64,000 nt of DNA from Falsigemmobacter intermedius. Lineage in GTDB: Bacteria > Pseudomonadota > Alphaproteobacteria > Rhodobacterales > Rhodobacteraceae. Below are positions 1 to 64,000 of the stretch, one piece after another. Under the pieces are notes generated by a model, which was not told where the DNA came from, searched no databases, and saw only the letters and a program-made list of their open reading frames with translations. The stretch spans positions 1 through 64,000 of the forward strand of contig NZ_SBLC01000014.1 of NCBI RefSeq assembly GCF_004054105.1. The letters run 5' to 3'. The first letter of the stretch is position 1. The number at the start of each line of letters is the position of its first letter. The translations under genes were made by a program, and so were the position numbers.

Positions 1-83
1 TGCTGCCAACTGGTATCTCGCAGCGGCCATCATCGCTTTACGATGAATGTCCACGGACCCTAATATGTCGCAACTTTTGCGGG

Positions 84-117
84 TGGTTGCGCTAAACCGC
101 ACCTGGTTGCGCTAACT
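84..117. promoter_or_regulatory. Two tandem operator-like repeats upstream of pckA
   Basis: TGGTTGCGCTAA occurs at 84-95 and again at 104-115, exactly 20 bp (two helical turns) apart. Each copy, extended by two bases, is an imperfect 14-bp dyad around a central CG, the symmetry typical of LacI/GalR-family operators. The site lies about 145 bp upstream of pckA. In Rhodobacter relatives a LacI-family regulator of central carbon metabolism (CceR) controls gluconeogenic genes. Assigning these repeats to such a regulator is inference. Confidence 0.45.
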
Positions 118-259
118 GAGGAATGTTCCCTGTTCCCAGACCGCGCCGGCGTGTTATAGCGCCGCCATCGGACCCCGGAGGGGCACGAACGGCGGGTGTA
201 GTCACGGTGTCCCGCCGAGTTTCACTGAAGAGGCCGCTCAGGCGGCATGGAGCCTGCAC

Positions 260-1858
260 ATGGATCATGGACGCGTGAACCCGGCCCGGAAGCTTGAAGA
301 TCAAGGCATTTCCGGTCTTGGCAACGTCTATTACAACCTGATCGAACCGGCGCTTGTCGAAGCCGCCGTGTCGCGCGGTGAGGGCCGCCTTGGTCAGGGC
401 GGAGCCTTCCTGGTGTCGACGGGCCAGTTTACGGGCCGTTCGCCCAAAGACAAATTCGTTGTCCGCACCCCTTCGGTGGAAAATTCCATCTGGTGGGAAA
501 ACAATGCCCCGATGACCCCCGAGGCCTTTGATCTGCTCCACGCCGATATGCTGGAGCACATGAAAGGCCGCGATTACTTCGTTCAGGACCTGTTCGGCGG
601 CGCTGACCCCGCGCATCGTCTCGACGTTCGCGTGGTCTCGGAACTGGCCTGGCACAACCTGTTCATCCGTCACCTGCTGCGCCGCCCGGCGCGCGAGGAG
701 CTTGACAGCTTCGTGCCGGAATGGACGATCATCAACTGCCCGAAATTCAAGGCAGATCCGGCCCGCCACGGCTGCCGGACCGAGACCGTCATCGCGCTGA
801 ACTTCGACAAAAAGCTGATCCTGATCGGCAATACCGAATATGCAGGCGAGAACAAGAAGTCGGTCTTCACCCTGCTGAACTACCTGCTGCCGGAAAAAGG
901 CATCATGCCGATGCACTGCTCGGCCAACCATGCCGTCGGCAATCCGGAAGACACCGCTGTGTTCTTCGGTCTGTCGGGCACCGGTAAGACCACGCTTTCG
1001 GCAGATCCGAATCGCGTCCTCATCGGCGACGATGAGCACGGCTGGTCGGACAACGGCACCTTCAACTTCGAAGGCGGCTGCTACGCCAAAACGATCAACC
1101 TCTCGGCAGAAGCTGAGCCGGAGATCTATGGCACCACCTCGAAATTCGGCACCGTCATTGAGAACATGGTCTATGACGCCGATACCCTCGAGCTGGACTT
1201 TGACGACAACTCGCTGACCGACAACATGCGCTGTGCCTATCCGCTCGAGTATATCTCGAACGCATCGGACACCGGCCTTGGTGGTCAGCCGAAGAACGTC
1301 ATCATGCTGACCTGCGATGCTTTCGGTGTTCTGCCGCCGATCGCGCGTCTCTCCTCGGCTCAGGCGATGTATCACTTCCTGTCGGGCTTCACCTCGAAGA
1401 CCCCGGGCACCGAGCGCGGCGTGACTGAACCCACCCCGACCTTCTCGACCTGCTTCGGCGCGCCCTTCATGCCGCGTCGTCCGGAAGTCTACGGCAAGCT
1501 GCTGCAGGAAAAGATCGCTGTAACCGGCGCAACCTGCTGGCTGGTGAACACCGGCTGGACCGGTGGCAAGCACGGCGTTGGCAAGCGTATGCCGATCAAG
1601 GCAACCCGCGCTCTGCTGACCGCAGCGCTCGACGGCTCGCTGAACAACGTGGAATTCCGCGTTGACCCGAACTTCGGCTTTGAGGTTCCGGTTGCCGTGA
1701 ACGGCGTGGACACCGGTCTGCTCGACCCGCGTTCGACCTGGGCTGATGCGGCCGCCTACGACGCTCAGGCACAGAAACTGGTTGAGATGTTCTCGAAGAA
1801 CTTCGCGCAGTATCTCGACAACGTCGACGAAGACGTCAAAGCCGCTGCCATCGGCTGA
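260..1858 (+). CDS. pckA: Phosphoenolpyruvate carboxykinase (ATP)
   Basis: This cytosolic enzyme converts oxaloacetate and ATP to phosphoenolpyruvate, CO2 and ADP, the first committed step of gluconeogenesis. The 532-residue product has the usual length of the ATP-dependent family. Visible motifs are the FTGRSPKDK substrate-binding segment near residue 60, the kinase-1 P-loop [13 protein letters not shown] near 236-248 and the metal-binding IGDDEHGW just after it. The start at 260 gives the family N-terminus MDHGRVNP and has a GGAG element 8 nt upstream. A long open frame on the opposite strand (92-1885) is a shadow of this GC-rich gene. The gene stands alone, with a hairpin just past its stop. 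Identification is secure. Confidence 0.97.
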
Positions 1859-1883
1859 AGCCAGGCGGATCGGTAAGATCTTC

Positions 1884-1914
1884 ACAAAGGCCCCGCCCCG
1901 CGCGGGGCCTTTGT
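1884..1914 (+). terminator. Hairpin terminator after pckA
   Basis: A perfect 12-bp stem (1884-1895 with 1903-1914, arms ACAAAGGCCCCG and CGGGGCCTTTGT) encloses a 7-nt loop. It starts 25 nt after the pckA stop. There is no long T tract, but the stem ends in TTTGT. It touches the stop codon of the convergent gene. Confidence 0.7.
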
Positions 1915-2846
1915 CATTCGGGCGTGTCCTTTCGCATCTGTTGCAGATGCCATCCCGCTATTCCCCCATGCTCCTCTGAGGTGAGCCAGGGGGTCAGAAC
2001 CTCCGCCGCTTCATCGCAGCGCCCCAGATCGCGCAGGCAGAGATGATGCGCGAGGGCAATCGGCCAGTGTTGAAAAAGATGCGCTGCGAGCCGGCCCCGG
2101 ATCAGATCCAGCGCCCCCGCCGCCGCGCCGCGCCGCTGCAACCAGAACAGCAGTTCCTGCACATAGGTCTTTGAGCGCAGCCGGTTGCGTCGCAGGTTAT
2201 GCCGGGCCTCCGGCATCGGAATGCGCCCCTCCATCGCCGCCCTGACCAGATCCCCCAAGACATCGGCCTCGCTCAGCACCCATCCAGGCTGATGCCCGGC
2301 GAAGGGCACCACCATTGCAGTCAGCGCCGGATGATGACGCAGGATCTCTCTCGCGTGGCAGACCTCTCGCTGGTGGCTGCTGAAGATCAGAACCCCCTTC
2401 TCAATGGCCGGGCCCCGCTCAATCCATTCGTGGCGAAAGGTGATCTGCGCCGAATCTGCGGCCCAGCGGTCATCATAAAGCCTGTGGGCCGGATTGACGG
2501 TCAACTGCGGCGCCAGAGCGAGCACGTAATCCGCTCGCAGCAGCCCGGCGAAATTCAGTGCCGCAAAGGCCCCCATGCTCGGCCCATAGCAGACCAGACG
2601 ACGCCCCCCCGCCAGATCACGCGCCCGACGCAGCAGGTCAGGAACCTCTTCGCCCTGATACCAGTCGTTGCGCAGCGGCCTGATCCCGATCCAGTTCCAG
2701 CCCCGCGCCTGCGCATAGCTTTCCGCGAAGATCTCGCCCTCAAGCCCGGGCCTCGGATCCCAGAAATGAAAGCAGAAGAGGACCGGCCCCTGCGCCTGAT
2801 CCAGCCGCGCACGCAGCACGTAATTCCCGCTCCGGATCTCACTCAT
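1914..2846 (-). CDS. Alpha/beta hydrolase-fold protein of unknown substrate
   Basis: This predicted cytosolic protein has about 310 residues. Its N-terminal two-thirds look like an alpha/beta hydrolase fold: a nucleophile-elbow motif YGPSMGAFAALN near residue 90 (G-x-S-x-G pattern) and a late histidine in PFAGHQPGW that could complete a triad. The C-terminal 80 residues are helical and rich in Leu, Ala and Arg, and may form a small helical-repeat tail. I do not recognise a named family and propose no substrate. The ATG at 2846 is chosen; a GTG at 2861 in the same frame is possible, and neither has a strong ribosome-binding site. It is convergent with pckA. Confidence 0.7.
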   Translation of the reverse strand: MSEIRSGNYVLRARLDQAQGPVLFCFHFWDPRPGLEGEIFAESYAQARGWNWIGIRPLRNDWYQGEEVPDLLRRARDLAGGRRLVCYGPSMGAFAALNFAGLLRADYVLALAPQLTVNPAHRLYDDRWAADSAQITFRHEWIERGPAIEKGVLIFSSHQREVCHAREILRHHPALTAMVVPFAGHQPGWVLSEADVLGDLVRAAMEGRIPMPEARHNLRRNRLRSKTYVQELLFWLQRRGAAAGALDLIRGRLAAHLFQHWPIALAHHLCLRDLGRCDEAAEVLTPWLTSEEHGGIAGWHLQQMRKDTPE

Positions 2847-3002
2847 ACCCGCTACCAGCACCCCGTTTCACAAACGAACAGACCGCAGCCGCCGGCCAGT
2901 CCGCGCCGGCCGCAGCGACGATACAACCCAAGGATGTTTTATTTTCTGCTGCTTCGCCACAGGAAACGGGCTACATCCGTGGAAAGAGAGAGAGGACCCC
3001 CC

Positions 3003-3215
3003 ATGCTGACAGATGACCCGCTGTTTTACATCGCGGTGGCCGCGACCGTGGTCGTGGCTGCCATTTTGATTTTCGGGGTGGTGACCTTCGCACGTGGCGG
3101 CGAGTTCAACCGCCGGAACGGCAATCGCATCATGCGCTGGCGCATCGGCGCACAGTTCGTGGCCGTTCTGCTCATCATTCTTTTCGCCTGGTCGCGCATG
3201 CAGGGCGGCAACTGA
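3003..3215 (+). CDS. Twin transmembrane (HIG1-domain-like) small protein
   Basis: This 70-residue membrane protein has two hydrophobic segments, about residues 7-29 and 47-64. They are joined by a short basic loop (RGGEFNRRNGNRIMRWR) that resembles the HIG1 hypoxia-induced domain. A purine-rich GAGAGAGAGG ribosome-binding site precedes the ATG. Its stop is 1 nt from the start of the adenosyltransferase gene, so the two are almost certainly co-translated. In Rhodobacteraceae this small gene is commonly found upstream of the PduO-type adenosyltransferase and etfBA. HIG1 proteins elsewhere associate with respiratory complexes; a role here is not shown by sequence. Confidence 0.85.
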   Translation: MLTDDPLFYIAVAATVVVAAILIFGVVTFARGGEFNRRNGNRIMRWRIGAQFVAVLLIILFAWSRMQGGN

Positions 3216-3216
3216 G

Positions 3217-3792
3217 ATGGTTGTGCTGTCAAAGATCTACACCCGCACCGGCGATAAGGGCGACACGGCCCTGGTTGATGGCACCCGCGTTGCGAAATCC
3301 TCAGCCCGGGTTGATGCCTATGGCACGGTGGATGAAACCAATGCCACCGTCGGCCTTGCCCGACTGCATGCGGAAGGCGATCTGGATGCCGCTCTGGCGC
3401 GGATTTCCAACGATCTTTTCGACCTTGGCGCCGACCTTGGCCGCCCGGCGATGGAGAAAGACGCGGAGGCGGGCTATCCGGTGCTGCGGATGATCGATGC
3501 CCAGGTCGACCGGCTTGAGCGCGAGATCGATGCGATGAATGCGGATCTCTCACCCCTGCGCAGCTTCATCCTGCCCAGCGGCTCAGCGCTTGCGGCGCAT
3601 CTGCACCTGTGCCGCACGGTCTGCCGCCGTGCAGAGCGCCTGGCCGTCGCCCTCTCACAGGACGAATCAGTCAACCCGGCGGCAATCCGCTACCTCAACC
3701 GGCTCTCGGATTGGTTTTTTGTTGCCGGGCGAATTGCAAATGATAGCGGAAACAAGGACGTACTCTGGGTTCCAGGCCTGACAAGAGGCTAA
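3217..3792 (+). CDS. Cob(I)alamin adenosyltransferase, PduO type
   Basis: The enzyme transfers adenosyl from ATP to cob(I)alamin to form coenzyme B12, for example for methylmalonyl-CoA mutase. The 191-residue product carries the PduO family N-terminal signature IYTRTGDKGDTALVDG, the ATP-binding VDAYGTVDETNA segment and the C-terminal LNRLSDWFFVAGR motif. The ATG at 3217 is used because it places the protein start 7 residues before the signature; a longer frame from 3094 would overlap the upstream membrane-protein gene. It is followed by a 130-bp gap with repeats and then etfBA. Confidence 0.92.
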   Translation: MVVLSKIYTRTGDKGDTALVDGTRVAKSSARVDAYGTVDETNATVGLARLHAEGDLDAALARISNDLFDLGADLGRPAMEKDAEAGYPVLRMIDAQVDRLEREIDAMNADLSPLRSFILPSGSALAAHLHLCRTVCRRAERLAVALSQDESVNPAAIRYLNRLSDWFFVAGRIANDSGNKDVLWVPGLTRG

Positions 3793-3805
3793 TGGCAACG
3801 CCACG

Positions 3806-3855
3806 TTTTGATCTGTCCTGCGTCTTTTTGACCTGTCCTAAAAGATGTGGACAGG
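3806..3855. repeat. Direct and inverted CCTGTCC repeats upstream of etfB
   Basis: TTTTGAtCTGTCCT at 3806-3819 and TTTTGAcCTGTCCT at 3826-3839 form a near-perfect direct repeat with a 20-bp period. An inverted GGACAGG follows at 3849-3855. The arrangement looks like a multi-site operator or promoter region for etfBA. The regulator is unknown. Confidence 0.5.
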
Positions 3856-3879
3856 CTAACACCGCTTCGGATCGGATCT

Positions 3880-3900
3880 GTGACCTGCGCGTCAGGTCAC
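3880..3900. promoter_or_regulatory. Perfect inverted repeat upstream of etfB
   Basis: GTGACCTG at 3880-3887 and CAGGTCAC at 3893-3900 are exact reverse complements separated by 5 nt, ending 22 nt before the etfB start. It could be a dimer operator or a 5'-UTR hairpin. With the CCTGTCC repeats just upstream, it suggests specific control of the etf operon. Confidence 0.5.
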
Positions 3901-3922
3901 GTCAGGATGGAGAGATGTGCCG

Positions 3923-4684
3923 ATGAAGGTTCTTGTCCCCGTAAAGCGGGTCATCGACTATAACGTGAAGGCCCGCGTGAAAGCGGACGGCTCGGGGGTA
4001 GACCTCGCCAACGTGAAAATGTCGATGAACCCCTTTGACGAAATCGCAGTCGAAGAGGCCATCCGCCTGAAAGAAAAAGGCGTCGCCACTGAGATCGTCG
4101 TGGTCTCGATCGGCGTGAAACAGGCCCAGGAAACCCTGCGCACCGCCCTTGCCATGGGCGCGGACCGCGCGATCCTGATCGAAGCTGCCTCCGATGTTCA
4201 CACCGACATCGAGCCGCTGGCCGTTGCAAAACTGCTGGCTGCCGTTGCCAAAGAAGAGCAGCCGCAGATCATTCTGGCGGGCAAACAGGCGATCGACAAC
4301 GATCTGAACGCCACCGGTCAGATGCTCGCAGCCCTTCTGGGCTGGGCGCAGGCGACCTTTGCTTCGGAAATCACCGTTGAGGGCGATGCCGCGACCGTGA
4401 CCCGTGAGGTCGACGGCGGTCTGCAGACCATCAAAGTGAAGCTCCCGGCTGTCATCACCGCCGACCTTCGCCTCAACGAGCCGCGCTATGCTTCGCTGCC
4501 GAACATCATGAAGGCAAAGAAAAAGCCGCTCGAGGAAAAGACCGCTGCCGATTACGGCGTCGATGTCACCCCGCGCCTGACCGTGGTGAAAACCGCAGAG
4601 CCCGCCGGCCGTAAAGCCGGTGTGAAAGTGGGCTCGGTGGATGAGCTGATTGCGAAACTGAAAGACGAGGCGGGGGTTCTCTGA
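3923..4684 (+). CDS. etfB: Electron transfer flavoprotein subunit beta
   Basis: EtfB binds AMP and forms a heterodimer with EtfA. The dimer carries electrons from acyl-CoA and other dehydrogenases to ETF-ubiquinone oxidoreductase. The 253-residue product begins [14 protein letters not shown], the usual N-terminus, and contains the family motifs [13 protein letters not shown] and AGKQAIDND. The ATG at 3923 has GGAG 10 nt upstream; an in-frame GTG at 3917 would be too close to it. The stop overlaps the etfA start by one base (TGATG), indicating translational coupling. Confidence 0.95.
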
Positions 4685-5595
4685 TGGCTGTTCTGCTGCT
4701 TGCTGATGTCAACAACGGCGCTCTGGCAACCGATGCGGTCGCCAAGGCTCTCTCGGCCGTCAAAGCGCTTGGCGAGGTTCATATCCTCGTCGCAGGTCCG
4801 GCTGCTGCTGCGGCCGAGGCTGCAAAGCTGGAAGGCGCTGCGAAAGTTCTGCACGCTGAGGACGCAGGCCACGGCCTGGCGGAATCGGTTGCCGATCTGA
4901 TCGTCTCGATCGCGGGTGGCTACAGCCACATCGCGGCGGCTGCGACCGCCTTCTCGAAGAACGTACTGCCCCGTGCAGCCGCGCTTCTGGACGTCATGGT
5001 TCTCTCCGATGTGATCGAAGTGGTCGACGCCGACACCTTCTCGCGTCCGATCTATGCCGGTAACGCCATTCAAACCGTAAAGTCTTCCGATAAGGTTAAA
5101 GTCTTTACCGTCCGGACCGCTGCTTTTGCGGCGGCTGGTCAGGGTGGCTCGGCTGCTGTTGAGGCCGTGGCTCCGAAAACCTCGGATCTCTCGGCTTGGG
5201 TGGAAGACAAGGTTGCGGCCTCGGATCGTCCGGATCTGACCTCGGCGAAGATCGTCGTATCGGGCGGCCGTGGCGTCGGCTCGGAAGAAAACTTCGCGAT
5301 CGTGGGCCAGCTGGCCGACAAGCTCGGCGCGGCTGTCGGTGCTTCGCGCGCTGCCGTCGATTCGGGCTATGCCCCGAACGATCTGCAGGTTGGTCAGACC
5401 GGTAAAGTGGTTGCCCCGCAGCTCTATATCGCTGTCGGCATCTCGGGTGCCATCCAGCACCTCGCCGGGATGAAAGACTCGAAAGTCATCGTCGCGATCA
5501 ACAAAGACGAAGAAGCCCCGATCTTCCAGGTGGCCGATTACGGCCTGGTCGGCGATCTCTTCCAGATCGTTCCGGAACTCACCGGTAAGCTCTGA
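4684..5595 (+). CDS. etfA: Electron transfer flavoprotein subunit alpha
   Basis: EtfA carries the FAD of the electron transfer flavoprotein. The 303-residue product has the N-terminal ETF domain and, in the C-terminal third, the FAD-binding segments [41 protein letters not shown] and [17 protein letters not shown]. It starts on the last base of the etfB stop. With hbdA 0.9 kb downstream on the same strand, the context is fatty-acid or butyryl-CoA oxidation. A clear rho-independent terminator follows. Confidence 0.95.
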
Positions 5596-5617
5596 TCCGC
5601 ACCGCGGCTCAGGACGG

Positions 5618-5644
5618 AAAAGGGCGCCTCAGGGCGCCCTTTTT
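5618..5644. terminator. Rho-independent terminator after etfA (bidirectional)
   Basis: The stem pairs AAAAGGGCGCC (5618-5628) with GGCGCCCTTTT (5634-5644), a 4-5 nt loop lies between them, and the right arm ends in T residues. Because the left arm begins with A residues, it can also serve the convergent DUF6473 gene, whose stop lies at its edge. Confidence 0.85.
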
Positions 5645-6410
5645 ACATCAGATCGGACAGCTGGCTCAGCCTTTCAGCGATGCGGCTGTGCGACGCGGCA
5701 TCCGGAAAATGGACCGCCGGCCCCGCTGCGTCCCGATTGGGAGTGACCTTCACCTCGATCACCGCGCGGACCTTGCTGCGCAGCGCCTGCACCAGATCCG
5801 CACCAGGTGAGAGCGCGCGCGGCTGCGGGAAATGGAGCCAAAGAAGCACCACCGGACCCGGAAGCTCGGCCAGAAGTCCGTTCATCCGGTCAAGCCAGGC
5901 CCGCTCTGCCGCGTCGCGGATCAGGTCAAACCGGCGCGGGCAGATGCTCTCAAGAAGCCGCAGAAGATGGCCCGCAAACACCACCTCCGCCAGATCCAGT
6001 TCAGGATAAAGCGAGATGAGCCCGGGCAGCACCCGGACAATCCGGTCGCTGCGGCGCGGATGCAGCTGCCAGAACCGGTTAGAGACCCGCAGGCAGGAGG
6101 GTACCTCGACCAGTTGCAGCGAGGATCGGGCGGCCAGGGCCATCAGATCATCGTCCTGAACCCAGGCCTCAGGCCCTGTCTGTGGCACGGCAAGGTTTCG
6201 AAGCTGCAGCCCGGAGCGGCGGGCCAGAAGTTCAGGCCACGGCGCCTCAGAGAAACGACCGAAACTTATCCCGCTGCCCAGAACCGCAACATCCGCGCGG
6301 CCGGTAATCTGCTGTTGTGCGCGAAACCGCAGTCGCGACTGCCCGAAAAGGCAGGTCGGAAATTGCGGCTCAGCCCAGAGCGGCGAAAGCCTGCCCATGC
6401 CCACCCCCAT
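5643..6410 (-). CDS. DUF6473 family protein
   Basis: The product has 255 residues, is probably cytosolic and is of unknown function. The N-terminal half matches the Rhodobacteraceae DUF6473 pattern: CLFGQSRLRFRA, then a VLGSGISFGRF strand-turn followed by LQLRNLAVPQTGPEAW, similar in layout to SGNH/sulfotransferase-like folds. A later strand VVLLWLHFP is well formed. The ATG at 6410 is used, with an alternative Met four codons later. It is convergent with etfA and shares the terminator region. Its stop follows the conserved C-terminal SDLM. No pathway can be inferred from context. Confidence 0.75.
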   Translation of the reverse strand: MGVGMGRLSPLWAEPQFPTCLFGQSRLRFRAQQQITGRADVAVLGSGISFGRFSEAPWPELLARRSGLQLRNLAVPQTGPEAWVQDDDLMALAARSSLQLVEVPSCLRVSNRFWQLHPRRSDRIVRVLPGLISLYPELDLAEVVFAGHLLRLLESICPRRFDLIRDAAERAWLDRMNGLLAELPGPVVLLWLHFPQPRALSPGADLVQALRSKVRAVIEVKVTPNRDAAGPAVHFPDAASHSRIAERLSQLSDLM

Positions 6411-6527
6411 AAATCACACCCGCAGCCTGTTTAGCCGGGAGAGGATAAGGAGCGGTTAAACGCTGCCGCTTGCGCTTGCGCCTCAGCGCGGCCTAATGTC
6501 GCTTTCGGACATCTCCCGGAGGAAAAT

Positions 6528-7403
6528 ATGGAAATCCGTTCAGTTGGCGTCATCGGTGCCGGACAGATGGGAAACGGCATTGCGCATGTTTTTGCGCAGT
6601 CGGGCTATGACGTTCTGCTGACTGATATTTCCGAAGAGGCCTTGGAAAAGGCCATGGCGCTGATTGCCCGTAATCTTGAGCGTCAGGTGAGCCGCGGCAA
6701 GACGACTGAGGCGGAAATGGCGCTTGCTCTGGGGCGCATTCGTACCACCGGGGTGCTGGCTGATCTGGGGGCCTGCGATCTGGTCATCGAGGCCGCAACT
6801 GAGCGTGAGGCGGTGAAGGTGAAGCTTTTTGAAGAGCTGCGCCCGCATCTGCGGCCTGAGACAATTCTGACCTCCAACACCTCCTCTATTTCGATCACGC
6901 GGCTGGCGGCAGGCACCGAGCGGCCCGAGCGGTTCATGGGCTTTCACTTCATGAACCCGGTGCCGGTCATGCAGCTGGTGGAGCTGATCCGCGGGATTCA
7001 GACCAGCGAGGAGACCTATCAGACGCTTCTGAAGGTGGTGGCGACCCTTGGTAAGACCGCTGCCTCTGCCGAGGATTTTCCGGCCTTTATCGTCAACCGC
7101 ATTCTGATCCCGATGATCAATGAGGCGGTCTATGCGCTTTATGAAGGGGTGGGCAATGTCCGCTCAATCGATCAGTCGATGAAGCTGGGGGCCAATCATC
7201 CCATGGGTCCGCTGGAGCTTGCGGATTTCATCGGGCTCGATACCTGCCTGTCGATTATGAACGTCCTGCATGAGGGGCTGGCCGATACCAAATACCGCCC
7301 CTGCCCGCTTTTGGTGAAATATGTGGAGGCCGGCTGGCTGGGACGTAAGGTGAAGCGCGGCTTTTACGATTATCGCGGCGAAGAGCCGGTGCCGACGCGC
7401 TGA
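6528..7403 (+). CDS. hbdA: 3-hydroxybutyryl-CoA dehydrogenase
   Basis: This NAD(P)-dependent enzyme interconverts acetoacetyl-CoA and 3-hydroxybutyryl-CoA in fatty-acid oxidation, the PHB cycle or the ethylmalonyl-CoA pathway. The 291-residue product shows the Rossmann motif GVIGAGQMGNGIAH at residues 7-20, the catalytic His in MGFHFMNPVPVMQLVE, the NSNTS-like segment LTSNTSSIS and the C-terminal domain (FIVNRILIPMINEA, HPMGPLELADFIGLD). A GGAGG ribosome-binding site precedes the ATG. Its position behind etfBA is conserved in the group. Confidence 0.95.
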   Translation: MEIRSVGVIGAGQMGNGIAHVFAQSGYDVLLTDISEEALEKAMALIARNLERQVSRGKTTEAEMALALGRIRTTGVLADLGACDLVIEAATEREAVKVKLFEELRPHLRPETILTSNTSSISITRLAAGTERPERFMGFHFMNPVPVMQLVELIRGIQTSEETYQTLLKVVATLGKTAASAEDFPAFIVNRILIPMINEAVYALYEGVGNVRSIDQSMKLGANHPMGPLELADFIGLDTCLSIMNVLHEGLADTKYRPCPLLVKYVEAGWLGRKVKRGFYDYRGEEPVPTR

Positions 7404-7427
7404 GCGTGCATCGGGCGCCTGGAGCGG

Positions 7428-7467
7428 AGAGGCCGGGGGCGCTGCCCCCGGACCCCCGGAGTATTTT
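7428..7467. repeat. Interspersed GC-rich hairpin repeat, copy 1 (terminator-like)
   Basis: GAGGCCGGGGGC, a 3-nt loop, GCCCCCGG, then ACCCCCGGAGTATTTTT. The 8-bp stem is 7433-7440 with 7444-7451. The same composite unit recurs inverted at 11384-11425. It sits between the convergent hbdA and proB, so it may act as the hbdA terminator, ending in T5. Confidence 0.75.
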
Positions 7468-7481
7468 TAAAAACCCAAAGA

Positions 7482-8591
7482 TCAGATCGCGAGATCGTCA
7501 CGATGGATGAGAGCGGCGCGGCCGGGGTAGCCCAGAATGCTTTCAATCTCTGAACTTTGATGGCCGGCGATGGCGCGGGCCTCGGCGTCGGTGTAACGGA
7601 TCAGGCCTTTGGCAAGCTCTGCCCCCTGCGGGTCTGTGATCTGAACCGCTTCGCCGCGCCCGAAACTGCCGAACACCCGGGTTACACCGGCAGGAAGCAG
7701 CGATTTTCCGGCGTGAAGGGCACGCACGGCGCCTTCATCCAGCTGCACGGTGCCGCGGGGCTTCATGGCGGCAATCCAGCGCTTGCGGGCATGTTGCGGA
7801 TCCGACAGCGGCAGGAACCAGGTGCGGTTCGCGTCTTTGGCCAGCGCGGAGAGCGGACGATAGACTGAGCCCTCCATGATCGCCATGGCGCAGCCGCCGG
7901 CAACAGCGGTTTTGGCGGCCATGACTTTCGTTTTCATCCCGCCTTTTGAGAGGCCGGAGATCGGATCGCCGGCCATGGCTTCGATCTCGGGTGTGATCTG
8001 ATCAACGAGATCAAAGCGCTGTGCAGAAGGATCGGTCTTGGGATTGGCGCTGTAGAAACCGTCGACATCCGAGAGAAGCAGCAACTGGTCGGCACCGATG
8101 GTCACGGCAATCTGCGCGGCCAGCCGGTCGTTGTCACCGAAGCGAATCTCATCGGTGGCGACGGTGTCGTTTTCGTTGACGATCGGGATGACGCCGAGGT
8201 TCAGCAGCGTCTCAAGGGTCGCGCGGCTGTTGAGGTAGCGGCGGCGATCCTCCGTATCTTCGAGCGTCACGAGCACCTGTGCCGCCTTGAGGCCATGCGG
8301 CGCGAGCACCTCCTCATAGGCGCGGGCCAGACGGATCTGGCCCACGGCTGCCGCTGCCTGGGACTGCTCAAGCGCAAGAGGGCCTTCCGGCAGGCCGAGG
8401 ACGCGCCGTCCGAGTGCGATTGACCCTGAGGAGACCAGCACCACGTCGCTGCCGCGCGCCCGTGCGGCGGCCACATCTTCGGCAAGGCCGCGCAGCCAGT
8501 CGCCGCGCAGGCCCGTCACCCGGTCCACCAGCAAAGCGGAGCCGATCTTCACCACCAGGCGGCGCGCCTGGGTCACATCAGGGGCAGTCAT
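7482..8591 (-). CDS. proB: Glutamate 5-kinase
   Basis: ProB phosphorylates L-glutamate to gamma-glutamyl phosphate, the first step of proline synthesis. The 369-residue protein has an amino-acid kinase domain ([56 protein letters not shown]) and a C-terminal PUA domain from about residue 275, the full-length form with feedback control by proline. It lies 14 nt downstream of obgE in the same direction, the usual obgE-proB pair. proA is not in this window. Confidence 0.96.
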
Positions 8592-8605
8592 ATTCGGGCC
8601 TCACC

Positions 8606-9673
<1,068 letters not shown>

Positions 9674-9719
9674 CTACCCCGAAAAGGGGTGAAGGCTCAA
9701 TCGGGAAAGTGCCGCAGTC

Positions 9720-10073
9720 TCAGCTCTGCAGGCAGCGCAGAACCCAGACATCATAGCGCGGATGATCCAAAGCCGAAAGCGCCGGAGAACTGGCGAGCAT
9801 CCAGCCGTTGAAGACAGCCTTATCCGCCACCGAGTCGCGAATGGTCAGATGCGCCCAGGCCTCAGAGGTCGCGTTATCGGCCGGAAAACGGCAGCTGTCG
9901 AGCTGGATGGTCAGCCGCCCCCAGACGGCCGCCTGGCCGCGCGACAACTCCACATCCGCGGTCTCGCCCGACATTTTATCCAGCCAGCGCAGGGCCGCGC
10001 CCCGCCCTTCCGTCACAGTCTGCGCTTGCGCGGGCAAGGCCATCAAGAGAGCCAGAAGGGCAGCGCGGATCAT
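9720..10073 (-). CDS. DUF2155 domain periplasmic protein
   Basis: The 117-residue protein has an obvious signal peptide ([18 protein letters not shown]) and a DUF2155 domain, recognised by LRWLDKMSGETADVEL, the cysteine segment DSCRFPADNATSEAW and the closing FNGWMLASSPALSALDHPRYDVWVLRC split around its conserved tryptophans. The function is unknown. Its start overlaps the mlaD stop by 4 nt, so it is translated with mlaD and the complex I subunit gene. Two conserved cysteines could form a disulfide in the periplasm. Confidence 0.88.
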   Translation of the reverse strand: MIRAALLALLMALPAQAQTVTEGRGAALRWLDKMSGETADVELSRGQAAVWGRLTIQLDSCRFPADNATSEAWAHLTIRDSVADKAVFNGWMLASSPALSALDHPRYDVWVLRCLQS

Positions 10074-10531
10074 TGCCCGTCCTCTTTTTTATCGCCGCCG
10101 ACAAATTTCATCAAAAGCGAGATCAGCCCCACCGAGCCCTGGGTATCCTCGACCTCAGCGCCTGGCGGCAGCACCTCCAGCGAACCGCCGGGCGAAATCT
10201 CAACAAAATTGCCGCCCAACAGACCCTCGGAGGAAATCATGACGATGCTGTCCTCCGGGATCTCGACACCCTCGCGCACGGTAAACCGCGCCTCTGCCAT
10301 GAAGCTCTGCGGATCGAGCGAGGTCGACGTCACCGTGCCGACTTTCACCCCGGCGATGCGCACATCCGTCCCGGCGCGCACACCTTCGATCGAGCGAAAC
10401 TGCGCCCGCAACTCATAGGCGCCCCCCGAGGGACCAAGGCCAGTCACCTGGGCTGCGTAAATCAGAAACCCGGCTGCGATCGCGAGCACTGCTGCTCCGA
10501 CCGCAACCTCTGCCTTGCTGCCCTCGCTCAT
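10070..10531 (-). CDS. mlaD: Lipid asymmetry transport substrate-binding protein MlaD
   Basis: MlaD is the inner-membrane-anchored MCE protein of the Mla phospholipid transport system. The 153-residue product has one N-terminal transmembrane anchor ([19 protein letters not shown]), then the MCE domain with the typical [29 protein letters not shown] and [17 protein letters not shown] segments. It lacks its usual ABC partners (mlaE, mlaF) here, so they must be encoded elsewhere. It overlaps both neighbours by 4 nt, between the NDUFA12 homologue and DUF2155. Confidence 0.93.
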
Positions 10532-10905
10532 TCGGGCTGCCAGGCCTCATAATCGCGGCGCTGCACCGGGGCTGCGCGCATCAGCGAACCCGCCGGGGCA
10601 TAGGCAGCCGCCGTTCCCGTGGGGTTCTCCATATGCGGCTTCTCCCACGGCTTATGCGTAAGCGGCGCTTTTGTCGGCGGCTCCGCAAAGGTGTGGTGCA
10701 GCCAGCCATGCCAGTCGCTCGGCACCCGGCTTGCCTGCATCTCCCCGTTAAAGATGACCCAGCGGCGCTTGCCGTCTTTCGACTGATAATAGGTATTGCC
10801 CTGCGGGTCTTCGCCGACCTTCACACCGTGACGCCAGGTGTGGAAACGGGTGTTCAGCGTCTGGCCATTCCACCAGGTCGCAAAACTGAGGAGAAAATTC
10901 TTCAT
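10528..10905 (-). CDS. NADH:ubiquinone oxidoreductase subunit NDUFA12 homologue
   Basis: This is the homologue of mitochondrial complex I accessory subunit B17.2, present in many alphaproteobacteria and found in Paracoccus complex I. The 125-residue product has the family landmarks [45 protein letters not shown] and WHGWLHHTF. The proline-rich C-terminus ([14 protein letters not shown]) is also characteristic. It opens a three-gene unit with mlaD and DUF2155 joined by 4-nt overlaps. The main nuo operon is not in the window. Confidence 0.95.
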
Positions 10906-10973
10906 GGCGACTCCACGCGTTCAGTTGGCCCGGTTATAAAAAAACCACCGCCCCGGGTCCAGAGGGCCTGCGC

Positions 10974-11354
10974 TTATTCGCCACAGACCGCGGTCACTTC
11001 GATTTCAATTTTCATCGCATCTTCCATAAGACGCGCCTCGATCATAGTCGCCGCGGGCCGCGCCCGGGCAAAAGCCGCGCTCAGCTGCGGCCAGCATTTC
11101 GGAAAATCGCGCCGGTCCGGCAAAATATACCGAACCCGCACCACCTGATCGAGCGAAGAGCCCGCCTCCTCCAGCACCTTCGCAATCGTGGCCAGCGTAT
11201 TGGCACATTGCGCTTCCACATCCCCGGGCAGCGTCATGCTGGCATAATCATAGCCCGTGGTGCCTGAAACATAGACCAGACCGCCCTGCACAACCGCCCG
11301 GCTGTAGCCGATCTGCGCCTCAAACACCGATCCTGAAGAGATCCGCCGCATCAT
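10974..11354 (-). CDS. RidA family protein
   Basis: RidA/YjgF proteins hydrolyse reactive enamine/imine intermediates or have related roles. The 126-residue product contains the fold's core segments VYVSGTTGYDYA, QCANTLATIAKVLEEAGSSLDQVVRV and PAATMIEARLM. The arginine-containing active-site segment is changed from the canonical form: the R of the typical PxRxxV motif is not obvious, so it may belong to a subfamily other than RidA proper. The ATG at 11354 follows an AAAGGCGGCGGG ribosome-binding site; a start at 11411 would run through a repeat element and is rejected. Confidence 0.85.
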   Translation of the reverse strand: MMRRISSGSVFEAQIGYSRAVVQGGLVYVSGTTGYDYASMTLPGDVEAQCANTLATIAKVLEEAGSSLDQVVRVRYILPDRRDFPKCWPQLSAAFARARPAATMIEARLMEDAMKIEIEVTAVCGE

Positions 11355-11383
11355 CCCGCCGCCTTTGATTTTGGCTTTTTCCA

Positions 11384-11425
11384 AATACTCTGCGGGGGTC
11401 CGGGGGCGCAAAGCCCCCGGCCTCT
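11384..11425. repeat. Interspersed GC-rich hairpin repeat, copy 2
   Basis: Read on the minus strand this is GAGGCCGGGGGC, a short loop, GCCCCCGG, ACCCCCG, then AGAGTATTT, the same unit as at 7428-7467 with a 5-nt instead of a 3-nt loop and a two-base difference before AGTATTT. It lies between clpX and the RidA gene. Confidence 0.75.
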
Positions 11426-11429
11426 CGCC

Positions 11430-11460
11430 AAAAGGAAAGGGCGGGAGTTTCCTCCCGCCC
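11430..11460 (-). terminator. Rho-independent terminator after clpX
   Basis: GGGCGGGAG (11439-11447) pairs with CTCCCGCCC (11452-11460) around a 4-nt loop. Read on the minus strand the stem is followed by a T-rich tract (TTTCCTTTT). It begins 11 nt after the clpX stop. Confidence 0.8.
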
Positions 11461-11470
11461 TCTCAAATCC

Positions 11471-12739
11471 TCAGGCGCTGGCCGCCTGTTTTTTCTTCGC
11501 CGCATCCGTATGCACCAGAAGCGGTTTTGAGGCGCCGTTCACGACCTCCTCATTGACCACCACTTCCTGCACATCTTCCATGCCCGGAAGCTCGAACATG
11601 GTATCGAGCAGGATATCTTCCATGATCGAGCGCAGGCCCCGCGCACCGGTTTTGCGTTTGATCGCCCGCTTCGCGACTGCTGAGAGCGCATCTGCCGTAA
11701 AGGTCAGCTTCACATTCTCGATCTCAAAGAGCTTCTGATACTGCTTGACCAGCGCGTTCTTCGGCTCCGACAGGATGGTCACCAGTGCCGCTTCATCCAG
11801 ATCAGCAAGGGTTGCAATCACCGGCAGACGGCCGACAAACTCCGGGATCAGGCCGAACTTCAGCAGATCTTCCGGCTCAAGCTCTTTGAACAGCTCGCCC
11901 GTGCCACGCTCATCGGGGCCTTTGACCGCCGCACCAAAACCGATTCCCTTCGCCGTGCCGCGCTGCGCGATGATCTTTTCCAGACCCGCAAAAGCGCCGC
12001 CGCAGATGAAGAGAATATTGGTGGTGTCGACCTGCAGGAATTCCTGCTGCGGATGCTTGCGCCCGCCCTGCGGCGGCACCGAGGCCACGGTGCCCTCCAT
12101 GATCTTCAGAAGCGCCTGCTGCACGCCCTCGCCCGAGACGTCCCGGGTGATCGAAGGGTTGTCCGACTTGCGGGTGATCTTATCGACCTCGTCGATATAA
12201 ACGATGCCGCGCTGCGCACGCTCTACGTTATACTCCGAGGCCTGCAGAAGCTTCAGAATGATGTTTTCAACATCTTCCCCGACATAGCCCGCTTCCGTCA
12301 GCGTGGTCGCATCGGCCATGGTGAAGGGCACATCGAGAATACGCGCCAGCGTCTGCGCCAGAAGGGTTTTGCCGGTGCCGGTCGGCCCGATCAGCAGGAT
12401 GTTCGACTTCGCAAGCTCGATGTCGCCGGCTTTGCCACCCGAATGGTTCAGACGCTTGTAGTGGTTGTGCACAGCCACGGCGAGGACGCGCTTGGCATGT
12501 TCCTGCCCCACCACATAATCGTCGAGCACCTTCGCGATCTCGCGCGGCGTCGGCACACCATCTGCGGATTTCAGCCCCGAAGACTTGGTCTCTTCGCGGA
12601 TGATATCCATGCAAAGCTCAACGCATTCATCGCAGATGAACACCGTCGGCCCGGCGATCAGCTTGCGCACCTCGTGCTGGCTCTTGCCGCAGAACGAGCA
12701 GTAGAGGGTGTTTTTGCTGTCGCCCGAATTGCTTGCCAT
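11471..12739 (-). CDS. clpX: ATP-dependent Clp protease ATP-binding subunit ClpX
   Basis: This AAA+ unfoldase delivers substrates to ClpP and in alphaproteobacteria degrades cell-cycle regulators. The 422-residue protein has the N-terminal C4 zinc-binding domain (CSFC at about 14-17 and CDEC at 36-39), Walker A GPTGTGKT at 118-125, Walker [10 protein letters not shown] near 180, the pore loop GYVGEDVE and sensor segments, and the [14 protein letters not shown]-terminal domain. clpP lies directly upstream in the same direction, 89 bp away with a hairpin between them. Confidence 0.98.
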
Positions 12740-12777
12740 GCGTTCCGTTCCTTTGGCCCTGCCGGGCCCTCATAAGC

Positions 12778-12801
12778 TGCTCCCGCGAGATTACGGGAGC
12801 A
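12778..12801 (-). terminator. Hairpin in the clpP-clpX gap
   Basis: TGCTCCCG (12778-12785) and CGGGAGCA (12794-12801) form a perfect 8-bp stem with an 8-nt loop. There is no T run, so it may be an attenuator, an mRNA-processing hairpin that sets the clpP:clpX ratio, or a weak terminator. Confidence 0.45.
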
Positions 12802-12828
12802 CGGAGTCTCTCTCAACCCCCGAAGGCG

Positions 12829-13461
12829 TTACTTTGCGTCCGTGTCGGCTTTGCCGCGGGTCTCAACGATCTCGTCGATCAGACCCCAGGCTTTTGCCTC
12901 TTCGGCCGACATGAAGTTGTCGCGCTCAAGGCCGGCTTCAATCACATCATAGCTGTTGCCGGTGTGTTTGACGTAAATCTCATTCAGGCGGCGCTTGAGT
13001 TTTTCGGTCTCGCGGGCGTGGATCATGATATCCGTCGCCTGGCCCTGATAGCCACCCGAGGGCTGGTGCACCATGACACGGCTGTTGGGCAGCGAGAAGC
13101 GCATGCCCGGCTCACCCGCGGTCAGCAAAAGCGAGCCCATCGAAGCCGCCTGGCCGACCACCAGGGTCGAGACCTTCGGCTTGATGTACTGCATGGTGTC
13201 ATAGATCGACAGACCCGAGGTCACGACACCGCCGGGGCTGTTGATATACATGCTGATTTCTTTATTCGGATTTTCCGCTTCCAGAAACAGCAGCTGCGCC
13301 ACGATCAGCGTCGACATGCCGTCATGCACGGGGCCCGACAGAAAGATGATCCGCTCCTTCAGCAGGCGCGAGAAGATGTCATAGGCCCGCTCACCACGGC
13401 TGGTCTGCTCAACCACCATAGGCACGAGGGTGTTCATATAGAAGTCTGCCGGATCGCGCAT
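12829..13461 (-). CDS. clpP: ATP-dependent Clp protease proteolytic subunit ClpP
   Basis: ClpP is the serine peptidase barrel that partners with ClpX or ClpA. The 210-residue product has the catalytic Ser in [13 protein letters not shown] (about residue 107), the catalytic His in [16 protein letters not shown] (about residue 132) and the oxyanion segment [11 protein letters not shown]. It begins [20 protein letters not shown], the typical alphaproteobacterial start with a very short propeptide-like N-terminus. It is transcribed ahead of clpX. Confidence 0.98.
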
Positions 13462-13665
13462 CTTTACCCGCCTCTGATTTCATGGGCTGTGGATTACCCC
13501 TCACAGGGTTTTGCCACAGCACTCTTGTCAGAGTCTTAGTATCGCGTCCGCCCCCCCGCAAGGGGCGCAGGGAAATTGCGGGCCCCTGGCGGGGTCTTTA
13601 CACCCGGTCACTGCGGCGGGGCCGCAACAAAGCACAGGCATCACAGAGGGGTTCAATCTGCCCTC

Positions 13666-13694
13666 TTGCAGGGCCTGCCGCCCGGGCCTAGCGT
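13666..13694 (+). promoter_or_regulatory. Sigma70-like promoter of the MFS gene, predicted leaderless start
   Basis: TTGCAG (13666-13671), a 17-bp spacer, then TAGCGT (13689-13694). The ATG at 13702 lies only 7 nt beyond the -10 box and no Shine-Dalgarno sequence is present, so transcription would begin at or next to the start codon. Confidence 0.55.
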
Positions 13695-13701
13695 CCCCGT
13701 C

Positions 13702-14934
13702 ATGAGCCAGACCGCACCCCATACCCCCGCCCCCGATGACCGGCTTGCCCGGCAGAACGTCTATGTGCTGGTCGCGGCTCAGGCCGTGCTGGGTGCACAG
13801 ATGCCGATGATCTTCACCATTGCAGGTCTTGCCGGTCAGTCGCTGGCCGCCAACCCCTGCTGGGCGACGCTGCCGATTTCGGCCACGGTGATCGGCTCGA
13901 TGCTGTCAGCCACGCCCCTGTCGTCACTGATGCAAAAGCACGGTCGCCGCGCGGGCTTTGTGGCCGGGGCGATCGGGGGTATGATCGGCGCGATCCTGGG
14001 CGCAATCGCGCTTTATATCCAAAGCTTTCCGCTCTTTGTGCTCGGCGCGCTTTTCACCGGCAGCTATATGAGCGCCCAGGGCTTCTACCGCTTCGCCGCC
14101 ACCGACACCGCCTCAGAGGCCTTCCGCCCAAAGGCGATCTCCTGGGTCATGGCGGGGGGGCTGCTCTCGGCCCTTCTGGGCCCGCAGCTGGTGAAACTGA
14201 CGGCAGAGGCCTTCGTTTTCCCCTTCCTCGGCACCTATCTCGCGGTCATCGGCCTGAACCTTGTGGGCGTCTTTCTCTTTGCCGGACTGAAGATCCCCAG
14301 GCCCCCTGCCCCGGTCCCCGGCGCCTTCCAGGGACGCAGCCGGATGGAGCTTCTGAAAACCCCGGCCATCGCGGTTTCCGTGATCTGTGCCACGGTCTCT
14401 TACGCCCTGATGAACCTCATCATGACCTCCTCGCCGCTGGCGGTGGTCGGCTGCGGGTTTGAGACCTCAGATGCGGCCAATGTGGTCACCGCCCATGTGC
14501 TGGCGATGTATGCGCCCTCCTTCTTCACCGGCCATATCATCGCGCGTTTTGGCGCGACGCGGGTGGTGGGGCTGGGCCTTGTGATCCTGGCCGCCGCCGG
14601 AGCCGTGGCCATGAGCGGTGTGGAGCTGGAGAACTTCTTCCTCGCGCTGATCCTGCTGGGTCTGGGATGGAACTTCGGATTTGTCGGCGCGACGGCCATG
14701 CTGACCGCGCAGCACAGCCCGGCAGAGCGGGGCCGGATGCAGGGGCTGAACGATCTGATCGTCTTTGGCGGCGTGACCATGGCCAGCTTCTCCTCGGGCG
14801 GGCTGATGAACTGCTCCGGGGGCTCGGTTGAAGAGGGCTGGCAGGCGGTGAATATGGCCATGCTGCCCTTCCTGGTGCTGGCAGGCGGCGCGCTGATCTG
14901 GCTGATGTCTCAGCCCAAAGCCGGGACGCGCTGA
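13702..14934 (+). CDS. Major facilitator superfamily transporter
   Basis: This 410-residue integral membrane protein has about 12 hydrophobic segments. The loop after helix 2 (MQKHGRRAGFVAGA) is the degenerate MFS motif A (G-x-R-x-G), and a second loop lies mid-protein (IPRPPAPVPGAFQGRSRMELLKTP). The substrate cannot be inferred; the sequence belongs to a broad family often annotated simply as MFS transporter. The ATG at 13702 is chosen because the encoded protein starts right before the first helix; a start at 13576 would add a non-hydrophobic, unconserved tail. It is a single-gene unit next to tRNA-Gly. Confidence 0.88.
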   Translation: MSQTAPHTPAPDDRLARQNVYVLVAAQAVLGAQMPMIFTIAGLAGQSLAANPCWATLPISATVIGSMLSATPLSSLMQKHGRRAGFVAGAIGGMIGAILGAIALYIQSFPLFVLGALFTGSYMSAQGFYRFAATDTASEAFRPKAISWVMAGGLLSALLGPQLVKLTAEAFVFPFLGTYLAVIGLNLVGVFLFAGLKIPRPPAPVPGAFQGRSRMELLKTPAIAVSVICATVSYALMNLIMTSSPLAVVGCGFETSDAANVVTAHVLAMYAPSFFTGHIIARFGATRVVGLGLVILAAAGAVAMSGVELENFFLALILLGLGWNFGFVGATAMLTAQHSPAERGRMQGLNDLIVFGGVTMASFSSGGLMNCSGGSVEEGWQAVNMAMLPFLVLAGGALIWLMSQPKAGTR

Positions 14935-14993
14935 CGCGGAAAGCCCCGCCTTATCAGAGACTTCTAAATTTTCGCCCGCCGTCATTTTTTCTC

Positions 14994-15022
14994 TTGCAGA
15001 GCGCGGCGGGCGGACGTAAATA
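14994..15022 (+). promoter_or_regulatory. Promoter of tRNA-Gly
   Basis: TTGCAG (14994-14999), a 17-bp spacer, then TAAATA (15017-15022), ending 14 nt before the tRNA. The promoter overlaps a perfect 9-bp inverted repeat, CGCCCGCCG at 14973-14981 and CGGCGGGCG at 15004-15012, whose loop holds T6. That hairpin may be the MFS gene's terminator. Confidence 0.65.
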
Positions 15023-15036
15023 CCCCCTCACAGAGA

Positions 15037-15111
15037 GCGGGCGTAGCTCAGGGGTAGAGCATAACCTTGCCAAGGTTAGGGTCGGGCGTTCGAATCGCCT
15101 CGCCCGCTCCA
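15037..15111 (+). tRNA. tRNA-Gly (anticodon GCC)
   Basis: A full cloverleaf can be drawn. The acceptor GCGGGCG (15037-15043) pairs with CGCCCGC (15101-15107), followed by T and an encoded CCA. The D-arm has GCTC...GAGC, the anticodon stem is TAACC/GGTTA with loop TTGCCAA, and the T-arm contains GTTCGAATC. The anticodon is at 15069-15071. A UUCG-capped terminator follows within 5 nt. Confidence 0.97.
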
Positions 15112-15115
15112 GTTT

Positions 15116-15145
15116 AAAAAAGCCATCCTTCGGGATGGCTTTTTT
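15116..15145 (+). terminator. Rho-independent terminator of tRNA-Gly
   Basis: The stem pairs AAAAAAGCCATCC with GGATGGCTTTTTT, closed by a C(TTCG)G tetraloop and ending in T6. It is one of the strongest terminators in the window and can work in both directions. Confidence 0.93.
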
Positions 15146-15221
15146 AATTTCTGTCCGGCGTTTTACTGTTTTGAAAGACATCCGCCCCAGACTGCCCTGA
15201 TCCATCCGGAGGAGGACAGAT

Positions 15222-15524
15222 ATGGGTGTCAGCTTAAGTCTTCTCTTTGTGATGGCTCTGATCATGGCCGCGGATATGATCCCCCGTATGGAGATCATAT
15301 GCCGGCTCACCAGACCAAAAGGCGGGGCCTGTGAGACTGCAGTTTTCGCGTCTCACTGCCCCTTGGCCTGGCCATTAAAAAAGGCTGCACAGCCGCGCCT
15401 TTGGCCCGGAGCCTCTGCGCAAGCGTGCAGCCTGATCAGCATGCCCCGCTCAGCGGGCATCCTCCAGGATCATCTTCGCGGCCTTCTCGGCAATCATCAG
15501 GGTCGGCGAATTGGTATTGCCTGA
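15222..15524 (+). CDS. Doubtful small ORF with a strong ribosome-binding site
   Basis: An ATG preceded by GGAGGAGG (about 6 nt spacing) opens a 100-codon frame. Its first 20 residues are hydrophobic (MGVSLSLLFVMALIMAADMI); the rest is not protein-like. It runs through the inverted terminator of the neighbouring GMC gene and 75 nt into that gene's 3' end on the other strand. Only the start is gene-like; it may be a decayed or very short membrane peptide. The 15146-15449 gap otherwise holds an 8-bp inverted repeat (ATATGATC 15274-15281, GATCATAT 15293-15300) and the terminator of the minus-strand gene. Confidence 0.2.
   Translation: MGVSLSLLFVMALIMAADMIPRMEIICRLTRPKGGACETAVFASHCPLAWPLKKAAQPRLWPGASAQACSLISMPRSAGILQDHLRGLLGNHQGRRIGIA
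15376..15433 (-). terminator. Terminator of the GMC oxidoreductase gene
   Basis: AGGCTGCAC (15382-15390) and GTGCAGCCT (15425-15433) form a perfect 9-bp stem with a 34-nt internal region that can fold further. Read on the minus strand it is followed by T6. Confidence 0.7.
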
Positions 15525-17045
15525 GGTGATGACCGGCATCACCGAAGCATCCGCGATGCGCAGGCGGCCAAGAGCTTTCATCCGCAGGCGGGCATCGACC
15601 ACTGCGCCCTCATCCGCGCCCATGCGGCAGGTACCGGCAGGGTGGAAGATGGTGGTGCCGATATCACGCGCGGCGCGGCGCAGATCCTCTTCCGAGGTGT
15701 AATCCGGACCGGGCTTGAACTCTTCCGGGCTGTAGCGGGCGAAAGCAGGCTGTGCCGCAATCTCGCGCGTCTTCCGGATCGAGCGCGCAGCGACCTCAAG
15801 ATCGCCTTCGGTCGAAAGGTAATTCGGCCGGATCGAGGGGGCTTCACGGAAGTCAGCGGATTTGATGTGAATGCTGCCCCGGCTTTCGGGCCGCAGGTTA
15901 CAGACACTCGCCGTGATCGCCGGGAATTTATGCACCGGATCGCCGAATTTATCGAGGCTGACGGGCTGGACGTGCCATTCCAGATCCGGCGTTTCCTTCT
16001 CAGGGCCGGAGCGGGTGAAAATCCCGAGCTGGCTGGGGGCCATCGACATCGGGCCGGAGCGCCTGAACAGATATTCCGCCCCGATCATGGCCTTACCGAT
16101 AAGGCTCGAGGCTTTCTCGTTCAGCGTGCCAACGCCTTTAACCTTATAGATCAGCCGCAGTTGCAGGTGATCCTGCAGGTTCTCGCCCACGCCTGCGACC
16201 TCTGCCACCTGCTGAACACCCGCAGCAGCCAGAACATCGCCGCGCCCGACGCCCGACAGCTCAAGCAGTTGCGGGGTGCCGACGGCGCCCGCGCAAAGCA
16301 CCGTCTCGCGCCGGGCAAGGGCTGCCATCTCCTGGCCGCCGACGGTCCAGCGCACGCCCTGAACCTCGCCACCTTCAATGATCAGCCGCCCGGCCTGGGC
16401 GCCGGTCACCACCTTCAGATTGCTGCGCCCCGTCACCGGATGCAGAAACGCCTTTGACGCATTCCAGCGAATACCCCGGCGCTGATTGACCTCAAAGTAA
16501 CCGGCCCCCTCATTGGTGCCTTTGTTGAAGTCATCAGTCGCGGGAATCCCGGCCTGCAGCGCCGCATCGCGGAAGGCATCCAGCACCGGCCAGTGCAGAC
16601 GGGCCTTCTCCACCCGCCATTCACCGCCCGAGCCATGCAGATCCGTGCCGCCTTTGTAGTGATCTTCCATGCCCTTAAAGAGCGGCAGAACATCGTCCCA
16701 GCCCCAGCCGGTGCAGCCCATCTGCGCCCAGGTGTCATAATCCTGCGCCTGACCGCGCATATAGATCATGCCGTTGATCGAGGAGCAGCCGCCCAGCACC
16801 TTGCCGCGCGGATAGATCAGGCTGCGCCCGTTCAGGCCTTCTTCCGCTTCGGTCCGGAAGCGCCAGTCGGTGCGGGGATTGTCGATGCAATAAAGATAGC
16901 CGACCGGAATATGGATCCAGTGGTAATTGTCTTTACCGCCCGCCTCCAGCAGCAGCACCCGATTGCGCGGATCTGCCGAAAGGCGATTGGCCATGACGCA
17001 GCCAGCGCTGCCCGCGCCGACAATGATATAGTCGAAGGTTTCCAT
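15450..17045 (-). CDS. GMC family FAD-dependent alcohol/choline dehydrogenase-like oxidoreductase
   Basis: The product is a 531-residue flavoprotein that oxidises an alcohol or polyol, possibly choline-like. It has the FAD Rossmann motif VGAGSAGCVMANRLS near residue 10, the GMC signature around GKVLGGCSSINGMIYMRG near 85, a second signature GAVGTPQLLELSGVG and the catalytic His in FHPAGTCRMG near 460, with TNSPTLMIAEKAA at the end. It is divergent from a LysR-type regulator with a dyad site between them, so induction by that regulator is likely. BetA is the closest well-known relative, but no betaine genes are adjacent; the substrate is unassigned. Confidence 0.92.
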   Translation of the reverse strand: METFDYIIVGAGSAGCVMANRLSADPRNRVLLLEAGGKDNYHWIHIPVGYLYCIDNPRTDWRFRTEAEEGLNGRSLIYPRGKVLGGCSSINGMIYMRGQAQDYDTWAQMGCTGWGWDDVLPLFKGMEDHYKGGTDLHGSGGEWRVEKARLHWPVLDAFRDAALQAGIPATDDFNKGTNEGAGYFEVNQRRGIRWNASKAFLHPVTGRSNLKVVTGAQAGRLIIEGGEVQGVRWTVGGQEMAALARRETVLCAGAVGTPQLLELSGVGRGDVLAAAGVQQVAEVAGVGENLQDHLQLRLIYKVKGVGTLNEKASSLIGKAMIGAEYLFRRSGPMSMAPSQLGIFTRSGPEKETPDLEWHVQPVSLDKFGDPVHKFPAITASVCNLRPESRGSIHIKSADFREAPSIRPNYLSTEGDLEVAARSIRKTREIAAQPAFARYSPEEFKPGPDYTSEEDLRRAARDIGTTIFHPAGTCRMGADEGAVVDARLRMKALGRLRIADASVMPVITSGNTNSPTLMIAEKAAKMILEDAR

Positions 17046-17075
17046 GGCCTCTCCCGTCGTGCTGTTCAGATCCGT

Positions 17076-17088
17076 TCAGAATCTCTGA
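17076..17088. promoter_or_regulatory. LysR-type recognition dyad (T-N11-A)
   Basis: TCAGA-ATC-TCTGA is a perfect dyad of the T-N11-A form. It lies 31 bp upstream of the GMC oxidoreductase start, in the 158-bp gap shared with the divergent lysR-type gene. A second partial half-site GTTCAGA precedes it at 17064-17070. Confidence 0.55.
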
Positions 17089-17203
17089 TGCGGCGCTCTG
17101 ATCCCCTTCCGCAACAGAGCCGGAGTTTCCGGCGCGAAGCCCATTGGCACAAGGGGGCAGACGTGAAACTCTGCGCACAGCAACTGAACGAAAATGAACA
17201 GAC

Positions 17204-18094
17204 ATGGACCACTTCAACTGGGATGACCTGCGGTTCTTCCTTGCCCTGGCCCGCGACGGGCAGCTCAGCGGCGCGGCCCGCGCGCTTGGCACCTCTCATG
17301 TCACCGTGGCACGGCGCATCGAACGGCTGGAAGAGGGCCTTGGGCAGCGGCTTTTTGAGCGCTCGGCCAGAGGCTATGGCCTCACCACCTCAGGGCGGCG
17401 GCTGATCGCTCAGGCAGAAAAGATGGAAGAGGCCTCTGCCCTTGTCAGCCCGGAAGAATCCCGCGATCCGGGACTGTCCGGTGTGCTGCGCATGGCGGTG
17501 CCGGAAGGGTTCGGCGCCTTTTTCAGCGACCAGCTTCTCGGGCGGTTTCTGGAGCGGTTTCCGCGGCTTACCCTCGATCTCATCACCCTGACGCAGGTGT
17601 TGTCCCTCTCACGCCGCGAGGCGGATGTGACCATAACGCTCGACCCGGTGCAGCGGGGCGGCTGGCAGTCTGAGAAGCTCTGCGACTATGCGCTGGCGCT
17701 TTACGGCGCGGCAGATCTTCTGGCCGCCAAGGGTCAGCCTGAAAGCGCTGAGGCCCTGAACGACCTGCCGTTTGTCGGTTACATCGAAGAGATGCTGATC
17801 ACCCCGGCGCTGGATTACCTCGACGAATTGCGCCCCGGTCTGCGCCCGGTGTTTCGCAGTGCCAGCATCTTCAACCAGGCCATGGCCGCGCAGCGCGGTC
17901 TGGGGCTGGCAGTGCTGCCCTGTTATGTGGCGCGCGGCACGCCGGGGCTGGTGCCGGTTCTGGACGATCAGATCCGGCTCAGGCGCAGCTACTGGCTGAC
18001 TGCGCACCGCGATCACATCGGCACGCGCCGGCTGCGTGTGGTGCGCAACTGGCTGCTGAGCGAACTTGCCGCAAGCCAGCAGCAGCTGCTCTGA
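17204..18094 (+). CDS. LysR family transcriptional regulator
   Basis: The 296-residue regulator has an N-terminal winged helix-turn-helix (residues 1-65; LSGAARALGTSHVTVARRIERLEEGLGQRLFER spans the recognition helix and wing) and a C-terminal co-inducer-binding domain resembling periplasmic binding proteins. The start MDHFNWDDLRFFLALAR is a familiar LysR N-terminus. It is divergent from the GMC oxidoreductase gene, the classic layout for a LysR regulator and its target. The inducer is unknown. Confidence 0.94.
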   Translation: MDHFNWDDLRFFLALARDGQLSGAARALGTSHVTVARRIERLEEGLGQRLFERSARGYGLTTSGRRLIAQAEKMEEASALVSPEESRDPGLSGVLRMAVPEGFGAFFSDQLLGRFLERFPRLTLDLITLTQVLSLSRREADVTITLDPVQRGGWQSEKLCDYALALYGAADLLAAKGQPESAEALNDLPFVGYIEEMLITPALDYLDELRPGLRPVFRSASIFNQAMAAQRGLGLAVLPCYVARGTPGLVPVLDDQIRLRRSYWLTAHRDHIGTRRLRVVRNWLLSELAASQQQLL

Positions 18095-18097
18095 GGG

Positions 18098-18625
18098 TTA
18101 ATCCTGCGCGGTGCCCTGACGCTCCGCACGCGGGCGCGGCGGGGCTTCGGACTTTTTCACCGCAACCTCCAGACGCTCGGCAAAGGCGCGGCGGCGGGCG
18201 TCGTCCATGGCAATGACGTGATCGCGGATCAGCTCATTGCCCAGGGACATCCGGTCCATGGCGCGGGCCGTGATCCGGTCGGTGATCTCAGCAAAAGCCA
18301 AAGCGTCGAAGGGGACTTTCTGCAAAACCTCAAGCAGCGCGCGGCGATCGGCCATCTCAGCCTGACGCAGGCCCCGGAAATCCATGCCCCGGGCCTCGAA
18401 GGCCTGGCGCAGGGCGCGGTGATCTTCGCGCTCCAGCCCCGCCGCCCATTGACCAAAGCCCAGACGCCGCTCCGCCTGCGGCGGCTCGGGCGGCGGGCCG
18501 GAGTGGCGCAGCCAGGTGCCCAGACCCACCCCCGCCACCAGCACATTGGCCGCGAGCGACAGCGTCAGGATCCAGGTCCGCGCCCGAAGGCGCGAAGCAC
18601 GAGGGGTATTCAATGGCTCAGTCAT
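18098..18625 (-). CDS. Membrane-anchored periplasmic heavy-metal-sensor-like protein (CpxP/Spy-like)
   Basis: The product has 175 residues. An arginine-rich cytoplasmic N-terminus is followed by one transmembrane segment (WILTLSLAANVLVAGVGLGTWL, about residues 17-38), then a long helical periplasmic region rich in Arg, Glu and Ala, of the type annotated as periplasmic heavy metal sensor/CpxP-like. The ATG at 18625 has GGAAGA upstream and overlaps the preceding gene by 8 nt; an ATG at 18739 would add 38 residues read from that gene's coding DNA. It is last in the ECF sigma operon, so a role in sensing envelope or metal stress is plausible but inferred. Confidence 0.8.
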   Translation of the reverse strand: MTEPLNTPRASRLRARTWILTLSLAANVLVAGVGLGTWLRHSGPPPEPPQAERRLGFGQWAAGLEREDHRALRQAFEARGMDFRGLRQAEMADRRALLEVLQKVPFDALAFAEITDRITARAMDRMSLGNELIRDHVIAMDDARRRAFAERLEVAVKKSEAPPRPRAERQGTAQD

Positions 18626-19049
18626 CGCGGTCTTCCGTCCCCAGATCCAGCCCCAACTCCTGCGCCCAGACATCCGGGCCATCGGGCAGAAGTTCAATCG
18701 TTTCAATAAATTCAGCGTCGATATCACCGGCAATGCCAAGGCTTACGGGCTGAACCAGCCCCATCCAGACACCAGCCACAGCCGCCAGGGCAATACCCGC
18801 GAGCTGACCGGCATAAAGGCCGCCGCCAAACAGCCCCGCGAAAAAGCCCGCGATCCGGCCCCGTCCGGGACGGGCGGGCGCAGCCGCCAGCGGCGCTGCG
18901 CGGGGCTGCAATTCGGCGGCGCGCTGCAGGACCTGATCCGTCAGCGCCTCAGGCACCCTTTCAGGCTGCGCCCGGGCGGCGATGAAAAAGGCATCAAGGA
19001 AAGCATCCTCATCGTGATCTCTCAGCGATTTATCAGCGGTCATCTTCAT
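18618..19049 (-). CDS. Putative membrane anti-sigma-like protein
   Basis: The product has 143 residues: a soluble N-terminal region of about 75 residues (MKMTADKSLRDHDEDAFLDAFFIAAR begins it, in a helical acidic segment), one Gly/Ala-rich transmembrane segment near residues 80-103, and an acidic C-terminal tail ending LGLDLGTEDRDD. It overlaps the ECF sigma gene by 17 nt and so is translationally coupled to it, the usual position of an anti-sigma factor. I see no zinc-binding ZAS motif. Similar proteins are annotated inconsistently in databases. Confidence 0.7.
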   Translation of the reverse strand: MKMTADKSLRDHDEDAFLDAFFIAARAQPERVPEALTDQVLQRAAELQPRAAPLAAAPARPGRGRIAGFFAGLFGGGLYAGQLAGIALAAVAGVWMGLVQPVSLGIAGDIDAEFIETIELLPDGPDVWAQELGLDLGTEDRDD

Positions 19050-19620
19050 ACCCCAGTTCCTGCTTCTGCCCCGACAAAAGGGCGCTCAATGCACGCTTTC
19101 CGCGCGCCGTCAGACTTTCCACCGCCTCAACCCCGATCGCCATGACCTCGGCGATTTCGGGATTGCTCAGCCCTTCAAGGTGGCGCAGCACCACGGCCTG
19201 GCGCTGCCGTTCGGGCAGTTTCTGCAGCGCAGCCTCAAGGGCGGCCGCGCGGTTGGCCTCGACCATCTGCTGGAGGGCCGAGGGCGCGTCATCCTCAGGC
19301 TCGGGGGCATCTTCAAGCGCCACGCCGCCCCGCCTGCGCCGCAGCCGGTCGGTGCAGAGGTTCGCCGTCACCCGCCAGAGCCAGGTCGAGACCTGCGCCT
19401 CTCCCGAGCGCCACTCAGGCGCGATCCGCCAGAGCCGCACCATGGCCTCCTGGGCCACATCCTGCGCCTCATCGCCATCGCCGAGCATCCGCCGCCCATA
19501 GGCCAGAACCCGGGGCAGAAAGCGCCGCGCCAGCTCGCGTGCCGCCTGATCGTCGCCATTGGCATAGAGACGCAGCAGCGCCTCTTCGGAGGCCGGGCCA
19601 AGATCAGAATCCAACGCCAT
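19033..19620 (-). CDS. ECF-type RNA polymerase sigma factor
   Basis: The 195-residue product has sigma region 2 (LARRFLPRVLAYGRRML, GDEAQDVAQEAMVRLWR, STWLWRVTANLCTDRLR) and region 4 (LPERQRQAVVLRHLEGLSNPEIAEVM, then VEAVESLTARGKRALSALL), joined by an acidic linker. No region 3 is present, which defines the ECF group. It is encoded between an EF-hand protein upstream and a membrane protein plus a CpxP-like protein downstream. Its target promoter is not evident; no obvious AAC/CGT-type autoregulatory promoter was recognised. Confidence 0.93.
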   Translation of the reverse strand: MALDSDLGPASEEALLRLYANGDDQAARELARRFLPRVLAYGRRMLGDGDEAQDVAQEAMVRLWRIAPEWRSGEAQVSTWLWRVTANLCTDRLRRRRGGVALEDAPEPEDDAPSALQQMVEANRAAALEAALQKLPERQRQAVVLRHLEGLSNPEIAEVMAIGVEAVESLTARGKRALSALLSGQKQELGYEDDR

Positions 19621-19657
19621 TTTCCCTGCGCATACCGTTACAAAGCGAAAGGCAAGG

Positions 19658-19689
19658 CCCCCCGGCGAAGCTCAGCGCCCCGCCGGGGG
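19658..19689 (-). terminator. Hairpin between the EF-hand gene and the ECF sigma gene
   Basis: CCCCCGGCG (19659-19667) and CGCCGGGGG (19681-19689) form a 9-bp stem with a 13-nt loop, 7 nt after the EF-hand gene's stop. The following minus-strand sequence is only weakly T-rich, so it may be a partial terminator. Confidence 0.5.
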
Positions 19690-19695
19690 AACCTG

Positions 19696-20355
19696 TCAGT
19701 TCCCGGCCGGTTTGTCAGCCCCCGCCTCCGGGGCAGCTTCCGGGCGCGGTCCGCGCGGGCCACGCTCGCCCTCAGGACCGTGGTGGCCGTGGTGACCCTT
19801 TGCGCCATGGCGCGGGCCGCGCTCCATCCGCTTTTTCGCGGCCTCAAGCTCCTCGGCGCTCAGCACGCCGTCTTTGTCGGCATCAAGGCGCTCAAAGAAG
19901 TTCGCGTGGAAATCCCCGCCCATCGGGCCCATGGCTTTGCCGCGCGGGCCGTGGCCTTTGCCGCCTTTGGGACCAGGCCGTCCCTCAGGGGGGGCCATCA
20001 TGGCCTCAGCGGCCGAGATTTTGCCGTCGCCATCGGTGTCGAGACGATTGAAGCGACGCTCCGCCATAGCCTCGGCGCGTTTGGTGGCGCGGGCCACTGC
20101 ATCGGCCTTCATCTCTTCGAGCGTGACAAAGCCGTCCTGATCGGGATCCATAGCCTTGAGGCGCTCAAGGCGGGGGGCATCCCATTCCGCGCGGGTGATG
20201 CGGCCGTCCCCATCGGTGTCGAGCTGCATCAGCGGGGCCGGGCGCTTTGCCGGTGCCGCGCCTGCGTCCTGTGCGCTGACAGCGCCGGTTGCAAGCACGA
20301 GGGCCAGAACCGAAGCGAGAGCCGGTGCCACCGGGCGAAGGGTCTTGCTGATCAT
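19696..20355 (-). CDS. Secreted EF-hand calcium-binding protein
   Basis: The 219-residue product has a signal peptide (MISKTLRPVAPALASVLALV and onward, cleavage near VSA-QD). Four EF-hand loops are visible: DTDGDGRITRAE, DPDQDGFVTLEE, DTDGDGKISAAE and DADKDGVLSAEE, each with Asp at positions 1, 3 and 5 and a Glu near position 12. A Gly/Pro/His-rich low-complexity segment follows each pair; the C-terminus is rich in GPRP and HGHH. The ATG at 20355 has GGAG upstream. Its gene precedes the ECF sigma operon on the same strand, suggesting periplasmic Ca or metal status feeds that system; this is inference. Confidence 0.88.
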   Translation of the reverse strand: MISKTLRPVAPALASVLALVLATGAVSAQDAGAAPAKRPAPLMQLDTDGDGRITRAEWDAPRLERLKAMDPDQDGFVTLEEMKADAVARATKRAEAMAERRFNRLDTDGDGKISAAEAMMAPPEGRPGPKGGKGHGPRGKAMGPMGGDFHANFFERLDADKDGVLSAEELEAAKKRMERGPRHGAKGHHGHHGPEGERGPRGPRPEAAPEAGADKPAGN

Positions 20356-20620
20356 TTCCGTCTCCTTTTCCTCCGGGCTCATTGCCCGTCGATATCAGTC
20401 AAACGCGGCCCGGACGGCTTTCCGTCGAAACTGTCGTAAAAAAATTTGCAGGGGGCGTCAGAACAGCTTTTCCGCCGCGAAAGGGATGCAGGAAGAACGC
20501 AAGGACCATCTGCCCGGAAAACAGGCTATTGCGGCACCTTGCCGCAGTCTGGCACAAGCAGGATGCGCTATGCCTTCGGGCAACCCATATGCGTTCAGGA
20601 CCTGAGGGAAAGGCATTACC

Positions 20621-21022
20621 ATGAGCCAGTCAGTCACCACCGCGATCGTCGACGACCGCCCGATGTGGCCCGCCATGAAAAAGGGCTATCTGCGTCGCTG
20701 CCCGCATTGCGGCGAGGGGGCGCTCTTTGACGGCTATCTTAAGGTGAACACCGCCTGTTCGGAGTGTGGTGAGGAATTCTACCATCACCGCGCCGATGAC
20801 GGCCCGGCCTATCTGACCATCGTTCTGGTCGGCAAAATCCTCGGGCCGCTGCTTTATGTGGCTTTCACCAAGTATCGCCCCGATCCGGTCATGCTCTCGG
20901 TCCTCTTCTCGGTGGCCGCTGTTGCGATGTCGCTTTATTTCCTGCCGCGTCTGAAAGGCGCGCTGATCGGGGTCCAGTGGTCGCGGCGCATGCACGGCTT
21001 TGGCCGCGTCAGCGCGCGCTGA
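20621..21022 (+). CDS. DUF983 family membrane protein
   Basis: The product has 133 residues. The N-terminal half carries a rubredoxin-like CXXC pair (RRCPHCGEGALFDGYLKV and TACSECGEEF), followed by two transmembrane segments (about residues 65-82 and 88-107). This is the DUF983 layout, widespread in alphaproteobacteria and often near cytochrome oxidase or Nudix genes. The function is unknown; the four cysteines suggest metal binding. The Nudix gene begins 28 nt downstream in the same direction. Confidence 0.9.
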   Translation: MSQSVTTAIVDDRPMWPAMKKGYLRRCPHCGEGALFDGYLKVNTACSECGEEFYHHRADDGPAYLTIVLVGKILGPLLYVAFTKYRPDPVMLSVLFSVAAVAMSLYFLPRLKGALIGVQWSRRMHGFGRVSAR

Positions 21023-21049
21023 AGCGTCATCAGGGGGGAAAGGGAGAGC

Positions 21050-21742
21050 ATGACTGAGGATAAAAGCCGCCTGCGCGACGCCGCAACGATCATTCTGTCG
21101 CGCGAGGGCCGTGAAGGACCTGAGGTTCTGATGGGTCAGCGCGGTGCGGCTGCGGCTTTTATGCCCAATAAGTTCGTCTTTCCCGGCGGTGCCGTGGATC
21201 ACGGCGATACTTCGGTCCCGCTTGCCCGCCCCCTGAATGCCCGCTGCGAGGCGCTGCTGTCAGCCTATCCGCAGCAGACCACCCTGCCCGGCCTGACGGC
21301 CGCTGCCCTCGCCGTCACGGCGGTGCGGGAGCTTTGGGAGGAAACCGGCCTGACGCTTGCACAGCCCGGAGACTGGCCCGATGCACCGGGCGGTGATTGG
21401 GAAAAACTTGCCGCACGCGGTCTTTTGCCCGATGCGGCGGGGCTTCAGTTCGTGTTCCGCGCCATCACCCCGCCGGGCCGCCCGCGCCGCTTTGATGCGC
21501 GCTTCTTTCTGGCGGATGCCTCGGCGCTTACGGGGGATACCGATGATTTCTCCGACGCCCAGGATGAGCTGTCGCACCTGCAGTGGATCCCGCTGCGACG
21601 CGTCCGCTCTTTCGATCTGCCCTTCATCACCGAGGTGGTTCTGGCCGAGATCGGCCATCACCTTGAGGGCCGCAGCCGCGACGAAGGGGTGCCCTTCTTC
21701 GACAACTCCGGCCCCGTCCCGCAGTTTCGCCGCATCATTTAA
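21050..21742 (+). CDS. Nudix hydrolase with a split Nudix box
   Basis: The product is a 230-residue pyrophosphohydrolase of unknown nucleotide substrate. The Nudix motif is interrupted: FPGGAVDHGD and the catalytic REx2EExG half (TAVRELWEETGL) are separated by about 45 residues, similar to the RP2p/NUDT19 subgroup, where such insertions are normal. Upstream, RDAATIILSREG and MGQRG are typical fold elements. It follows the DUF983 gene closely and overlaps the convergent HAD gene by 8 nt. Confidence 0.88.
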   Translation: MTEDKSRLRDAATIILSREGREGPEVLMGQRGAAAAFMPNKFVFPGGAVDHGDTSVPLARPLNARCEALLSAYPQQTTLPGLTAAALAVTAVRELWEETGLTLAQPGDWPDAPGGDWEKLAARGLLPDAAGLQFVFRAITPPGRPRRFDARFFLADASALTGDTDDFSDAQDELSHLQWIPLRRVRSFDLPFITEVVLAEIGHHLEGRSRDEGVPFFDNSGPVPQFRRII

Positions 21743-22442
21743 GCGAAAGCCACTCCGGCAATCCGCCGATATCGCGTAGAACCACATCCGCCACCGGTGC
21801 CAGATCGGTTTCGGTCGCAATGCCGGTCAGAACCGCCACAGCCGTCATGCCTGCGGCTTCTGCGGCATGAAGATCATGGGTGCTGTCCCCGATCATTGCG
21901 ACCTCCTCGGGCACAAGGCCGGTGGCCCGGCAAAAGGCCCTGAGCTGCCCTGCCGCCGGTTTGGCGCCAAAGCCTGAATCGCAGCCCGCAACGAAGTCAA
22001 AAAATCCGCTGATCCCGCTGCGGCTCAGATGCGCGCGCGCCGGGGCTTCGGCATCATTGGTCGCAACGCCCAGGACATAGCCGCGCGCAATCAGATCACG
22101 CAGCAACGGCGCAAGCGGCACCACTTCGGCCAGGGGCACATCCTCGGCCAGCCGGTTCATCCGGTCCACCAGCGGCGCCATCTGCTGCCCCGGCAGGAAG
22201 GGCAGCAATAAGGCCGCCACCTCAGCCGGAGTTCCCGCGATCACCGGGCTGAGTGCGCGAAAGTCCAGCGTCTCGCGGCAAAAGCCGATGGCCGCCGCCA
22301 TCTCGTTCTGACGGGCGGGATCGCCGGGGGCCAGATCCTCCAGAAGCGCCGCGGACCAGGCACTCCAGGTGCGGCGAAAATCAAACAGCGTGCCGTCTTT
22401 GTCGAAGATCAGCCCCCGGATGGGCAGAGCGGTCACGTCCAA
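21735..22442 (-). CDS. HAD-IA family hydrolase (phosphoglycolate phosphatase-like)
   Basis: The 235-residue phosphatase has HAD motif I LIFDKDGTLFDF near residue 11 (nucleophile and acid Asp), motif II (GVATNDAEAP), and the motif III/IV region with a Lys (GFGAKPAAGQLRAF) and MIGDSTHDLHAA. The helical cap between motifs I and II marks subfamily IA. Gph is the closest named relative, but the substrate cannot be fixed from sequence. Its start overlaps the DUF3572 stop by 10 nt, so the two are probably translated together. Confidence 0.9.
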   Translation of the reverse strand: MDVTALPIRGLIFDKDGTLFDFRRTWSAWSAALLEDLAPGDPARQNEMAAAIGFCRETLDFRALSPVIAGTPAEVAALLLPFLPGQQMAPLVDRMNRLAEDVPLAEVVPLAPLLRDLIARGYVLGVATNDAEAPARAHLSRSGISGFFDFVAGCDSGFGAKPAAGQLRAFCRATGLVPEEVAMIGDSTHDLHAAEAAGMTAVAVLTGIATETDLAPVADVVLRDIGGLPEWLSLK

Positions 22443-22711
22443 TGCGGTGTCTCCCCGCCCGGCAGCACCTGGCGGGCCTGCCCCGGTGCCGTGGGGGCCA
22501 CACCGGCGGCTTCCGCAAAGCGCAGCACCCGGTCATCTTCCTGCAGAATGAAGTCGAGAACCGCGCCCAGAAAATGCGCATTGCCTGCCTGTTCACGAAG
22601 GTCGCTTTGGCTCGCTCCGGTCGCATTCAAGAAAACCCCGAAGAGTTCATCCTCACTCGCAATCCAGCCAAGCGCTTGAAGCGCAAGCGTTTCCGCCAAG
22701 TCCCGTTTCAT
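22433..22711 (-). CDS. DUF3572 family protein
   Basis: This small 92-residue helical protein matches the DUF3572 pattern: ALQALGWIASEDELFGVFLNATG (in two parts), DLREQAGNAHFLGAVLDFILQEDDRV and a C-terminal LPGGETPHWT signature. The family is restricted largely to alphaproteobacteria and has no known function. The gene is coupled to the HAD phosphatase by a 10-nt overlap, as in other members of the group. Confidence 0.9.
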   Translation of the reverse strand: MKRDLAETLALQALGWIASEDELFGVFLNATGASQSDLREQAGNAHFLGAVLDFILQEDDRVLRFAEAAGVAPTAPGQARQVLPGGETPHWT

Positions 22712-22860
22712 CTAAAACCCCTGTCGCCGCACATCGGCCGCCCCGGCCCTGCGGGCGCTCCGGCTCCGCGCAACGAATTGTTAACCAATCGGCGGCAAGG
22801 TGACCCAAAGGCGGAGCCAAGGCAAGGCTCCGGGGCCCTGAGCGGAGGAAACTGACCCGG

Positions 22861-24213
22861 ATGCTGCGCCGCGTGCTGATCATAGATGAGGTGGCACCGC
22901 GCCGGATCCGGCTTCAGGCGGGACTTCAGGCCGCCTGTTATGAGGTGCGCTCCGCCTGCGGTCTGGCGGAAGGGCTGGCACTTCTGCGCGGCCCCCCGGC
23001 CGATCTGGTTCTCCTCAGCGGCGGGTTGATCACGGGGCCCTCGGCCTGCGATCTTCTGCGCCGAAGGGCCGGGCAACCTGGCCTGCCGATCCTCGCGCTG
23101 CTGCAACAGGGAGAGGGGGAGGCCCGGGTCAGGGTGCTGCTGGCGGGGGCCAGCGAGGTGCTGCCCGAGGATGCATCTGCCCATTTTCAGCTGGCACAGA
23201 TCCGCAGCTTTCTGCGCCAGAGCAGCGGCCCGCGCGCGCTTTATGACGAGATGCCGGACGGCTTTTGCGAGGCTCCGCCGGGCCTTGAGCGTCCCTCTCT
23301 CATCGCTGTTGTGGGCCCCGAAGCCCGGGCAGAATCCTGGTGCCGCAGCCTGCGACCCTTTCTTGCGCCGCATCGCCTGACGCCACTCTCGCGCCGAAGT
23401 CTCCTTGAGCGGGAGGATCTTTCCCCCGACGCCCTCCTCCTCTGCGCCGCCCCCGGCGCGGAGGAGGCCCCGGGCCTTCTGGCTGATCTTCTCGCCCGGC
23501 GCGGGCCGGCGGCTGCGCCCCTGGTCCGGATCAGCCCCTCAGGCACGGCGGCGCAGGATGCGGCGGCGCTTGATCTTGGGGCGGATGCGGTGCTGCCCGC
23601 GGTGGTCACCCCTCTGGAAGCAGCAACCCGGCTGCGCCGGCTGATCGGGCGGCGGCTGCGCAATGAAACGCGGATGCGCCTTTTGCACGACGGGCTGCGC
23701 CTTGCCCTAACCGATCCGCTCACCGGCCTCAGCAACCGGCGCCACGCCCTGCCAGCGCTGTCGCGCATGCTGAGAGAGACCGGGCCGGGGGGCACGGACT
23801 GCGCGGTGATGCTGCTGGATCTCGACCATTTCAAACAGGTGAATGACACTTTTGGCCATGCCGCAGGCGATGATGTGCTGACCGAAGTGGCCCGCCGCCT
23901 GCGCAGCGGCCTTGAGCCGGATGACCTGATCGCGCGCTATGGCGGCGAGGAATTTCTGATCGCCGCAAAGCTTGGCGCGGGCCGCGATCCGCTGGCTCTG
24001 GCGGACCATCTGCGCTGCGCCCTTGCCCTGCGGCCGATCCCCCTGCCCGCAGAGCGCCGCTCGCTTCCCGTCACCGCCTCCATCGGCCTGGCGCTGAGCC
24101 GCGGTGCCGCCTGTCTGGCCGATGAGATGCTCAAAAGGGCGGACGAGGCTTTGCTGAGCGCGAAACGCCAGGGCCGCAATCAGGTCTGTCTTGCCCGTCA
24201 GCTTGCGGCCTGA
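22861..24213 (+). CDS. PleD-like diguanylate cyclase with two degenerate receiver domains
   Basis: The product has 450 residues: two receiver-like domains (about 1-120 and 140-260) followed by a GGEEF cyclase domain. The phospho-acceptor Asp is missing in both: PADLVLLSGG has Ser and PDALLLCAA has Cys at the expected place. The cyclase signature RYGGEEFLI near residues 359-367 is intact, with DLDHFKQVNDTFGHAAGDD. The inhibitory RxxD I-site five residues before GGEEF reads EPDD, so product inhibition is probably lost. It would make c-di-GMP constitutively or under non-phosphorylation control. GGAGGAA precedes the ATG. Confidence 0.92.
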   Translation: MLRRVLIIDEVAPRRIRLQAGLQAACYEVRSACGLAEGLALLRGPPADLVLLSGGLITGPSACDLLRRRAGQPGLPILALLQQGEGEARVRVLLAGASEVLPEDASAHFQLAQIRSFLRQSSGPRALYDEMPDGFCEAPPGLERPSLIAVVGPEARAESWCRSLRPFLAPHRLTPLSRRSLLEREDLSPDALLLCAAPGAEEAPGLLADLLARRGPAAAPLVRISPSGTAAQDAAALDLGADAVLPAVVTPLEAATRLRRLIGRRLRNETRMRLLHDGLRLALTDPLTGLSNRRHALPALSRMLRETGPGGTDCAVMLLDLDHFKQVNDTFGHAAGDDVLTEVARRLRSGLEPDDLIARYGGEEFLIAAKLGAGRDPLALADHLRCALALRPIPLPAERRSLPVTASIGLALSRGAACLADEMLKRADEALLSAKRQGRNQVCLARQLAA

Positions 24214-24284
24214 CGGGCCTCTTCGCGCTTTCTTAACGGATGCGGCGCAGACTGACATAGGCGGCTCGGATCTGAAGGATGGAT

Positions 24285-24869
24285 ATGCTTGGCCTCGTCA
24301 ATCGCGCCCTGCGCAGCTTTCTGCGCGATATGCACAGTGACAGCCTCTGGCAGCAGGTGGCGGGGGACTGCGCGCTCGGGCCGGAACCATTTGAGGCACT
24401 CCTGCCCTATGAAGATGCCCTCAGCTACGCGATTCTCACCGCCGCTTCTGAGCGGCTGAACCGGCCTGAGGCCGCAATCCTTGAGGATTTCGGACAATGG
24501 CTTGTCACCTCACAGACGGGTCTGCCGCTGCGGCGGCTGCTGCGGTTCGGCGGCCGCAGTTTCACCGACTTTCTGTGGTCACTTGAAGAGCTGCCGGACC
24601 GCGCGCGCCTTGCTTTTCCGCTGATCCGCCTTCCCGATGTCCGCCTGTCAGAGGGGAGAGAGGCGACTTTTGTGCTGCGCTGCGCAGAGCCCTTCGCCTT
24701 CACGCCGATTCTGAAGGGGGTGATCGACGTCATGGCGGATGACTACGGCGCCCTGATCCTGAGCGAGGCAGTCCCCGCCGCCTCCGGCAGGGGTGAGATC
24801 CGGGTGCAGCTGCATCTGGACAACTTCACCAACGGACAGCGCTTCGATCTGGCCGGAGAGCGGCTTTGA
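24285..24869 (+). CDS. H-NOX-like (heme NO-binding fold) protein lacking heme-ligand residues
   Basis: The 194-residue product has the H-NOX fold: start MLGLVNRALRSFLRD, FGQWLVTSQTGLPLRRLLRF, FTDFLWSLEEL and DDYGALILSEA. The position of the proximal His (LH in canonical members) reads LP (EELPDRARLAF), and the YxSxR heme-propionate motif reads LRCAE. Both hallmarks are therefore lost and heme binding by the normal route is unlikely. The ATG at 24285 gives the canonical M-x-G-L start; an ATG two codons earlier has no room for the ribosome-binding site. It lies between two diguanylate cyclase genes, which suggests a signalling partner role. Confidence 0.85.
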   Translation: MLGLVNRALRSFLRDMHSDSLWQQVAGDCALGPEPFEALLPYEDALSYAILTAASERLNRPEAAILEDFGQWLVTSQTGLPLRRLLRFGGRSFTDFLWSLEELPDRARLAFPLIRLPDVRLSEGREATFVLRCAEPFAFTPILKGVIDVMADDYGALILSEAVPAASGRGEIRVQLHLDNFTNGQRFDLAGERL

Positions 24870-24899
24870 ACCGGATAACACGCCCCCCCTGATGTCCCG

Positions 24900-25904
24900 G
24901 TGGCAGCGATTCAGATCCTGCCTGAGATGCTCGGGCGGCTGATGCCGATGGCGCTGACCCTAGACCGCCGGGGGCGGGTGCGATTTCCTGGCCCGGCCAT
25001 ACCGCGACTGCTGCCCGCGCTGACGGAGGGGGCAGAGTTTTTCGACCTGATCCGGATCAGCCATCCGCAGCAGATCACGACACTCGCCGGACTGCGCGAC
25101 TGCGGCCCGCGCGGACTGCGTCTGCACAGCCGCGACCGGCCTGAAGCGACGCTGCGCGCGCTGGCGGTCCCGCTGGCCGATGGCGGGGCGCTGGTCAATT
25201 TCGCCCTCGGCATCGACCTGCCCCAGGCTGTCCGGCGTCATGACCTCACGGTCGCGGACTTCGCGCCGACAGATCCTGCGATGGAGCTGCTGTTTCTGAT
25301 CGAAGCCAACAGCCTCGTCACCGCTGAGCTGACCGGACTGACCCGCCGCCTTCAGCGCGCACGCAGAGCCGCGGAAAGCCAGGCGCACAGCGACGCGCTG
25401 ACCGGGCTTGGCAATCGCCGCGCCGCCGATGACATGCTGGAGGCGCTTCTGGGGGGTGCGGCACCCTTCGGCGTCCTTCACCTCGATCTCGATCACTTCA
25501 AAAAGATCAACGACAGCTTCGGACATGCGGCCGGGGACGCTCTGTTGCGGCATGTGGGGCAGATTTTACAGGGCGAAGCCCGCGACAGCGATTTATCCGC
25601 CCGGATCGGTGGCGACGAATTTCTGCTTCTGCTGCCGGGGCTGAGCGACAGTGCCGCCCTTTCGCGCCTTGCAGATCGCCTGCTCAGCCGGCTGACCCGT
25701 CCGCTGCGCTGGCAGGACCGCCTGCTGACCGCCTCGGCAAGCATCGGCTTTGTGATCGCCCCGCCCGGCGCTACCGCCGCAGGGGTTCTGGCCGTGGTGG
25801 ATGAGGCGCTTTATCACGCCAAAAGGGCGGGCGGAGGCCGCACCGCCCGCGCTGCCGACCCTGCGAGTGAGGTTGCGGGCCCAAAGACGCCGCCATCGGA
25901 CTGA
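24900..25904 (+). CDS. Diguanylate cyclase with an HNOBA-like sensor domain
   Basis: The 334-residue product begins with a region resembling the heme-NO-binding-associated (HNOBA) domain (RVRFPGPAIPRLLPALTEGAEFFDL). A coiled coil (TGLTRRLQRARRAAESQ) and a GGDEF domain follow, with HSDALTGLGNRRAAD, DLDHFKKINDSFGHAAGDA and RIGGDEFLLLL. The I-site RDSD, five residues before GGDEF, is intact, unlike the upstream cyclase. The GTG at 24900 is the first in-frame start; no clear ribosome-binding site is seen and an ATG at 24927 is possible. It is 30 nt after the H-NOX-like gene, the standard H-NOX/HNOBA pairing. Confidence 0.88.
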   Translation: MAAIQILPEMLGRLMPMALTLDRRGRVRFPGPAIPRLLPALTEGAEFFDLIRISHPQQITTLAGLRDCGPRGLRLHSRDRPEATLRALAVPLADGGALVNFALGIDLPQAVRRHDLTVADFAPTDPAMELLFLIEANSLVTAELTGLTRRLQRARRAAESQAHSDALTGLGNRRAADDMLEALLGGAAPFGVLHLDLDHFKKINDSFGHAAGDALLRHVGQILQGEARDSDLSARIGGDEFLLLLPGLSDSAALSRLADRLLSRLTRPLRWQDRLLTASASIGFVIAPPGATAAGVLAVVDEALYHAKRAGGGRTARAADPASEVAGPKTPPSD

Positions 25905-26059
25905 GGATCCGATCGCGACGCACGGCTTTTGAGCTGAAGTGTTCTGGCCTGAGCGACTTTAGCCAGGGCCCGGAATATCGCAGCCCTGCCCGGGAGGCTG
26001 CACTTCACCTCTCATATGAAATGCCTGCCCCCTGTCATGCGCCCGACAGCAGCGGCCGA

Positions 26060-26095
26060 AAACGAAAACGGCCCCGCCATCTCTGGCAGGGCCGT
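26060..26095 (-). terminator. Rho-independent terminator after pheS
   Basis: ACGGCCC (26068-26074) and GGGCCGT (26089-26095) pair, and GCCA/TGGC extends the stem across a one-base mismatch. Read on the minus strand it is followed by a T-rich stretch. It lies 23 nt beyond the pheS stop; the rest of 25905-26117 shows nothing gene-like. Confidence 0.8.
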
Positions 26096-26117
26096 CCTGT
26101 TCGTCCGGCGAAGGGGA

Positions 26118-27188
26118 TCAGCCTGCGTGAATGCTCGGCGCGTCCAGGGCGCCGAAGCCATAGTGGCGCAGCCAGCGCAGATCGCTTTCAAAGAAGGCGC
26201 GCAGATCCGGGATGCCATATTTCAGCATGGCCATCCGGTCGATGCCCATCCCGAAGGCAAAGCCCTGCCATTCGTTGGGATCGATCCCGCCCGCCTGCAG
26301 AACTTTCGGGTGCATCATGCCTGAGCCGAGAACTTCCAGCCAGCCATCACCCTCACCCACTTTCAGCTGACCGCCGACCCAGGAGCACTGGATGTCGACT
26401 TCCGCCGAAGGCTCGGTGAAGGGGAAATGCGAGGCGCGGAAACGGGTCTTCACCTTGGTGCCGAAATAGGCCGAGAAGAATTCCTCGAGCACCCACTTCA
26501 GGTTCGCCATCGAGATGTCACGGTCGATCGCCATGCCCTCAATCTGGTGGAACATCGGGGTATGGGTCTGGTCCATATCCATGCGGTAAACGCGACCCGG
26601 CGCGATCACGCGGATCGGCGCGCCCTGGTCGAGCATGGCGCGGATCTGCACCGGCGAGGTATGGGTGCGCAGCACATGCGGCGGACGGGCATCGCCCTCG
26701 GCGCGGTGCATGAAGAAGGTGTCATGCTCCTGGCGCGCGGGATGCTCGGGCGCGATGTTCAGCGCATCAAAGTTATACCAGTCGGTCTCAATCTGCGGAC
26801 CTTCGGCCACGCGGAAGCCCATATCGGCGAAGATGGCCGAGCATTCTTCCATCACCTGGCTGACCGGATGGATGGTGCCCATGCGGCGCGGACGGCCCGG
26901 CAGGGTGACGTCGAGCCATTCGGCTTTCAGCCGCTCATCGAGGGCCGCATCGGCGAAAGCGGCTTTGCGCGCGCGCAGCAGAGCGTCGATTTCGTCTTTC
27001 AGCTCATTGAGCGATTTGCCGATGGTCTGGCGCTCTTCGGGGCTCATTTTGCCCAGTTCGCGCATCAGAAGGGCCACTTCGCCCTTCTTACCCAGGGCAG
27101 CAAGGCGCAGCTCTTCCAGCGCAGCCTCATCGGCGGCCGCACGGATACCCTCCAGATAACGGGCGCGCAGCGTATCAAGCGGGATCAT
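26118..27188 (-). CDS. pheS: Phenylalanine-tRNA ligase alpha subunit
   Basis: PheS is the catalytic subunit of the (alpha-beta)2 enzyme that charges tRNA-Phe. The 356-residue product has the N-terminal coiled coil (to about residue 90) and the class II motifs: [14 protein letters not shown], motif 2 around [13 protein letters not shown] and [17 protein letters not shown], and motif 3 [18 protein letters not shown]. The ATG at 27188 has GGAGAGG upstream; a start at 27356 would cross the Pho-box region of the divergent pst operon. pheT is not adjacent. Two tRNA-Phe genes lie 31 kb away. Confidence 0.97.
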
Positions 27189-27316
27189 CGGAACCTCTCC
27201 AGAAGTGTCGGCTCGTGCTAGCGGCAGGTGCGCCGTTTGTCCAGAACCGCGGGGCGGCTTCGCGCCTGCCGGAGCCGGACCGCGACGAATTTTCCGAAAT
27301 TTGCAAAACCGTCGCA

Positions 27317-27356
27317 TTGTCATGGAGCTGTTACAAAGCTGCAGCAGAAGCGTCAC
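27317..27356 (+). promoter_or_regulatory. Double Pho box upstream of pstS
   Basis: Four 7-bp units with 4-bp spacers follow one another in exact 11-bp register: TTGTCAT, CTGTTAC, CTGCAGC and GCGTCAC at 27317, 27328, 27339 and 27350. This is the PhoB-binding pattern (consensus CTGTCAT), here as two adjacent dimer sites. A -10-like TTAGGA lies 9 nt further at 27366-27371. PhoB is encoded at the end of the operon. Confidence 0.8.
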
Positions 27357-27419
27357 AGAACCGCATTAGGACAGTCCCCGAGAGGCCGAGACCCGGCCCG
27401 GACCCTGAAGGAGCGATCC

Positions 27420-28439
27420 ATGTCCTTTCTGAAGATCTCTGTTTCCGCTTTTGCGATTTCCGCCGTGGCGGCTTCGGCTGCATTTGCCCGTGACAACATT
27501 CAGGCCGCAGGCTCCTCGACGGTGCTGCCCTATGCCACCATCGTGGCGGAAGCCTTTGGTGAGAACTTCGACTTTGCGACCCCGGTCGTCGAATCAGGCG
27601 GCACCGGCGGCGGCATCAAGCGTTTCTGCGAAGGCACCGGCCCGACCACCGCCGATATCGCCAATGCCTCGCGCCCGATCCGCGACAAGGAACTGGCTGA
27701 TTGCGCCGCCAATGGCGTGACTGAGGTGATGGAAGTCCGCATCGGCTATGACGGCATCGTCTTTGCCTCGGACATCAATGGCGCGGAATTCGCCTTCACG
27801 CCCTCGCAGTGGTTCAACGCCTTGGCTGCGGAAGTGGTCGTCGACGGCAAGCTGGTGCCGAACACCCGCAAGACCTGGAAAGAGGTTGACGCAAGCCTGC
27901 CCGACCAGCCGATCCTGGCCTTCGTTCCGGGCACCAAACACGGCACCCGCGAAGTCTTCGAGGAAAAAGTGCTGCACGCCGGCTGCAAAGCCACCGGCGC
28001 GGAAGATCTGTTCAAGGCAGCCAAGGGCGATGGCAAAGCCTGCACCCTGCTGCGCACCGATGGCGTCTCGGTCGATATCGACGGCGATTACACCGAGACC
28101 CTGGCCCGCGTTGCGGCCAATAAAAACGGCATCGGCATCTTTGGTCTGTCGTTTTATGAAAACAACACCGACAAGCTGCGCGTCGCCACCATCGACGGCG
28201 TGACCCCGTCGACCGAGACCATCGCCGATGGCAGCTATCCGGTTTCGCGTCCGCTCTTCTTCTATGTGAAGAAAGCCCATATCGGCGTGATCCCGGGTCT
28301 GCAGGAATTCGTCGAATTCTTTGTCTCGGACGATATGGCAGGCCCCGATGGCCCGCTGGCACAATACGGCCTCGTCTCTGACCCCGAGCTGGCGGCCACC
28401 CAGGCGGCTGTGGCCGCTCAGGACATCCTGAAAAAATAA
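27420..28439 (+). CDS. pstS: Phosphate-binding protein PstS
   Basis: PstS is the periplasmic phosphate receptor of the Pst ABC importer. The 339-residue product has a signal peptide cleaved near AFA-RD and phosphate-ligand segments AAGSSTVLPYA, VVESGGTGGGIKRFCEG and PGTKHGTREVFEE. The ATG at 27420 has GAAGGAG 7 nt upstream; in-frame codons further upstream are rejected because they cross the Pho boxes. It is the first gene of pstSCAB-phoU-phoB. The 58-nt gap before pstC contains a CGCGAAA/TTTCGCG inverted repeat that may stabilise the pstS transcript. Confidence 0.96.
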   Translation: MSFLKISVSAFAISAVAASAAFARDNIQAAGSSTVLPYATIVAEAFGENFDFATPVVESGGTGGGIKRFCEGTGPTTADIANASRPIRDKELADCAANGVTEVMEVRIGYDGIVFASDINGAEFAFTPSQWFNALAAEVVVDGKLVPNTRKTWKEVDASLPDQPILAFVPGTKHGTREVFEEKVLHAGCKATGAEDLFKAAKGDGKACTLLRTDGVSVDIDGDYTETLARVAANKNGIGIFGLSFYENNTDKLRVATIDGVTPSTETIADGSYPVSRPLFFYVKKAHIGVIPGLQEFVEFFVSDDMAGPDGPLAQYGLVSDPELAATQAAVAAQDILKK

Positions 28440-28497
28440 TCTGACCCAAAGGGCAGCGCGAAATCTCGCGCTGCCCGCCTTTCGCGCGGAGAGACCT

Positions 28498-29859
28498 ATG
28501 TCCCCTGGCCTTCTGATCCTCATCATCCTTTGCACCGGGATCGCCGGGCTGGTGCTGGGCCGCCGCCGGGCGCTGCTCGGTGCGCAAAGCTCGGGGCAAA
28601 AGCTGCATTCGCTGCCCATGGCCTATGGCCAGTCGGTTTTTCTCTTTGCCACCGTACCTGCGCTTTTGCTGGTCGCAGTCTGGCTCCTGCTGCAGCCGGT
28701 CTTCCTCGAAGGCCGGGCTGCCGGCATGATCCCGGCCTCGGATATTCCGGCCGGATCGGGCGTTGCACTGCTGCTTGATGAAGCGCGGCGGATCGCGGGC
28801 GGGCTGCCCGCTGCTGCTGCCACCCTGCCCTCTGTGCTGGCTGCGGCCGAGGCGCTGCGGGCAGGCGCGGAAAGTTCCCGCCAGATGCTGAGCCTCGCGG
28901 CGCTCGCGCTCTCCCTCGGGGGGGCTGTCTGGGCGTTCTTACGCATCCGCCCCGAAGCCCGCGCGCGCAATCTGGTGGAGCAGTTTATTCTGGCGATGCT
29001 GATGGGGGCCTCGCTCATCGCCATTCTGACCACCTTTGCCATCGTCGCCTCGCTGATCTTTGAGACGGTGCATTTTTTCCAGGTCTATGAGGCGCGGGAC
29101 TTCTTCCTCAGCCTGACCTGGTCGCCGCGCTTTGGCGGTGGCTCGCAACTGGGTCTCTGGCCGCTTCTGTGGGGCACGCTTTACATCTCTTTCATCGCGC
29201 TTTTGTTCGCGGTGCCGGTCGGGCTGATGGCGGCGATTTACCTCTCGGAATATGCGGGGCCCCGCATGCGCGCATTGGCCAAGCCGTTGATTGAGATCCT
29301 GGCCGGTATTCCGACCATCGTTTACGGGCTTTTTGCGCTGATCACCGTGGGGCCGCTGCTGCGCGATTACCTGGCGCAGCCCATGGGCCTTGGCGACAGT
29401 TCCTCCTCGGTGCTGACGGCAGGTCTGGTGATGGGCATCATGCTGATCCCTTTTGTCTCTTCGCTCTCGGATGACATCATCAACGCGGTCCCCCAAGCGA
29501 TGCGCGACGGCTCTTACGGCCTTGGCGCCACGCAAAGCGAAACCATCCGTCAGGTCGTTCTGCCCGCAGCCCTTCCCGGCGTGGTGGGGGCCGTTCTGCT
29601 GGCGGCCAGCCGCGCGATTGGGGAGACGATGATCGTGGTCATGGGGGCGGGTGCAGCCGCAAAACTCGACCTCAACCCCTTTGAGGCGATGACGACCATC
29701 ACCGTGAAGATCGTGAGCCAGCTGACTGGCGACACCGAATTTGCCAGCCCCGAGACGCTGGTGGCCTTTGCCCTTGGCCTCACGCTTTTCATCTTCACCC
29801 TTGGACTGAACATCCTGGCGCTGGTGATCGTGCGCAAATACCGGGAGCAATACGAATGA
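28498..29859 (+). CDS. pstC: Phosphate ABC transporter permease PstC
   Basis: The 453-residue inner-membrane permease is longer than E. coli PstC (about 320) because of an N-terminal extension of about 150 residues with extra membrane segments, a form common in alphaproteobacteria. The permease domain has AVPVGLMAAIYLSEYAGP and the ABC-docking EAA loop around YGLGATQSETIRQVVLPAALPG. Its stop overlaps the pstA start by 4 nt (29856-29859). Confidence 0.95.
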   Translation: MSPGLLILIILCTGIAGLVLGRRRALLGAQSSGQKLHSLPMAYGQSVFLFATVPALLLVAVWLLLQPVFLEGRAAGMIPASDIPAGSGVALLLDEARRIAGGLPAAAATLPSVLAAAEALRAGAESSRQMLSLAALALSLGGAVWAFLRIRPEARARNLVEQFILAMLMGASLIAILTTFAIVASLIFETVHFFQVYEARDFFLSLTWSPRFGGGSQLGLWPLLWGTLYISFIALLFAVPVGLMAAIYLSEYAGPRMRALAKPLIEILAGIPTIVYGLFALITVGPLLRDYLAQPMGLGDSSSSVLTAGLVMGIMLIPFVSSLSDDIINAVPQAMRDGSYGLGATQSETIRQVVLPAALPGVVGAVLLAASRAIGETMIVVMGAGAAAKLDLNPFEAMTTITVKIVSQLTGDTEFASPETLVAFALGLTLFIFTLGLNILALVIVRKYREQYE

Positions 29860-31172
29860 GCACCCCGTCCTCGCTTTACGTCGCAGATCCGCGCAGCAAA
29901 GCCCGTCGCCGCTCAGAGCGCCGCTTTCGCCTGATGGGCCTGGGCGCTGTGGGTCTGGCAGTGGCCGCGCTGATCTTCCTGCTGTCCTCGGTGCTGGGCA
30001 ATGGCCTCGGGGCCTTCCGTCAGGGCGTCATCACGCTGGATATGACGCTTGATGCGGCCATTATTGCCCCCAAAGGCACCGATCCGGAGGCGCTGCAAAA
30101 GGTCACCACCATCGCCTATAAGCGCCTTCTCGACCGGGAGCTTGCGCAGGATCTGGCGGCAAAGGGCCTCGACACCAGCGGGCTGAACGACAAAGCCATC
30201 GCGGGGATGCTGTCGCAGGAAGCCCCTGCCGTGCTGCGCCGCCTGGTGCTGGAAGATCCCTCCCTCATCGGGCAGCAGCTCAGTTTTGATGCCCTTGCCA
30301 ATGGCCGCATCGACGGTTTCCTGAAGGGCCGCGTGACGATGGAAAGCGCGAAGCTCGACAGCAATATCAGCCCGGAGCAGCTGACCCTTGCCACCGCGAT
30401 GCGTGAGGCAGGCATGCTGAAGCTGAGCTTCAACCCCTCCTTCCTGACCGCGCCCGATGCCTCAGAGCTTCGCCCCGAAGCGGCGGGTCTGGGCGTGGCG
30501 ATCCTCGGCTCGGCCTATATGATGCTGATCGTTCTGTGCATTTCGGTGCCGCTGGGCGTGGCCGCTTCGATCTATCTCGAGGAATTTGCCCCGCAAAACC
30601 GGCTGACCGATCTGATCGAGGTGAATATCTCCAACCTCGCAGCGGTGCCCTCGATCGTCTTCGGGATTCTTGGTCTGGCGATCTTTATCAATTTCGCCGG
30701 CATGCCGCAGTCGGCCCCGATCGTGGGCGGTCTGGTGCTGACGCTGATGACGCTGCCGACCATCATCATCTCAACCCGCGCTGCGCTGAAGGCGGTTCCC
30801 CCCTCAATCCGCGATGCGGCGCTCGGGGTGGGTGCGTCCAAGATGCAGGCGATCTTTCACCATGTTCTGCCGCTGGCGATGCCGGGCATTCTGACCGGGA
30901 CCATCATCGGTCTGGCCCAGGCGCTTGGCGAAACCGCGCCGCTTCTGCTGATCGGTATGGTTGCCTTTGTGCGCGACTATCCCGCCGCCCCGCCGGAGGG
31001 GTTCTTTGATCCCGCCTCTGCCCTGCCGGTTCAGGTTTACAACTGGACGACCCGGGCAGATCCCGCCTTTATGGAACGCGCATCGGGCGCAATCATTGTC
31101 CTGCTGCTGTTCCTGATCGTGATGAATGCCATCGCCATTCTGCTGCGCCGCCGCTTTGAGCGTCGCTGGTAA
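29856..31172 (+). CDS. pstA: Phosphate ABC transporter permease PstA
   Basis: The 438-residue inner-membrane permease has a long N-terminal domain (residues 60-210, DUF3333-like: [20 protein letters not shown]) inserted between the first helix and the permease core. The core shows the second EAA loop, around [15 protein letters not shown] and [11 protein letters not shown]. It is coupled to pstC by a 4-nt overlap, and pstB starts 12 nt after it. Confidence 0.95.
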
Positions 31173-31183
31173 GGAGCCGCCCC

Positions 31184-31981
31184 GTGAAAGACATGCGAAT
31201 TGCGGAGAGAACCGTGGACAGCCAGACCTCTAAGATGACCGCCCGGGGCGTGCAGGTGCATTATGGCACCACCCATGCGCTGAAGGATGTTGATATCGAC
31301 ATCCTCGACAAAACCGTGACCGCCTTCATCGGCCCCTCGGGCTGCGGAAAATCGACCTTCCTGCGCTGCCTGAACCGCATGAACGACACCGTGGCCTCGG
31401 CCCGTGTCAGCGGGAAGATTGAGCTTGACGGCGAGGACATCTACGACCGCCGCGTCGATCCGGTGCAGCTGCGTGCACGGGTGGGGATGGTGTTTCAAAA
31501 GCCGAACCCTTTCCCGAAATCGATCTACGACAATGTGGCTTACGGGCCGCGCATCCACGGCCTTGCGCGAAGCAAGGCAGAACTCGATGAAATCGTTGAG
31601 AAAAGCCTGCGCAAAGCCGCGATCTGGAATGAGGTGAAAGACCGTCTGACCGCGCCCGGCACCGGGCTTTCGGGCGGCCAGCAGCAGCGGTTGTGCATTG
31701 CGCGCGCCATTGCCACCTCACCGGAAGTCCTGCTGATGGATGAGCCCTGCTCGGCGCTTGACCCGATTGCCACCGCTCAGGTCGAAGAGCTGATCGATGA
31801 GCTGCGCAGCCAGTTTTCGGTGGTGATCGTCACCCACTCGATGCAGCAGGCCGCCCGCGTCAGCCAGCGCACCGCCTTTTTCCATCTTGGCAACCTGGTG
31901 GAATATGGTGAGACCGGACAGATCTTTACCAATCCGACCGATCCGCGCACGGAATCCTATATCACCGGACGTATCGGCTGA
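31184..31981 (+). CDS. pstB: Phosphate ABC transporter ATP-binding protein PstB
   Basis: The 265-residue ATPase has Walker [10 protein letters not shown], the Q-loop region [22 protein letters not shown] signature [14 protein letters not shown], Walker [14 protein letters not shown] and the H-loop [12 protein letters not shown]. The GTG at 31184 has AAGGAG upstream with good spacing; an ATG at 31232 would remove a non-conserved N-terminal tail. It drives PstCA import of phosphate. Confidence 0.97.
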
Positions 31982-31998
31982 GACCGCAGAGGGACATC

Positions 31999-32721
31999 AT
32001 GGCACATCAACCGCATATTTCCTCGGCCTTTGACCGCGATCTTGAGGCGATCCAGGCGCTTATCATGAAGATGGGCGGGCTGGTTGAGAACGCGATCCTC
32101 GACTGCACCCGCGCGCTGGAAACCCGCGACGAAGACCTCGCCCGTGAGGTCATTAAGACCGACAAAGTGATCGACAGCCTTGAGCAGCAGATCAACGAAG
32201 AGGCCGCGCGGCTGATCGCACTGCGGGCACCTGCGGCAAAAGACCTGCGCACCGCGCTGACGGTTCTGAAAATCTCGGGCTCGCTGGAGCGGATGGGCGA
32301 TTACGCGAAAAACATCGCCAAACGCTCCACCGTGCTGTCGCAGACCGCGCCGGTGGGTGATACCTCGGGCACCGCGCGGCGCATGGCGCGTCAGGTGCAG
32401 CAGATGCTCTCGGATGCGCTTGATGCCTATATCCGCCAGGATGTGGCGCTCGCCGAAGATGTGCGCAACCGCGACCGCGATGTCGATCAGGTCTATAACG
32501 CCCTCTTCCGGGTGCTGCTGACCCATATGCTCGAAGCCCCCTCCAGCATCACCAATGCGATGCATCTGCATTTCATTGCCAAGAACCTTGAGCGGATGGG
32601 CGATCACGCCACCGGCATCGCCGAGCAGGTGATCTATCTGGCCACAGGCCAGCTTCCCGATGAGGCGCGGCTGAAGGCGGATAAAACCGCCTATGTCAGC
32701 TCGCCCGAAGATCAGAGCTGA
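31999..32721 (+). CDS. phoU: Phosphate signalling regulator PhoU
   Basis: PhoU connects the Pst transporter to the PhoR/PhoB two-component system and represses it when phosphate is plentiful. The 240-residue product has two tandem helical-bundle repeats, each with the characteristic metal-binding pattern (for example DKVIDSLEQQINEEAARL and DRDVDQVYNALFRVLL) and SLERMGDYAKNIAKR / LERMGDHATGIAEQV. It lies 17 nt after pstB and 11 nt before phoB. Confidence 0.96.
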   Translation: MAHQPHISSAFDRDLEAIQALIMKMGGLVENAILDCTRALETRDEDLAREVIKTDKVIDSLEQQINEEAARLIALRAPAAKDLRTALTVLKISGSLERMGDYAKNIAKRSTVLSQTAPVGDTSGTARRMARQVQQMLSDALDAYIRQDVALAEDVRNRDRDVDQVYNALFRVLLTHMLEAPSSITNAMHLHFIAKNLERMGDHATGIAEQVIYLATGQLPDEARLKADKTAYVSSPEDQS

Positions 32722-32732
32722 GGGACGGGCGG

Positions 32733-33425
32733 ATGAATATACAAAGAAAGCCCGTCGTTCTGCTGGTCGAGGATGAAAGCGCCCAGCGGGAAGTGCTGCA
32801 CTACAACCTGACCGCAGAAGGCTTCCATGTGGTTGAGGCACTCAACGGCGATGAGGCGCTTCTGAAGGTCGAAGAGGAGGTCCCCGATCTGATCCTCCTC
32901 GACTGGATGCTGCCCAATGTCTCCGGCATTGAGGTTTGCAGGCGGATCAAATCCCGGCCCGAGACACGCTCGATCCCGATCATCATGCTGTCCGCACGCT
33001 CCGAAGAACTCGACCGCGTGCGCGGACTTGAGACGGGGGCCGATGATTATGTGGTGAAGCCCTATTCGGTGGCGGAGCTGATGGCGCGGCTGCGCACCCA
33101 GTTGCGCCGCGTGCGCCCGGCAGCCGCAGGAGAGCGTCTGGTCTGGCAGGATATCCTGCTCGATCCCGAAGAGCACCGCGTCTGGCGCAACGGGCAGCCC
33201 CTGACGCTGGGCCCCACCGAATTTCGCCTTCTGGTCACCTTCATGGAGCGGCCAGGCCGGGTTCTGTCACGCGAGCAGCTGCTGGACCGGGTCTGGGGGC
33301 GCGACATCTATGTCGACACGCGCACCGTCGATGTGCATGTCGGACGGCTGCGGCGCAATCTGATGAAAGAGGGCGGCCAGGATCCGATCCGCACCGTGCG
33401 CGGCGCAGGTTATGCCCTTGGCTGA
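32733..33425 (+). CDS. phoB: Phosphate regulon response regulator PhoB
   Basis: The 230-residue OmpR-type regulator has a receiver domain with acidic pair EDE near 13-15, phospho-acceptor Asp in ILLDWMLPN (about residue 57) and conserved Lys in VVKPYSVAEL, and a C-terminal winged helix (LTLGPTEFRLLVTFMERPG, TRTVDVHVGRLRR). It would bind the double Pho box at pstS. No histidine kinase gene phoR is present in this cluster. Confidence 0.95.
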   Translation: MNIQRKPVVLLVEDESAQREVLHYNLTAEGFHVVEALNGDEALLKVEEEVPDLILLDWMLPNVSGIEVCRRIKSRPETRSIPIIMLSARSEELDRVRGLETGADDYVVKPYSVAELMARLRTQLRRVRPAAAGERLVWQDILLDPEEHRVWRNGQPLTLGPTEFRLLVTFMERPGRVLSREQLLDRVWGRDIYVDTRTVDVHVGRLRRNLMKEGGQDPIRTVRGAGYALG

Positions 33426-33433
33426 CCGGCGCT

Positions 33434-33457
33434 GCCCCGCCGCCGCTGCGGCGGGGC
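33434..33457 (+). terminator. GC-rich hairpin after phoB
   Basis: GCCCCGCCGC (33434-33443) and GCGGCGGGGC (33448-33457) form a perfect 10-bp stem around CGCT, 9 nt after the phoB stop. It lacks a T run but is very stable and probably ends or protects the pst transcript. Confidence 0.6.
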
Positions 33458-33469
33458 CGGGACTGCCCG

Positions 33470-33498
33470 TTGTAACAGCCTCTGCCATCGTCTAAGGT
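33470..33498 (+). promoter_or_regulatory. Sigma70-like promoter of the 33537 gene
   Basis: TTGTAA (33470-33475), a 17-bp spacer, then TAAGGT (33493-33498), 38 nt before the ATG of the downstream conserved membrane protein. Confidence 0.5.
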
Positions 33499-33536
33499 CG
33501 TGAAAAAGCAGGGCAGAGACAGGCCGGACGGCATAA

Positions 33537-34565
33537 ATGACCGCGTTGAAAAAATACGCCCGTCTGGAGACAACGGGCCTCTGGCTTCCCCGTCCCGGAG
33601 AGCAGCGGCGCGAGGTGGTGGTCTCCTTCGGTGAGGCCTCCCTGGTGCTCTCGGATCTGGCCACGGGGCTTGCGCTGACGCATTGGTCGCTGGCGGCTTT
33701 GCAGCGCCGCAACCCCGGCGAAAAGGTGGCCGTCTATTCCCCCGGTCCCGAAGATGATGCCGAACTGATCGAGATTTCCGAGCCCGCAATGATCGAGGCG
33801 ATCGAGACCGTGCGCAGCGCCATCACCCGGCGCCGCCCCCGTCGCGGCCGTCTGCGCTTTATCACCACCGGTGTGGTGGCGGCAGGCGTCCTGCTGGCGG
33901 GGATCTTCTGGCTGCCCGATGCACTGGTCGCCCATACCACCCGGGTAGTGCCCTTCGTCAAACGCCAGCAGATCGGCACCACGCTTCTCAAAGAGATGAC
34001 CCGCTTCACCGGAGCGCCCTGTGCATCCCGTGAGGGGCTGGCCGCATTGGACCGTCTGACGACGCGCCTTTTCGGCTCGGGCACAGTGCAGGTGGTGATC
34101 CTGCGTGAAGGTCTGGCAGAGGGCGGCAGCGCCAATCTTCCCGGTCGCTTTCTCCTCGTCGATCATCGCCTGATTGAGAATTACGACACGCCCGAAGTGC
34201 TGGCAGGCCATCTTCTGGCCGAGAAGCTGCGCACGGATCTGTCCGATCCGCTGGCGCGGGTTCTCAAAGGCAGCGGCCTGACGCCCACGGTGACCCTGCT
34301 GGCAACCGGAGATCTGCCCGCAGGCACCCTGCGCAAGCAGGCGGCCGAGCAGCTTCAGGCGCCCCCGGTCTCTCTCACCGATGAGGAGCTTCTGGCCGAA
34401 TTCAGCCGCGCGCAGGTCTCAGTCACCGCCTATGCGCTGTCCCTGGACCCGACAGCCACGGCGACGCGGGGGCTGATCGAAAAGGACCCTGTCCCCCCGG
34501 CCCGCGCCCGGGCGCTGATGCCCGATGCCGAATGGCTGGCGCTGCAGAATGTCTGCAGCCGGTAA
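33537..34565 (+). CDS. Conserved single-pass membrane protein of unknown function
   Basis: The product has 342 residues. A cytoplasmic beta-rich domain of about 110 residues (KYARLETTGLWLPRPGEQRREVVVSFGEASL start) precedes one transmembrane segment (ITTGVVAAGVLLAGIFWL, about 107-125) and a large periplasmic domain. The periplasmic part contains LPGRFLLVDHRLIENYDTPEVLAGHLLAEKLR, here in two pieces, at a place where M48-like peptidases carry HExxH, but the zinc histidines are absent. I do not recognise a characterised family. It is a monocistronic gene ending in a bidirectional terminator. Confidence 0.75.
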   Translation: MTALKKYARLETTGLWLPRPGEQRREVVVSFGEASLVLSDLATGLALTHWSLAALQRRNPGEKVAVYSPGPEDDAELIEISEPAMIEAIETVRSAITRRRPRRGRLRFITTGVVAAGVLLAGIFWLPDALVAHTTRVVPFVKRQQIGTTLLKEMTRFTGAPCASREGLAALDRLTTRLFGSGTVQVVILREGLAEGGSANLPGRFLLVDHRLIENYDTPEVLAGHLLAEKLRTDLSDPLARVLKGSGLTPTVTLLATGDLPAGTLRKQAAEQLQAPPVSLTDEELLAEFSRAQVSVTAYALSLDPTATATRGLIEKDPVPPARARALMPDAEWLALQNVCSR

Positions 34566-34592
34566 TCGCTGAGACCCCCTCAGGAGCCCGAT

Positions 34593-34620
34593 AAAAAAGC
34601 CGCCCCCGGGGGCGGCTTTT
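34593..34620. terminator. Bidirectional terminator
   Basis: AAAAGCCGCCCCC and GGGGGCGGCTTTT form a perfect palindromic hairpin between the convergent 33537 gene and the SPOR-domain gene, with A residues on the left and T residues on the right. Confidence 0.85.
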
Positions 34621-34640
34621 GCACCTGAGGGACCTGTCTG

Positions 34641-35903
34641 TCAGCGCCGCAGGATGGCGTCCCCATATCCGGCAGCGCGCAGATGGCGCAGCGCCTCTGC
34701 TGCCTGCTGCGCAGAGGCGAAGGGGCCTGCGCTGACAACCTGCACGGCTTTGCCGCGCAGCGTGCTGCGGGACACCTGGACCGGAAGACCCATGCCCTGA
34801 AGACGCTGAATGGCGCGGCCCGCGTTCTCGCGCTGCGCAAAGCTGCCGATCTGGACGAAACGGCCTGCGGGCGCTGCAGCGACAGGCGCGGTCGCGGGGG
34901 CATTGCGGCTGCTGACCCGGCTGTGCGCGGGTTGGGCATCCTCCGCGCGGCGCAGACGCTGCGGCGTCTCTTCGGTCCAGATCTGCGCCATGGCCGCATC
35001 CCCGGCAGCCGAGCGCGGCCCGCGATGAGGGTTAAGGCGGTCATCCGACCAGGCCGCCTTATAGCCGGGTGGCGGCGTCATCAGATCGGTGCGCTGCGGA
35101 TAAGAGACCCGGTAGCCGGTGCCCCCCACCATTGGCGGATCAACATAGCCCTGCCCGCCTGCGCGCTGCGGGGCCTGACCGGACGGCACCCGGGCGGGGG
35201 GGCGCGCGGCCGCGCCCGCCGCTCCGGCCGGGCGAATGCCTTCGAGGTCATGCGGTTTGTTCGAGCACATCAGCGTTCTGCGGCCGTCCTGGAGTTCATA
35301 CCAGACCGCATGGGGCGTCTGGGCCGGGCAGCCGACGCGGCGATCCACCATGGTGGGATGTCCGCCAAGAGTGGCCGGGGGGCGGTTGTTGTCGGCCAGC
35401 CGCGCCGGCGCGGGGGCCGCAGCCGGTTTACGCGGCGCTGCGGGGGCCGCGGCCAGCGGGCGCGGCGCGCCATAGGTTACGGGCGGCGGAACATAATCCG
35501 CAGCGGCAATCGCCACGCTCCGGGCCGGTGCCGCGACAGAGGTCGAGGTCGGGGCCGATGTCGGGACCGGGCGCGGAGCCACCGGCGCGACCACCGGCGC
35601 CGGGGTGGCCGGAACAGCGGCTGCGGTTTCTGCGGGGGCATTCAGCGCGGCGCGGGCCTGCGCCATTTCGGTCAGGCTCGGGGTCTGGCCACAGATCGGG
35701 CGGCGCGCGCGGTCGATCCTCGCCACCCAGTTCACCTGTCCACCATGGCCCGCACGCACATAGACGCAACCACGGCTGTCGACATATTGCTGGCCCGCGT
35801 AACCCGCAGGCGGTGTCTCGGCCGGAGGACGGCTTTGCGCGGCGGCAGCACCGGCGCAGAGCAGGGTCGCGGTAATTGCGACCGGAAGCGATTTAATAAA
35901 CAT
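34641..35903 (-). CDS. SPOR domain secreted protein
   Basis: The 420-residue protein has a signal peptide (MFIKSLPVAITATLLCAGAA), a cysteine-containing globular N-terminus (DSRGCVYVRAGHGGQVNWV), a long Ala/Pro/Val-rich linker of about 110 residues and a C-terminal SPOR domain (RFVQIGSFAQRENAGRAI, VQVVSAGPFASAQQAAEAL). SPOR domains bind denuded septal peptidoglycan, so the protein likely localises to the division site in the periplasm. A second Cys-rich patch (GCPAQTPHAVWYELQDGRRTLMCS, in parts) sits mid-protein. Its partner is unknown. Confidence 0.88.
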   Translation of the reverse strand: MFIKSLPVAITATLLCAGAAAAQSRPPAETPPAGYAGQQYVDSRGCVYVRAGHGGQVNWVARIDRARRPICGQTPSLTEMAQARAALNAPAETAAAVPATPAPVVAPVAPRPVPTSAPTSTSVAAPARSVAIAAADYVPPPVTYGAPRPLAAAPAAPRKPAAAPAPARLADNNRPPATLGGHPTMVDRRVGCPAQTPHAVWYELQDGRRTLMCSNKPHDLEGIRPAGAAGAAARPPARVPSGQAPQRAGGQGYVDPPMVGGTGYRVSYPQRTDLMTPPPGYKAAWSDDRLNPHRGPRSAAGDAAMAQIWTEETPQRLRRAEDAQPAHSRVSSRNAPATAPVAAAPAGRFVQIGSFAQRENAGRAIQRLQGMGLPVQVSRSTLRGKAVQVVSAGPFASAQQAAEALRHLRAAGYGDAILRR

Positions 35904-35982
35904 AGACTACCCCCTGGTGTCAGGGGGCAATCATGGCTTTTTACAGGCAGTGAGTAAAGCGGGGGCTTACCCCACCGGCCCC

Positions 35983-36627
35983 TTATTTGGTTCCGAACAT
36001 CCGGTCGCCCGCATCCCCCAGGCCCGGCACGATATAGCCGTGGTCATCGAGATGGCTGTCGAGCGAAGCGGTGACGATCGGCACGTCGGGATGCGCGGCC
36101 TTCATGCGGGCGACACCTTCCGGCGAGGCGAGCAGGCAGAGGAAGATGATATTCTTCGCGCCTTTTTCTTTCAGCAGATCAATCGCCGCGACCGAGGAAT
36201 TGCCGGTGGCCAGCATCGGGTCCACCGCGATGGTCAGACGCTCATCGAGGTTTTCCGGCACTTTGCAGTAGTATTGCACCGGCAGCAGGGTCTCGGGATC
36301 ACGGTACATGCCCAGAAAGCCCACGCGGGCCGCCGGGATCAGCTCCAGAATGCCGTCCATCAGACCATTGCCCGCCCGCAGGATCGAGACCAGCGCGAGT
36401 TTTTTGCCCTCAATCGCCGGAGCATCCATCGCCATCATGGGCGTGTCGATTCGGCGGGTGGTCAGCGGCAGATTGCGGGTCACCTCATAGGCCAGCAGCA
36501 GCGAAATCTCACGCAGCAGGCGGCGGAACGAGGCGGTGGAGGTGTTTTTGTCCCGCATGATCGACAGCTTATGCTGCACCAGCGGATGAGACACGATGGT
36601 CAGATGCTCGGTGGTGTGGTCGGTCAT
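35983..36627 (-). CDS. upp: Uracil phosphoribosyltransferase
   Basis: The enzyme converts uracil and PRPP to UMP. The 214-residue product has the PRPP-binding motif [18 protein letters not shown], the uracil-binding [15 protein letters not shown] and the N-terminal [18 protein letters not shown], all typical of Upp. It is the last gene of a five-gene minus-strand salvage operon and overlaps add by 4 nt. Confidence 0.97.
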
Positions 36628-37601
36628 GCGCGGATCTCCAGCTTCTTTAAAATACGGGCTTTGGTATCAGTGTCACAGAATGCCGCGTCAAGCGCGGTGT
36701 GACCAAGGCGCATAAACTGCCCCTCATCCCAGTCAAATGCGGCATGGAGTCCGTCATATTCACGCCTGAGTGTGGTGTGAAAAAACGGCGGATCATCGGT
36801 TGAGACGGTCACTTTCACCCCGCGCCGGTCCAGCTCGCTGATCGGATGGTGCCGCAGATCGGGATAAAGCCCGAGCGCGATGTTTGAGCCGGGGCAGACC
36901 TCAAGCGTGATTCCACGCTCTGCCAGCTCATCCACGAGGGCCAGATCCTCAATCGCCCGCACACCATGCCCGATGCGGCTGACCCGCAGATCCTTCAGCG
37001 CATCGCGGATTTCCTGCGGGCCGCGCCATTCCCCGGCATGGGTGGTCAGCCCCAGACCCGCTTCTCTCGCGCAGTCGAAAGACCAGGCGTAGTCTTTCTG
37101 CGCCCCCACCGTCTCATCGCCGCCCATGCCAAACCCCGTCACAAAGCGGCCCGCGGTTTCTGCCGCGCAAAGGGCCGCGCGTTTTGCACGCTCCGGCCCG
37201 AAGTGACGCACGCAGGTGACAATGCCGCGCAGTTCCGGCCCGCCCTGAGCGGCGACCTCTGCCGCGGCGTCTTCAATAGCCGCCAGATAGTCGCGCCAGG
37301 CACTCAGGTCTGAGCCGCCACAGAAATCGGGCGAGAGAAAGGTCTCGGCATAGATCACATCCGAGGCTGCCGCCTCTTCCAGAACGGCGCGGGTCAGCCG
37401 CCCATAGTCCTCCGGGCTTTGCAGCACAGAGGTTGCTGCCTCATAGACGGCCAGAAAGCCTTTGAAATCGCTGAATTTGTAGCCACCGACCTCATCGAAA
37501 ATTCCGCTGATATCGATATGGCGCCGCGCAGCCAGATCGCGGATGAACCCAGGAGGGGCCGCGCCTTCCAGATGCAGATGCAACTCTAACTTCGGGATCA
37601 C
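36624..37601 (-). CDS. add: Adenosine deaminase
   Basis: The zinc enzyme deaminates adenosine (or deoxyadenosine) to inosine. The 325-residue product has the first zinc-ligand pair [12 protein letters not shown] at residues 3-14, the catalytic [31 protein letters not shown] and STDDPPFF with the last Asp ligand. It is coupled on both sides: 4-nt overlap with deoB upstream and with upp downstream. Confidence 0.95.
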
Positions 37602-38794
37602 AGAAAGCTCCTTCCGGGGCCGGGGTTATCCACGCCCAGATGGGCCGCGACGCAGGCCGCGACATCGACGAAACCGCAGTGCCCGAAGGCACCGGTGCCG
37701 ACGCCCGCGCAAAGCACCGGAACCCGCTCACGGGTGTGCTCGGTGCCGCGGAAACTGGGGTCATTGCCGTGATCGGCGGTAAAGATCGCCAGATCACCGG
37801 GGCGCAGCTTTGCGAGAAAGGCCCCGGCGCGGGTATCAAACCACTCCAGCGCACGGGCATAGCCCGCAACATCGCGGGTGTGGCCATAAAGCGTATCAAA
37901 TTCCACGAAATTCGCGAAAGTCAGCGAGCCCTCTTCGGCCTCATCTGCCAGCCGGATCAGATGGTCGGCCAGATCCGCATCGCCCTTTCCCTTATGCAGA
38001 TGCGAGACCCCGCGCATCGAGAAAATATCGCCGATTTTGCCGATGGCATGGGTCACCCGACCCGCCCCCGAGGCGCAGTCCAGAAGCGTGGGGCCTGGCG
38101 GCGCGATTGCATAATCACGCCGGTTGGGGGTGCGGCGGAAGTCCGTGGCCCCGCCCAGGAAGGGGCGCGCAATCACCCGGCCGACGCAACGCTCATGCAG
38201 CCAGGGGGCCAGCGCTTCGCAAAGCGCCAACAGCCGCTCAAGACCGAAATGCTCTTCATGCGCGGCAATCTGAAACACGCTGTCGACCGAGGTATAGCAG
38301 ATCGGCCAGCCGGTCCGCAGATGCTCTCCGGCAAGTTTCTCCAGGATGCGGAGGCCCGAAGAATGGCAGTTTCCCAAAATCCCGTCCGTTCCCGCCAGTT
38401 CGCAGACTTTGGCCACCAGATCAGGGGGAAAGGCAGGGGTCTCATCCGGGAAATACGTCCAGTCAAAGGGCACCGGAAGCCCGGCCAGTTCCCAATGACC
38501 CGAAGGGGTATCCTTGCCGCGCGACACCTCTGTTGCCGCGCCCCAGCGCCCCTGCGGTCGCGCCGAAAGCCCCGGCACGGGCTCTCCGCAGGCAAGCTTT
38601 GCCGCCTCGCCAAGACCAAGGCCATCCAGAACCGGCATCTTCAAAGGACCGCTGCGCCCTTCATCGGCGCGCCCCTCTGCGCAGGACTGTGCGATATGCA
38701 GCAGCGTATTCGCCCCCTCATCGCCAAAGGCCGCCGCGTCCGGCGCGCCGCCGATGCCCACCGAATCCATCACAATCAGAAAAGCCCGCGTCAT
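37598..38794 (-). CDS. deoB: Phosphopentomutase
   Basis: DeoB interconverts (deoxy)ribose 1-phosphate and 5-phosphate, linking nucleoside breakdown to central metabolism. The 398-residue product has the alkaline-phosphatase-superfamily metal motifs IVMDSVGIGGAPDA near the N-terminus, SVDSVFQIAAHEE and the ADHGNDPSFRGTEHTRE site near the C-terminus. It starts immediately after the deoA stop. Confidence 0.96.
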   Translation of the reverse strand: MTRAFLIVMDSVGIGGAPDAAAFGDEGANTLLHIAQSCAEGRADEGRSGPLKMPVLDGLGLGEAAKLACGEPVPGLSARPQGRWGAATEVSRGKDTPSGHWELAGLPVPFDWTYFPDETPAFPPDLVAKVCELAGTDGILGNCHSSGLRILEKLAGEHLRTGWPICYTSVDSVFQIAAHEEHFGLERLLALCEALAPWLHERCVGRVIARPFLGGATDFRRTPNRRDYAIAPPGPTLLDCASGAGRVTHAIGKIGDIFSMRGVSHLHKGKGDADLADHLIRLADEAEEGSLTFANFVEFDTLYGHTRDVAGYARALEWFDTRAGAFLAKLRPGDLAIFTADHGNDPSFRGTEHTRERVPVLCAGVGTGAFGHCGFVDVAACVAAHLGVDNPGPGRSFL

Positions 38795-40099
38795 TCAGAT
38801 GACCCGATCCTGCACCAGTTTCACCGCAGCGGGAGTGCCTGTCCGAAAGGCCTTTTGCAAGCGCGCAATCGCCGCCTGAGCCGAGGCCTCATCCGCCGCA
38901 TGGACCCTGCACAAGGGCTCTCCCGCCTGAACCTCAGTGCCAACGGGCAGGAGATCGCTCAGCCCCACGGCGGGGTTAAGGACATCGCTTTCTCGCAGGC
39001 GGCCGCCACCGAGATGCACCACCGTCTCACCAACCTCGCGGGTGTTGATGGCGCCGATCACGCCGCTGAAGGGCGAGGGACAGGGCAGGATCACCGGCGC
39101 TTTCGGCAGAAGATCGCCGTAACGCGACAGCAGATCCCGCGGGCCGCCCTGCGCCGCAACCATCCGGCCAAAGCGCTCCGCCGCGCGACCGGAGGCCAGG
39201 CTGTCACGGATCCGCGCCTGCCCCGCCGCGACTGTCTCTGCCGCGCCGCAAAGCGCCAGCAACTCACCCCCCAGCGCGATGGTCAGATCACGCAGCCGCG
39301 CGCTCTCTGCGCCTCCGGTCAGAAGATCCAGCGTTTCAACCACTTCCAGCGCGTTACCCGCCCTGGTGCAGAGGGGCTGGTCCATATCAGTGATCAGCGC
39401 CACCGTCGCACAGCCCGCCCCCTTCGCCGTCTGCACAAGGGCCCGGGCCAGCGCCCTGGCTGAGGCCGCATCGGGCAAAAACGCCCCCGAGCCGCATTTG
39501 ACGTCCAGAACCAGCGCCTCAAGCCCCGCTGCAAGCTTCTTTGACAGGATCGAGGCGGTGATCAGATCAATGCTCTCGACCGTGGCGGTGACATCGCGCA
39601 CCGCATAAAGCCGCCGGTCCGCCGGGGCCAGATCGCGGGAGGCCGCAACAATGGCCACACCCTCGCGGGCGGTGATGGCGCGAAACTCTGCCTCGTCCAA
39701 AGTGACCCGCAGACCGGGGATCGCCTCCAGCTTATCCAGCGTGCCGCCGGTGTGTCCAAGCCCCCTGCCCGAGATCATCGGCACAAAGACGCCACAATCC
39801 GCCAGCGCGGGAGCCAGCGCCAGAGAGACCACATCCCCGACGCCGCCGGTCGAATGTTTATCGACAACTGGTCCCGGCAGATCCCAGCGCAAAATCCGGC
39901 CACTGTCGCGCATGGCCTCTGTCAGCGCCACGCGCCCCGCCTCCGTGAGGCCACGCAGCAGCACCGCCATGGCAAAAGCACCGGCCTGGGCCTCCGAGAC
40001 CTCCCCCGAGGCGAGGCCCGCCGCAAACCAGCGCAGATCCGCGGCCGATGGCTCAGCCCCGTCGCGCAGAGCCGCGATGATGGAGCGGGCCGACGTCAT
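38795..40099 (-). CDS. deoA: Thymidine phosphorylase
   Basis: DeoA phosphorolyses thymidine or deoxyuridine to the base and deoxyribose 1-phosphate. The 434-residue product contains the phosphate-binding KHSTGGVGDVVSLALAP signature near residue 80, SGRGLGHTGGTLDKLEAIPG and the C-terminal PYNP domain. It is joined to cdd by a 4-nt overlap and to deoB without a gap. Confidence 0.96.
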   Translation of the reverse strand: MTSARSIIAALRDGAEPSAADLRWFAAGLASGEVSEAQAGAFAMAVLLRGLTEAGRVALTEAMRDSGRILRWDLPGPVVDKHSTGGVGDVVSLALAPALADCGVFVPMISGRGLGHTGGTLDKLEAIPGLRVTLDEAEFRAITAREGVAIVAASRDLAPADRRLYAVRDVTATVESIDLITASILSKKLAAGLEALVLDVKCGSGAFLPDAASARALARALVQTAKGAGCATVALITDMDQPLCTRAGNALEVVETLDLLTGGAESARLRDLTIALGGELLALCGAAETVAAGQARIRDSLASGRAAERFGRMVAAQGGPRDLLSRYGDLLPKAPVILPCPSPFSGVIGAINTREVGETVVHLGGGRLRESDVLNPAVGLSDLLPVGTEVQAGEPLCRVHAADEASAQAAIARLQKAFRTGTPAAVKLVQDRVI

Positions 40100-40488
40100 C
40101 GCGCCGCCATATGCGCAACGCCGAAGGCACCGGGCAGAAGCTCCCCAATGGTGGTCTGCCGGGCGGCTCCATCGGTTGTGCAGAGCGTCACAGGCACCTC
40201 CGGCCCGCCGAATTCCGCAAGCTTCTGGCGGCAGCCGCCGCAGGGGGGGACCGGACGGGGGCTTTCGGCAATGACCAGAGCCTCAATCAGCCGCGTCTCG
40301 CCGGCCGCGACCATGGCAGCAATCGCCCCGGCCTCAGCGCAGGTCCCTTCCGGATAGGCAGCGTTTTCCACATTACAGCCACGATAGATCACCCCGGAGG
40401 CGCCACGCACCGCCGCCCCCACCCGAAAGCCCGAATAGGGCGCCCAGGCATTCAGTCGCACCTCGCTTGCCGCCTGCAAAAGTGACAT
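40096..40488 (-). CDS. cdd: Cytidine deaminase
   Basis: This zinc-dependent tetrameric enzyme deaminates cytidine and deoxycytidine. The 130-residue protein has WAPYSGFRVGAAV, NVENAAYPEGTCAEAGAI with the Cys-Ala-Glu catalytic zinc site, and PCGGCRQKLAEF with the other two Cys ligands. The ATG at 40488 has GGGGGAAG upstream and gives the usual length; a start at 40539 would add 17 unrelated residues. It is the first gene of the cdd-deoA-deoB-add-upp operon. Confidence 0.95.
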   Translation of the reverse strand: MSLLQAASEVRLNAWAPYSGFRVGAAVRGASGVIYRGCNVENAAYPEGTCAEAGAIAAMVAAGETRLIEALVIAESPRPVPPCGGCRQKLAEFGGPEVPVTLCTTDGAARQTTIGELLPGAFGVAHMAAR

Positions 40489-40577
40489 TGCTTCCCCCAT
40501 CGAACTGATCGCACAAGACTGCCTGCGGGGCGGGGTCATGTCCAGCGCGGCGCGGGGTCCTGCGCGATCAGGGCCGC

Positions 40578-41043
40578 TTACTGCAGGTCCCGCAGCGCAA
40601 CGGCCCGCGCGGTCAGCAGCGCAGCACCCAGAGCCACCTTTTCACGGTAGCGCCGGTTCAACCCTGCACGGGCGAGTTTGAGGGACTGCAAAAAGAGCCG
40701 CGCCGCCAGCGAGCGGGCCCGGATCTCAGAAGTGACCGTCAGGCGGCAGTGCGCGGGCGAAAGCGGCAGAAGTTCAAGCCGCAGGGTGCCTTCCGCGGCT
40801 TTGCCGGTGATCTCAAAGGCCAGAAGCTCCGGCGCCAGAACCTGGGCCACGCGCATTTCCACCTCTCTCACCCGCTGGCGGAAGCGGAACTCCGTTTTCC
40901 AGGCAGGCGCGTCCCCGCGCTCAAGCCGCTTCAGTCTGGCACCGCGGGCGCGGGCTTCGGCCACAAGACCCTCGATGTCAGAGAGCCACCGCCCAGACAT
41001 CCGCCAGAGGTGCCCCGATTTCCTCACTGGTGATGAATTTCAT
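40578..41043 (-). pseudogene. Frameshifted SRPBCC (START-like) domain gene
   Basis: An ATG at 41043 with a strong GGAGCAGAG ribosome-binding site starts MKFITSEEIGAPLADVWAV, the standard SRPBCC N-terminus, but hits a stop seven codons further along. The remaining domain (LSDIEGLVAEARARG... to LRDLQ) continues in another frame, open from a weak GTG at 41027. Removing one base near 40984-40988 (GTGGCTCTC to GTGCTCTC on the minus strand) would give a continuous product of 154 residues. The interval (466 bp) is not a multiple of 3 for that reason. It is either a recent pseudogene or a sequencing error. Confidence 0.8.
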
Positions 41044-41069
41044 CTCTGCTCCTGCTGTGTTGGGCAACG

Positions 41070-41090
41070 TCTGAGGGGATGCCCCCCAGA
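41070..41090 (-). terminator. Weak hairpin after nudC
   Basis: TCTGAGGGG (41070-41078) pairs with CCCCCCAGA (41082-41090) with one mismatch. It lies 19 nt beyond the nudC stop and lacks a T run. Confidence 0.3.
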
Positions 41091-41108
41091 GTTTGTCGCT
41101 GAGGTCTT

Positions 41109-42077
41109 TCAATCCAGTGAATCAGCCACCCAGGCCTGCATCAGAAAATGCGCAATGGCCCCCCTGCGGGCGCCTTTGACCACCGGATGGCGGCCTGCCA
41201 GCACCTCGACCATCTCTTCCCGACTGATCCAGAGCGCATGTTCCAGCTCCTGCGGGTCGATGTCGATCTCTTCGCTGGTGGCCTCACCATGACAGCCCAG
41301 CATCAGCGAAGCCGGGAAAGGCCAGGGCTGGCTGGCCAGATAGCGCACCGCCCCCACCCGGATGCCCGCTTCCTCAAAGACCTCACGGCGCACCGCCGCC
41401 TCAAGGGTCTCGCCCGGCTCAATAAAGCCCGCGAGCAGCGAATACATGCCCGCCGGCCAGCCGCGGGAACGCCCGAGCAGCAGATTGTCCCCCCGCGTGA
41501 CCAGCATAATCGCCACCGGATCGGTGCGCGGGAAATGCGAGGCCCCGCAGGCGCCGCAATTGCGCTGCCAGCCTGCAACCGCCGCCTCAGAGGGCTGACC
41601 ACAGCGGGCACAAAAGCCGTGGCTGCGGTGCCATTCAAAAAGCCCCCGCGCCGTCGCCGCAATCTCAGCATCAAGCGGAGAGAGCGAGGTCATCACCCCG
41701 CGCAACTCGGTAAAGCGGTGATCTCCCGGCAGATCCGGGTGCGACTGCTCGCCCGGGTCGAAAAAGGCCACCTCTGCCGCCGCATCCACCCCCGTCGGCT
41801 GAAAGCCCGAAAGCTCTGCGGCATAGATCGCGCGCTCCTCCACCTGGCCGAGATAGAGCCACAGCCCCGCATCCCGCAGAGCCGGATGATCGACCGGCAA
41901 AAGCCCGAGCGCATCACGCCCCTCGCCCGCGATCAGCGGCTTGCCGCGCCAGACCGGCAGCACGCGGCTGGACGGGGCCGTCCGCAGGATCCGCTGGCGG
42001 GTCTCATCGCCGCGCAGCCAGGCCGCACGATCAAGCCCCCCAAGCCCTCCGAAAGTCACTGTTTCTGCCGCGCGCAT
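41109..42077 (-). CDS. nudC: NAD(+) diphosphatase
   Basis: The enzyme hydrolyses NADH/NAD to NMN(H) and AMP and may remove NAD caps from RNA. The 322-residue product has a C4 zinc ribbon (CARCGQ and CGACGASHF), the Nudix box GFIEPGETLEAAVRREVFEEAGI, in which GX5EX7REUXEEXG is complete, and the NudC-specific SQPWPFP motif 10 residues after it. The N-terminal beta domain of about 150 residues is also typical. Confidence 0.95.
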   Translation of the reverse strand: MRAAETVTFGGLGGLDRAAWLRGDETRQRILRTAPSSRVLPVWRGKPLIAGEGRDALGLLPVDHPALRDAGLWLYLGQVEERAIYAAELSGFQPTGVDAAAEVAFFDPGEQSHPDLPGDHRFTELRGVMTSLSPLDAEIAATARGLFEWHRSHGFCARCGQPSEAAVAGWQRNCGACGASHFPRTDPVAIMLVTRGDNLLLGRSRGWPAGMYSLLAGFIEPGETLEAAVRREVFEEAGIRVGAVRYLASQPWPFPASLMLGCHGEATSEEIDIDPQELEHALWISREEMVEVLAGRHPVVKGARRGAIAHFLMQAWVADSLD

Positions 42078-42217
42078 CCGGCTCTCTCCCCATCCCTTTT
42101 CGCCAGTGATTACATGCTATGGAAACCGCGAAAAGGGCAGCTCTGTCACAGCGGAGCCGAATTTGGCGCAGGCCTGAGGCAAAATGTTGCATGAGCGCAA
42201 CTCTGAGGGGTAACTTT

Positions 42218-42247
42218 TTGACAATACCGCCTTCGAACTGCTAACGC
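42218..42247 (+). promoter_or_regulatory. Sigma70-like promoter of the cpdB-like gene
   Basis: A perfect -35 TTGACA (42218-42223) and an 18-bp spacer lead to TAACGC (42242-42247). A GTTGC/GCAAC inverted repeat at 42186-42201 lies 17 bp upstream and could be an operator. Confidence 0.5.
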
Positions 42248-42304
42248 GAAGGATAAATTGGACAAATCATTCCCTTGTACTCCAATAAGCTACCAGGCAA
42301 GCGC

Positions 42305-44206
42305 GTGAACCCAAGCCTAACCTCATCCCCGGAGCCGCTGCGTTGCAATCTCACGATTCTGGCAACCAGCGATCTGCACCTTCAGCTCTGCCCATGGGAT
42401 TATTACGCAAACCGCGCGGCGCCGGGCACGGGGCTGGCTGCGGTCTCGGGGACGATTTCGGATCTGCGGGCGAAATTTACCAACACGCTGCTGGTGGATA
42501 ACGGCGATTTCCTTCAGGGCTCGGCCCTTGGGGATGCCTTGCTGGCAAAAAGCGCCGAGGAGACGCGGATCCATCCGATGATCGCGGCGATGAATCTTGC
42601 GGGCTATGACGCGGTCTCGCTGGGAAACCATGATTTCGACTATGGCCTCGGCGTCCTGAGCGAGGCGCTGGCAGAGGCGAAATTCCCCGCCCTCTGCGCC
42701 AATCTGACCGGCACCGGCCGGGCGGCCGTACCCCATGCGGGATGGACGATCCTGCACCGTCAGGTGACCGACAGCCAGGGCAACAGCAGCCTGATGCGGA
42801 TTGGCCTCTTTGGCGTGACGCCGCCGCAGGTGATGATCTGGAATCAGCCCAAACTTGCAGGCCGGATGGTGGCGCGCGGGATGATCTCCGCCGCGCAGGA
42901 TGCTGTGGCGGCGATGCAGAAAGTGGGCGTCGATCTGATCGTCGGGCTCTGCCACTGCGGGATCGGCACGGCCGGGGTCGGGGATGATGAGGAAAACGCA
43001 GGCCTCGCCATCGCGGCCCTGCCGGGGGTGGATGCGCTTGTCACCGGCCATACCCATGATGTCTTCCCCGGACCGGATTTCGCCGCCACTCCGGGAGCAG
43101 ACGTCGCTGCGGGCACTCTGGCAGGCAAGGCCGCCTGCATGCCGGGCTTCGGTGCCAGCCACATCGGCCTTTTGCATCTGACACTCGCGCCGCGCGCTGA
43201 GGGGGGCTGGCAGCTGCTGCAGGGACGCGGAGAGACGCTGCCCCTGACGCCGCCCCGCCCGGGCGGGCCGCCGCCCGAACTCACCTTCCGCGAGGCCTGC
43301 GCCGCCTCACCCGGACTGCGGCCGGAATTTGCAACGCTCTGCCTTCAGGCCCATGAGGCAACCGTCAGCCATCTCGACCGCGCGGTCGGGCGCAGCGAAA
43401 GCCGGCTTTTCAGCTATTTCGCCATGACCGGGGACTGCCCCGTCACCTGCCTCGTGACCGATGCGATGCTGTGGTATCTCAAAAGCCGCCTGCCCCCGGC
43501 AGAGCGCGGCACGGCACGGCTGCTGGCCGCGGCCTCGCCCTGGCGGGCGGGCGGGCGGCGCGGGCCCACGCATTATACGCATCTGATGCCAGGTCCGGTG
43601 CTGGCACGGGATGTGGCAGCCCTTTGCCCCTTCCCGGATGAGCTGCGCGCTCTGCGTCTGACGGGGCGCGAGCTGACCGACTGGCTGGAGCATTCGGCGC
43701 GGGCTTTCAACACCATCCCGCCTGGCAGCCGCGATCTGTCGCTGCTGGCCGATGACTGGGCGAGCTATAACTTCGATGTCATCCGCGGCCTGACCTATGA
43801 GATTGATCTCAGCGGCACCGGGCCCCGTATCCGTAATCTGCGCTGCGAAGGGCGGGACGTCTGCGACAGCGACAGTTTCCTGCTGGCCACCACCTCTTAT
43901 CGCGCGGCGGGGGGCGGCGGGTTTCCTGCCACCGGCCCCGGCGGGCGGGTGCTGTTTGACACCGCTCTGACCATCGGCCGCATCGTCGAGGAATTCCTCA
44001 GCCGCAATGGCCCCTACCGGGCGGAAGACACCACGCCCTGGTCGCTGGCCCCTATCCCGCAGGCCACCGCCATCTTTGAAACCGGACCCTGTGCTAAGGC
44101 TCTGCTGCCCCGTCCGGGATTTGAAAGCCTGGGCGATGGTCCGGACGGATTTTTGCGGCTGCGAATGAACATGGAAGAAATCCGCCCCTTGCATCCCGCC
44201 GCCTGA
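42305..44206 (+). CDS. 2',3'-cyclic-nucleotide 2'-phosphodiesterase / 3'-nucleotidase-like metallophosphoesterase
   Basis: The product is a CpdB/UshA-type enzyme of about 633 residues. The metallophosphatase core has the metal motifs ILATSDLHL, LVDNGDFLQG, SLGNHDFDYG, GLCHCGIGT and TGHTHDVFPG. The C-terminal 5'-nucleotidase domain has the substrate-binding region SFLLATTSYRAAGGGGFP. No signal peptide is present, so it may be cytosolic, unlike the periplasmic E. coli enzyme. The start is uncertain: GTG 42305 is used, TTG 42275 is also in frame, and neither has a clear ribosome-binding site. Its last codons carry the ffs promoter. Confidence 0.88.
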   Translation: MNPSLTSSPEPLRCNLTILATSDLHLQLCPWDYYANRAAPGTGLAAVSGTISDLRAKFTNTLLVDNGDFLQGSALGDALLAKSAEETRIHPMIAAMNLAGYDAVSLGNHDFDYGLGVLSEALAEAKFPALCANLTGTGRAAVPHAGWTILHRQVTDSQGNSSLMRIGLFGVTPPQVMIWNQPKLAGRMVARGMISAAQDAVAAMQKVGVDLIVGLCHCGIGTAGVGDDEENAGLAIAALPGVDALVTGHTHDVFPGPDFAATPGADVAAGTLAGKAACMPGFGASHIGLLHLTLAPRAEGGWQLLQGRGETLPLTPPRPGGPPPELTFREACAASPGLRPEFATLCLQAHEATVSHLDRAVGRSESRLFSYFAMTGDCPVTCLVTDAMLWYLKSRLPPAERGTARLLAAASPWRAGGRRGPTHYTHLMPGPVLARDVAALCPFPDELRALRLTGRELTDWLEHSARAFNTIPPGSRDLSLLADDWASYNFDVIRGLTYEIDLSGTGPRIRNLRCEGRDVCDSDSFLLATTSYRAAGGGGFPATGPGGRVLFDTALTIGRIVEEFLSRNGPYRAEDTTPWSLAPIPQATAIFETGPCAKALLPRPGFESLGDGPDGFLRLRMNMEEIRPLHPAA

Positions 44207-44217
44207 CAGCGTATCTG
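44189..44217 (+). promoter_or_regulatory. Promoter of the SRP RNA gene, inside the upstream coding region
   Basis: TTGCAT (44189-44194), a 17-bp spacer, then TATCTG (44212-44217). Transcription would start about 7 nt later, matching the predicted RNA 5' end. The -35 box overlaps the last codons of the phosphodiesterase gene. Confidence 0.65.
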
Positions 44218-44223
44218 CAGCGT

Positions 44224-44320
44224 CGAGAGGCTGGCGCGGGCAGGCGCCTCGCCAACCCGGTCAGGTCCGGAAGGAAGCAGCCGTAACGAGCCCCGTCTGG
44301 GTCGATGTCCGGTCTCTCAC
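44224..44320 (+). ncRNA. ffs: Signal recognition particle 4.5S RNA
   Basis: The conserved SRP core (GGTCAGGTCCGGAAGGAAGC, then AGCCGTAACGAGC) is present at about 44259-44291. The ends pair (GAGAG at 44225-44229 with CTCTC at 44314-44318), giving the single long hairpin of about 97 nt expected for the small bacterial SRP RNA. It is the RNA of the co-translational membrane targeting particle with Ffh. Ends are accurate to a few bases. Confidence 0.95.
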
Positions 44321-44481
44321 CTATCTCCCCTCTGCTTTGATCTCTCAGGGTTTACCCCCTTACCCTGCGTCAGGCGGGCGGCATTCGTGCCGGATCCGGC
44401 CGTGGCCCATTGACGCATATGGGGCGCGCCACCTATCTCCCGACAGTCTGATTGCAAGATCGCCTGCGGAGAACGCCTGGA

Positions 44482-45681
44482 ATGACTGCCCCTTCACGAC
44501 AGCGAATGCCCCGCAGCCCCCTGCTTGCCTGTCTGAGCCTTTGTGCGCTCGCCCTGCTGCCCGCGCCTGTCTCAGCGCAGGAGACCGGCCCGGCTGTGAC
44601 GGTGAACCGCCCCGCGATTTCGGTTGTCACCGCGACATCCGCGCCGCTGCGCGATCGGATTTATACCGGTGGACTGATCCAGCCGCAGGAGACCGTGCTG
44701 GTCACCCCGCTGATTGAGGGACAGTCGGTTGAGGAACTCCTGGCCGATGTCGGTCAGATCGTCAAAAGCGGCGATGTTCTTGCACGGCTCTCGCCCACCA
44801 CGCTGGAACTGAACCGCAGCCAGCTTCTGGCCTCGCTTGCCGCCGCCAATGCCACGGTGGCCCAGGCAGAGGCCCAGGTCACGGATGCCGAAGCCAGTCT
44901 GGCAGAGGCCGAGCGGGCCGCCGCACGTATCCTCAGCCTGCAGGAGCGCGGAAATGCCTCGGAGGCGGCTGCCGATCAGGCGAAGACGGCCTCCGTCTCG
45001 GCCCTGGCCCGGCTGACGGTGGCGCGTCAGTCGCTGGAGGCCGCAAAGGCCCAGGCCGCCTCAACGGCCGCGCAGCTCGCCAATGTTGAGCTGAACCTCT
45101 CGCGCACCGAAGTCCGTGCGCCGGTCGCGGGGGAGATCGTGGCCCGCAATGCACAGCTTGGCGGAGTGGCAAGTGCTGCGGGCGCGCCCATGTTCACCCT
45201 GATCCGCGACGGCGCGCTGGAGCTTCGTGCCGAACTCAGCGCCACGGATCTGCTGCGCATCGCGCCGGGTCAAAGCGCAGAACTGCGCCTGCCCGGCGGC
45301 CGCGAGACCCTCTCCGCCACCGTGCGCCTGGTGGAGCCTGCGCTCGATCTGAACAGCCGTCTGGGCTATGCGCGGCTGGCGCTTGACGCCCCGGGGACCG
45401 CCCGCGCCGGGATGTATGGTGAGGCGGTGGTGCTTGTCGCAGAGCGCGAGGGGCTGGCCCTGCCGCTGACGGCCGTGACCAGCGGGCCGCGAGGGGCCTT
45501 TGTGATGGTCGTCGACGCTGAGGGCCGTGTGAGCCGCCGCAGCGTCACCACCGGCATCCGCGACGGCGATCTGGTGGAAATTCTGAGTGGCCTTTCTGAA
45601 GGCGAGGCCGTGGTTGCCCGCGCCGGCTCCTTCGTGCGCGAAGGCGATCAGATCACCCCGGTCACAGAGCAGACGGAATAG
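44482..45681 (+). CDS. RND efflux periplasmic adaptor (membrane fusion protein)
   Basis: The 399-residue protein has a signal peptide (RMPRSPLLACLSLCALALLP, cleavage near VSA-QE), a lipoyl-like domain in two halves (ETVLVTPLIEGQSVEELLADVGQIVKSGDVLARL as the first half, VRAPVAGEIVARNAQLGGVAS as the second), a long alpha-helical hairpin between them and a C-terminal beta domain. The ATG at 44482 has GGAG upstream. It starts the operon with the RND permease 9 nt downstream. No outer-membrane channel gene is nearby. Confidence 0.93.
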   Translation: MTAPSRQRMPRSPLLACLSLCALALLPAPVSAQETGPAVTVNRPAISVVTATSAPLRDRIYTGGLIQPQETVLVTPLIEGQSVEELLADVGQIVKSGDVLARLSPTTLELNRSQLLASLAAANATVAQAEAQVTDAEASLAEAERAAARILSLQERGNASEAAADQAKTASVSALARLTVARQSLEAAKAQAASTAAQLANVELNLSRTEVRAPVAGEIVARNAQLGGVASAAGAPMFTLIRDGALELRAELSATDLLRIAPGQSAELRLPGGRETLSATVRLVEPALDLNSRLGYARLALDAPGTARAGMYGEAVVLVAEREGLALPLTAVTSGPRGAFVMVVDAEGRVSRRSVTTGIRDGDLVEILSGLSEGEAVVARAGSFVREGDQITPVTEQTE

Positions 45682-45690
45682 GGGCTGGCG

Positions 45691-48600
45691 ATGAATTTCT
45701 CTGCCTGGGCCATTCGCAATCCGGTCGCGCCGATCCTGGCCTTTGTGATCCTGATGCTGCTGGGCTGGCAGAGCTTTAACGCCCTGCCGATCACCCGCTT
45801 TCCCAATATCGATGTGCCGCTGGTCTCGGTCACCGTGGCGCAGAATGGCGCCGCACCGGCGGAGCTGGAAAGCCAGGTCACCCGCGAGATCGAAGACGCC
45901 GTGGCCGGTATCGCGGGTGTCAAAAACGTCTTTTCCAAAGTGCAGGACGGCGCCTCCGTCACCTCTGTCGAATTTCGGATGGAGGTGACCACAGACCGCG
46001 CACTTCAGGACGTGAAAGATGCCGTGGACCGCATCCGCTCATCGCTGCCCGCCGATGCGGAAGTGCCGGTGGTGGCCAAGATCGATGTCGAGGGTCAGGC
46101 CATTCAGACCTTCGCGGTCGCCGCCCCCGGCATGACCATCGAAGAGCTGTCCTGGTTTGTCGATGACACCATCAAACGCGCGCTTCAGGGCAAGCCCGGC
46201 ATCGGGCGGATTGACCGCTATGGCGGTGCGGACCGCGAAATCCGCATTGAGCTTGATCCGCTGCTGCTCGACAGCTGGGGGGTGACCGCTCAGGCCGTCA
46301 GCCAGCAGCTGCGCGCCACCAACAGCAATATCGGCTCAGGCCGCGCCGAGCTGGCCGGATCCGAGCAGGCGATCCGCACCATCGGCAATGCCGCCACCGT
46401 GCGCGATCTTTCCGGGACGATGATCGCCGTGGGCGGGGGGCGGCATGTGCGGCTGTCGGAACTGGGGGTGCTGCGCGACACCTATGAAGAGCTGCGCAGC
46501 TTCTCGCGGTTTAACGGCGATCCGGTGGTGACCTTTGCGGTCTTCCGCGCCAAAGGCGCCTCCGAGGTCACAGTGGCCGAGACCGTGGCCGAGGGGCTGG
46601 AGGCCCTGGCCGCGCAATATCCGGATGTGACGGTCAGCCTGGTCGATGACACGGTGTTTTACACCTATGGCAATTATGAAAGTGCGCTGCACACGCTGAT
46701 CGAAGGCGCGGTTCTGGCGGTGCTGGTGGTCTTTGCCTTCCTGCGCAACTGGCGCGCCACGCTGATCGCCGCTGTGGCACTGCCGCTGTCTGCTGTGCCC
46801 ACATTCTATGTCATGGAGCTTCTAGGCTTCTCGCTCAACCTGGTGTCCTTTCTCGCCATTACGCTGGCGACCGGCATCCTCGTCGATGATGCGATCGTTG
46901 AGATTGAGAATATCGCCCGACACATGCGGATGGGCAAAAGCCCCTATCGCGCCTCAATCGATGCCGCCGATGAGATCGGTCTGGCGGTGATTGCCACCGC
47001 CTTCACCATCGTGGCCGTCTTTGTGCCGGTGAGCTTCATGCCCGGCATTCCGGGGCAGTATTTCCGGCAGTTCGGCATGACGGTAGCAATTTCAGTGCTC
47101 TTCTCGCTGGTGGTGGCGCGGCTGATCACGCCGATGATGGCGGCCTATCTGATGCGCGACAAAGACGCAGCCCATGAGGAGAGCCATCAGGACGGCTTCT
47201 TCATGCGGGCCTATCTGCGCTTTGTGCGCCGCTCGACATCGGGCAAATTCCTGTTCATTCCGGCGCGTTATCTGACGCTTCTGTCGGGCATCGCCGCTCT
47301 GGTGGTTTCGGTCTGGTTCATGTTGCAGGTGCCGGGGGAATTCATGCCGCCTGAGGATGTGAGCCGCGTTTCCATCTCGGTTGAGCTTCCCCCCGGCAGC
47401 ACGCTTGAGCGCACCAGCCAGACCACCGATGCCATGGTGGCCGCGATCCGCGATATTGAGGGGATTGAGAATATCTTCGTTCTGGGCGGGGCCTCGCCCA
47501 AGGGCGATCTCGACGTGCGCCGCGCCACCATCACGGTGCTTCTTGAAAAGCTTGACCACCGGCTGAGTTACCGGGTCGCCAATCTGGCAAGGCGCCTGCC
47601 GCTCTTTGGCAATCTGGTGCCGGTCATGGCGCCGCAGGGCCGCATCCGTGAGCAACGCGAGATTGAGACCGAAATCTTTTCCCGTCTGGCGCCGATCCCG
47701 GATGTGCGGGCGATCAAGCTGAACGACCGCGGCGAGCGTGAATTGTCCTTTTCAATCCTGAGCCAGGATGAGGCCGCGCTTTCAGAGGCCGTCTCGCGTC
47801 TGGAGGCGGCTTTCGTGGGCGAGCCGCTGCTGGCGGATGTCTCAACCGAAGGTGCTCTGCCCCGGCCCGAACTGCAGATCACCCCGCGCATGGAAGAGGC
47901 TGCGCGGCTTGGCATCACCACCGCCGAAATGGCCTCTGTGCTGCGGGTGGCGACCATCGGGGATGCGGATGCGGCGCTGGCGAAACTCTCGATCGACAAC
48001 CGGATGATCCCGGTTCGGGTGCGCCTCAATGATGAGATGCGCAGCGACCCGGCCCGGATTGCCGCGCTCAGGGTCGTCTCGGCGGGCGGGGTCTCGGTTC
48101 CGCTCTCGGCGGTGGCGGATATCACCCTCTCGCAGGGCCCCTCGATGATCGACCGTCTGAACCGTGAGCGGCGGGCGGTGATCGGGGCGAACCTGCCGCC
48201 GGGGGTGGCGCTTGGCACGGCAACCGCGCGGTTCAAAGAAATCCTTGAAAGCGTTGATCTGCCTGAGGGTGTGCGGGTCGCGGAATCCGGTGACGCCGAG
48301 ATTCAGGCCGAACTGAACGTCAGTTTCGGCAATGCGATGATTATGGGGCTTCTCTTCGTTCTGACCGTGCTGATCCTTTTGTTCAAATCGGTCATTCAGC
48401 CTTTCACGATCCTTCTGTCGCTGCCGCTGGCCATCGGCGGGGTGGCAGGGGCGCTGATCCTGACCAATTCGGCGCTCTCGATGCCGGTGCTGATCGGCAT
48501 TCTGATGCTGATGGGGATTGTGACCAAGAACGCCATCCTGCTGGTTGATTTCGCAATTGAGATGCGCGCCCGCGGGATGGAGCGTTTTGCCGCCGTCATT

Positions 48601-48948
48601 GAGGCCGGCCACAAACGGGCGCAGCCGATTGTGATGACCTCCATCGCCATGTCGGCGGGGATGCTGCCTTCGGCGCTTGGCGTGGGCGAGGGTGGCTCTT
48701 TCCGTGCGCCGATGGCGACGGCGGTGATCGGCGGGATCATCGTCTCAACGGTGCTGAGCCTGGTGGTGGTGCCGGCCTTTTATCTCATCATGGATGATCT
48801 CTCCCGGCTGATATCGCGCCTTCTGCGGGGTGTGGTCGGCCCGAAAGAGGAAGAGATTGAGGCCCTGCCCGGCGAGGAACTGACCCGCCGCCTGATGGCG
48901 CTGGAAGAGCGCAGCGGCCTGAGCCCCTCCGCGAAACCGGGAGAGTGA
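45691..48948 (+). CDS. RND family efflux transporter permease
   Basis: The 1085-residue proton-driven pump has about 12 transmembrane segments and two large periplasmic loops (about residues 35-335 and 560-860). Helix 4 contains VDDAIVEIENIARHM, the conserved proton-relay Asp pair, and the second half has GIVTKNAILLVDFAIEMR. The N-terminus (MNFSAWAIRNPVAPIL) and the porter-domain motifs are AcrB/MexB-like, but the substrate is not evident. It is partnered by the adaptor just upstream. Confidence 0.95.
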   Translation: MNFSAWAIRNPVAPILAFVILMLLGWQSFNALPITRFPNIDVPLVSVTVAQNGAAPAELESQVTREIEDAVAGIAGVKNVFSKVQDGASVTSVEFRMEVTTDRALQDVKDAVDRIRSSLPADAEVPVVAKIDVEGQAIQTFAVAAPGMTIEELSWFVDDTIKRALQGKPGIGRIDRYGGADREIRIELDPLLLDSWGVTAQAVSQQLRATNSNIGSGRAELAGSEQAIRTIGNAATVRDLSGTMIAVGGGRHVRLSELGVLRDTYEELRSFSRFNGDPVVTFAVFRAKGASEVTVAETVAEGLEALAAQYPDVTVSLVDDTVFYTYGNYESALHTLIEGAVLAVLVVFAFLRNWRATLIAAVALPLSAVPTFYVMELLGFSLNLVSFLAITLATGILVDDAIVEIENIARHMRMGKSPYRASIDAADEIGLAVIATAFTIVAVFVPVSFMPGIPGQYFRQFGMTVAISVLFSLVVARLITPMMAAYLMRDKDAAHEESHQDGFFMRAYLRFVRRSTSGKFLFIPARYLTLLSGIAALVVSVWFMLQVPGEFMPPEDVSRVSISVELPPGSTLERTSQTTDAMVAAIRDIEGIENIFVLGGASPKGDLDVRRATITVLLEKLDHRLSYRVANLARRLPLFGNLVPVMAPQGRIREQREIETEIFSRLAPIPDVRAIKLNDRGERELSFSILSQDEAALSEAVSRLEAAFVGEPLLADVSTEGALPRPELQITPRMEEAARLGITTAEMASVLRVATIGDADAALAKLSIDNRMIPVRVRLNDEMRSDPARIAALRVVSAGGVSVPLSAVADITLSQGPSMIDRLNRERRAVIGANLPPGVALGTATARFKEILESVDLPEGVRVAESGDAEIQAELNVSFGNAMIMGLLFVLTVLILLFKSVIQPFTILLSLPLAIGGVAGALILTNSALSMPVLIGILMLMGIVTKNAILLVDFAIEMRARGMERFAAVIEAGHKRAQPIVMTSIAMSAGMLPSALGVGEGGSFRAPMATAVIGGIIVSTVLSLVVVPAFYLIMDDLSRLISRLLRGVVGPKEEEIEALPGEELTRRLMALEERSGLSPSAKPGE

Positions 48949-48953
48949 TCCGC

Positions 48954-48979
48954 GAAAGCCCGCGCCTCAGCGGGCTTTC
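48954..48979. terminator. Bidirectional terminator after the RND permease gene
   Basis: GAAAGCCCGC (48954-48963) and GCGGGCTTTC (48970-48979) form a perfect 10-bp stem with a 6-nt loop. The stop codon of the convergent DUF454 gene lies in the loop. Confidence 0.75.
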
Positions 48980-49332
48980 GGGCCTTCCGGCCGGGTGATC
49001 AGAAAAAGCGCCACGCAGGACAAAACCAGCCCCTGCGGGATCAGCGCCACCGACGGCAGCCCCAGGCCCACACTCAGCGCGAAGGTAGCAGCCATCATGG
49101 CCACCGCGATGACCTTGGCGCGGCGCGGGATCGCGCCATGCGCGCGCCAGTTTGAAATCAGCGGACCAAAGGTCTTATGGCTTAAAAGCCAGGCGTGCAG
49201 CCGGGGCGAGCCCTTGGCAAAACAGCCCGCCGCCAGCAGCATGAAAGGCGTGGTGGGCAGCAGAGGCAGCACCGCCCCTATGACGCCCAGCGCAAAGAAC
49301 AGCCCGCCCAGCGCGATCCAGAGGCTGCGCAT
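48967..49332 (-). CDS. DUF454 (YbaN-like) membrane protein
   Basis: The product has 121 residues and three or four hydrophobic segments. The N-terminal signature ALGGLFFALGVIGAVLPLLPTTPFMLLAAGCFAKGSP (in two pieces) is the DUF454 hallmark, followed by a short loop and two more helices. The function is unknown. It overlaps the rsmD stop by 1 nt and so is co-transcribed with it. Confidence 0.92.
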   Translation of the reverse strand: MRSLWIALGGLFFALGVIGAVLPLLPTTPFMLLAAGCFAKGSPRLHAWLLSHKTFGPLISNWRAHGAIPRRAKVIAVAMMAATFALSVGLGLPSVALIPQGLVLSCVALFLITRPEGPKAR

Positions 49333-49901
49333 CAGCCCGCTTCCGGCATGCGCAAAAGCGTGACCAGCGTATCGCCATATCTCCGCTGATCGAGCATCGC
49401 AAAAGCCGCCGGGATCACCGGGGGGGCGCTTTCTTCCCAGACGATCATCGCGCCCGGCGCGATCCAGTTGCCCTCAATGGCCGAGGCGAGAGCCTTTTCC
49501 CCCAGACCCATCCCATAGGGCGGATCGAGGAAAATCAGATCATAGCCCGCGCCGCGATTCACCCCAAGGCGGGTGGCATCACGGCGCCAGATCTCGGTCA
49601 CGCCCATGGCGCGCATTTTCTCAACATTGCGGCGCTGAAGCGCGCGGGCGGCGGCTCCGTCATCGACCATGGCCACTTTCACCGCCCCACGGCTCAGAGC
49701 CTCAAGGCCCAGTGCGCCGGTTCCGGCAAAGAGATCCAGCACCCGGGCACCGCGCACCGGGTCGCCGTAATTGCCGTTCACCAGCAGATTGAAGATCGAT
49801 TCGCGCACGCGGTCGGTGGTGGGGCGCAGATGCGCCGCCTGATCGCCTTCGCCGACATCGGCCAGATGCAGGCCACGAAACTGGCCGGAAATGATGCGCA
49901 T
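49332..49901 (-). CDS. rsmD: 16S rRNA (guanine(966)-N2)-methyltransferase
   Basis: RsmD methylates G966 of 16S rRNA in the assembled 30S subunit. The 189-residue product has the start MRIISGQFRGLHL, RPTTDRVRESIFNLL, the SAM-binding VLDLFAGTGALGLEALSRG and the catalytic LDPPYGMG (DPPY). Family and motif order match fully. Confidence 0.95.
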   Translation of the reverse strand: MRIISGQFRGLHLADVGEGDQAAHLRPTTDRVRESIFNLLVNGNYGDPVRGARVLDLFAGTGALGLEALSRGAVKVAMVDDGAAARALQRRNVEKMRAMGVTEIWRRDATRLGVNRGAGYDLIFLDPPYGMGLGEKALASAIEGNWIAPGAMIVWEESAPPVIPAAFAMLDQRRYGDTLVTLLRMPEAG

Positions 49902-49941
49902 GGGTGTTCTCCGAAATTCGGCGCGACAATAGCTGCGATGA

Positions 49942-49961
49942 GCGCCGCCGGAAAGGCGGCG
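49942..49961 (-). terminator. Hairpin after the flavoprotein gene
   Basis: CGCCGCC (49943-49949) and GGCGGCG (49955-49961) pair around GGAAA, 24 nt beyond the stop of the minus-strand ferredoxin-reductase-like gene. There is no T run. Confidence 0.35.
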
Positions 49962-49984
49962 GCAGCGCTCTCAGGTGTCGCAGG

Positions 49985-51184
49985 TCACATCAGGGCTTTC
50001 AGATCCGTCGCCGGGTCGGCCACAAGGGCCGGATCGGCGCTGCGGCCCGCCTCAATCAGGCGGCGGGCGATCATGAAGGCGCGGGGGTCGTTCATGGCAT
50101 CCACGGCCAGCAGCCGGTCGCCCTGATAATACCAGTGCGAGCGTGCCGGGGGCGTCTCGCGGATCACCACACGGTCATAGCCGGTATTCAGCCCGGCGAT
50201 CTGCAGCTTCACCTCATACTGGTCCGACCAGAACCAGGGTTTCGGCTGATAATCCGCGCCCTGCCCGGCGATGTCAGCCGCCACGCAGTCGCCCATATCA
50301 ATCGCATGGGGCACCGATTCCAGACGGATCCGCCCCCGGGCTGAGGGGAAGCTCGCGCAGTCCCCGATCGCCCGTATGGCGGGATCAGAGGTGCGCCCCC
50401 GGGCATCCGTTGCAATGCCATTGTCGATGACAAGCCCCGCCGCTTCGGCCAGAGCCGTCTCGGGCAGGATGCCGATGCCAAGGATCACGAAATCACAGGC
50501 AATGTGGCGGCCGTCCGAGAGTTCTGCCCCGCTCACGCGGCCATTGGTCCCGGTCAGCCGCGCAACGGGCGTGCCCTCAATAATCTCAACGCCACGCGCC
50601 TGATGCAGGGCGCGGAACCAGTCAGAGGTCTCGGGCGCGGCAACCCGCTGCAGGATGCGCGGCGCGGCCTCGGCGAGCGTCACGCGCAGGCCCTTTTTGC
50701 GGGCCACCGCTGCAGCCTCCAGCCCGATATAGCCGCCGCCCAGGATCAGCACGTGACGGCCCTCAATATATTCCGGGGCCATGGCATCCACATCCGCCAG
50801 CGTCCGCACCGCGCAGATGCCCGAAAGATCGCCCCCCAAATCGGCCGGCCAGAGCCGCGGACGCGAGCCGGTCGCAAGGATCAGATGATCATAAGAAAAG
50901 CGCCCCGCTGAGGTCTCAACCGCCCGGGCGGCGCGATCGATCGATGTCACCTCAACGCCGGTCCGCAGATCGATCTTCTGCGCCTCCCAGAAGTCGGGGG
51001 CCCGCAGCATCAGCCGCTCAAGGGGCAATTCGCCCAGGAGATAGGCTTTTGACAGCGGCGGGCGCTGATAGGGGGCCTGGGGCTCGGCCCCGAGGAGCGT
51101 GATCTTTGCCTCAGGCGAGAGGCTGCGCAGCTTTGCCGCTGCCGCCGCACCGGCCTGACCGGCCCCCACAATCACCACATCCAT
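49985..51184 (-). CDS. NAD(P)/FAD-dependent ferredoxin-reductase-like oxidoreductase
   Basis: The 399-residue flavoprotein has an FAD-binding VVIVGAGQAGAAAAAKL at its start, the NAD(P)-binding HVLILGGGYIGLEAAAV near residue 145 and IRAIGDCASFPS near 270. The APYQRPPLSKAYLLGE segment is typical of the ferredoxin reductases of the ThcD/CamA/rubredoxin-reductase class, which feed electrons to Rieske oxygenases or P450s. No ferredoxin or oxygenase gene is adjacent. It is divergent from the peroxiredoxin gene. Confidence 0.92.
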   Translation of the reverse strand: MDVVIVGAGQAGAAAAAKLRSLSPEAKITLLGAEPQAPYQRPPLSKAYLLGELPLERLMLRAPDFWEAQKIDLRTGVEVTSIDRAARAVETSAGRFSYDHLILATGSRPRLWPADLGGDLSGICAVRTLADVDAMAPEYIEGRHVLILGGGYIGLEAAAVARKKGLRVTLAEAAPRILQRVAAPETSDWFRALHQARGVEIIEGTPVARLTGTNGRVSGAELSDGRHIACDFVILGIGILPETALAEAAGLVIDNGIATDARGRTSDPAIRAIGDCASFPSARGRIRLESVPHAIDMGDCVAADIAGQGADYQPKPWFWSDQYEVKLQIAGLNTGYDRVVIRETPPARSHWYYQGDRLLAVDAMNDPRAFMIARRLIEAGRSADPALVADPATDLKALM

Positions 51185-51261
51185 CTGCGCCCCCTCTGGT
51201 CAAAGCGAGGTTGGAGCCTATAGTTTGCCTCGTGTCAAATGCAACGCGCGAGGAGACTCCA

Positions 51262-51747
51262 ATGACCATTTCCGCCGGTGACAAACTGCCCGAGGCCAAT
51301 CTGATCCGCCTGGGCGCCAATGGCCCCGAAGCGGTGTCGGTCAGCGATCTGACCCGTGGCCGCAAAGTCGTCATCTTCGCCGTGCCGGGTGCCTTTACCC
51401 CCACCTGCCACTCGGCCCATGTCCCGAGCTTTGTGCGCACCATCGATCAGTTCAAAGCCAAAGGCGTGGACGAAGTCGTCTGCATCTCGGTCAACGATGT
51501 TTTCGTGATGAAAGCCTGGGGCGAAGCCACCGGCGCGACTGCGGCGGGCATCTCGATGCTCTCGGACACGGGTGAATATACCAAAGCCCTGGGCCTCAGC
51601 TTTGACGGCGCTGCTGCCGGTCTGATCGGCCGCTCGAAGCGCTATGCGATGTATGTCGTCGACGGGGTGGTCGAAAAACTGCACCTCGAAGAAAGCCCCG
51701 GTGCCTGCGAGATCTCGGGCGGCGAAGCGCTTCTCGCTGAGATCTGA
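51262..51747 (+). CDS. Peroxiredoxin (Prx5/PMP20 type)
   Basis: This thiol peroxidase reduces H2O2 and alkyl hydroperoxides. The 161-residue product has the peroxidatic Cys in VPGAFTPTCHSAHVPSF (about residue 49) with the catalytic Thr and Pro, and the hydrophobic Prx5 helix VCISVNDVFVMKAW. A later cysteine in SPGACEISGG could act as resolving Cys. The ATG at 51262 has GAGGAG upstream; part of this site can pair with CCTCG 16 nt earlier. Upstream, CCTATAGT may be the -10 region. Confidence 0.93.
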   Translation: MTISAGDKLPEANLIRLGANGPEAVSVSDLTRGRKVVIFAVPGAFTPTCHSAHVPSFVRTIDQFKAKGVDEVVCISVNDVFVMKAWGEATGATAAGISMLSDTGEYTKALGLSFDGAAAGLIGRSKRYAMYVVDGVVEKLHLEESPGACEISGGEALLAEI

Positions 51748-51770
51748 GCGGCGCTCAGCGCCTGCCACGG

Positions 51771-51799
51771 GCGGTCCTCCTTCGGGCGGGCCGCTTTTT
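51771..51799 (+). terminator. Rho-independent terminator after the peroxiredoxin gene
   Basis: GCGG-T-CC (51771-51777) pairs with GG-G-CCGC (51788-51794), leaving one internal mismatch, and is followed by T5 at 51795-51799. Confidence 0.65.
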
Positions 51800-51854
51800 C
51801 ATTGCGGCTCCCGCGCGGGCCTGGCAATGCTTGGCAATAAAACCGGAGGGACAG

Positions 51855-53018
51855 ATGGCCGTTATCACCTGCATCGAAGATCTGCGTCGCATCTATAAGC
51901 GCCGCGCACCGAAGATGTTTTACGACTATGCCGAATCCGGCTCCTGGACCGAGCAGACCTTCCGCGAAAATATCACCGATTTCTCTGAGATCCGCCTGCG
52001 CCAGAAGGTGGCGGTGGATATGTCCAACCGCAATCTGCGCTCGCAGATGATCGGGCAGGATGTGACCATGCCTGTGGCGCTGGCCCCGGTGGGCATGACC
52101 GGCATGCAGCATGCCGATGGTGAGATCCTGGCCGCCCGCGCGGCAGAGGCCTTTGGCGTTCCTTTCACGCTCTCGACCATGTCGATCTGCTCGCTGGAAG
52201 ATGTGGCCGCTCATACCACCCGGCCCTTCTGGTTTCAGCTTTACGTCATGCGCGACGAAGACTTCGTCCGCCGCCTGATTGAGCGGGCGAAGGCTGCAAA
52301 AGTCTCAGCCCTGGTGATCACGCTTGATCTGCAGATCCTTGGCCAGCGGCACAAAGATCTCAAAAACGGGCTCTCGGCCCCGCCGAAGCTGACGCCGGCC
52401 ACCCTGGCCGATCTGGCGCTGCGCTGGCGCTGGGGCATGGCGATGCTGCAGACGAAGCGGCGCAGCTTTGGCAATATCGTCGGTCATGCGAAGAACGTGG
52501 GCGATACCTCCTCGCTCTCAAGCTGGACGGCAGAGCAGTTTGACCCCCAGCTTGACTGGAAGAAGATCGAAAAGCTGAAAGAGATGTGGGGCGGCAAGGT
52601 GATCCTGAAGGGGATCCTTGATGCGGAAGACGCGAAAATGGCCGCCAAAGTCGGGGCCGATGCCATTGTGGTCTCGAACCACGGCGGGCGGCAGCTTGAC
52701 GGGGCGCTCTCGTCGATCCGCATGCTCCCGTCGATCATGGATGCGGTGGGCGATCAGATGGAAGTGCATCTCGATGGCGGCATCCGCTCAGGCCAGGACG
52801 TGCTGAAGGCTTTGGCGCTGGGCGCGAAGGGCACCTATATCGGGCGCTCTTTCGTCTATGGCCTTGGCGCTATGGGGCAAAAGGGCGTGACCACGGCGCT
52901 GGAAGTGATCCGGCGTGAGCTGGATCTGAGCATGGCGCTCTGTGGTGAGCGCGACATCCACAACCTCAGCCGCGATAACCTGCTGATCCCTGAGGGCTTC
53001 TTTACCCGTTACAGCTGA
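51855..53018 (+). CDS. FMN-dependent alpha-hydroxyacid (L-lactate) dehydrogenase
   Basis: The 387-residue member of the LldD/glycolate-oxidase family oxidises a 2-hydroxyacid, most likely L-lactate, and passes electrons to the quinone pool or oxygen. Visible landmarks are MPVALAPVGMTGMQHADGE, TLSTMSICSLEDVA, the active-site VVSNHGGRQLDG with the catalytic His and Arg, LDGGIRSGQDVLKALALGA and IGRSFVYGLGA. The ATG at 51855 follows GGAGGG; a TTG start at 51831 is rejected. It does not carry the membrane-anchor loop of some LldD proteins in an obvious form, so the electron acceptor is open. Confidence 0.9.
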   Translation: MAVITCIEDLRRIYKRRAPKMFYDYAESGSWTEQTFRENITDFSEIRLRQKVAVDMSNRNLRSQMIGQDVTMPVALAPVGMTGMQHADGEILAARAAEAFGVPFTLSTMSICSLEDVAAHTTRPFWFQLYVMRDEDFVRRLIERAKAAKVSALVITLDLQILGQRHKDLKNGLSAPPKLTPATLADLALRWRWGMAMLQTKRRSFGNIVGHAKNVGDTSSLSSWTAEQFDPQLDWKKIEKLKEMWGGKVILKGILDAEDAKMAAKVGADAIVVSNHGGRQLDGALSSIRMLPSIMDAVGDQMEVHLDGGIRSGQDVLKALALGAKGTYIGRSFVYGLGAMGQKGVTTALEVIRRELDLSMALCGERDIHNLSRDNLLIPEGFFTRYS

Positions 53019-53126
53019 AGCGGCGGTTGCAGGCCAGGCGGCTCCGGTCTAGAAGGCCGGGCTGCCCCCTGCGGTTCTTTCTGACACTTTGCGAAAGCAC
53101 AGGGTGCCAATCCCTGCAACCCGGCC

Positions 53127-53132
53127 TATAGT
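53127..53132 (+). promoter_or_regulatory. Predicted -10 box of dnaG, leaderless start
   Basis: TATAGT lies 6 nt before the ATG at 53139. No Shine-Dalgarno sequence is present and the best 17-bp-spaced -35 is weak, so this is a candidate leaderless mRNA start. Confidence 0.45.
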
Positions 53133-53138
53133 TCCCCT

Positions 53139-55094
53139 ATGTCTCTGCCTCCTGGTTTCCTTGATGAATTGCGCAACCGGCTGTCGCTCGCACAGGTCGT
53201 CGGGCGCAAAGTCACATGGGATCCCCGGAAGTCCAATCAGGGCAAGGGAGACTGGTGGGCGCCCTGCCCGTTCCACCAGGAAAAATCCGCGTCTTTTCAC
53301 GTGGATGACCGGAAGGGCTATTACTACTGCTTCGGCTGTCAGGCCAAGGGCGATGCCGTCTCTTTCGTGATGAACAGCGAAAACGTCGCCTTCATGGAGG
53401 CGGTCGAGATTCTGGCCCGCGAGGCCGGGGTGCAGATGCCCGCCCGCGATCCCCGGGCCGCGCAGGTCGCCGACAAGCGCGGCAAGCTGACGGAAGTCAT
53501 GGAGGCCGCGGTTCAGCATTACCGCATGATGCTGCGCGGCTCGCAGGGGCAGCAGGCACGGGACTATCTGGCCCGCCGCCGCCTGACAGAGCAGGCCCAG
53601 GACCGCTGGCAGATCGGCTGGGCGCCCAATATCCGCAACGGCCTGACCCAGGCGCTGATCGCCAAGGGGTTCACCCCTGAGCAGGTGGTGGAGGCGGGCC
53701 TTGCCATTAAGCCCGATGACGGCGGCGCGCCCTATGACCGCTTCCGCGGACGGGTGATCTTCCCGATCCGCGATGCGCGGGGCCGGGCAATCTCGCTGGG
53801 CGGGCGGGCGCTCGATCCCAATGCCCAGGCAAAATACCTCAACGGGCCTGAGACGGCGCTGTTCGACAAAGGCCGCTCGCTTTTCAACCACGGCCCTGCC
53901 CGTGAGGCGGCCGGCAAGGGCCAGCCCCTGGTGGTGGCTGAGGGCTATATGGATGTCATCGCGCTGTCAGAGGCGGGATTTCAGGCCACGGTCGCGCCCC
54001 TTGGCACGGCGGTCACGGCCGATCAGCTGGCGCTCTTGTGGCGCATCTCCGATGAGCCGGTGATCGCGCTTGACGGCGATGCGGCCGGGACCAGGGCGGC
54101 ACTTCGGGTCATCGATCTGGCACTGCCGCTGCTGGTGGCCGGAAAGGGTCTGCGCTTTGCCGTCCTGCCCGAGGGGCTCGACCCTGATGATCTGATCAAA
54201 TCCGAAGGGCCGCAGGCCTTCCAGCGCGTTCTGGACAAAGCACAGCCCATGGTGCGGCTGATCTGGACCCGCGAGACCGAAGGCAAAGTCATCGACAGCC
54301 CCGAGCGGCGCGCGGCTTTGGACAAATCCCTGCGCACGCTTCTCGCCAAGATCACCGACCCCTCGATCCGCACCCATTACGGGCTGGAGCTCAAACGCCT
54401 GCGCGAAGAGCTGTTCGGCACCGGCGTCGCTGCCCCGCGCGGCTTCCTGCCGCCCAAACACCTGCGCCCGCGCAGTGGTCCGGGCGGGCGTGGCACAGCG
54501 CCACAGGCCATCGCCCCCAGCCCCGGGGCGCGCAATTCGCTGCTGGCCTCTGAGGGGACAGCGGTCGAGGAGCGGCTGCGCGAGGCGGTCATCCTTGCCC
54601 TGCTGGCCCATTTCCCGGCGCTGGTGGCCGAGTTTGAAACCTCGCTTTCTATGATGGATTGTCTGGATCCGGTCTGTCAGTCTCTGCGCCAGACACTGTT
54701 TCGGGCTCTTTTGACCGGGCAGCCTGAAGAAATGATCCGCTCTCAGGGAGCAGGTGACCTTGAAACCCTGATGGCCATGCGCCATGTCTCTATTGTTCCG
54801 GCTTTGCGAAATCCCTCAGATATCAGTGCCGCACGCATGTGCCTTGCTGAGGAATTCGCCAAGCTGGAGGCCCGTCGTGCTGCACGGCGGGAAATAGCGG
54901 AAGCGATGGATGAAGTTGAGGCCCTTGCCGATGAGGGCCTGACATGGCGGCTTGGTCAGGCGGCGGAAGCCGTCAACCGGGCCGGACGAGTGAGTAATGA
55001 GGATTCGAGTGACCTTGGTGAAGACCGTTCTGCCCTCTCAGGCTACCTGCAAAGCCTCATTGATTCGCAGGTTTGGGTAAAGAAGCGGAGCTGA
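53139..55094 (+). CDS. dnaG: DNA primase
   Basis: DnaG makes RNA primers at the replication fork. The 651-residue product has a CHC2 zinc-binding domain with Cys43, His46, Cys64 and Cys67 (CPFHQEKS, YYYCFGCQAKG), the catalytic TOPRIM core (VVAEGYMDVIAL near 267, then ALDGDAAGTRAA and EGLDPDDLIKSEG) and a C-terminal helicase-binding domain. The ATG is set by the zinc-domain N-terminus and has no ribosome-binding site. It precedes rpoD; the rpsU gene seen in the gamma-proteobacterial MMS operon is absent. Confidence 0.97.
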   Translation: MSLPPGFLDELRNRLSLAQVVGRKVTWDPRKSNQGKGDWWAPCPFHQEKSASFHVDDRKGYYYCFGCQAKGDAVSFVMNSENVAFMEAVEILAREAGVQMPARDPRAAQVADKRGKLTEVMEAAVQHYRMMLRGSQGQQARDYLARRRLTEQAQDRWQIGWAPNIRNGLTQALIAKGFTPEQVVEAGLAIKPDDGGAPYDRFRGRVIFPIRDARGRAISLGGRALDPNAQAKYLNGPETALFDKGRSLFNHGPAREAAGKGQPLVVAEGYMDVIALSEAGFQATVAPLGTAVTADQLALLWRISDEPVIALDGDAAGTRAALRVIDLALPLLVAGKGLRFAVLPEGLDPDDLIKSEGPQAFQRVLDKAQPMVRLIWTRETEGKVIDSPERRAALDKSLRTLLAKITDPSIRTHYGLELKRLREELFGTGVAAPRGFLPPKHLRPRSGPGGRGTAPQAIAPSPGARNSLLASEGTAVEERLREAVILALLAHFPALVAEFETSLSMMDCLDPVCQSLRQTLFRALLTGQPEEMIRSQGAGDLETLMAMRHVSIVPALRNPSDISAARMCLAEEFAKLEARRAARREIAEAMDEVEALADEGLTWRLGQAAEAVNRAGRVSNEDSSDLGEDRSALSGYLQSLIDSQVWVKKRS

Positions 55095-55137
55095 GGCTTC
55101 CCCTCGCCGCGATTCGCGGTATTGAGTGAAAGATCGG

Positions 55138-55166
55138 GCCCGGGTGATTCGCGACTCACCGGGCCA
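55138..55166 (+). other. Hairpin in the dnaG-rpoD gap
   Basis: GGCCCGGGTGA (55138-55148) pairs with TCACCGGGCC (55157-55166) leaving one bulged G; the loop is TTCGCGAC. No T run follows. It resembles the processing or attenuation hairpins between dnaG and rpoD in other bacteria, and a small CCGCGA/CGCGG stem precedes it. Confidence 0.45.
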
Positions 55167-55186
55167 TACGCGCGTAAGGAGCATCC

Positions 55187-57187
55187 ATGGCGATGAAGGA
55201 CACCGACGACGTCAAGCCGGCCGAACAGGACGCCGAAATCACCCTGGACATGAGCCAGGCTGCTGTCCGGAAGATGATCGCCGATGCGCGTGAGCGGGGC
55301 TTTATCACCTATGAGCAGCTGAACTCGGTTCTGCCGCCCGAACAGGTGTCATCGGAACAGATCGAAGACGTCATGTCGATGCTCTCGGAAATGGGCATCA
55401 ACGTCATCGAGGAAGAAGAGGTCGAAGAGACCGAGACCGCCGGCGAGCTGATGGAAACCGGCTCGGGCTCGCGTGAGATCGCGATTGCCGGTGTACAGTC
55501 CGAAACGCTGGATCGCACCGACGATCCGGTGCGGATGTACCTGCGTGAGATGGGCTCGGTGGAACTGCTGTCGCGCGAGGGCGAGATCGCCATCGCCAAG
55601 CGCATCGAGGCCGGCCGCAACACCATGATCGCCGGGCTTTGCGAAAGCCCGCTGACCTTCCAGGCGATTACGATCTGGCGCGACGAACTTCTGTCGGAAG
55701 ACATTCTTCTGCGCGACGTCATCGACCTTGAAGCGACCTTCGGGCGCTCGGTCGAGGGCGAAGAAGGTCTTGAAGGCGCCGAGATCGAAGGCATGGAGCC
55801 GGGCACCACCTCGGCTGCCGCAGCCCCGCGCCGCTCGTCCTCTGAGCCGGAATATGATGCGGACGGCAATCTGCTGTCGCGCGGCGATGATGACGACGAC
55901 GACGATGATGCGTCGAACATGTCGCTTGCTGCCATGGAAGCCGCGCTGAAGCCCAAGGTCCTTGAGACCCTGGAGATCATTGCGCGCGACTATGAGACCC
56001 TGGCAGAGATGCAGGATCTGCGGATGTCGGCTGCGATGTCTGAGAAGAGCAAATATTCGGCTGCCGATGAGGCTGCCTATCAGAAGCTCCGCTCGGAAAT
56101 CGTTGTGCTGGTCAATGAACTGCACCTGCACAACAACCGGATCGAAGCTCTGGTCGACCAGATCTACGGCATCAACCGCCGAATCATGTCGATAAACTCG
56201 GGCATGGTGAAGCTGGCTGACCAGGCCCGCATCAACCGCCAGGAGTTCATCCAGGAATACCAGGGCTATGAACTCGACCCGACCTGGATCGACCGTATGT
56301 CCGCCAAGGGCGGTCGCGGCTGGACCACGCTGATCGAGAAATTCCGCACCCAGGTGGAAGAGCTGCGCGCAGATATGGCCCAGGTGGGTCAGTATATCGG
56401 CGTCGATATCTCGGAATTCCGCCGCATCGTGAACCAGGTCCAGAAGGGCGAGAAAGAAGCCCGTCAGGCTAAGAAGGAAATGGTGGAAGCCAACCTTCGT
56501 CTGGTGATCTCGATCGCGAAGAAATACACCAACCGCGGTCTGCAGTTCCTCGACCTCATCCAGGAAGGCAACATCGGCCTGATGAAGGCCGTGGATAAGT
56601 TCGAATACCGCCGCGGCTATAAGTTCTCGACCTATGCGACCTGGTGGATCCGTCAGGCGATCACCCGCTCGATCGCGGATCAGGCACGGACCATCCGTAT
56701 CCCGGTCCATATGATCGAGACGATCAACAAGCTGGTCCGCACCGGCCGTCAGATGCTGCATGAGATCGGCCGCGAGCCGACGCCGGAAGAACTGGCCGAA
56801 AAGCTGCAGATGCCGCTGGAGAAGGTTCGCAAGGTGATGAAGATCGCCAAGGAGCCGATCTCGCTCGAAACCCCGATCGGGGACGAGGAAGACAGCCAGC
56901 TCGGCGACTTCATCGAGGACAAGAACGCGGTTCTGCCGCTGGATTCGGCGATTCAGGAAAACCTGAAAGAGACCACGACCCGTGTGCTCGCCTCGCTGAC
57001 CCCGCGCGAAGAGCGTGTGCTGCGCATGCGCTTTGGCATCGGCATGAACACCGACCACACCCTTGAGGAAGTGGGCCAGCAGTTCAGCGTGACGCGTGAG
57101 CGGATCCGTCAGATCGAAGCGAAGGCACTGCGCAAGCTGAAGCACCCCTCGCGTTCGCGTAAGCTGCGCAGCTTCCTCGACCAGTAA
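55187..57187 (+). CDS. rpoD: RNA polymerase primary sigma factor
   Basis: This housekeeping sigma70 has 666 residues. Region 1.1 is at the N-terminus ([26 protein letters not shown] begins it, in two parts), then region 1.2 ([21 protein letters not shown]), a large acidic non-conserved insert with an Asp run (about residues 230-243), regions 2.1-2.4 ([39 protein letters not shown]), region 3 and region 4.2 ([22 protein letters not shown]). A GTAAGGAG ribosome-binding site precedes the ATG. It ends in a strong terminator. Confidence 0.98.
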
Positions 57188-57205
57188 GATGTTGAAAATG
57201 CAACA

Positions 57206-57236
57206 ACGCCGGCTCTGTCCTCAGAGCCGGCGTTTT
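57206..57236 (+). terminator. Rho-independent terminator of rpoD
   Basis: ACGCCGGCTCTG (57206-57217) and CAGAGCCGGCG (57222-57232) form an 11-bp stem with a TCCT loop, followed by T4. Confidence 0.92.
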
Positions 57237-57282
57237 GCTTTTGCTCTGGCTGTGGCAAAGAGAGCGGGAACGGAGACACCCC

Positions 57283-57594
57283 ATGCGCGCCCTGCCCCTT
57301 CTGCTTTTGCCATTCCTTGCCACGCCGCTTCTTGCCAATGAAGCGCAGATCGCGAAGGGTCAGGCCTTTGCGGAGGCCAATTGCGCGCGCTGCCATGCGG
57401 TCGGCACGACCGACCACAGCCCCAATCCGCGCTCGATCCCCTTCCGCTTCGTAGGCCGGCTCTATCCCATCGATTATCTGGCAGAGGCCTTGGCGGAGGG
57501 CATTGCCGTCAGCCATGAGATGCCCGAGTTCGTGCTGGAGGCGGATCAGGTAGAGCCGTTGTTGCTCTATCTCGACTCCATTCAGGTCCGCTGA
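57283..57594 (+). CDS. Small class I c-type cytochrome
   Basis: The 103-residue protein has a signal peptide (MRALPLLLLPFLATPLLANEA, cleavage after LA or NEA) and one CxxCH heme-binding site, CARCH, near residue 34. The Met in VSHEMPEF is the probable sixth heme ligand. It would be a soluble periplasmic electron carrier or a monoheme subunit. The ATG at 57283 follows GGAGA; a longer frame from 57235 adds a basic non-conserved tail. The gene is convergent with the SH3-domain gene, 3 nt apart. Confidence 0.9.
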   Translation: MRALPLLLLPFLATPLLANEAQIAKGQAFAEANCARCHAVGTTDHSPNPRSIPFRFVGRLYPIDYLAEALAEGIAVSHEMPEFVLEADQVEPLLLYLDSIQVR

Positions 57595-57597
57595 GCC

Positions 57598-58200
57598 TCA
57601 GCGTGCGATGGAGCAGCAGCCCGAGAGCATTGGCCGATCTCCCGTCCGCAGCGACACCACCACCTGAAGCGCATAGCTGCGCTCTGACATGCCATCCGAG
57701 CAGTCCTGGGGGAAGATCACCACCGTTGCATCACCGGCCTCAACCGCGCGCAGACGGTCCTCCCGAAAGCCCCGGTCGCTGATCGAAGAAATCGCAAACC
57801 TCTGCCTGCCCTGATCAGGGCTTTGCAACTGCAGTGCCCCTTCGGCAACGCGCAGGTCCCAGAAGGGCTCGGTTCCGAAACAGCTCAGACCCTCGGGAAG
57901 GCGCCCGTTTTCCCAACTGCTGCCGGAGAAGCTCAGATAGCGGGTGGCGACCCAGCCGCTGCCCTCACCGGCATTGATCTGCGCCCAGGCACCGTCTGCG
58001 CTGTGACCGGTCACCTCGACACTGACCGCGTCGGGGGCCAGTTTTCCAAGGATGGGGGCACGTGCCGAAGGCTCAGCGCGGATGTTCAGCATATCGCCCG
58101 CCTCAACGCCTGAAACCGCATAAAGCTCGGGCAGGACAACAGGGTCTGCCGCGATCGCAGCCGCGGGCATCAGCGCCAGAAGTAGAGCTAAGGATTTCAT
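57598..58200 (-). CDS. Secreted SH3-domain protein
   Basis: The 200-residue protein has a signal peptide (MKSLALLLALMPAAAIAAD), a bacterial SH3-like domain (GDMLNIRAEPSARAPILGKLAPDAVSVEV start, in two parts, with GSGWVATRYLS) and a C-terminal beta-rich domain with LSCFGTEPFWDLRV and a late ILFPQDCSDGMSE-like segment (VVIFPQDCSDGMSERSYAL). The C-terminal domain resembles the COG3650-type domain of secreted heat-shock-like proteins. Several cysteines suggest disulfides. The function is unknown. Confidence 0.82.
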   Translation of the reverse strand: MKSLALLLALMPAAAIAADPVVLPELYAVSGVEAGDMLNIRAEPSARAPILGKLAPDAVSVEVTGHSADGAWAQINAGEGSGWVATRYLSFSGSSWENGRLPEGLSCFGTEPFWDLRVAEGALQLQSPDQGRQRFAISSISDRGFREDRLRAVEAGDATVVIFPQDCSDGMSERSYALQVVVSLRTGDRPMLSGCCSIAR

Positions 58201-58324
58201 CGCAGCCTCCGTCGGGAAGCATCAGACAATCTGCCGGAGCAAAGCGCAAGAAACACAGCGCCGGCAATAGCCCTGCCCCACACACATCTGCGTGACGATC
58301 AGACCGTAGATTTTGGGCAAGAAG

Positions 58325-58400
58325 TGGTGCCCGGAGACGGATTCGAACCGCCGACACGCGGATTTTCAATCCGCTGCTCTACCAACTGAGCTATCCGGGC
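58325..58400 (-). tRNA. tRNA-Phe (anticodon GAA), copy 1
   Basis: Read on the minus strand from 58400: acceptor GCCCGGA pairs with TCCGGGC and an encoded ACCA follows. D-arm, anticodon stem GCGGA/TCCGC with GAA (58365-58367), variable loop and T-arm GGTTCGAATCC are complete, 76 nt. It is identical to copy 2. A promoter TGGACA (58457-58462) - 17 bp - TATGTA (58434-58439) lies 33 nt upstream. Confidence 0.97.
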
Positions 58401-58573
58401 ACTCTGCAGCAGCCTGAGCCACTGTCTGCGCTCTACATAGCCAAAGGGCGGCGGGCTGTCCAGCGCAGAATGCATCTAAGTGTCGGGTCAGATTGAAAAA
58501 TCTGCGCGACGAGACAGAAAGGAAAAGCGTCCCTTCAGGGTGTCGTTACGATCTGTAATGCATGGGTAAGAAA

Positions 58574-58649
58574 TGGTGCCCGGAGACGGATTCGAACCGC
58601 CGACACGCGGATTTTCAATCCGCTGCTCTACCAACTGAGCTATCCGGGC
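58574..58649 (-). tRNA. tRNA-Phe (anticodon GAA), copy 2
   Basis: It is identical over 76 nt to copy 1, with encoded CCA. Its own promoter reads TGGACA (58706-58711) - 17 bp - TATTAC (58683-58688), again ending exactly 33 nt before the tRNA. The two copies are 173 bp apart with otherwise unrelated spacer sequence, so each is a separate transcription unit. Confidence 0.97.
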
Positions 58650-58783
58650 ACTTTGTGACAGTGTTTCTCTGTCTGTAGCGGGGTAATACCGAAGCCCATC
58701 CGCGCTGTCCAGAGGTCGCGGCAGAAAAAACGCCGCAAAAAGAAAAAATCCCGATTAGGCCGCAAATTCCGGGACTTAGCCTT

Positions 58784-59353
58784 TCAGATCCCGGTGACGC
58801 CGCGCAGAACGATCCGCAGATCCCGCAGAGGACCGGCCCGGCGCAGCCAGACGAGGCCCGCCGAATTCCGGGCACGCTCGTCCACCCCGCCCTGGTCTGC
58901 ACCATCGGGCGTGAAAATACCGGGCCGAAGCTGCGAGACCAGGCGCAACACCTCAGGCTCGATGCCGTCAACCCGCGGCGGAAGCGCGCGGGGACCGACC
59001 AGAGACATTGATCCGGCCAGGACGTTAAAGATCATCGGCAGGGTATTCAGACGCGTGCGCAATGCAAATGCACCGATCCGCGTCAGTCGCGGATCGTCAG
59101 GGGTTACCGCTGTCGCTCTGAAGGCCCGCATGGGCGCATCCATCCAGACGCAGCGAAAGCGGAACTGCCGAAAAGGCACCCCGTCACGCCCGCGACGGGT
59201 CAGGCGCAAAAAGGCCGGACCAGGGCTGTCGATGCGGATCATTACAGCGAGAAGGAAGATCAGCGGAAGGAGGATCGGCAGCGCGGGCACCAGAAGGAGA
59301 AGGTCAAAGACCCGGCGGAGAACCCGCTGATAGAGCAACGCCGATAGCTGCAT
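58784..59353 (-). CDS. Bacterial sugar transferase homologue lacking the catalytic Asp-Glu pair
   Basis: The 189-residue protein resembles monotopic phosphoglycosyl transferases (PglC/WecP type) that start lipid-linked glycan synthesis: a reentrant N-terminal membrane helix (residues 13-38), SPGPAFLRLTRRGRDG, MSLVGPRALPPRV and RPGIFTPDGADQ. The essential Asp-Glu of the DELPQLxNVL motif reads NTLPMIFNVL, and KFRTM reads QFRFR. Catalysis by the known mechanism is therefore doubtful. It is shorter than typical (about 200-230). No glycan cluster surrounds it. It may be a divergent or inactive member. Confidence 0.8.
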   Translation of the reverse strand: MQLSALLYQRVLRRVFDLLLLVPALPILLPLIFLLAVMIRIDSPGPAFLRLTRRGRDGVPFRQFRFRCVWMDAPMRAFRATAVTPDDPRLTRIGAFALRTRLNTLPMIFNVLAGSMSLVGPRALPPRVDGIEPEVLRLVSQLRPGIFTPDGADQGGVDERARNSAGLVWLRRAGPLRDLRIVLRGVTGI

Positions 59354-59546
59354 TCCGCCTTCCCCGTTTTCCCCAAAGGGGGAGGATCACCGAACCGCTG
59401 CAACTTGCAGGCGGTATGGATCATCCCTACCGGGAAAGCCGCAGGGACACAGGTGAGGAATACCGGATGTTAATATTTAAGCGTTTTATTCCCAGTGTGT
59501 TAGCCGCGCCAGCGTCACTAAGACAAGGGCGCGGCCGACAGCAAAA

Positions 59547-59984
59547 TCAGCCCGCGCGGCGCAGCAGGAAGCCGATATCGCGGTTCAAAGCCTGATTGGC
59601 GCGCACGTATTGGACGCCCTCTTTGAACAGCTCTGCGCTGAAGCGGGTCACCGGGCCCTCACCCGCCTGCAGCTGCTTTCCCAACTGGTCCTGCACCCAG
59701 ACCGGCACCTCCACAAGCGCACAGCTGGAAAGATCGACCGCGATTACCTCAAGATCCTGGCCACCGGTGCCACCGGCAGCGGCGTCGAACCGGCCAAGGC
59801 CGACATCGCCTGCACCCGAGGGGGTAACGACCACAACATCCGTCTCAGCAGGAACATAGCCCAGGCGCTGCGCGCAGACGGCGACCGAGAACTGTTCCCC
59901 CGCCGAGGCGGCTTTCTGGTCAGCAAAGCCTGCGGCAGGCAGCGCCAGAACGGCGGAGGTGATAAGGGCTGGAAGAATACGCAA
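59547..59984 (-). CDS. Secreted protein of unknown function
   Basis: The 145-residue protein has a signal peptide (MRILPALITSAVLALPAAG, cleavage near FAD-QK). Two cysteines (AVCAQRLGYVP and LSSCALVEVP) could form a disulfide. No family is recognised. The 193 bp between it and the sugar transferase gene hold an AT-rich patch (59470-59490) and a possible minus-strand promoter TTGTCT - 17 bp - CTAACA near 59525-59498. Confidence 0.7.
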   Translation of the reverse strand: MRILPALITSAVLALPAAGFADQKAASAGEQFSVAVCAQRLGYVPAETDVVVVTPSGAGDVGLGRFDAAAGGTGGQDLEVIAVDLSSCALVEVPVWVQDQLGKQLQAGEGPVTRFSAELFKEGVQYVRANQALNRDIGFLLRRAG

Positions 59985-60207
59985 AGCCTGTCTCCTTACT
60001 GGTAATTTACTGACAATGACCGAACACAGGGCCAGTCTGCACCCCGCGACGCCCGCAAGGGCCTTCGCAGATCACAACGCCTGAGGCGCGAGCCGGCTCC
60101 CTTCGCTGCAAATCCGGGCAAGGGGCGCGCCTGTTCGCCTGCGTCACCCGCAGCAATCCCGTCTGCAGGACGAGAATAGCGCTGCGAGAGGCAAAAAACG
60201 TCTTAAC

Positions 60208-60222
60208 AGACGCGCTTCCTGT
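60208..60222. promoter_or_regulatory. Small inverted repeat upstream of the TAXI operon
   Basis: CGTCT-TAAC-AGACG sits about 41 nt upstream of the TAXI-protein start, in a 278-bp gap that shows no other feature except GGGAGGAG before the start codon. It may be an operator for a transport regulator, but the arms are short. Confidence 0.3.
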
Positions 60223-60262
60223 CTCCAGGCTCATCCCATGTTACTCAGGGAGGAGAACAACG

Positions 60263-61219
60263 ATGTCGAAGATCAGAACCATCCTCGCCGGCAGTCTTGT
60301 GTCCGTTGCCGCACTTGCCACTGCCACCACCGCCGCACGCGCCGAGTTCATTAATATCCTCACCGGCGGCACCTCGGGGGTCTATTACCCGCTGGGCGTG
60401 GCGCTGTCTGAGATCTACGCCAAGGGGATTGAAGGCTCGCGCACCCAGGTCCAGGCGACGAAAGCCTCGGTTGAGAACCTGAACCTGCTGGCAAGCGGCA
60501 AGGGAGAGGTGGCTTTCGCCCTGGGGGATTCGGTGCAATCGGCCTGGGCGGGAGATACCGAAGCCGGGTTCAAAGCCCCGCTGACCAATCTGCGCGCCAT
60601 CGGCGGTATTTATAACAACTACGTTCAGGTCGTGGCCGAAGCCGCTGCGGGGGTGACGACGATCACGGATCTGAAAGGCAAATCGATCTCGGTCGGTGCA
60701 CCGGCGTCCGGGACCGAGCTGAACGCCCGGGCGATCTTCAAAGCCGCCGGGATGAGCTATGAGGATATGTCGAAGGTCGAATATCTGCCGTTCGGGGAAT
60801 CGGCAGAATTGATCAAGAACCGCCAGATTCAATCGACCCTTTCCTCGGCAGGTCTGGGGGCGGCCTTCATCAAAGACCTCGCAACCACCCATGAGATCAC
60901 CGTCGTCGCCGTGCCCGCCGAAATCGTCAACTCGATCGGTGCCCCCTATGTGGCCGATGTTATTCCGGCCGGGACCTATAAAGGCCAGGACGCTGATGTC
61001 CCGACGGCGGCGATCACCAATATCCTGGTAACCAGCGAGAAGGTCTCAGAGGAGACCGTCTATCAGATGACGAAGCTGATGTTTGAGAACGTCGAAGCGC
61101 TGAAGTCAGCCCATTCGGCGGCAGCCGCAATCGATGCCACCAAAGCGGTCAATTCCCTGCCGATCCCGCTGCATCCGGGTGCTGAGAAATATTACCGCGA
61201 AATCGGTGTTCTGAAGTAA
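60263..61219 (+). CDS. TRAP transporter solute-binding protein, TAXI family
   Basis: This is the periplasmic receptor of a TRAP-TAXI transporter. The 318-residue product has a signal peptide (MSKIRTILAGSLVSVAAL, cleavage near ARA-EF) and the TAXI hallmarks ILTGGTSGVYYPLGVALSEIY, TKASVENLNLLASGKGEVAF, VGAPASGTELNARAIF and a C-terminal PLHPGAEKYYREIGVLK. The ligand is unknown; TAXI systems commonly handle dicarboxylates or amino acids. It starts with GGGAGGAG and is followed 81 nt later by the fused permease. Confidence 0.93.
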   Translation: MSKIRTILAGSLVSVAALATATTAARAEFINILTGGTSGVYYPLGVALSEIYAKGIEGSRTQVQATKASVENLNLLASGKGEVAFALGDSVQSAWAGDTEAGFKAPLTNLRAIGGIYNNYVQVVAEAAAGVTTITDLKGKSISVGAPASGTELNARAIFKAAGMSYEDMSKVEYLPFGESAELIKNRQIQSTLSSAGLGAAFIKDLATTHEITVVAVPAEIVNSIGAPYVADVIPAGTYKGQDADVPTAAITNILVTSEKVSEETVYQMTKLMFENVEALKSAHSAAAAIDATKAVNSLPIPLHPGAEKYYREIGVLK

Positions 61220-61300
61220 GCCGCAACCTGCGGTCTGCCGCAGCGGCGAGCCCCCTCACAGGGCCCGCCGCTGCCTTCTGCCCTTCTATTCCGAAAGAGA

Positions 61301-63415
61301 ATGACGGTGAGCCAGATCCCCCTTTCCGACAGCCAGCCCACTGCCGAAGAAGCCATCGAGGGCCTTCCCCCGGGCTTCGGCAGCGGCCTGACCGGCCAGA
61401 TTGCCTATGGCATCGCCTTTTGCTTTTCCCTGTTTCAGATCTGGGTCGCCGCCTATGGCCTGCTGGCAAGCCAGATCGTCCGGGCCATGCATGTCGGCTT
61501 CGTGCTGCTGCTGGGCTTTGCGCTGATCGCCAATCTTGTGGCCAAGACACGTCACACCAGGGCGTTGTTCTGGGGACTTGGTGTTCTGGGCTTCAGCACG
61601 GGGCTTTATAACTGGGTCTTCTACAAAGAACTTCTGCTGCGCTCGAATTATCTCACCACGACCGATCTGGTCATGGGCGCGATCATGGTCGGGCTGGTGT
61701 TCTGGCTGGGGCGTCGCCTGATGGGCTGGCCGCTGGTCATTATATCGGGCTGTTTTCTGGCCTATTCCGCCTTTGGCGAGCATCTCAGCGGGATTTTGCA
61801 GCACCGCGGCTATGACTGGGAAATGCTGATTGAGCATTTCGCTTATGGCACAGAAGGGATCTATGGCTCTCCGATCTATGTCTCCTCGGCCTATATCTTC
61901 ATCTTCGTCGTTTTTGCGGCCTTCCTTGAGCGCGCGGGCATGCTGGAGCTGTTTAACGATGTGGCCCTCGGACTGGTCGGCCACTGGCGCGGCGGTGCCG
62001 CCCAGGTCTGCACCCTGTCCTCGGCCCTGATGGGAACGGTCTCGGGCTCAGGGGTCGCCAATGTGGTCGCCTCGGGGCAGTTTACCATTCCGCTGATGAA
62101 AAAATCCGGCTTCCGCGCGGCCTTTGCCGGCGGGGTTGAGGCGACCTCTTCGATGGGGGGGCAGATCATGCCGCCGATCATGGGGGCTGTGGCCTTCATC
62201 ATGGCTGAAACGCTGAACATTCCCTACGGCGATGTGGTGCGTGCGGCGCTGATCCCGGCGTTTCTCTATTTCGGTGTCTGCTTTTGGGTGGTGTATCTGG
62301 AATCGGGCAAGCTGAACCTGCTGGGCCTGCCGAAGGAGCAACTGCCCAGCCCGCTTGAGGCGCTGAGAAAGCAGTGGATGCTGCTGATCCCACTGGGCGC
62401 GCTGATTTATCTGCTGTTCGCCAATTATACGCCGATTTTCGCCGGATCCATGGGGCTGGCCCTGGTGGTGGTGCTGATCCTTGGCACGGCGGTCGCAGCG
62501 CAGATCGGGCCACGGGCGTTCCGCTTTGCCTTCTGGATCGCGCTCGGCCTCGCCTCAGCGGCCTTTCTGAAATTCGGCGTCAATCTGCTGGCCCTCGTGA
62601 TCGGTGGCATGCTGGTGCTGTGTTTCGTGATCAGGGGCGCCCGTGAGGCCCTGGTGATCGTGCGCGACTCGCTGGCTCTGGGCGCGCGCAATGCGCTTCC
62701 GGTGGCGGCGGCCTGTGCCATCGTCGGCGTTGTCATCGGCACGCTGACCCTGACCGGGATCGCCTCAACCTTCATCGGTGCCGTTCTGCGCATCGGGGAA
62801 GAAAGCCTGTTTTTGTCACTAATCCTGGTGATGATTACCTGCCTCGTCCTTGGGATGGGGATCCCCACAATCCCGAATTACATCATCACCTCCTCGCTGG
62901 CCGGTCCCGCGCTGGAGCAACTGGGCGTTCCCCTGCTCGTCAGCCATATGTTCGTCTTCTATTTCGGCATTCTGGCGGATCTGACCCCCCCGGTGGCACT
63001 GGCCTGCTTTGCAGCGGCGCCAATGGCAAAGGTTTCAGGGCTGCGGATCTCGATTGATGCCACCAAGCTCGCCATTGCCGGTTTCGTGGTGCCCTTTGTT
63101 GCGGTCTATTCCCCGGCGCTGATGCTGCAGCCGCCCCACCCCGGATCGGTCATTGCCGAAACACTGGGCTTTCCGGCAGAGGTCATCTGGATCACCCTGC
63201 AGACCGTCCTGGCCGTGGGTCTGTGGGGTGTGGCCGTGGTCGGTTATCTGAAAGCCGTCGCCCCCTGGTGGGAGCGCGCATTAGCCCTTGGCCTTGGCAT
63301 TTTCCTTGTGCTTCCGGAGCTTAGCTATGATGTGGCAGGCCTTGCGCTGGTGGCCCTGTTCCTGGCACAGCATCTGCTGCGCAATCGTGGCCAGGCCGGG
63401 CTGGTCGCAGGGTGA
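61301..63415 (+). CDS. TRAP transporter fused permease (4TM+12TM)
   Basis: The 704-residue membrane protein has the two TRAP permease subunits (DctQ and DctM) in one chain, as is usual for TAXI systems. Typical elements are SGSGVANVVASGQFTIPLMKKSGF, GGQIMPPIMGAVAFIM, MGIPTIPNYIITSSLAGPALEQLG and FGILADLTPPVALACFAAAPMA in the M-domain. It uses an Na+ gradient for solute uptake. The ATG at 61301 has a purine-rich GAAAGAGA upstream; a GTG two codons later is possible. It overlaps the DUF1850 start by 4 nt. Confidence 0.95.
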   Translation: MTVSQIPLSDSQPTAEEAIEGLPPGFGSGLTGQIAYGIAFCFSLFQIWVAAYGLLASQIVRAMHVGFVLLLGFALIANLVAKTRHTRALFWGLGVLGFSTGLYNWVFYKELLLRSNYLTTTDLVMGAIMVGLVFWLGRRLMGWPLVIISGCFLAYSAFGEHLSGILQHRGYDWEMLIEHFAYGTEGIYGSPIYVSSAYIFIFVVFAAFLERAGMLELFNDVALGLVGHWRGGAAQVCTLSSALMGTVSGSGVANVVASGQFTIPLMKKSGFRAAFAGGVEATSSMGGQIMPPIMGAVAFIMAETLNIPYGDVVRAALIPAFLYFGVCFWVVYLESGKLNLLGLPKEQLPSPLEALRKQWMLLIPLGALIYLLFANYTPIFAGSMGLALVVVLILGTAVAAQIGPRAFRFAFWIALGLASAAFLKFGVNLLALVIGGMLVLCFVIRGAREALVIVRDSLALGARNALPVAAACAIVGVVIGTLTLTGIASTFIGAVLRIGEESLFLSLILVMITCLVLGMGIPTIPNYIITSSLAGPALEQLGVPLLVSHMFVFYFGILADLTPPVALACFAAAPMAKVSGLRISIDATKLAIAGFVVPFVAVYSPALMLQPPHPGSVIAETLGFPAEVIWITLQTVLAVGLWGVAVVGYLKAVAPWWERALALGLGIFLVLPELSYDVAGLALVALFLAQHLLRNRGQAGLVAG

Positions 63416-63801
63416 TCTGTATCCTGACAGCCGCGGGGGTCATCTCTCTCGCGGCTGAGAGCTTCACCCTTTCCTGGCAGCATTCAACGGCCCGAACCCT
63501 CTGGACCGAAACATGGGCTGCGAAAGAGGGCGCTTTGCACCTCGAGCTTGCCCGGGTCGAAGGCCCGGGCGCCGGGATGGAGGCGCCGGAGGGTGCAAAA
63601 CGCGAGGGCAGCACCTGGGTCTGGCACCCGCAACTGCCCCCCCTGCCCGAGCTCTTCCTTGCGGCCTCCGGCGCCACAGGCAGCGGCTGGCAGATTTGCG
63701 CCGATGGACACTGCCTTGAGATCGGCGGATCCGCGGGAGGGGCCATCCGCTTAAGCGCGACCGCGGATCCGCTGCCCTGCCCCCTCAGCCCTGACCAATA
63801 A
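63412..63801 (+). CDS. DUF1850 protein of the TRAP-TAXI operon
   Basis: The 129-residue protein starts with GTG overlapping the permease stop by 4 nt. It has a short hydrophobic N-terminus and the DUF1850 features SFTLSWQHSTARTLWTETW, LELARVEGPGAGMEAPEGA, PPLPELFLAASGATGSGW and CADGHCLEIG. DUF1850 genes are linked with TRAP-TAXI operons, but the role is unknown. Its 3' end overlaps the convergent response-regulator gene by 17 nt. Confidence 0.9.
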   Translation: MICILTAAGVISLAAESFTLSWQHSTARTLWTETWAAKEGALHLELARVEGPGAGMEAPEGAKREGSTWVWHPQLPPLPELFLAASGATGSGWQICADGHCLEIGGSAGGAIRLSATADPLPCPLSPDQ

Positions 63802-64000
63802 CGCGCTGAAAATCATCGAGGAAGCTTTTCATCTCCGCTTCCTCCTGTTCATCGGCAAGGTGCAGCACCTCCGGCTCGACCGCTCCGCTTGCGAAAAGAT
63901 CGATCACCAGATCGCGCAATTGTGTCAGCCCCACCGGCTTGGTCAGAACCCGCGTTGCCCCGCCCTGCTCCATCGCATCGCGCAACTCTGGCATCGCGGG
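63785..64000 (-). CDS. Response regulator receiver protein, 3' part (gene continues beyond the window)
   Basis: Only the C-terminal 71 residues are in the window. They contain the receiver-domain end GGATRVLTKPVGLTQLRDLVIDLF with the conserved Lys, followed by an acidic tail (EPEVLHLADEQEEAEMKSFLDDF). The stop is at 63785. Without the N-terminal half neither the phospho-acceptor Asp nor any output domain can be seen. A short single-domain regulator is suggested because no output domain follows the receiver fold. Confidence 0.75.
   Translation of the reverse strand, partial: PAMPELRDAMEQGGATRVLTKPVGLTQLRDLVIDLFASGAVEPEVLHLADEQEEAEMKSFLDDFQRVIGQG

Follow-up and report, generated by a model that had tools for sequence, protein, structure and literature searches.

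A histidine-less H-NOX-like protein beside a diguanylate cyclase in Falsigemmobacter intermedius, a candidate heme-independent regulatory subunit

What is the role of a protein of the H-NOX fold, placed between two genes of c-di-GMP synthesis, if the residues that normally hold the heme are missing from it? This question is raised by a block of three genes in the window, i.e. the stretch of 64,000 nucleotides of Falsigemmobacter intermedius analysed here (contig NZ_SBLC01000014.1, positions 1 to 64,000). As the original prediction had it, three intact open reading frames follow each other on the same strand between 22861 and 25904. The features referred to in the following are:

22781..22787, + strand: TTAACCA upstream of the pleD-like gene, a possible CtrA half-site judged by sequence only
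22861..24213, + strand: P0001, two receiver-like domains without acceptor Asp, then a GGEEF domain (Pfam, PleD columns)
23017..23019, + strand: Ser codon where PleD has its acceptor Asp53 (alignment to PleD)
24233..24237, + strand: TTAAC, half-site-like putative promoter element with the conserved TTAA, 52 bases before the H-NOX-like start
24285..24869, + strand: P0002, H-NOX-like protein of 194 amino acids, His-less subfamily published as Group 5 (Pfam HNOB, fold, motifs)
24531..24554, + strand: RRLLRFGG, conserved subfamily motif (45 sequences; R87 and G90 invariant, R83 and R84 at least 90%)
24594..24596, + strand: Pro104 codon in place of the proximal His (His105 of Nostoc H-NOX), inside predicted helix 93-110 (alignments)
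24681..24695, + strand: CAEPF in the place of YxSxR (alignment columns)
24735..24749, + strand: ADDYG, conserved subfamily motif (45 sequences; D152 and Y154 invariant, A151, D153 and G155 at least 90%)
24900..25904, + strand: P0003, HNOBA-like N-terminal domain, long helix and GGDEF diguanylate cyclase domain (model, N-terminal profile)
25581..25592, + strand: RDSD I-site of P0003 (R228 and D231 invariant in 45/45 sequences of alignment A2)
25608..25622, + strand: GGDEF active-site motif of P0003 (invariant in 45/45 sequences of alignment A2)

The three proteins and the missing heme ligands

P0002 is a member of the H-NOX/HNOB fold family, as had been proposed. It scored 62.3 bits against Pfam HNOB (PF07700, cut-off 25.5) and also matches Nostoc H-NOX by sequence, and its AlphaFold model (mean pLDDT 89) resembles both Nostoc H-NOX 2o09 (TM 0.80) and the human sGC beta H-NOX 8hbf_B (Z 20.8, rmsd 2.0 over 175 residues). 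A chance match was ruled out, since the Pfam score, the fold and the partner gene are concordant. A second in-frame ATG lies at 24279.

The expected replacement of LH by LP was found both in the pairwise alignment and in the subfamily profile, where Leu103-Pro104 of P0002 stands opposite the Leu-His of Nostoc H-NOX. Because these two alignments agree and helix 93-110 of P0002 holds no His, a slip that displaces the His by one step was rejected. Likewise, the columns of Tyr, Ser and Arg of the YxSxR motif are occupied by C133, E135 and F137, so that neither the proximal His nor YxSxR, by which a heme sensor would be recognized, is present. From these alignments it may fairly be inferred that P0002 would not bind heme in the canonical manner.

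In the case of P0003, the model (pLDDT 93.9) shows a mixed alpha/beta N-terminal domain, a helix from 126 to 162 and the GGDEF domain, with GGDEF motif and I-site both intact. Comparing the model to solved structures returned GGDEF-containing chains and said little on the N-terminal domain. The HNOBA label given to this protein found no Pfam HNOBA match in P0003 alone (E up to 1); it holds because 40 of the 45 members of its alignment, P0003 itself not among them, do match at E up to 0.1, and because the profile of the N-terminal region matches solved HNOBA/PAS domains, namely the Nostoc kinase domain (2p04) and sGC beta.

P0001 has a Pfam GGDEF domain of 136.7 bits and one Response_reg match of 23 bits, under the cut-off of 30.2; it is the sole match in this genome that spans the whole protein. 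Read against an approximate PleD reference sequence, its first receiver has D9, E10, S53, L83 and E105 (D10E, T83L, K105E), the acceptor column of the second receiver is Cys, the I-site is EPDD and GGEEF is intact. The claim that both receivers lack the acceptor Asp (Ser and Cys instead) agrees with this reading, and so does the claim that the I-sites of the two cyclases differ, with EPDD in P0001 and RDSD in P0003. A comparison to deposited PleD is weak (17.8 bits) and gave the same Ser and Glu. Where a phosphorylatable first receiver has Asp53 and Lys105, P0001 has Ser53 and Glu105. The second receiver of Caulobacter PleD is likewise not known to carry an acceptor, therefore this loss in P0001 is not unusual by itself. 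Overall, P0001 shares the layout of receiver and GGEEF domains with Caulobacter PleD, but differs in the missing Asp53 and Lys105 and in the lost Arg of the I-site. Asp53 is absent from 27 of the 55 PleD-like proteins of the loci compared, including P0001 and the protein of the nearest genome (G295).

Ligand loss, gene pairing and upstream elements across the family

An isolated decayed copy among ligand-keeping relatives, the case that would have spoken against the original prediction, was ruled out, since at the proximal-His column Pro stands in 113 and His in 10 of 142 readable non-redundant sequences, a set that includes the window and comes almost entirely from Rhodobacterales. The other rows of the 144-row alignment hold Q (7), N (3), G (2), T (2), one each of Y, S, R, E and A, and two gaps. 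Judged from this alignment, ligand loss is the usual state in the subfamily and not an oddity of the window locus. The Tyr of YxSxR is retained in none of the 144 rows, and its column holds Cys in 88 of them, C133 of the window among these. His recurs at other columns: 2 (129 rows), 76 (98), 98 (92), 162 (74) and 141 (72). The motifs RRLLRFGG and ADDYG set the subfamily apart from the canonical H-NOX sequences compared, which differ at these positions.

These counts describe a sample in which 140 of the 144 rows belong to the window's family or to Rhodobacterales records, three are named only as Alphaproteobacteria and one is the window; L213 was left out, as its start was not recognised. The named sequence set comprises the 80 best of at least 573. 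A further 80 regions were taken by coordinates (three genus regions, the best matches listed, of about 74 bits or more, and some canonical H-NOX for comparison), so that weaker matches, such as the window's own at 62 bits, are under-represented. The rows of the divergent set scored above 85 bits to P0002, with none between 90 and 62 bits. In a sample of 385 genomes of the class, with at most eight candidates scored per genome, 11 match the subfamily profile. Five belong to the window's family, among them the window's own genome and one (G294) with a canonical H-NOX, and the remaining six, from other families, all have His at the ligand column (L228 being incomplete). On the subfamily tree, 11 changes between His and non-His were counted, which is the maximum for 10 His rows plus outgroup and leaves gain and loss of His indistinguishable. 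This tree was built with a quick method; 64 of its 147 inner branches are weakly supported, and a long-branch warning was raised for L048 and the outgroup.

The claim that the H-NOX-like gene keeps its place beside its partner was confirmed beyond the window. A partner cyclase gene lies directly downstream on the same strand at 141 of the 142 loci with at least 1000 downstream bases. Of 295 genomes of the family, 211 have both HNOB and an HNOBA-type N-terminus, 10 have only HNOB, two have only HNOBA and 72 have neither (the Fisher test on this co-occurrence treats genomes as independent).

Upstream of the start, a TTAA is found at a distance of 35-75 bases in 135 of 144 sequences, 115 of these at 44-53 bases (a count made without shuffle control), and TTAAC occurs within 200 bases upstream on either strand in 103 of 144 sequences, versus a mean of 22 in base-shuffled copies. 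The H-NOX-like/cyclase gene pair probably has its own promoter. CtrA may bind at the TTAAC before the H-NOX-like gene, and could in this manner control the pair. CtrA effects on orthologous genes have been reported in Dinoroseobacter shibae and Rhodobacter capsulatus; where one report names a CtrA site, it does so for dgc2, and not for hnox or dgc1 (PMC6473078). The promoter primer printed for R. capsulatus rcc02630 gave no match with up to two mismatches in the 295 genomes.

Published relatives

The novelty that was implied for a His-less H-NOX did not stand, as such proteins are published from Rhodobacter sphaeroides and from Paracoccus denitrificans, in the latter beside a cyclase gene (PMC5588039), and a 2022 review describes a "Group 5" of H-NOX, less than 10% of it with the proximal His and most with Pro (PMC8738867). 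Thus the main facts, i.e. the His-less group and the P. denitrificans deletion phenotype, are already in print; what stood of the interpretation as a whole is that the ligands are missing, the partner is kept and the I-sites differ. By the published description P0002 fits Group 5, given its similarity to P. denitrificans HnoX, its Pro and its GGDEF neighbour. The group shares GGDEF neighbours with our subfamily (PMC8738867), whose motifs could also be aligned here with a protein of P. denitrificans. The window copy differs in being fast-evolving and in lacking the other recurrent His residues too; the review describes no conserved Cys, whereas one column here holds Cys in 88 of 144 rows.

P. 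denitrificans shows the same gene order, a His-less H-NOX before an HNOBA-like GGDEF protein (PMC5588039). In the record of strain HAMBI 2443 the His column is occupied by Pro, and the gene is followed by a reading frame for an HNOBA-like GGDEF protein. Its HnoX differs from P0002 in having 34% identity to it, and the gene number of its receiver-GGDEF cyclase, Pden_3982, is a distant one (PMC5588039). Moreover, genetics was done there, while the window is known from sequence. The hnoX mutant forms less biofilm, has no BapA and consumes NO faster, and a dgcAB mutant forms more biofilm; the authors read the deletion phenotype as lost inhibition of DgcA and propose NO as the signal by which H-NOX inhibits it (PMC5588039). 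Direct measurement of c-di-GMP failed in this species (PMC12582929). Since its deletion has a phenotype, a His-less member is evidently not without effect (PMC5588039).

The H-NOX of D. shibae belongs to the same subfamily and gene pair and is the single HNOB match in its genome. It differs in keeping the proximal His; its R column also holds Arg, and C and W replace the Tyr and Ser of the motif. The protein reportedly detects NO and inhibits Dgc1 (PMC7232146). Because this member keeps its His and is reportedly NO-responsive, heme may still be in use in part of the group. In the literature searched, we found no published account of its membership in this subfamily, of the His rows scattered on the (weak) tree, of the near-complete co-inheritance of the pair, of the conserved TTAA upstream of it, or of the apparent loosening of the module in the window's lineage described below.

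Function of the pair and its divergence in the window

The explanation we moderately favour is that P0002 regulates the adjacent HNOBA-GGDEF diguanylate cyclase as a subunit that works independently of heme. This explanation draws on the predicted fold, on the observed ligand loss, pairing, co-inheritance and upstream TTAA, and on the P. denitrificans deletion phenotype taken from print. P0002 would dock on the HNOBA (PAS-like) domain and the long helix of the cyclase, by analogy to sGC beta, whose H-NOX contacts the sGC PAS domain and coiled coil likewise. Most likely it would restrain the cyclase, presumably making no use of a histidine-ligated heme, and its modulator could be another ligand, a thiol change or its own abundance. 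Soluble guanylate cyclase resembles the window pair in combining the H-NOX fold with an HNOBA/PAS sequence profile, and its alpha H-NOX binds no heme (PMC6839917). It differs in being one polypeptide with guanylate cyclase activity, whereas the window has two genes and a GGDEF domain. We tentatively extend the idea, with rather less confidence, to most of the family: a heme NO sensor may have been turned into an obligate heme-free cyclase subunit, encoded by two genes but otherwise the counterpart of the heme-free H-NOX of sGC alpha, with the ligand-column His freely varying and the NO-sensing protein of D. shibae a local reversion and not the ancestral state. Members are annotated as heme NO-binding and some papers take them for NO sensors, although the heme ligand is missing from most of those compared; it should therefore not be taken for granted that NO controls c-di-GMP throughout Rhodobacteraceae. 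With the pair so nearly always inherited together, the published question of sensing becomes a protein-protein question that can be tested in P. denitrificans. D. shibae, as the exception, offers a ready comparison for the His-less members.

Loss of the His alone does not exclude heme, because the title of one solved structure names an H103G mutant H-NOX in the Fe(II)CO state. P0002 could be a normal NO sensor that binds heme (or NO) through another ligand, e.g. the Cys frequent at the former Tyr column or one of the recurrent His residues, and NO responses are reported in D. shibae (PMC7232146) and proposed in P. denitrificans (PMC5588039). We regard this as the least likely of the readings, as the window copy has L2, S76, W98, P141 and A162 at the recurrent His columns and Cys29 and Cys133 as its only Cys residues, none of the alternative ligand residues is universal and yet the pair is retained, and hnoX mutants of P. 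denitrificans, too, are stimulated by NO to form biofilm (PMC5588039). A zinc-cysteine redox switch of the type of the heme-free V. cholerae H-NOX was likewise set aside, given these two Cys residues and the description of Group 5 as free of conserved Cys (PMC8738867). The empty heme pocket might instead bind a different small molecule, so that P0002 senses a new signal. The retained fold, the hinge glycines reported as conserved in all H-NOX groups (PMC8738867) and the conserved motifs RRLLRFGG and ADDYG agree with it; these motifs may equally form the surface that contacts the partner, and we hold this reading to be unlikely.

With a similarly low probability, the pair is vestigial in this lineage and drifting after loss of its importance. 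The nearest of four other genus genomes searched (G295, PheS 99.4% identical) has the pleD-like gene, and no match to P0002 genome-wide; neither gene of the pair, the partner being sought at the locus only, lies between pleD-like gene and pheS, and the 800 bases examined hold no significant remnant of either (best tblastn E 0.16). The end branch of the window copy measures 1.22 versus 0.11-0.19 in three Gemmobacter-type sisters, and it has changed at 12 of 62 conserved columns, the second most of 142 rows (median 3). By a simple counting script, dN/dS of the PleD-like gene is 0.28 versus 0.008-0.17 for 12 neighbours, which is still well below 1. Against decay, all three reading frames are intact, and GGDEF motif and I-site of P0003, RRLLRFGG, ADDYG and the upstream TTAAC are retained. 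Altogether, there are signs of a loosening of the module in this Gemmobacter-like lineage, with the pair lost at the locus in the sister genome and the PleD receiver degenerate, and the window copy is an ordinary but fast-changing member of its subfamily.

Fold and ligand positions of the H-NOX-like protein

Three genes on the same strand occupy 22861-25904:

22861-24213, plus strand, PleD-like cyclase
24285-24869, plus strand, H-NOX-like protein (P0002)
24900-25904, plus strand, GGDEF cyclase with an HNOBA-like N-terminal domain (P0003)

P0002 matches Pfam HNOB with 62.3 bits, and profile searches of the genome returned this single HNOB match and 11 GGDEF matches. Among the best 80 of at least 573 relatives, the closest named ones share 50% identity (Gemmobacter megaterium) and 51% identity (G. 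nectariphilus) with it. The predicted fold (mean pLDDT 89) had Nostoc H-NOX as top Foldseek match (TM 0.80). Using VIA-align, the model reached Z 20.8 against human sGC beta H-NOX (rmsd 2.0, 175 residues) and up to Z 20.0 against Nostoc H-NOX, so that both are tied. Regarding the heme ligands, the alignment places Pro104 in the proximal-His column and C133, E135 and F137 in the YxSxR columns. Thus, the original prediction of an H-NOX fold that has lost the proximal His and the YxSxR motif holds, in the case of the fold for a predicted model.

HNOB matches were present in 221 of 295 family genomes, sampled at about one per genus. Among the matches listed, 29 exceeded 95 bits, 27 of canonical type and 2 (L028, L030) of the divergent kind of P0002; below 95 bits, most of those examined were divergent. 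In an alignment of 144 non-redundant divergent sequences, including the window's, the His column held Pro in 113, His in 10, Gln in 7, Asn in 3, Gly and Thr in 2 each, Tyr, Ser, Arg, Glu and Ala in 1 each, and gaps in 2; canonical comparison sequences showed His in 10/10. P0002 is therefore not an isolated variant among ligand-keeping relatives. The Tyr of YxSxR was kept in 0/144, with Cys there in 88/144, and RRLLRFGG and ADDYG were nearly invariant. On a quick tree, with weakly supported inner branches and gain and loss of His not separable, 11 His/non-His changes were counted, the maximum for 10 His rows and an outgroup, giving no sign of a His inherited as conserved ligand. A separate ligand loss was seen at L029 (1501-1977), a canonical-type H-NOX in which Gln replaces this His (ELQAEV).

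The observation of a His-less H-NOX beside a cyclase is correct but not new, as PMC5588039, for Rhodobacter sphaeroides and for P. denitrificans, where a cyclase gene is adjacent, and PMC8738867 had described such proteins. The latter names them ‘Group 5’ H-NOX, finds His in fewer than 10% of the members and Pro in most, and raises the question of how they sense.

The partner cyclase and a possible regulatory role

Of the 142 loci whose downstream sequence spans 1000 bases or more, all but one (L150) have a P0003-like gene next on the same strand (141 of 142), and P0002 itself, as had been proposed, keeps its partner. By script comparison of the lists, HNOB and HNOBA occurred together in 211/295 genomes, neither in 72, HNOBA without HNOB in 2 (G028, G111) and HNOB without HNOBA in 10 (G017, G057, G101, G211, G220, G223, G232, G242, G257, G287). 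The Fisher p for this co-occurrence is about 6e-55, genomes treated as independent. Six of the ten genomes with HNOB only (G057, G211, G223, G232, G242, G257) carry one match each above 120 bits, of canonical kind, and neither G017 locus is in the divergent set. The HNOBA label was not recovered by Pfam for P0003 alone and stands through its relatives: 40/45 members of its alignment match (E up to 0.1), and the N-terminal family profile matches a domain of a Nostoc kinase (2p04) and one of sGC beta. In the P0003 model, the N-terminal domain is of mixed alpha/beta type, and a long helix (126-162) and the GGDEF domain complete the protein. In Phaeobacter sp. G2 (L240), the pair lies on a 120 kb plasmid, with HAD and trimethylamine methyltransferase genes upstream.

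We consider it fairly probable that P0002 is a heme-independent, probably inhibitory, regulatory subunit of the HNOBA cyclase. It would dock on the cyclase and probably lower its activity, and a signal may act on it. The phenotype behind this reading comes by analogy from a P. denitrificans relative: the mutant sections of PMC5588039 describe reduced biofilm, absent BapA and faster NO consumption for hnoX and more biofilm for dgcAB, and its authors propose DgcA as a target of H-NOX inhibition, with NO as the stimulus. The protein of another P. denitrificans strain falls into the subfamily, with Pro at the column and an HNOBA-like GGDEF frame behind. According to PMC12582929, measurement of c-di-GMP in this species did not succeed. 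D. shibae H-NOX is reported, in a portion of PMC7232146, to detect NO and inhibit Dgc1. The sole HNOB match of D. shibae DFL 12 (G035, in which 6000 bases of a single contig match its plasmid at 100% identity) belongs to the subfamily; unlike P0002 it keeps His, and its YxSxR columns read CxWxR.

Heme binding by P0002 through an alternative ligand appears quite improbable; in the alignment, it is without the subfamily's recurrent His at columns 2, 76, 98, 141 and 162. Binding of a new ligand in its pocket is slightly less so, yet still unlikely.

Upstream of the H-NOX-like gene, TTAA was found 35-75 bases before the start in 135/144 sequences (115 at 44-53; window, 52). TTAAC, on either strand of the upstream 200 bases, occurred in 103/144; base-shuffled copies gave a mean of 22, and the genes' own first 200 bases gave 16. 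By sequence, this is a putative CtrA site. PMC7232146 and PMC9143464 place the D. shibae HNOX gene in the CtrA regulon and describe control of rcc02629 by CtrA in R. capsulatus; the corresponding part of PMC6473078 describes quorum-sensing induction of hnox and dgc1 and names a CtrA site for dgc2 only.

The module in the lineage of the window

Within the 4.2 kb upstream, 55 of the 126 loci with room have a PleD-like gene, 53 on the opposite strand and 2 on the same one; the search found none there at the other 71. In the window, as in G234 and G296 of its genus and in G297, the gene immediately precedes the H-NOX-like one in the same orientation, some of these loci falling outside the count for too little upstream sequence. 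The first-receiver acceptor Asp is missing in 27 of 55 PleD-like proteins from the loci examined, so this state recurs and is common here. The window copy additionally lacks Lys105 and the I-site Arg, and the cyclases thus differ at the I-site as anticipated, that of P0003 being intact.

In the nearest genome searched (G295, PheS 99.4% identical), the PleD-like gene adjoins pheS; neither the H-NOX-like nor the partner gene lies between them (L230, 7318-7919), and a search for significant remnants of both at this locus found none. The PleD-like gene had a dN/dS of 0.28, the highest of 13 genes compared (others 0.008-0.17). Between the window's H-NOX-like protein and its counterparts in G234, G296 and G297, identity is 50-52%, although these counterparts share 77-82% among themselves; for PheS the figure is 90-91%. 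By number of conserved columns changed, the window's protein comes second among 142. The module seems to be loosening in this Gemmobacter-like lineage. The G295 locus, the dN/dS and this rank favor a vestigial pair, but open frames, GGDEF and the P0003 I-site are intact, so that decay is not demonstrated; we regard this explanation as about as unlikely as a new pocket ligand.

Elsewhere in the window, two adjacent tRNA-Phe (gaa) genes lie at 58325-58649, and a minus-strand block at 18098-20382 encodes Metal_resist, ECF sigma factor and EF-hand proteins.
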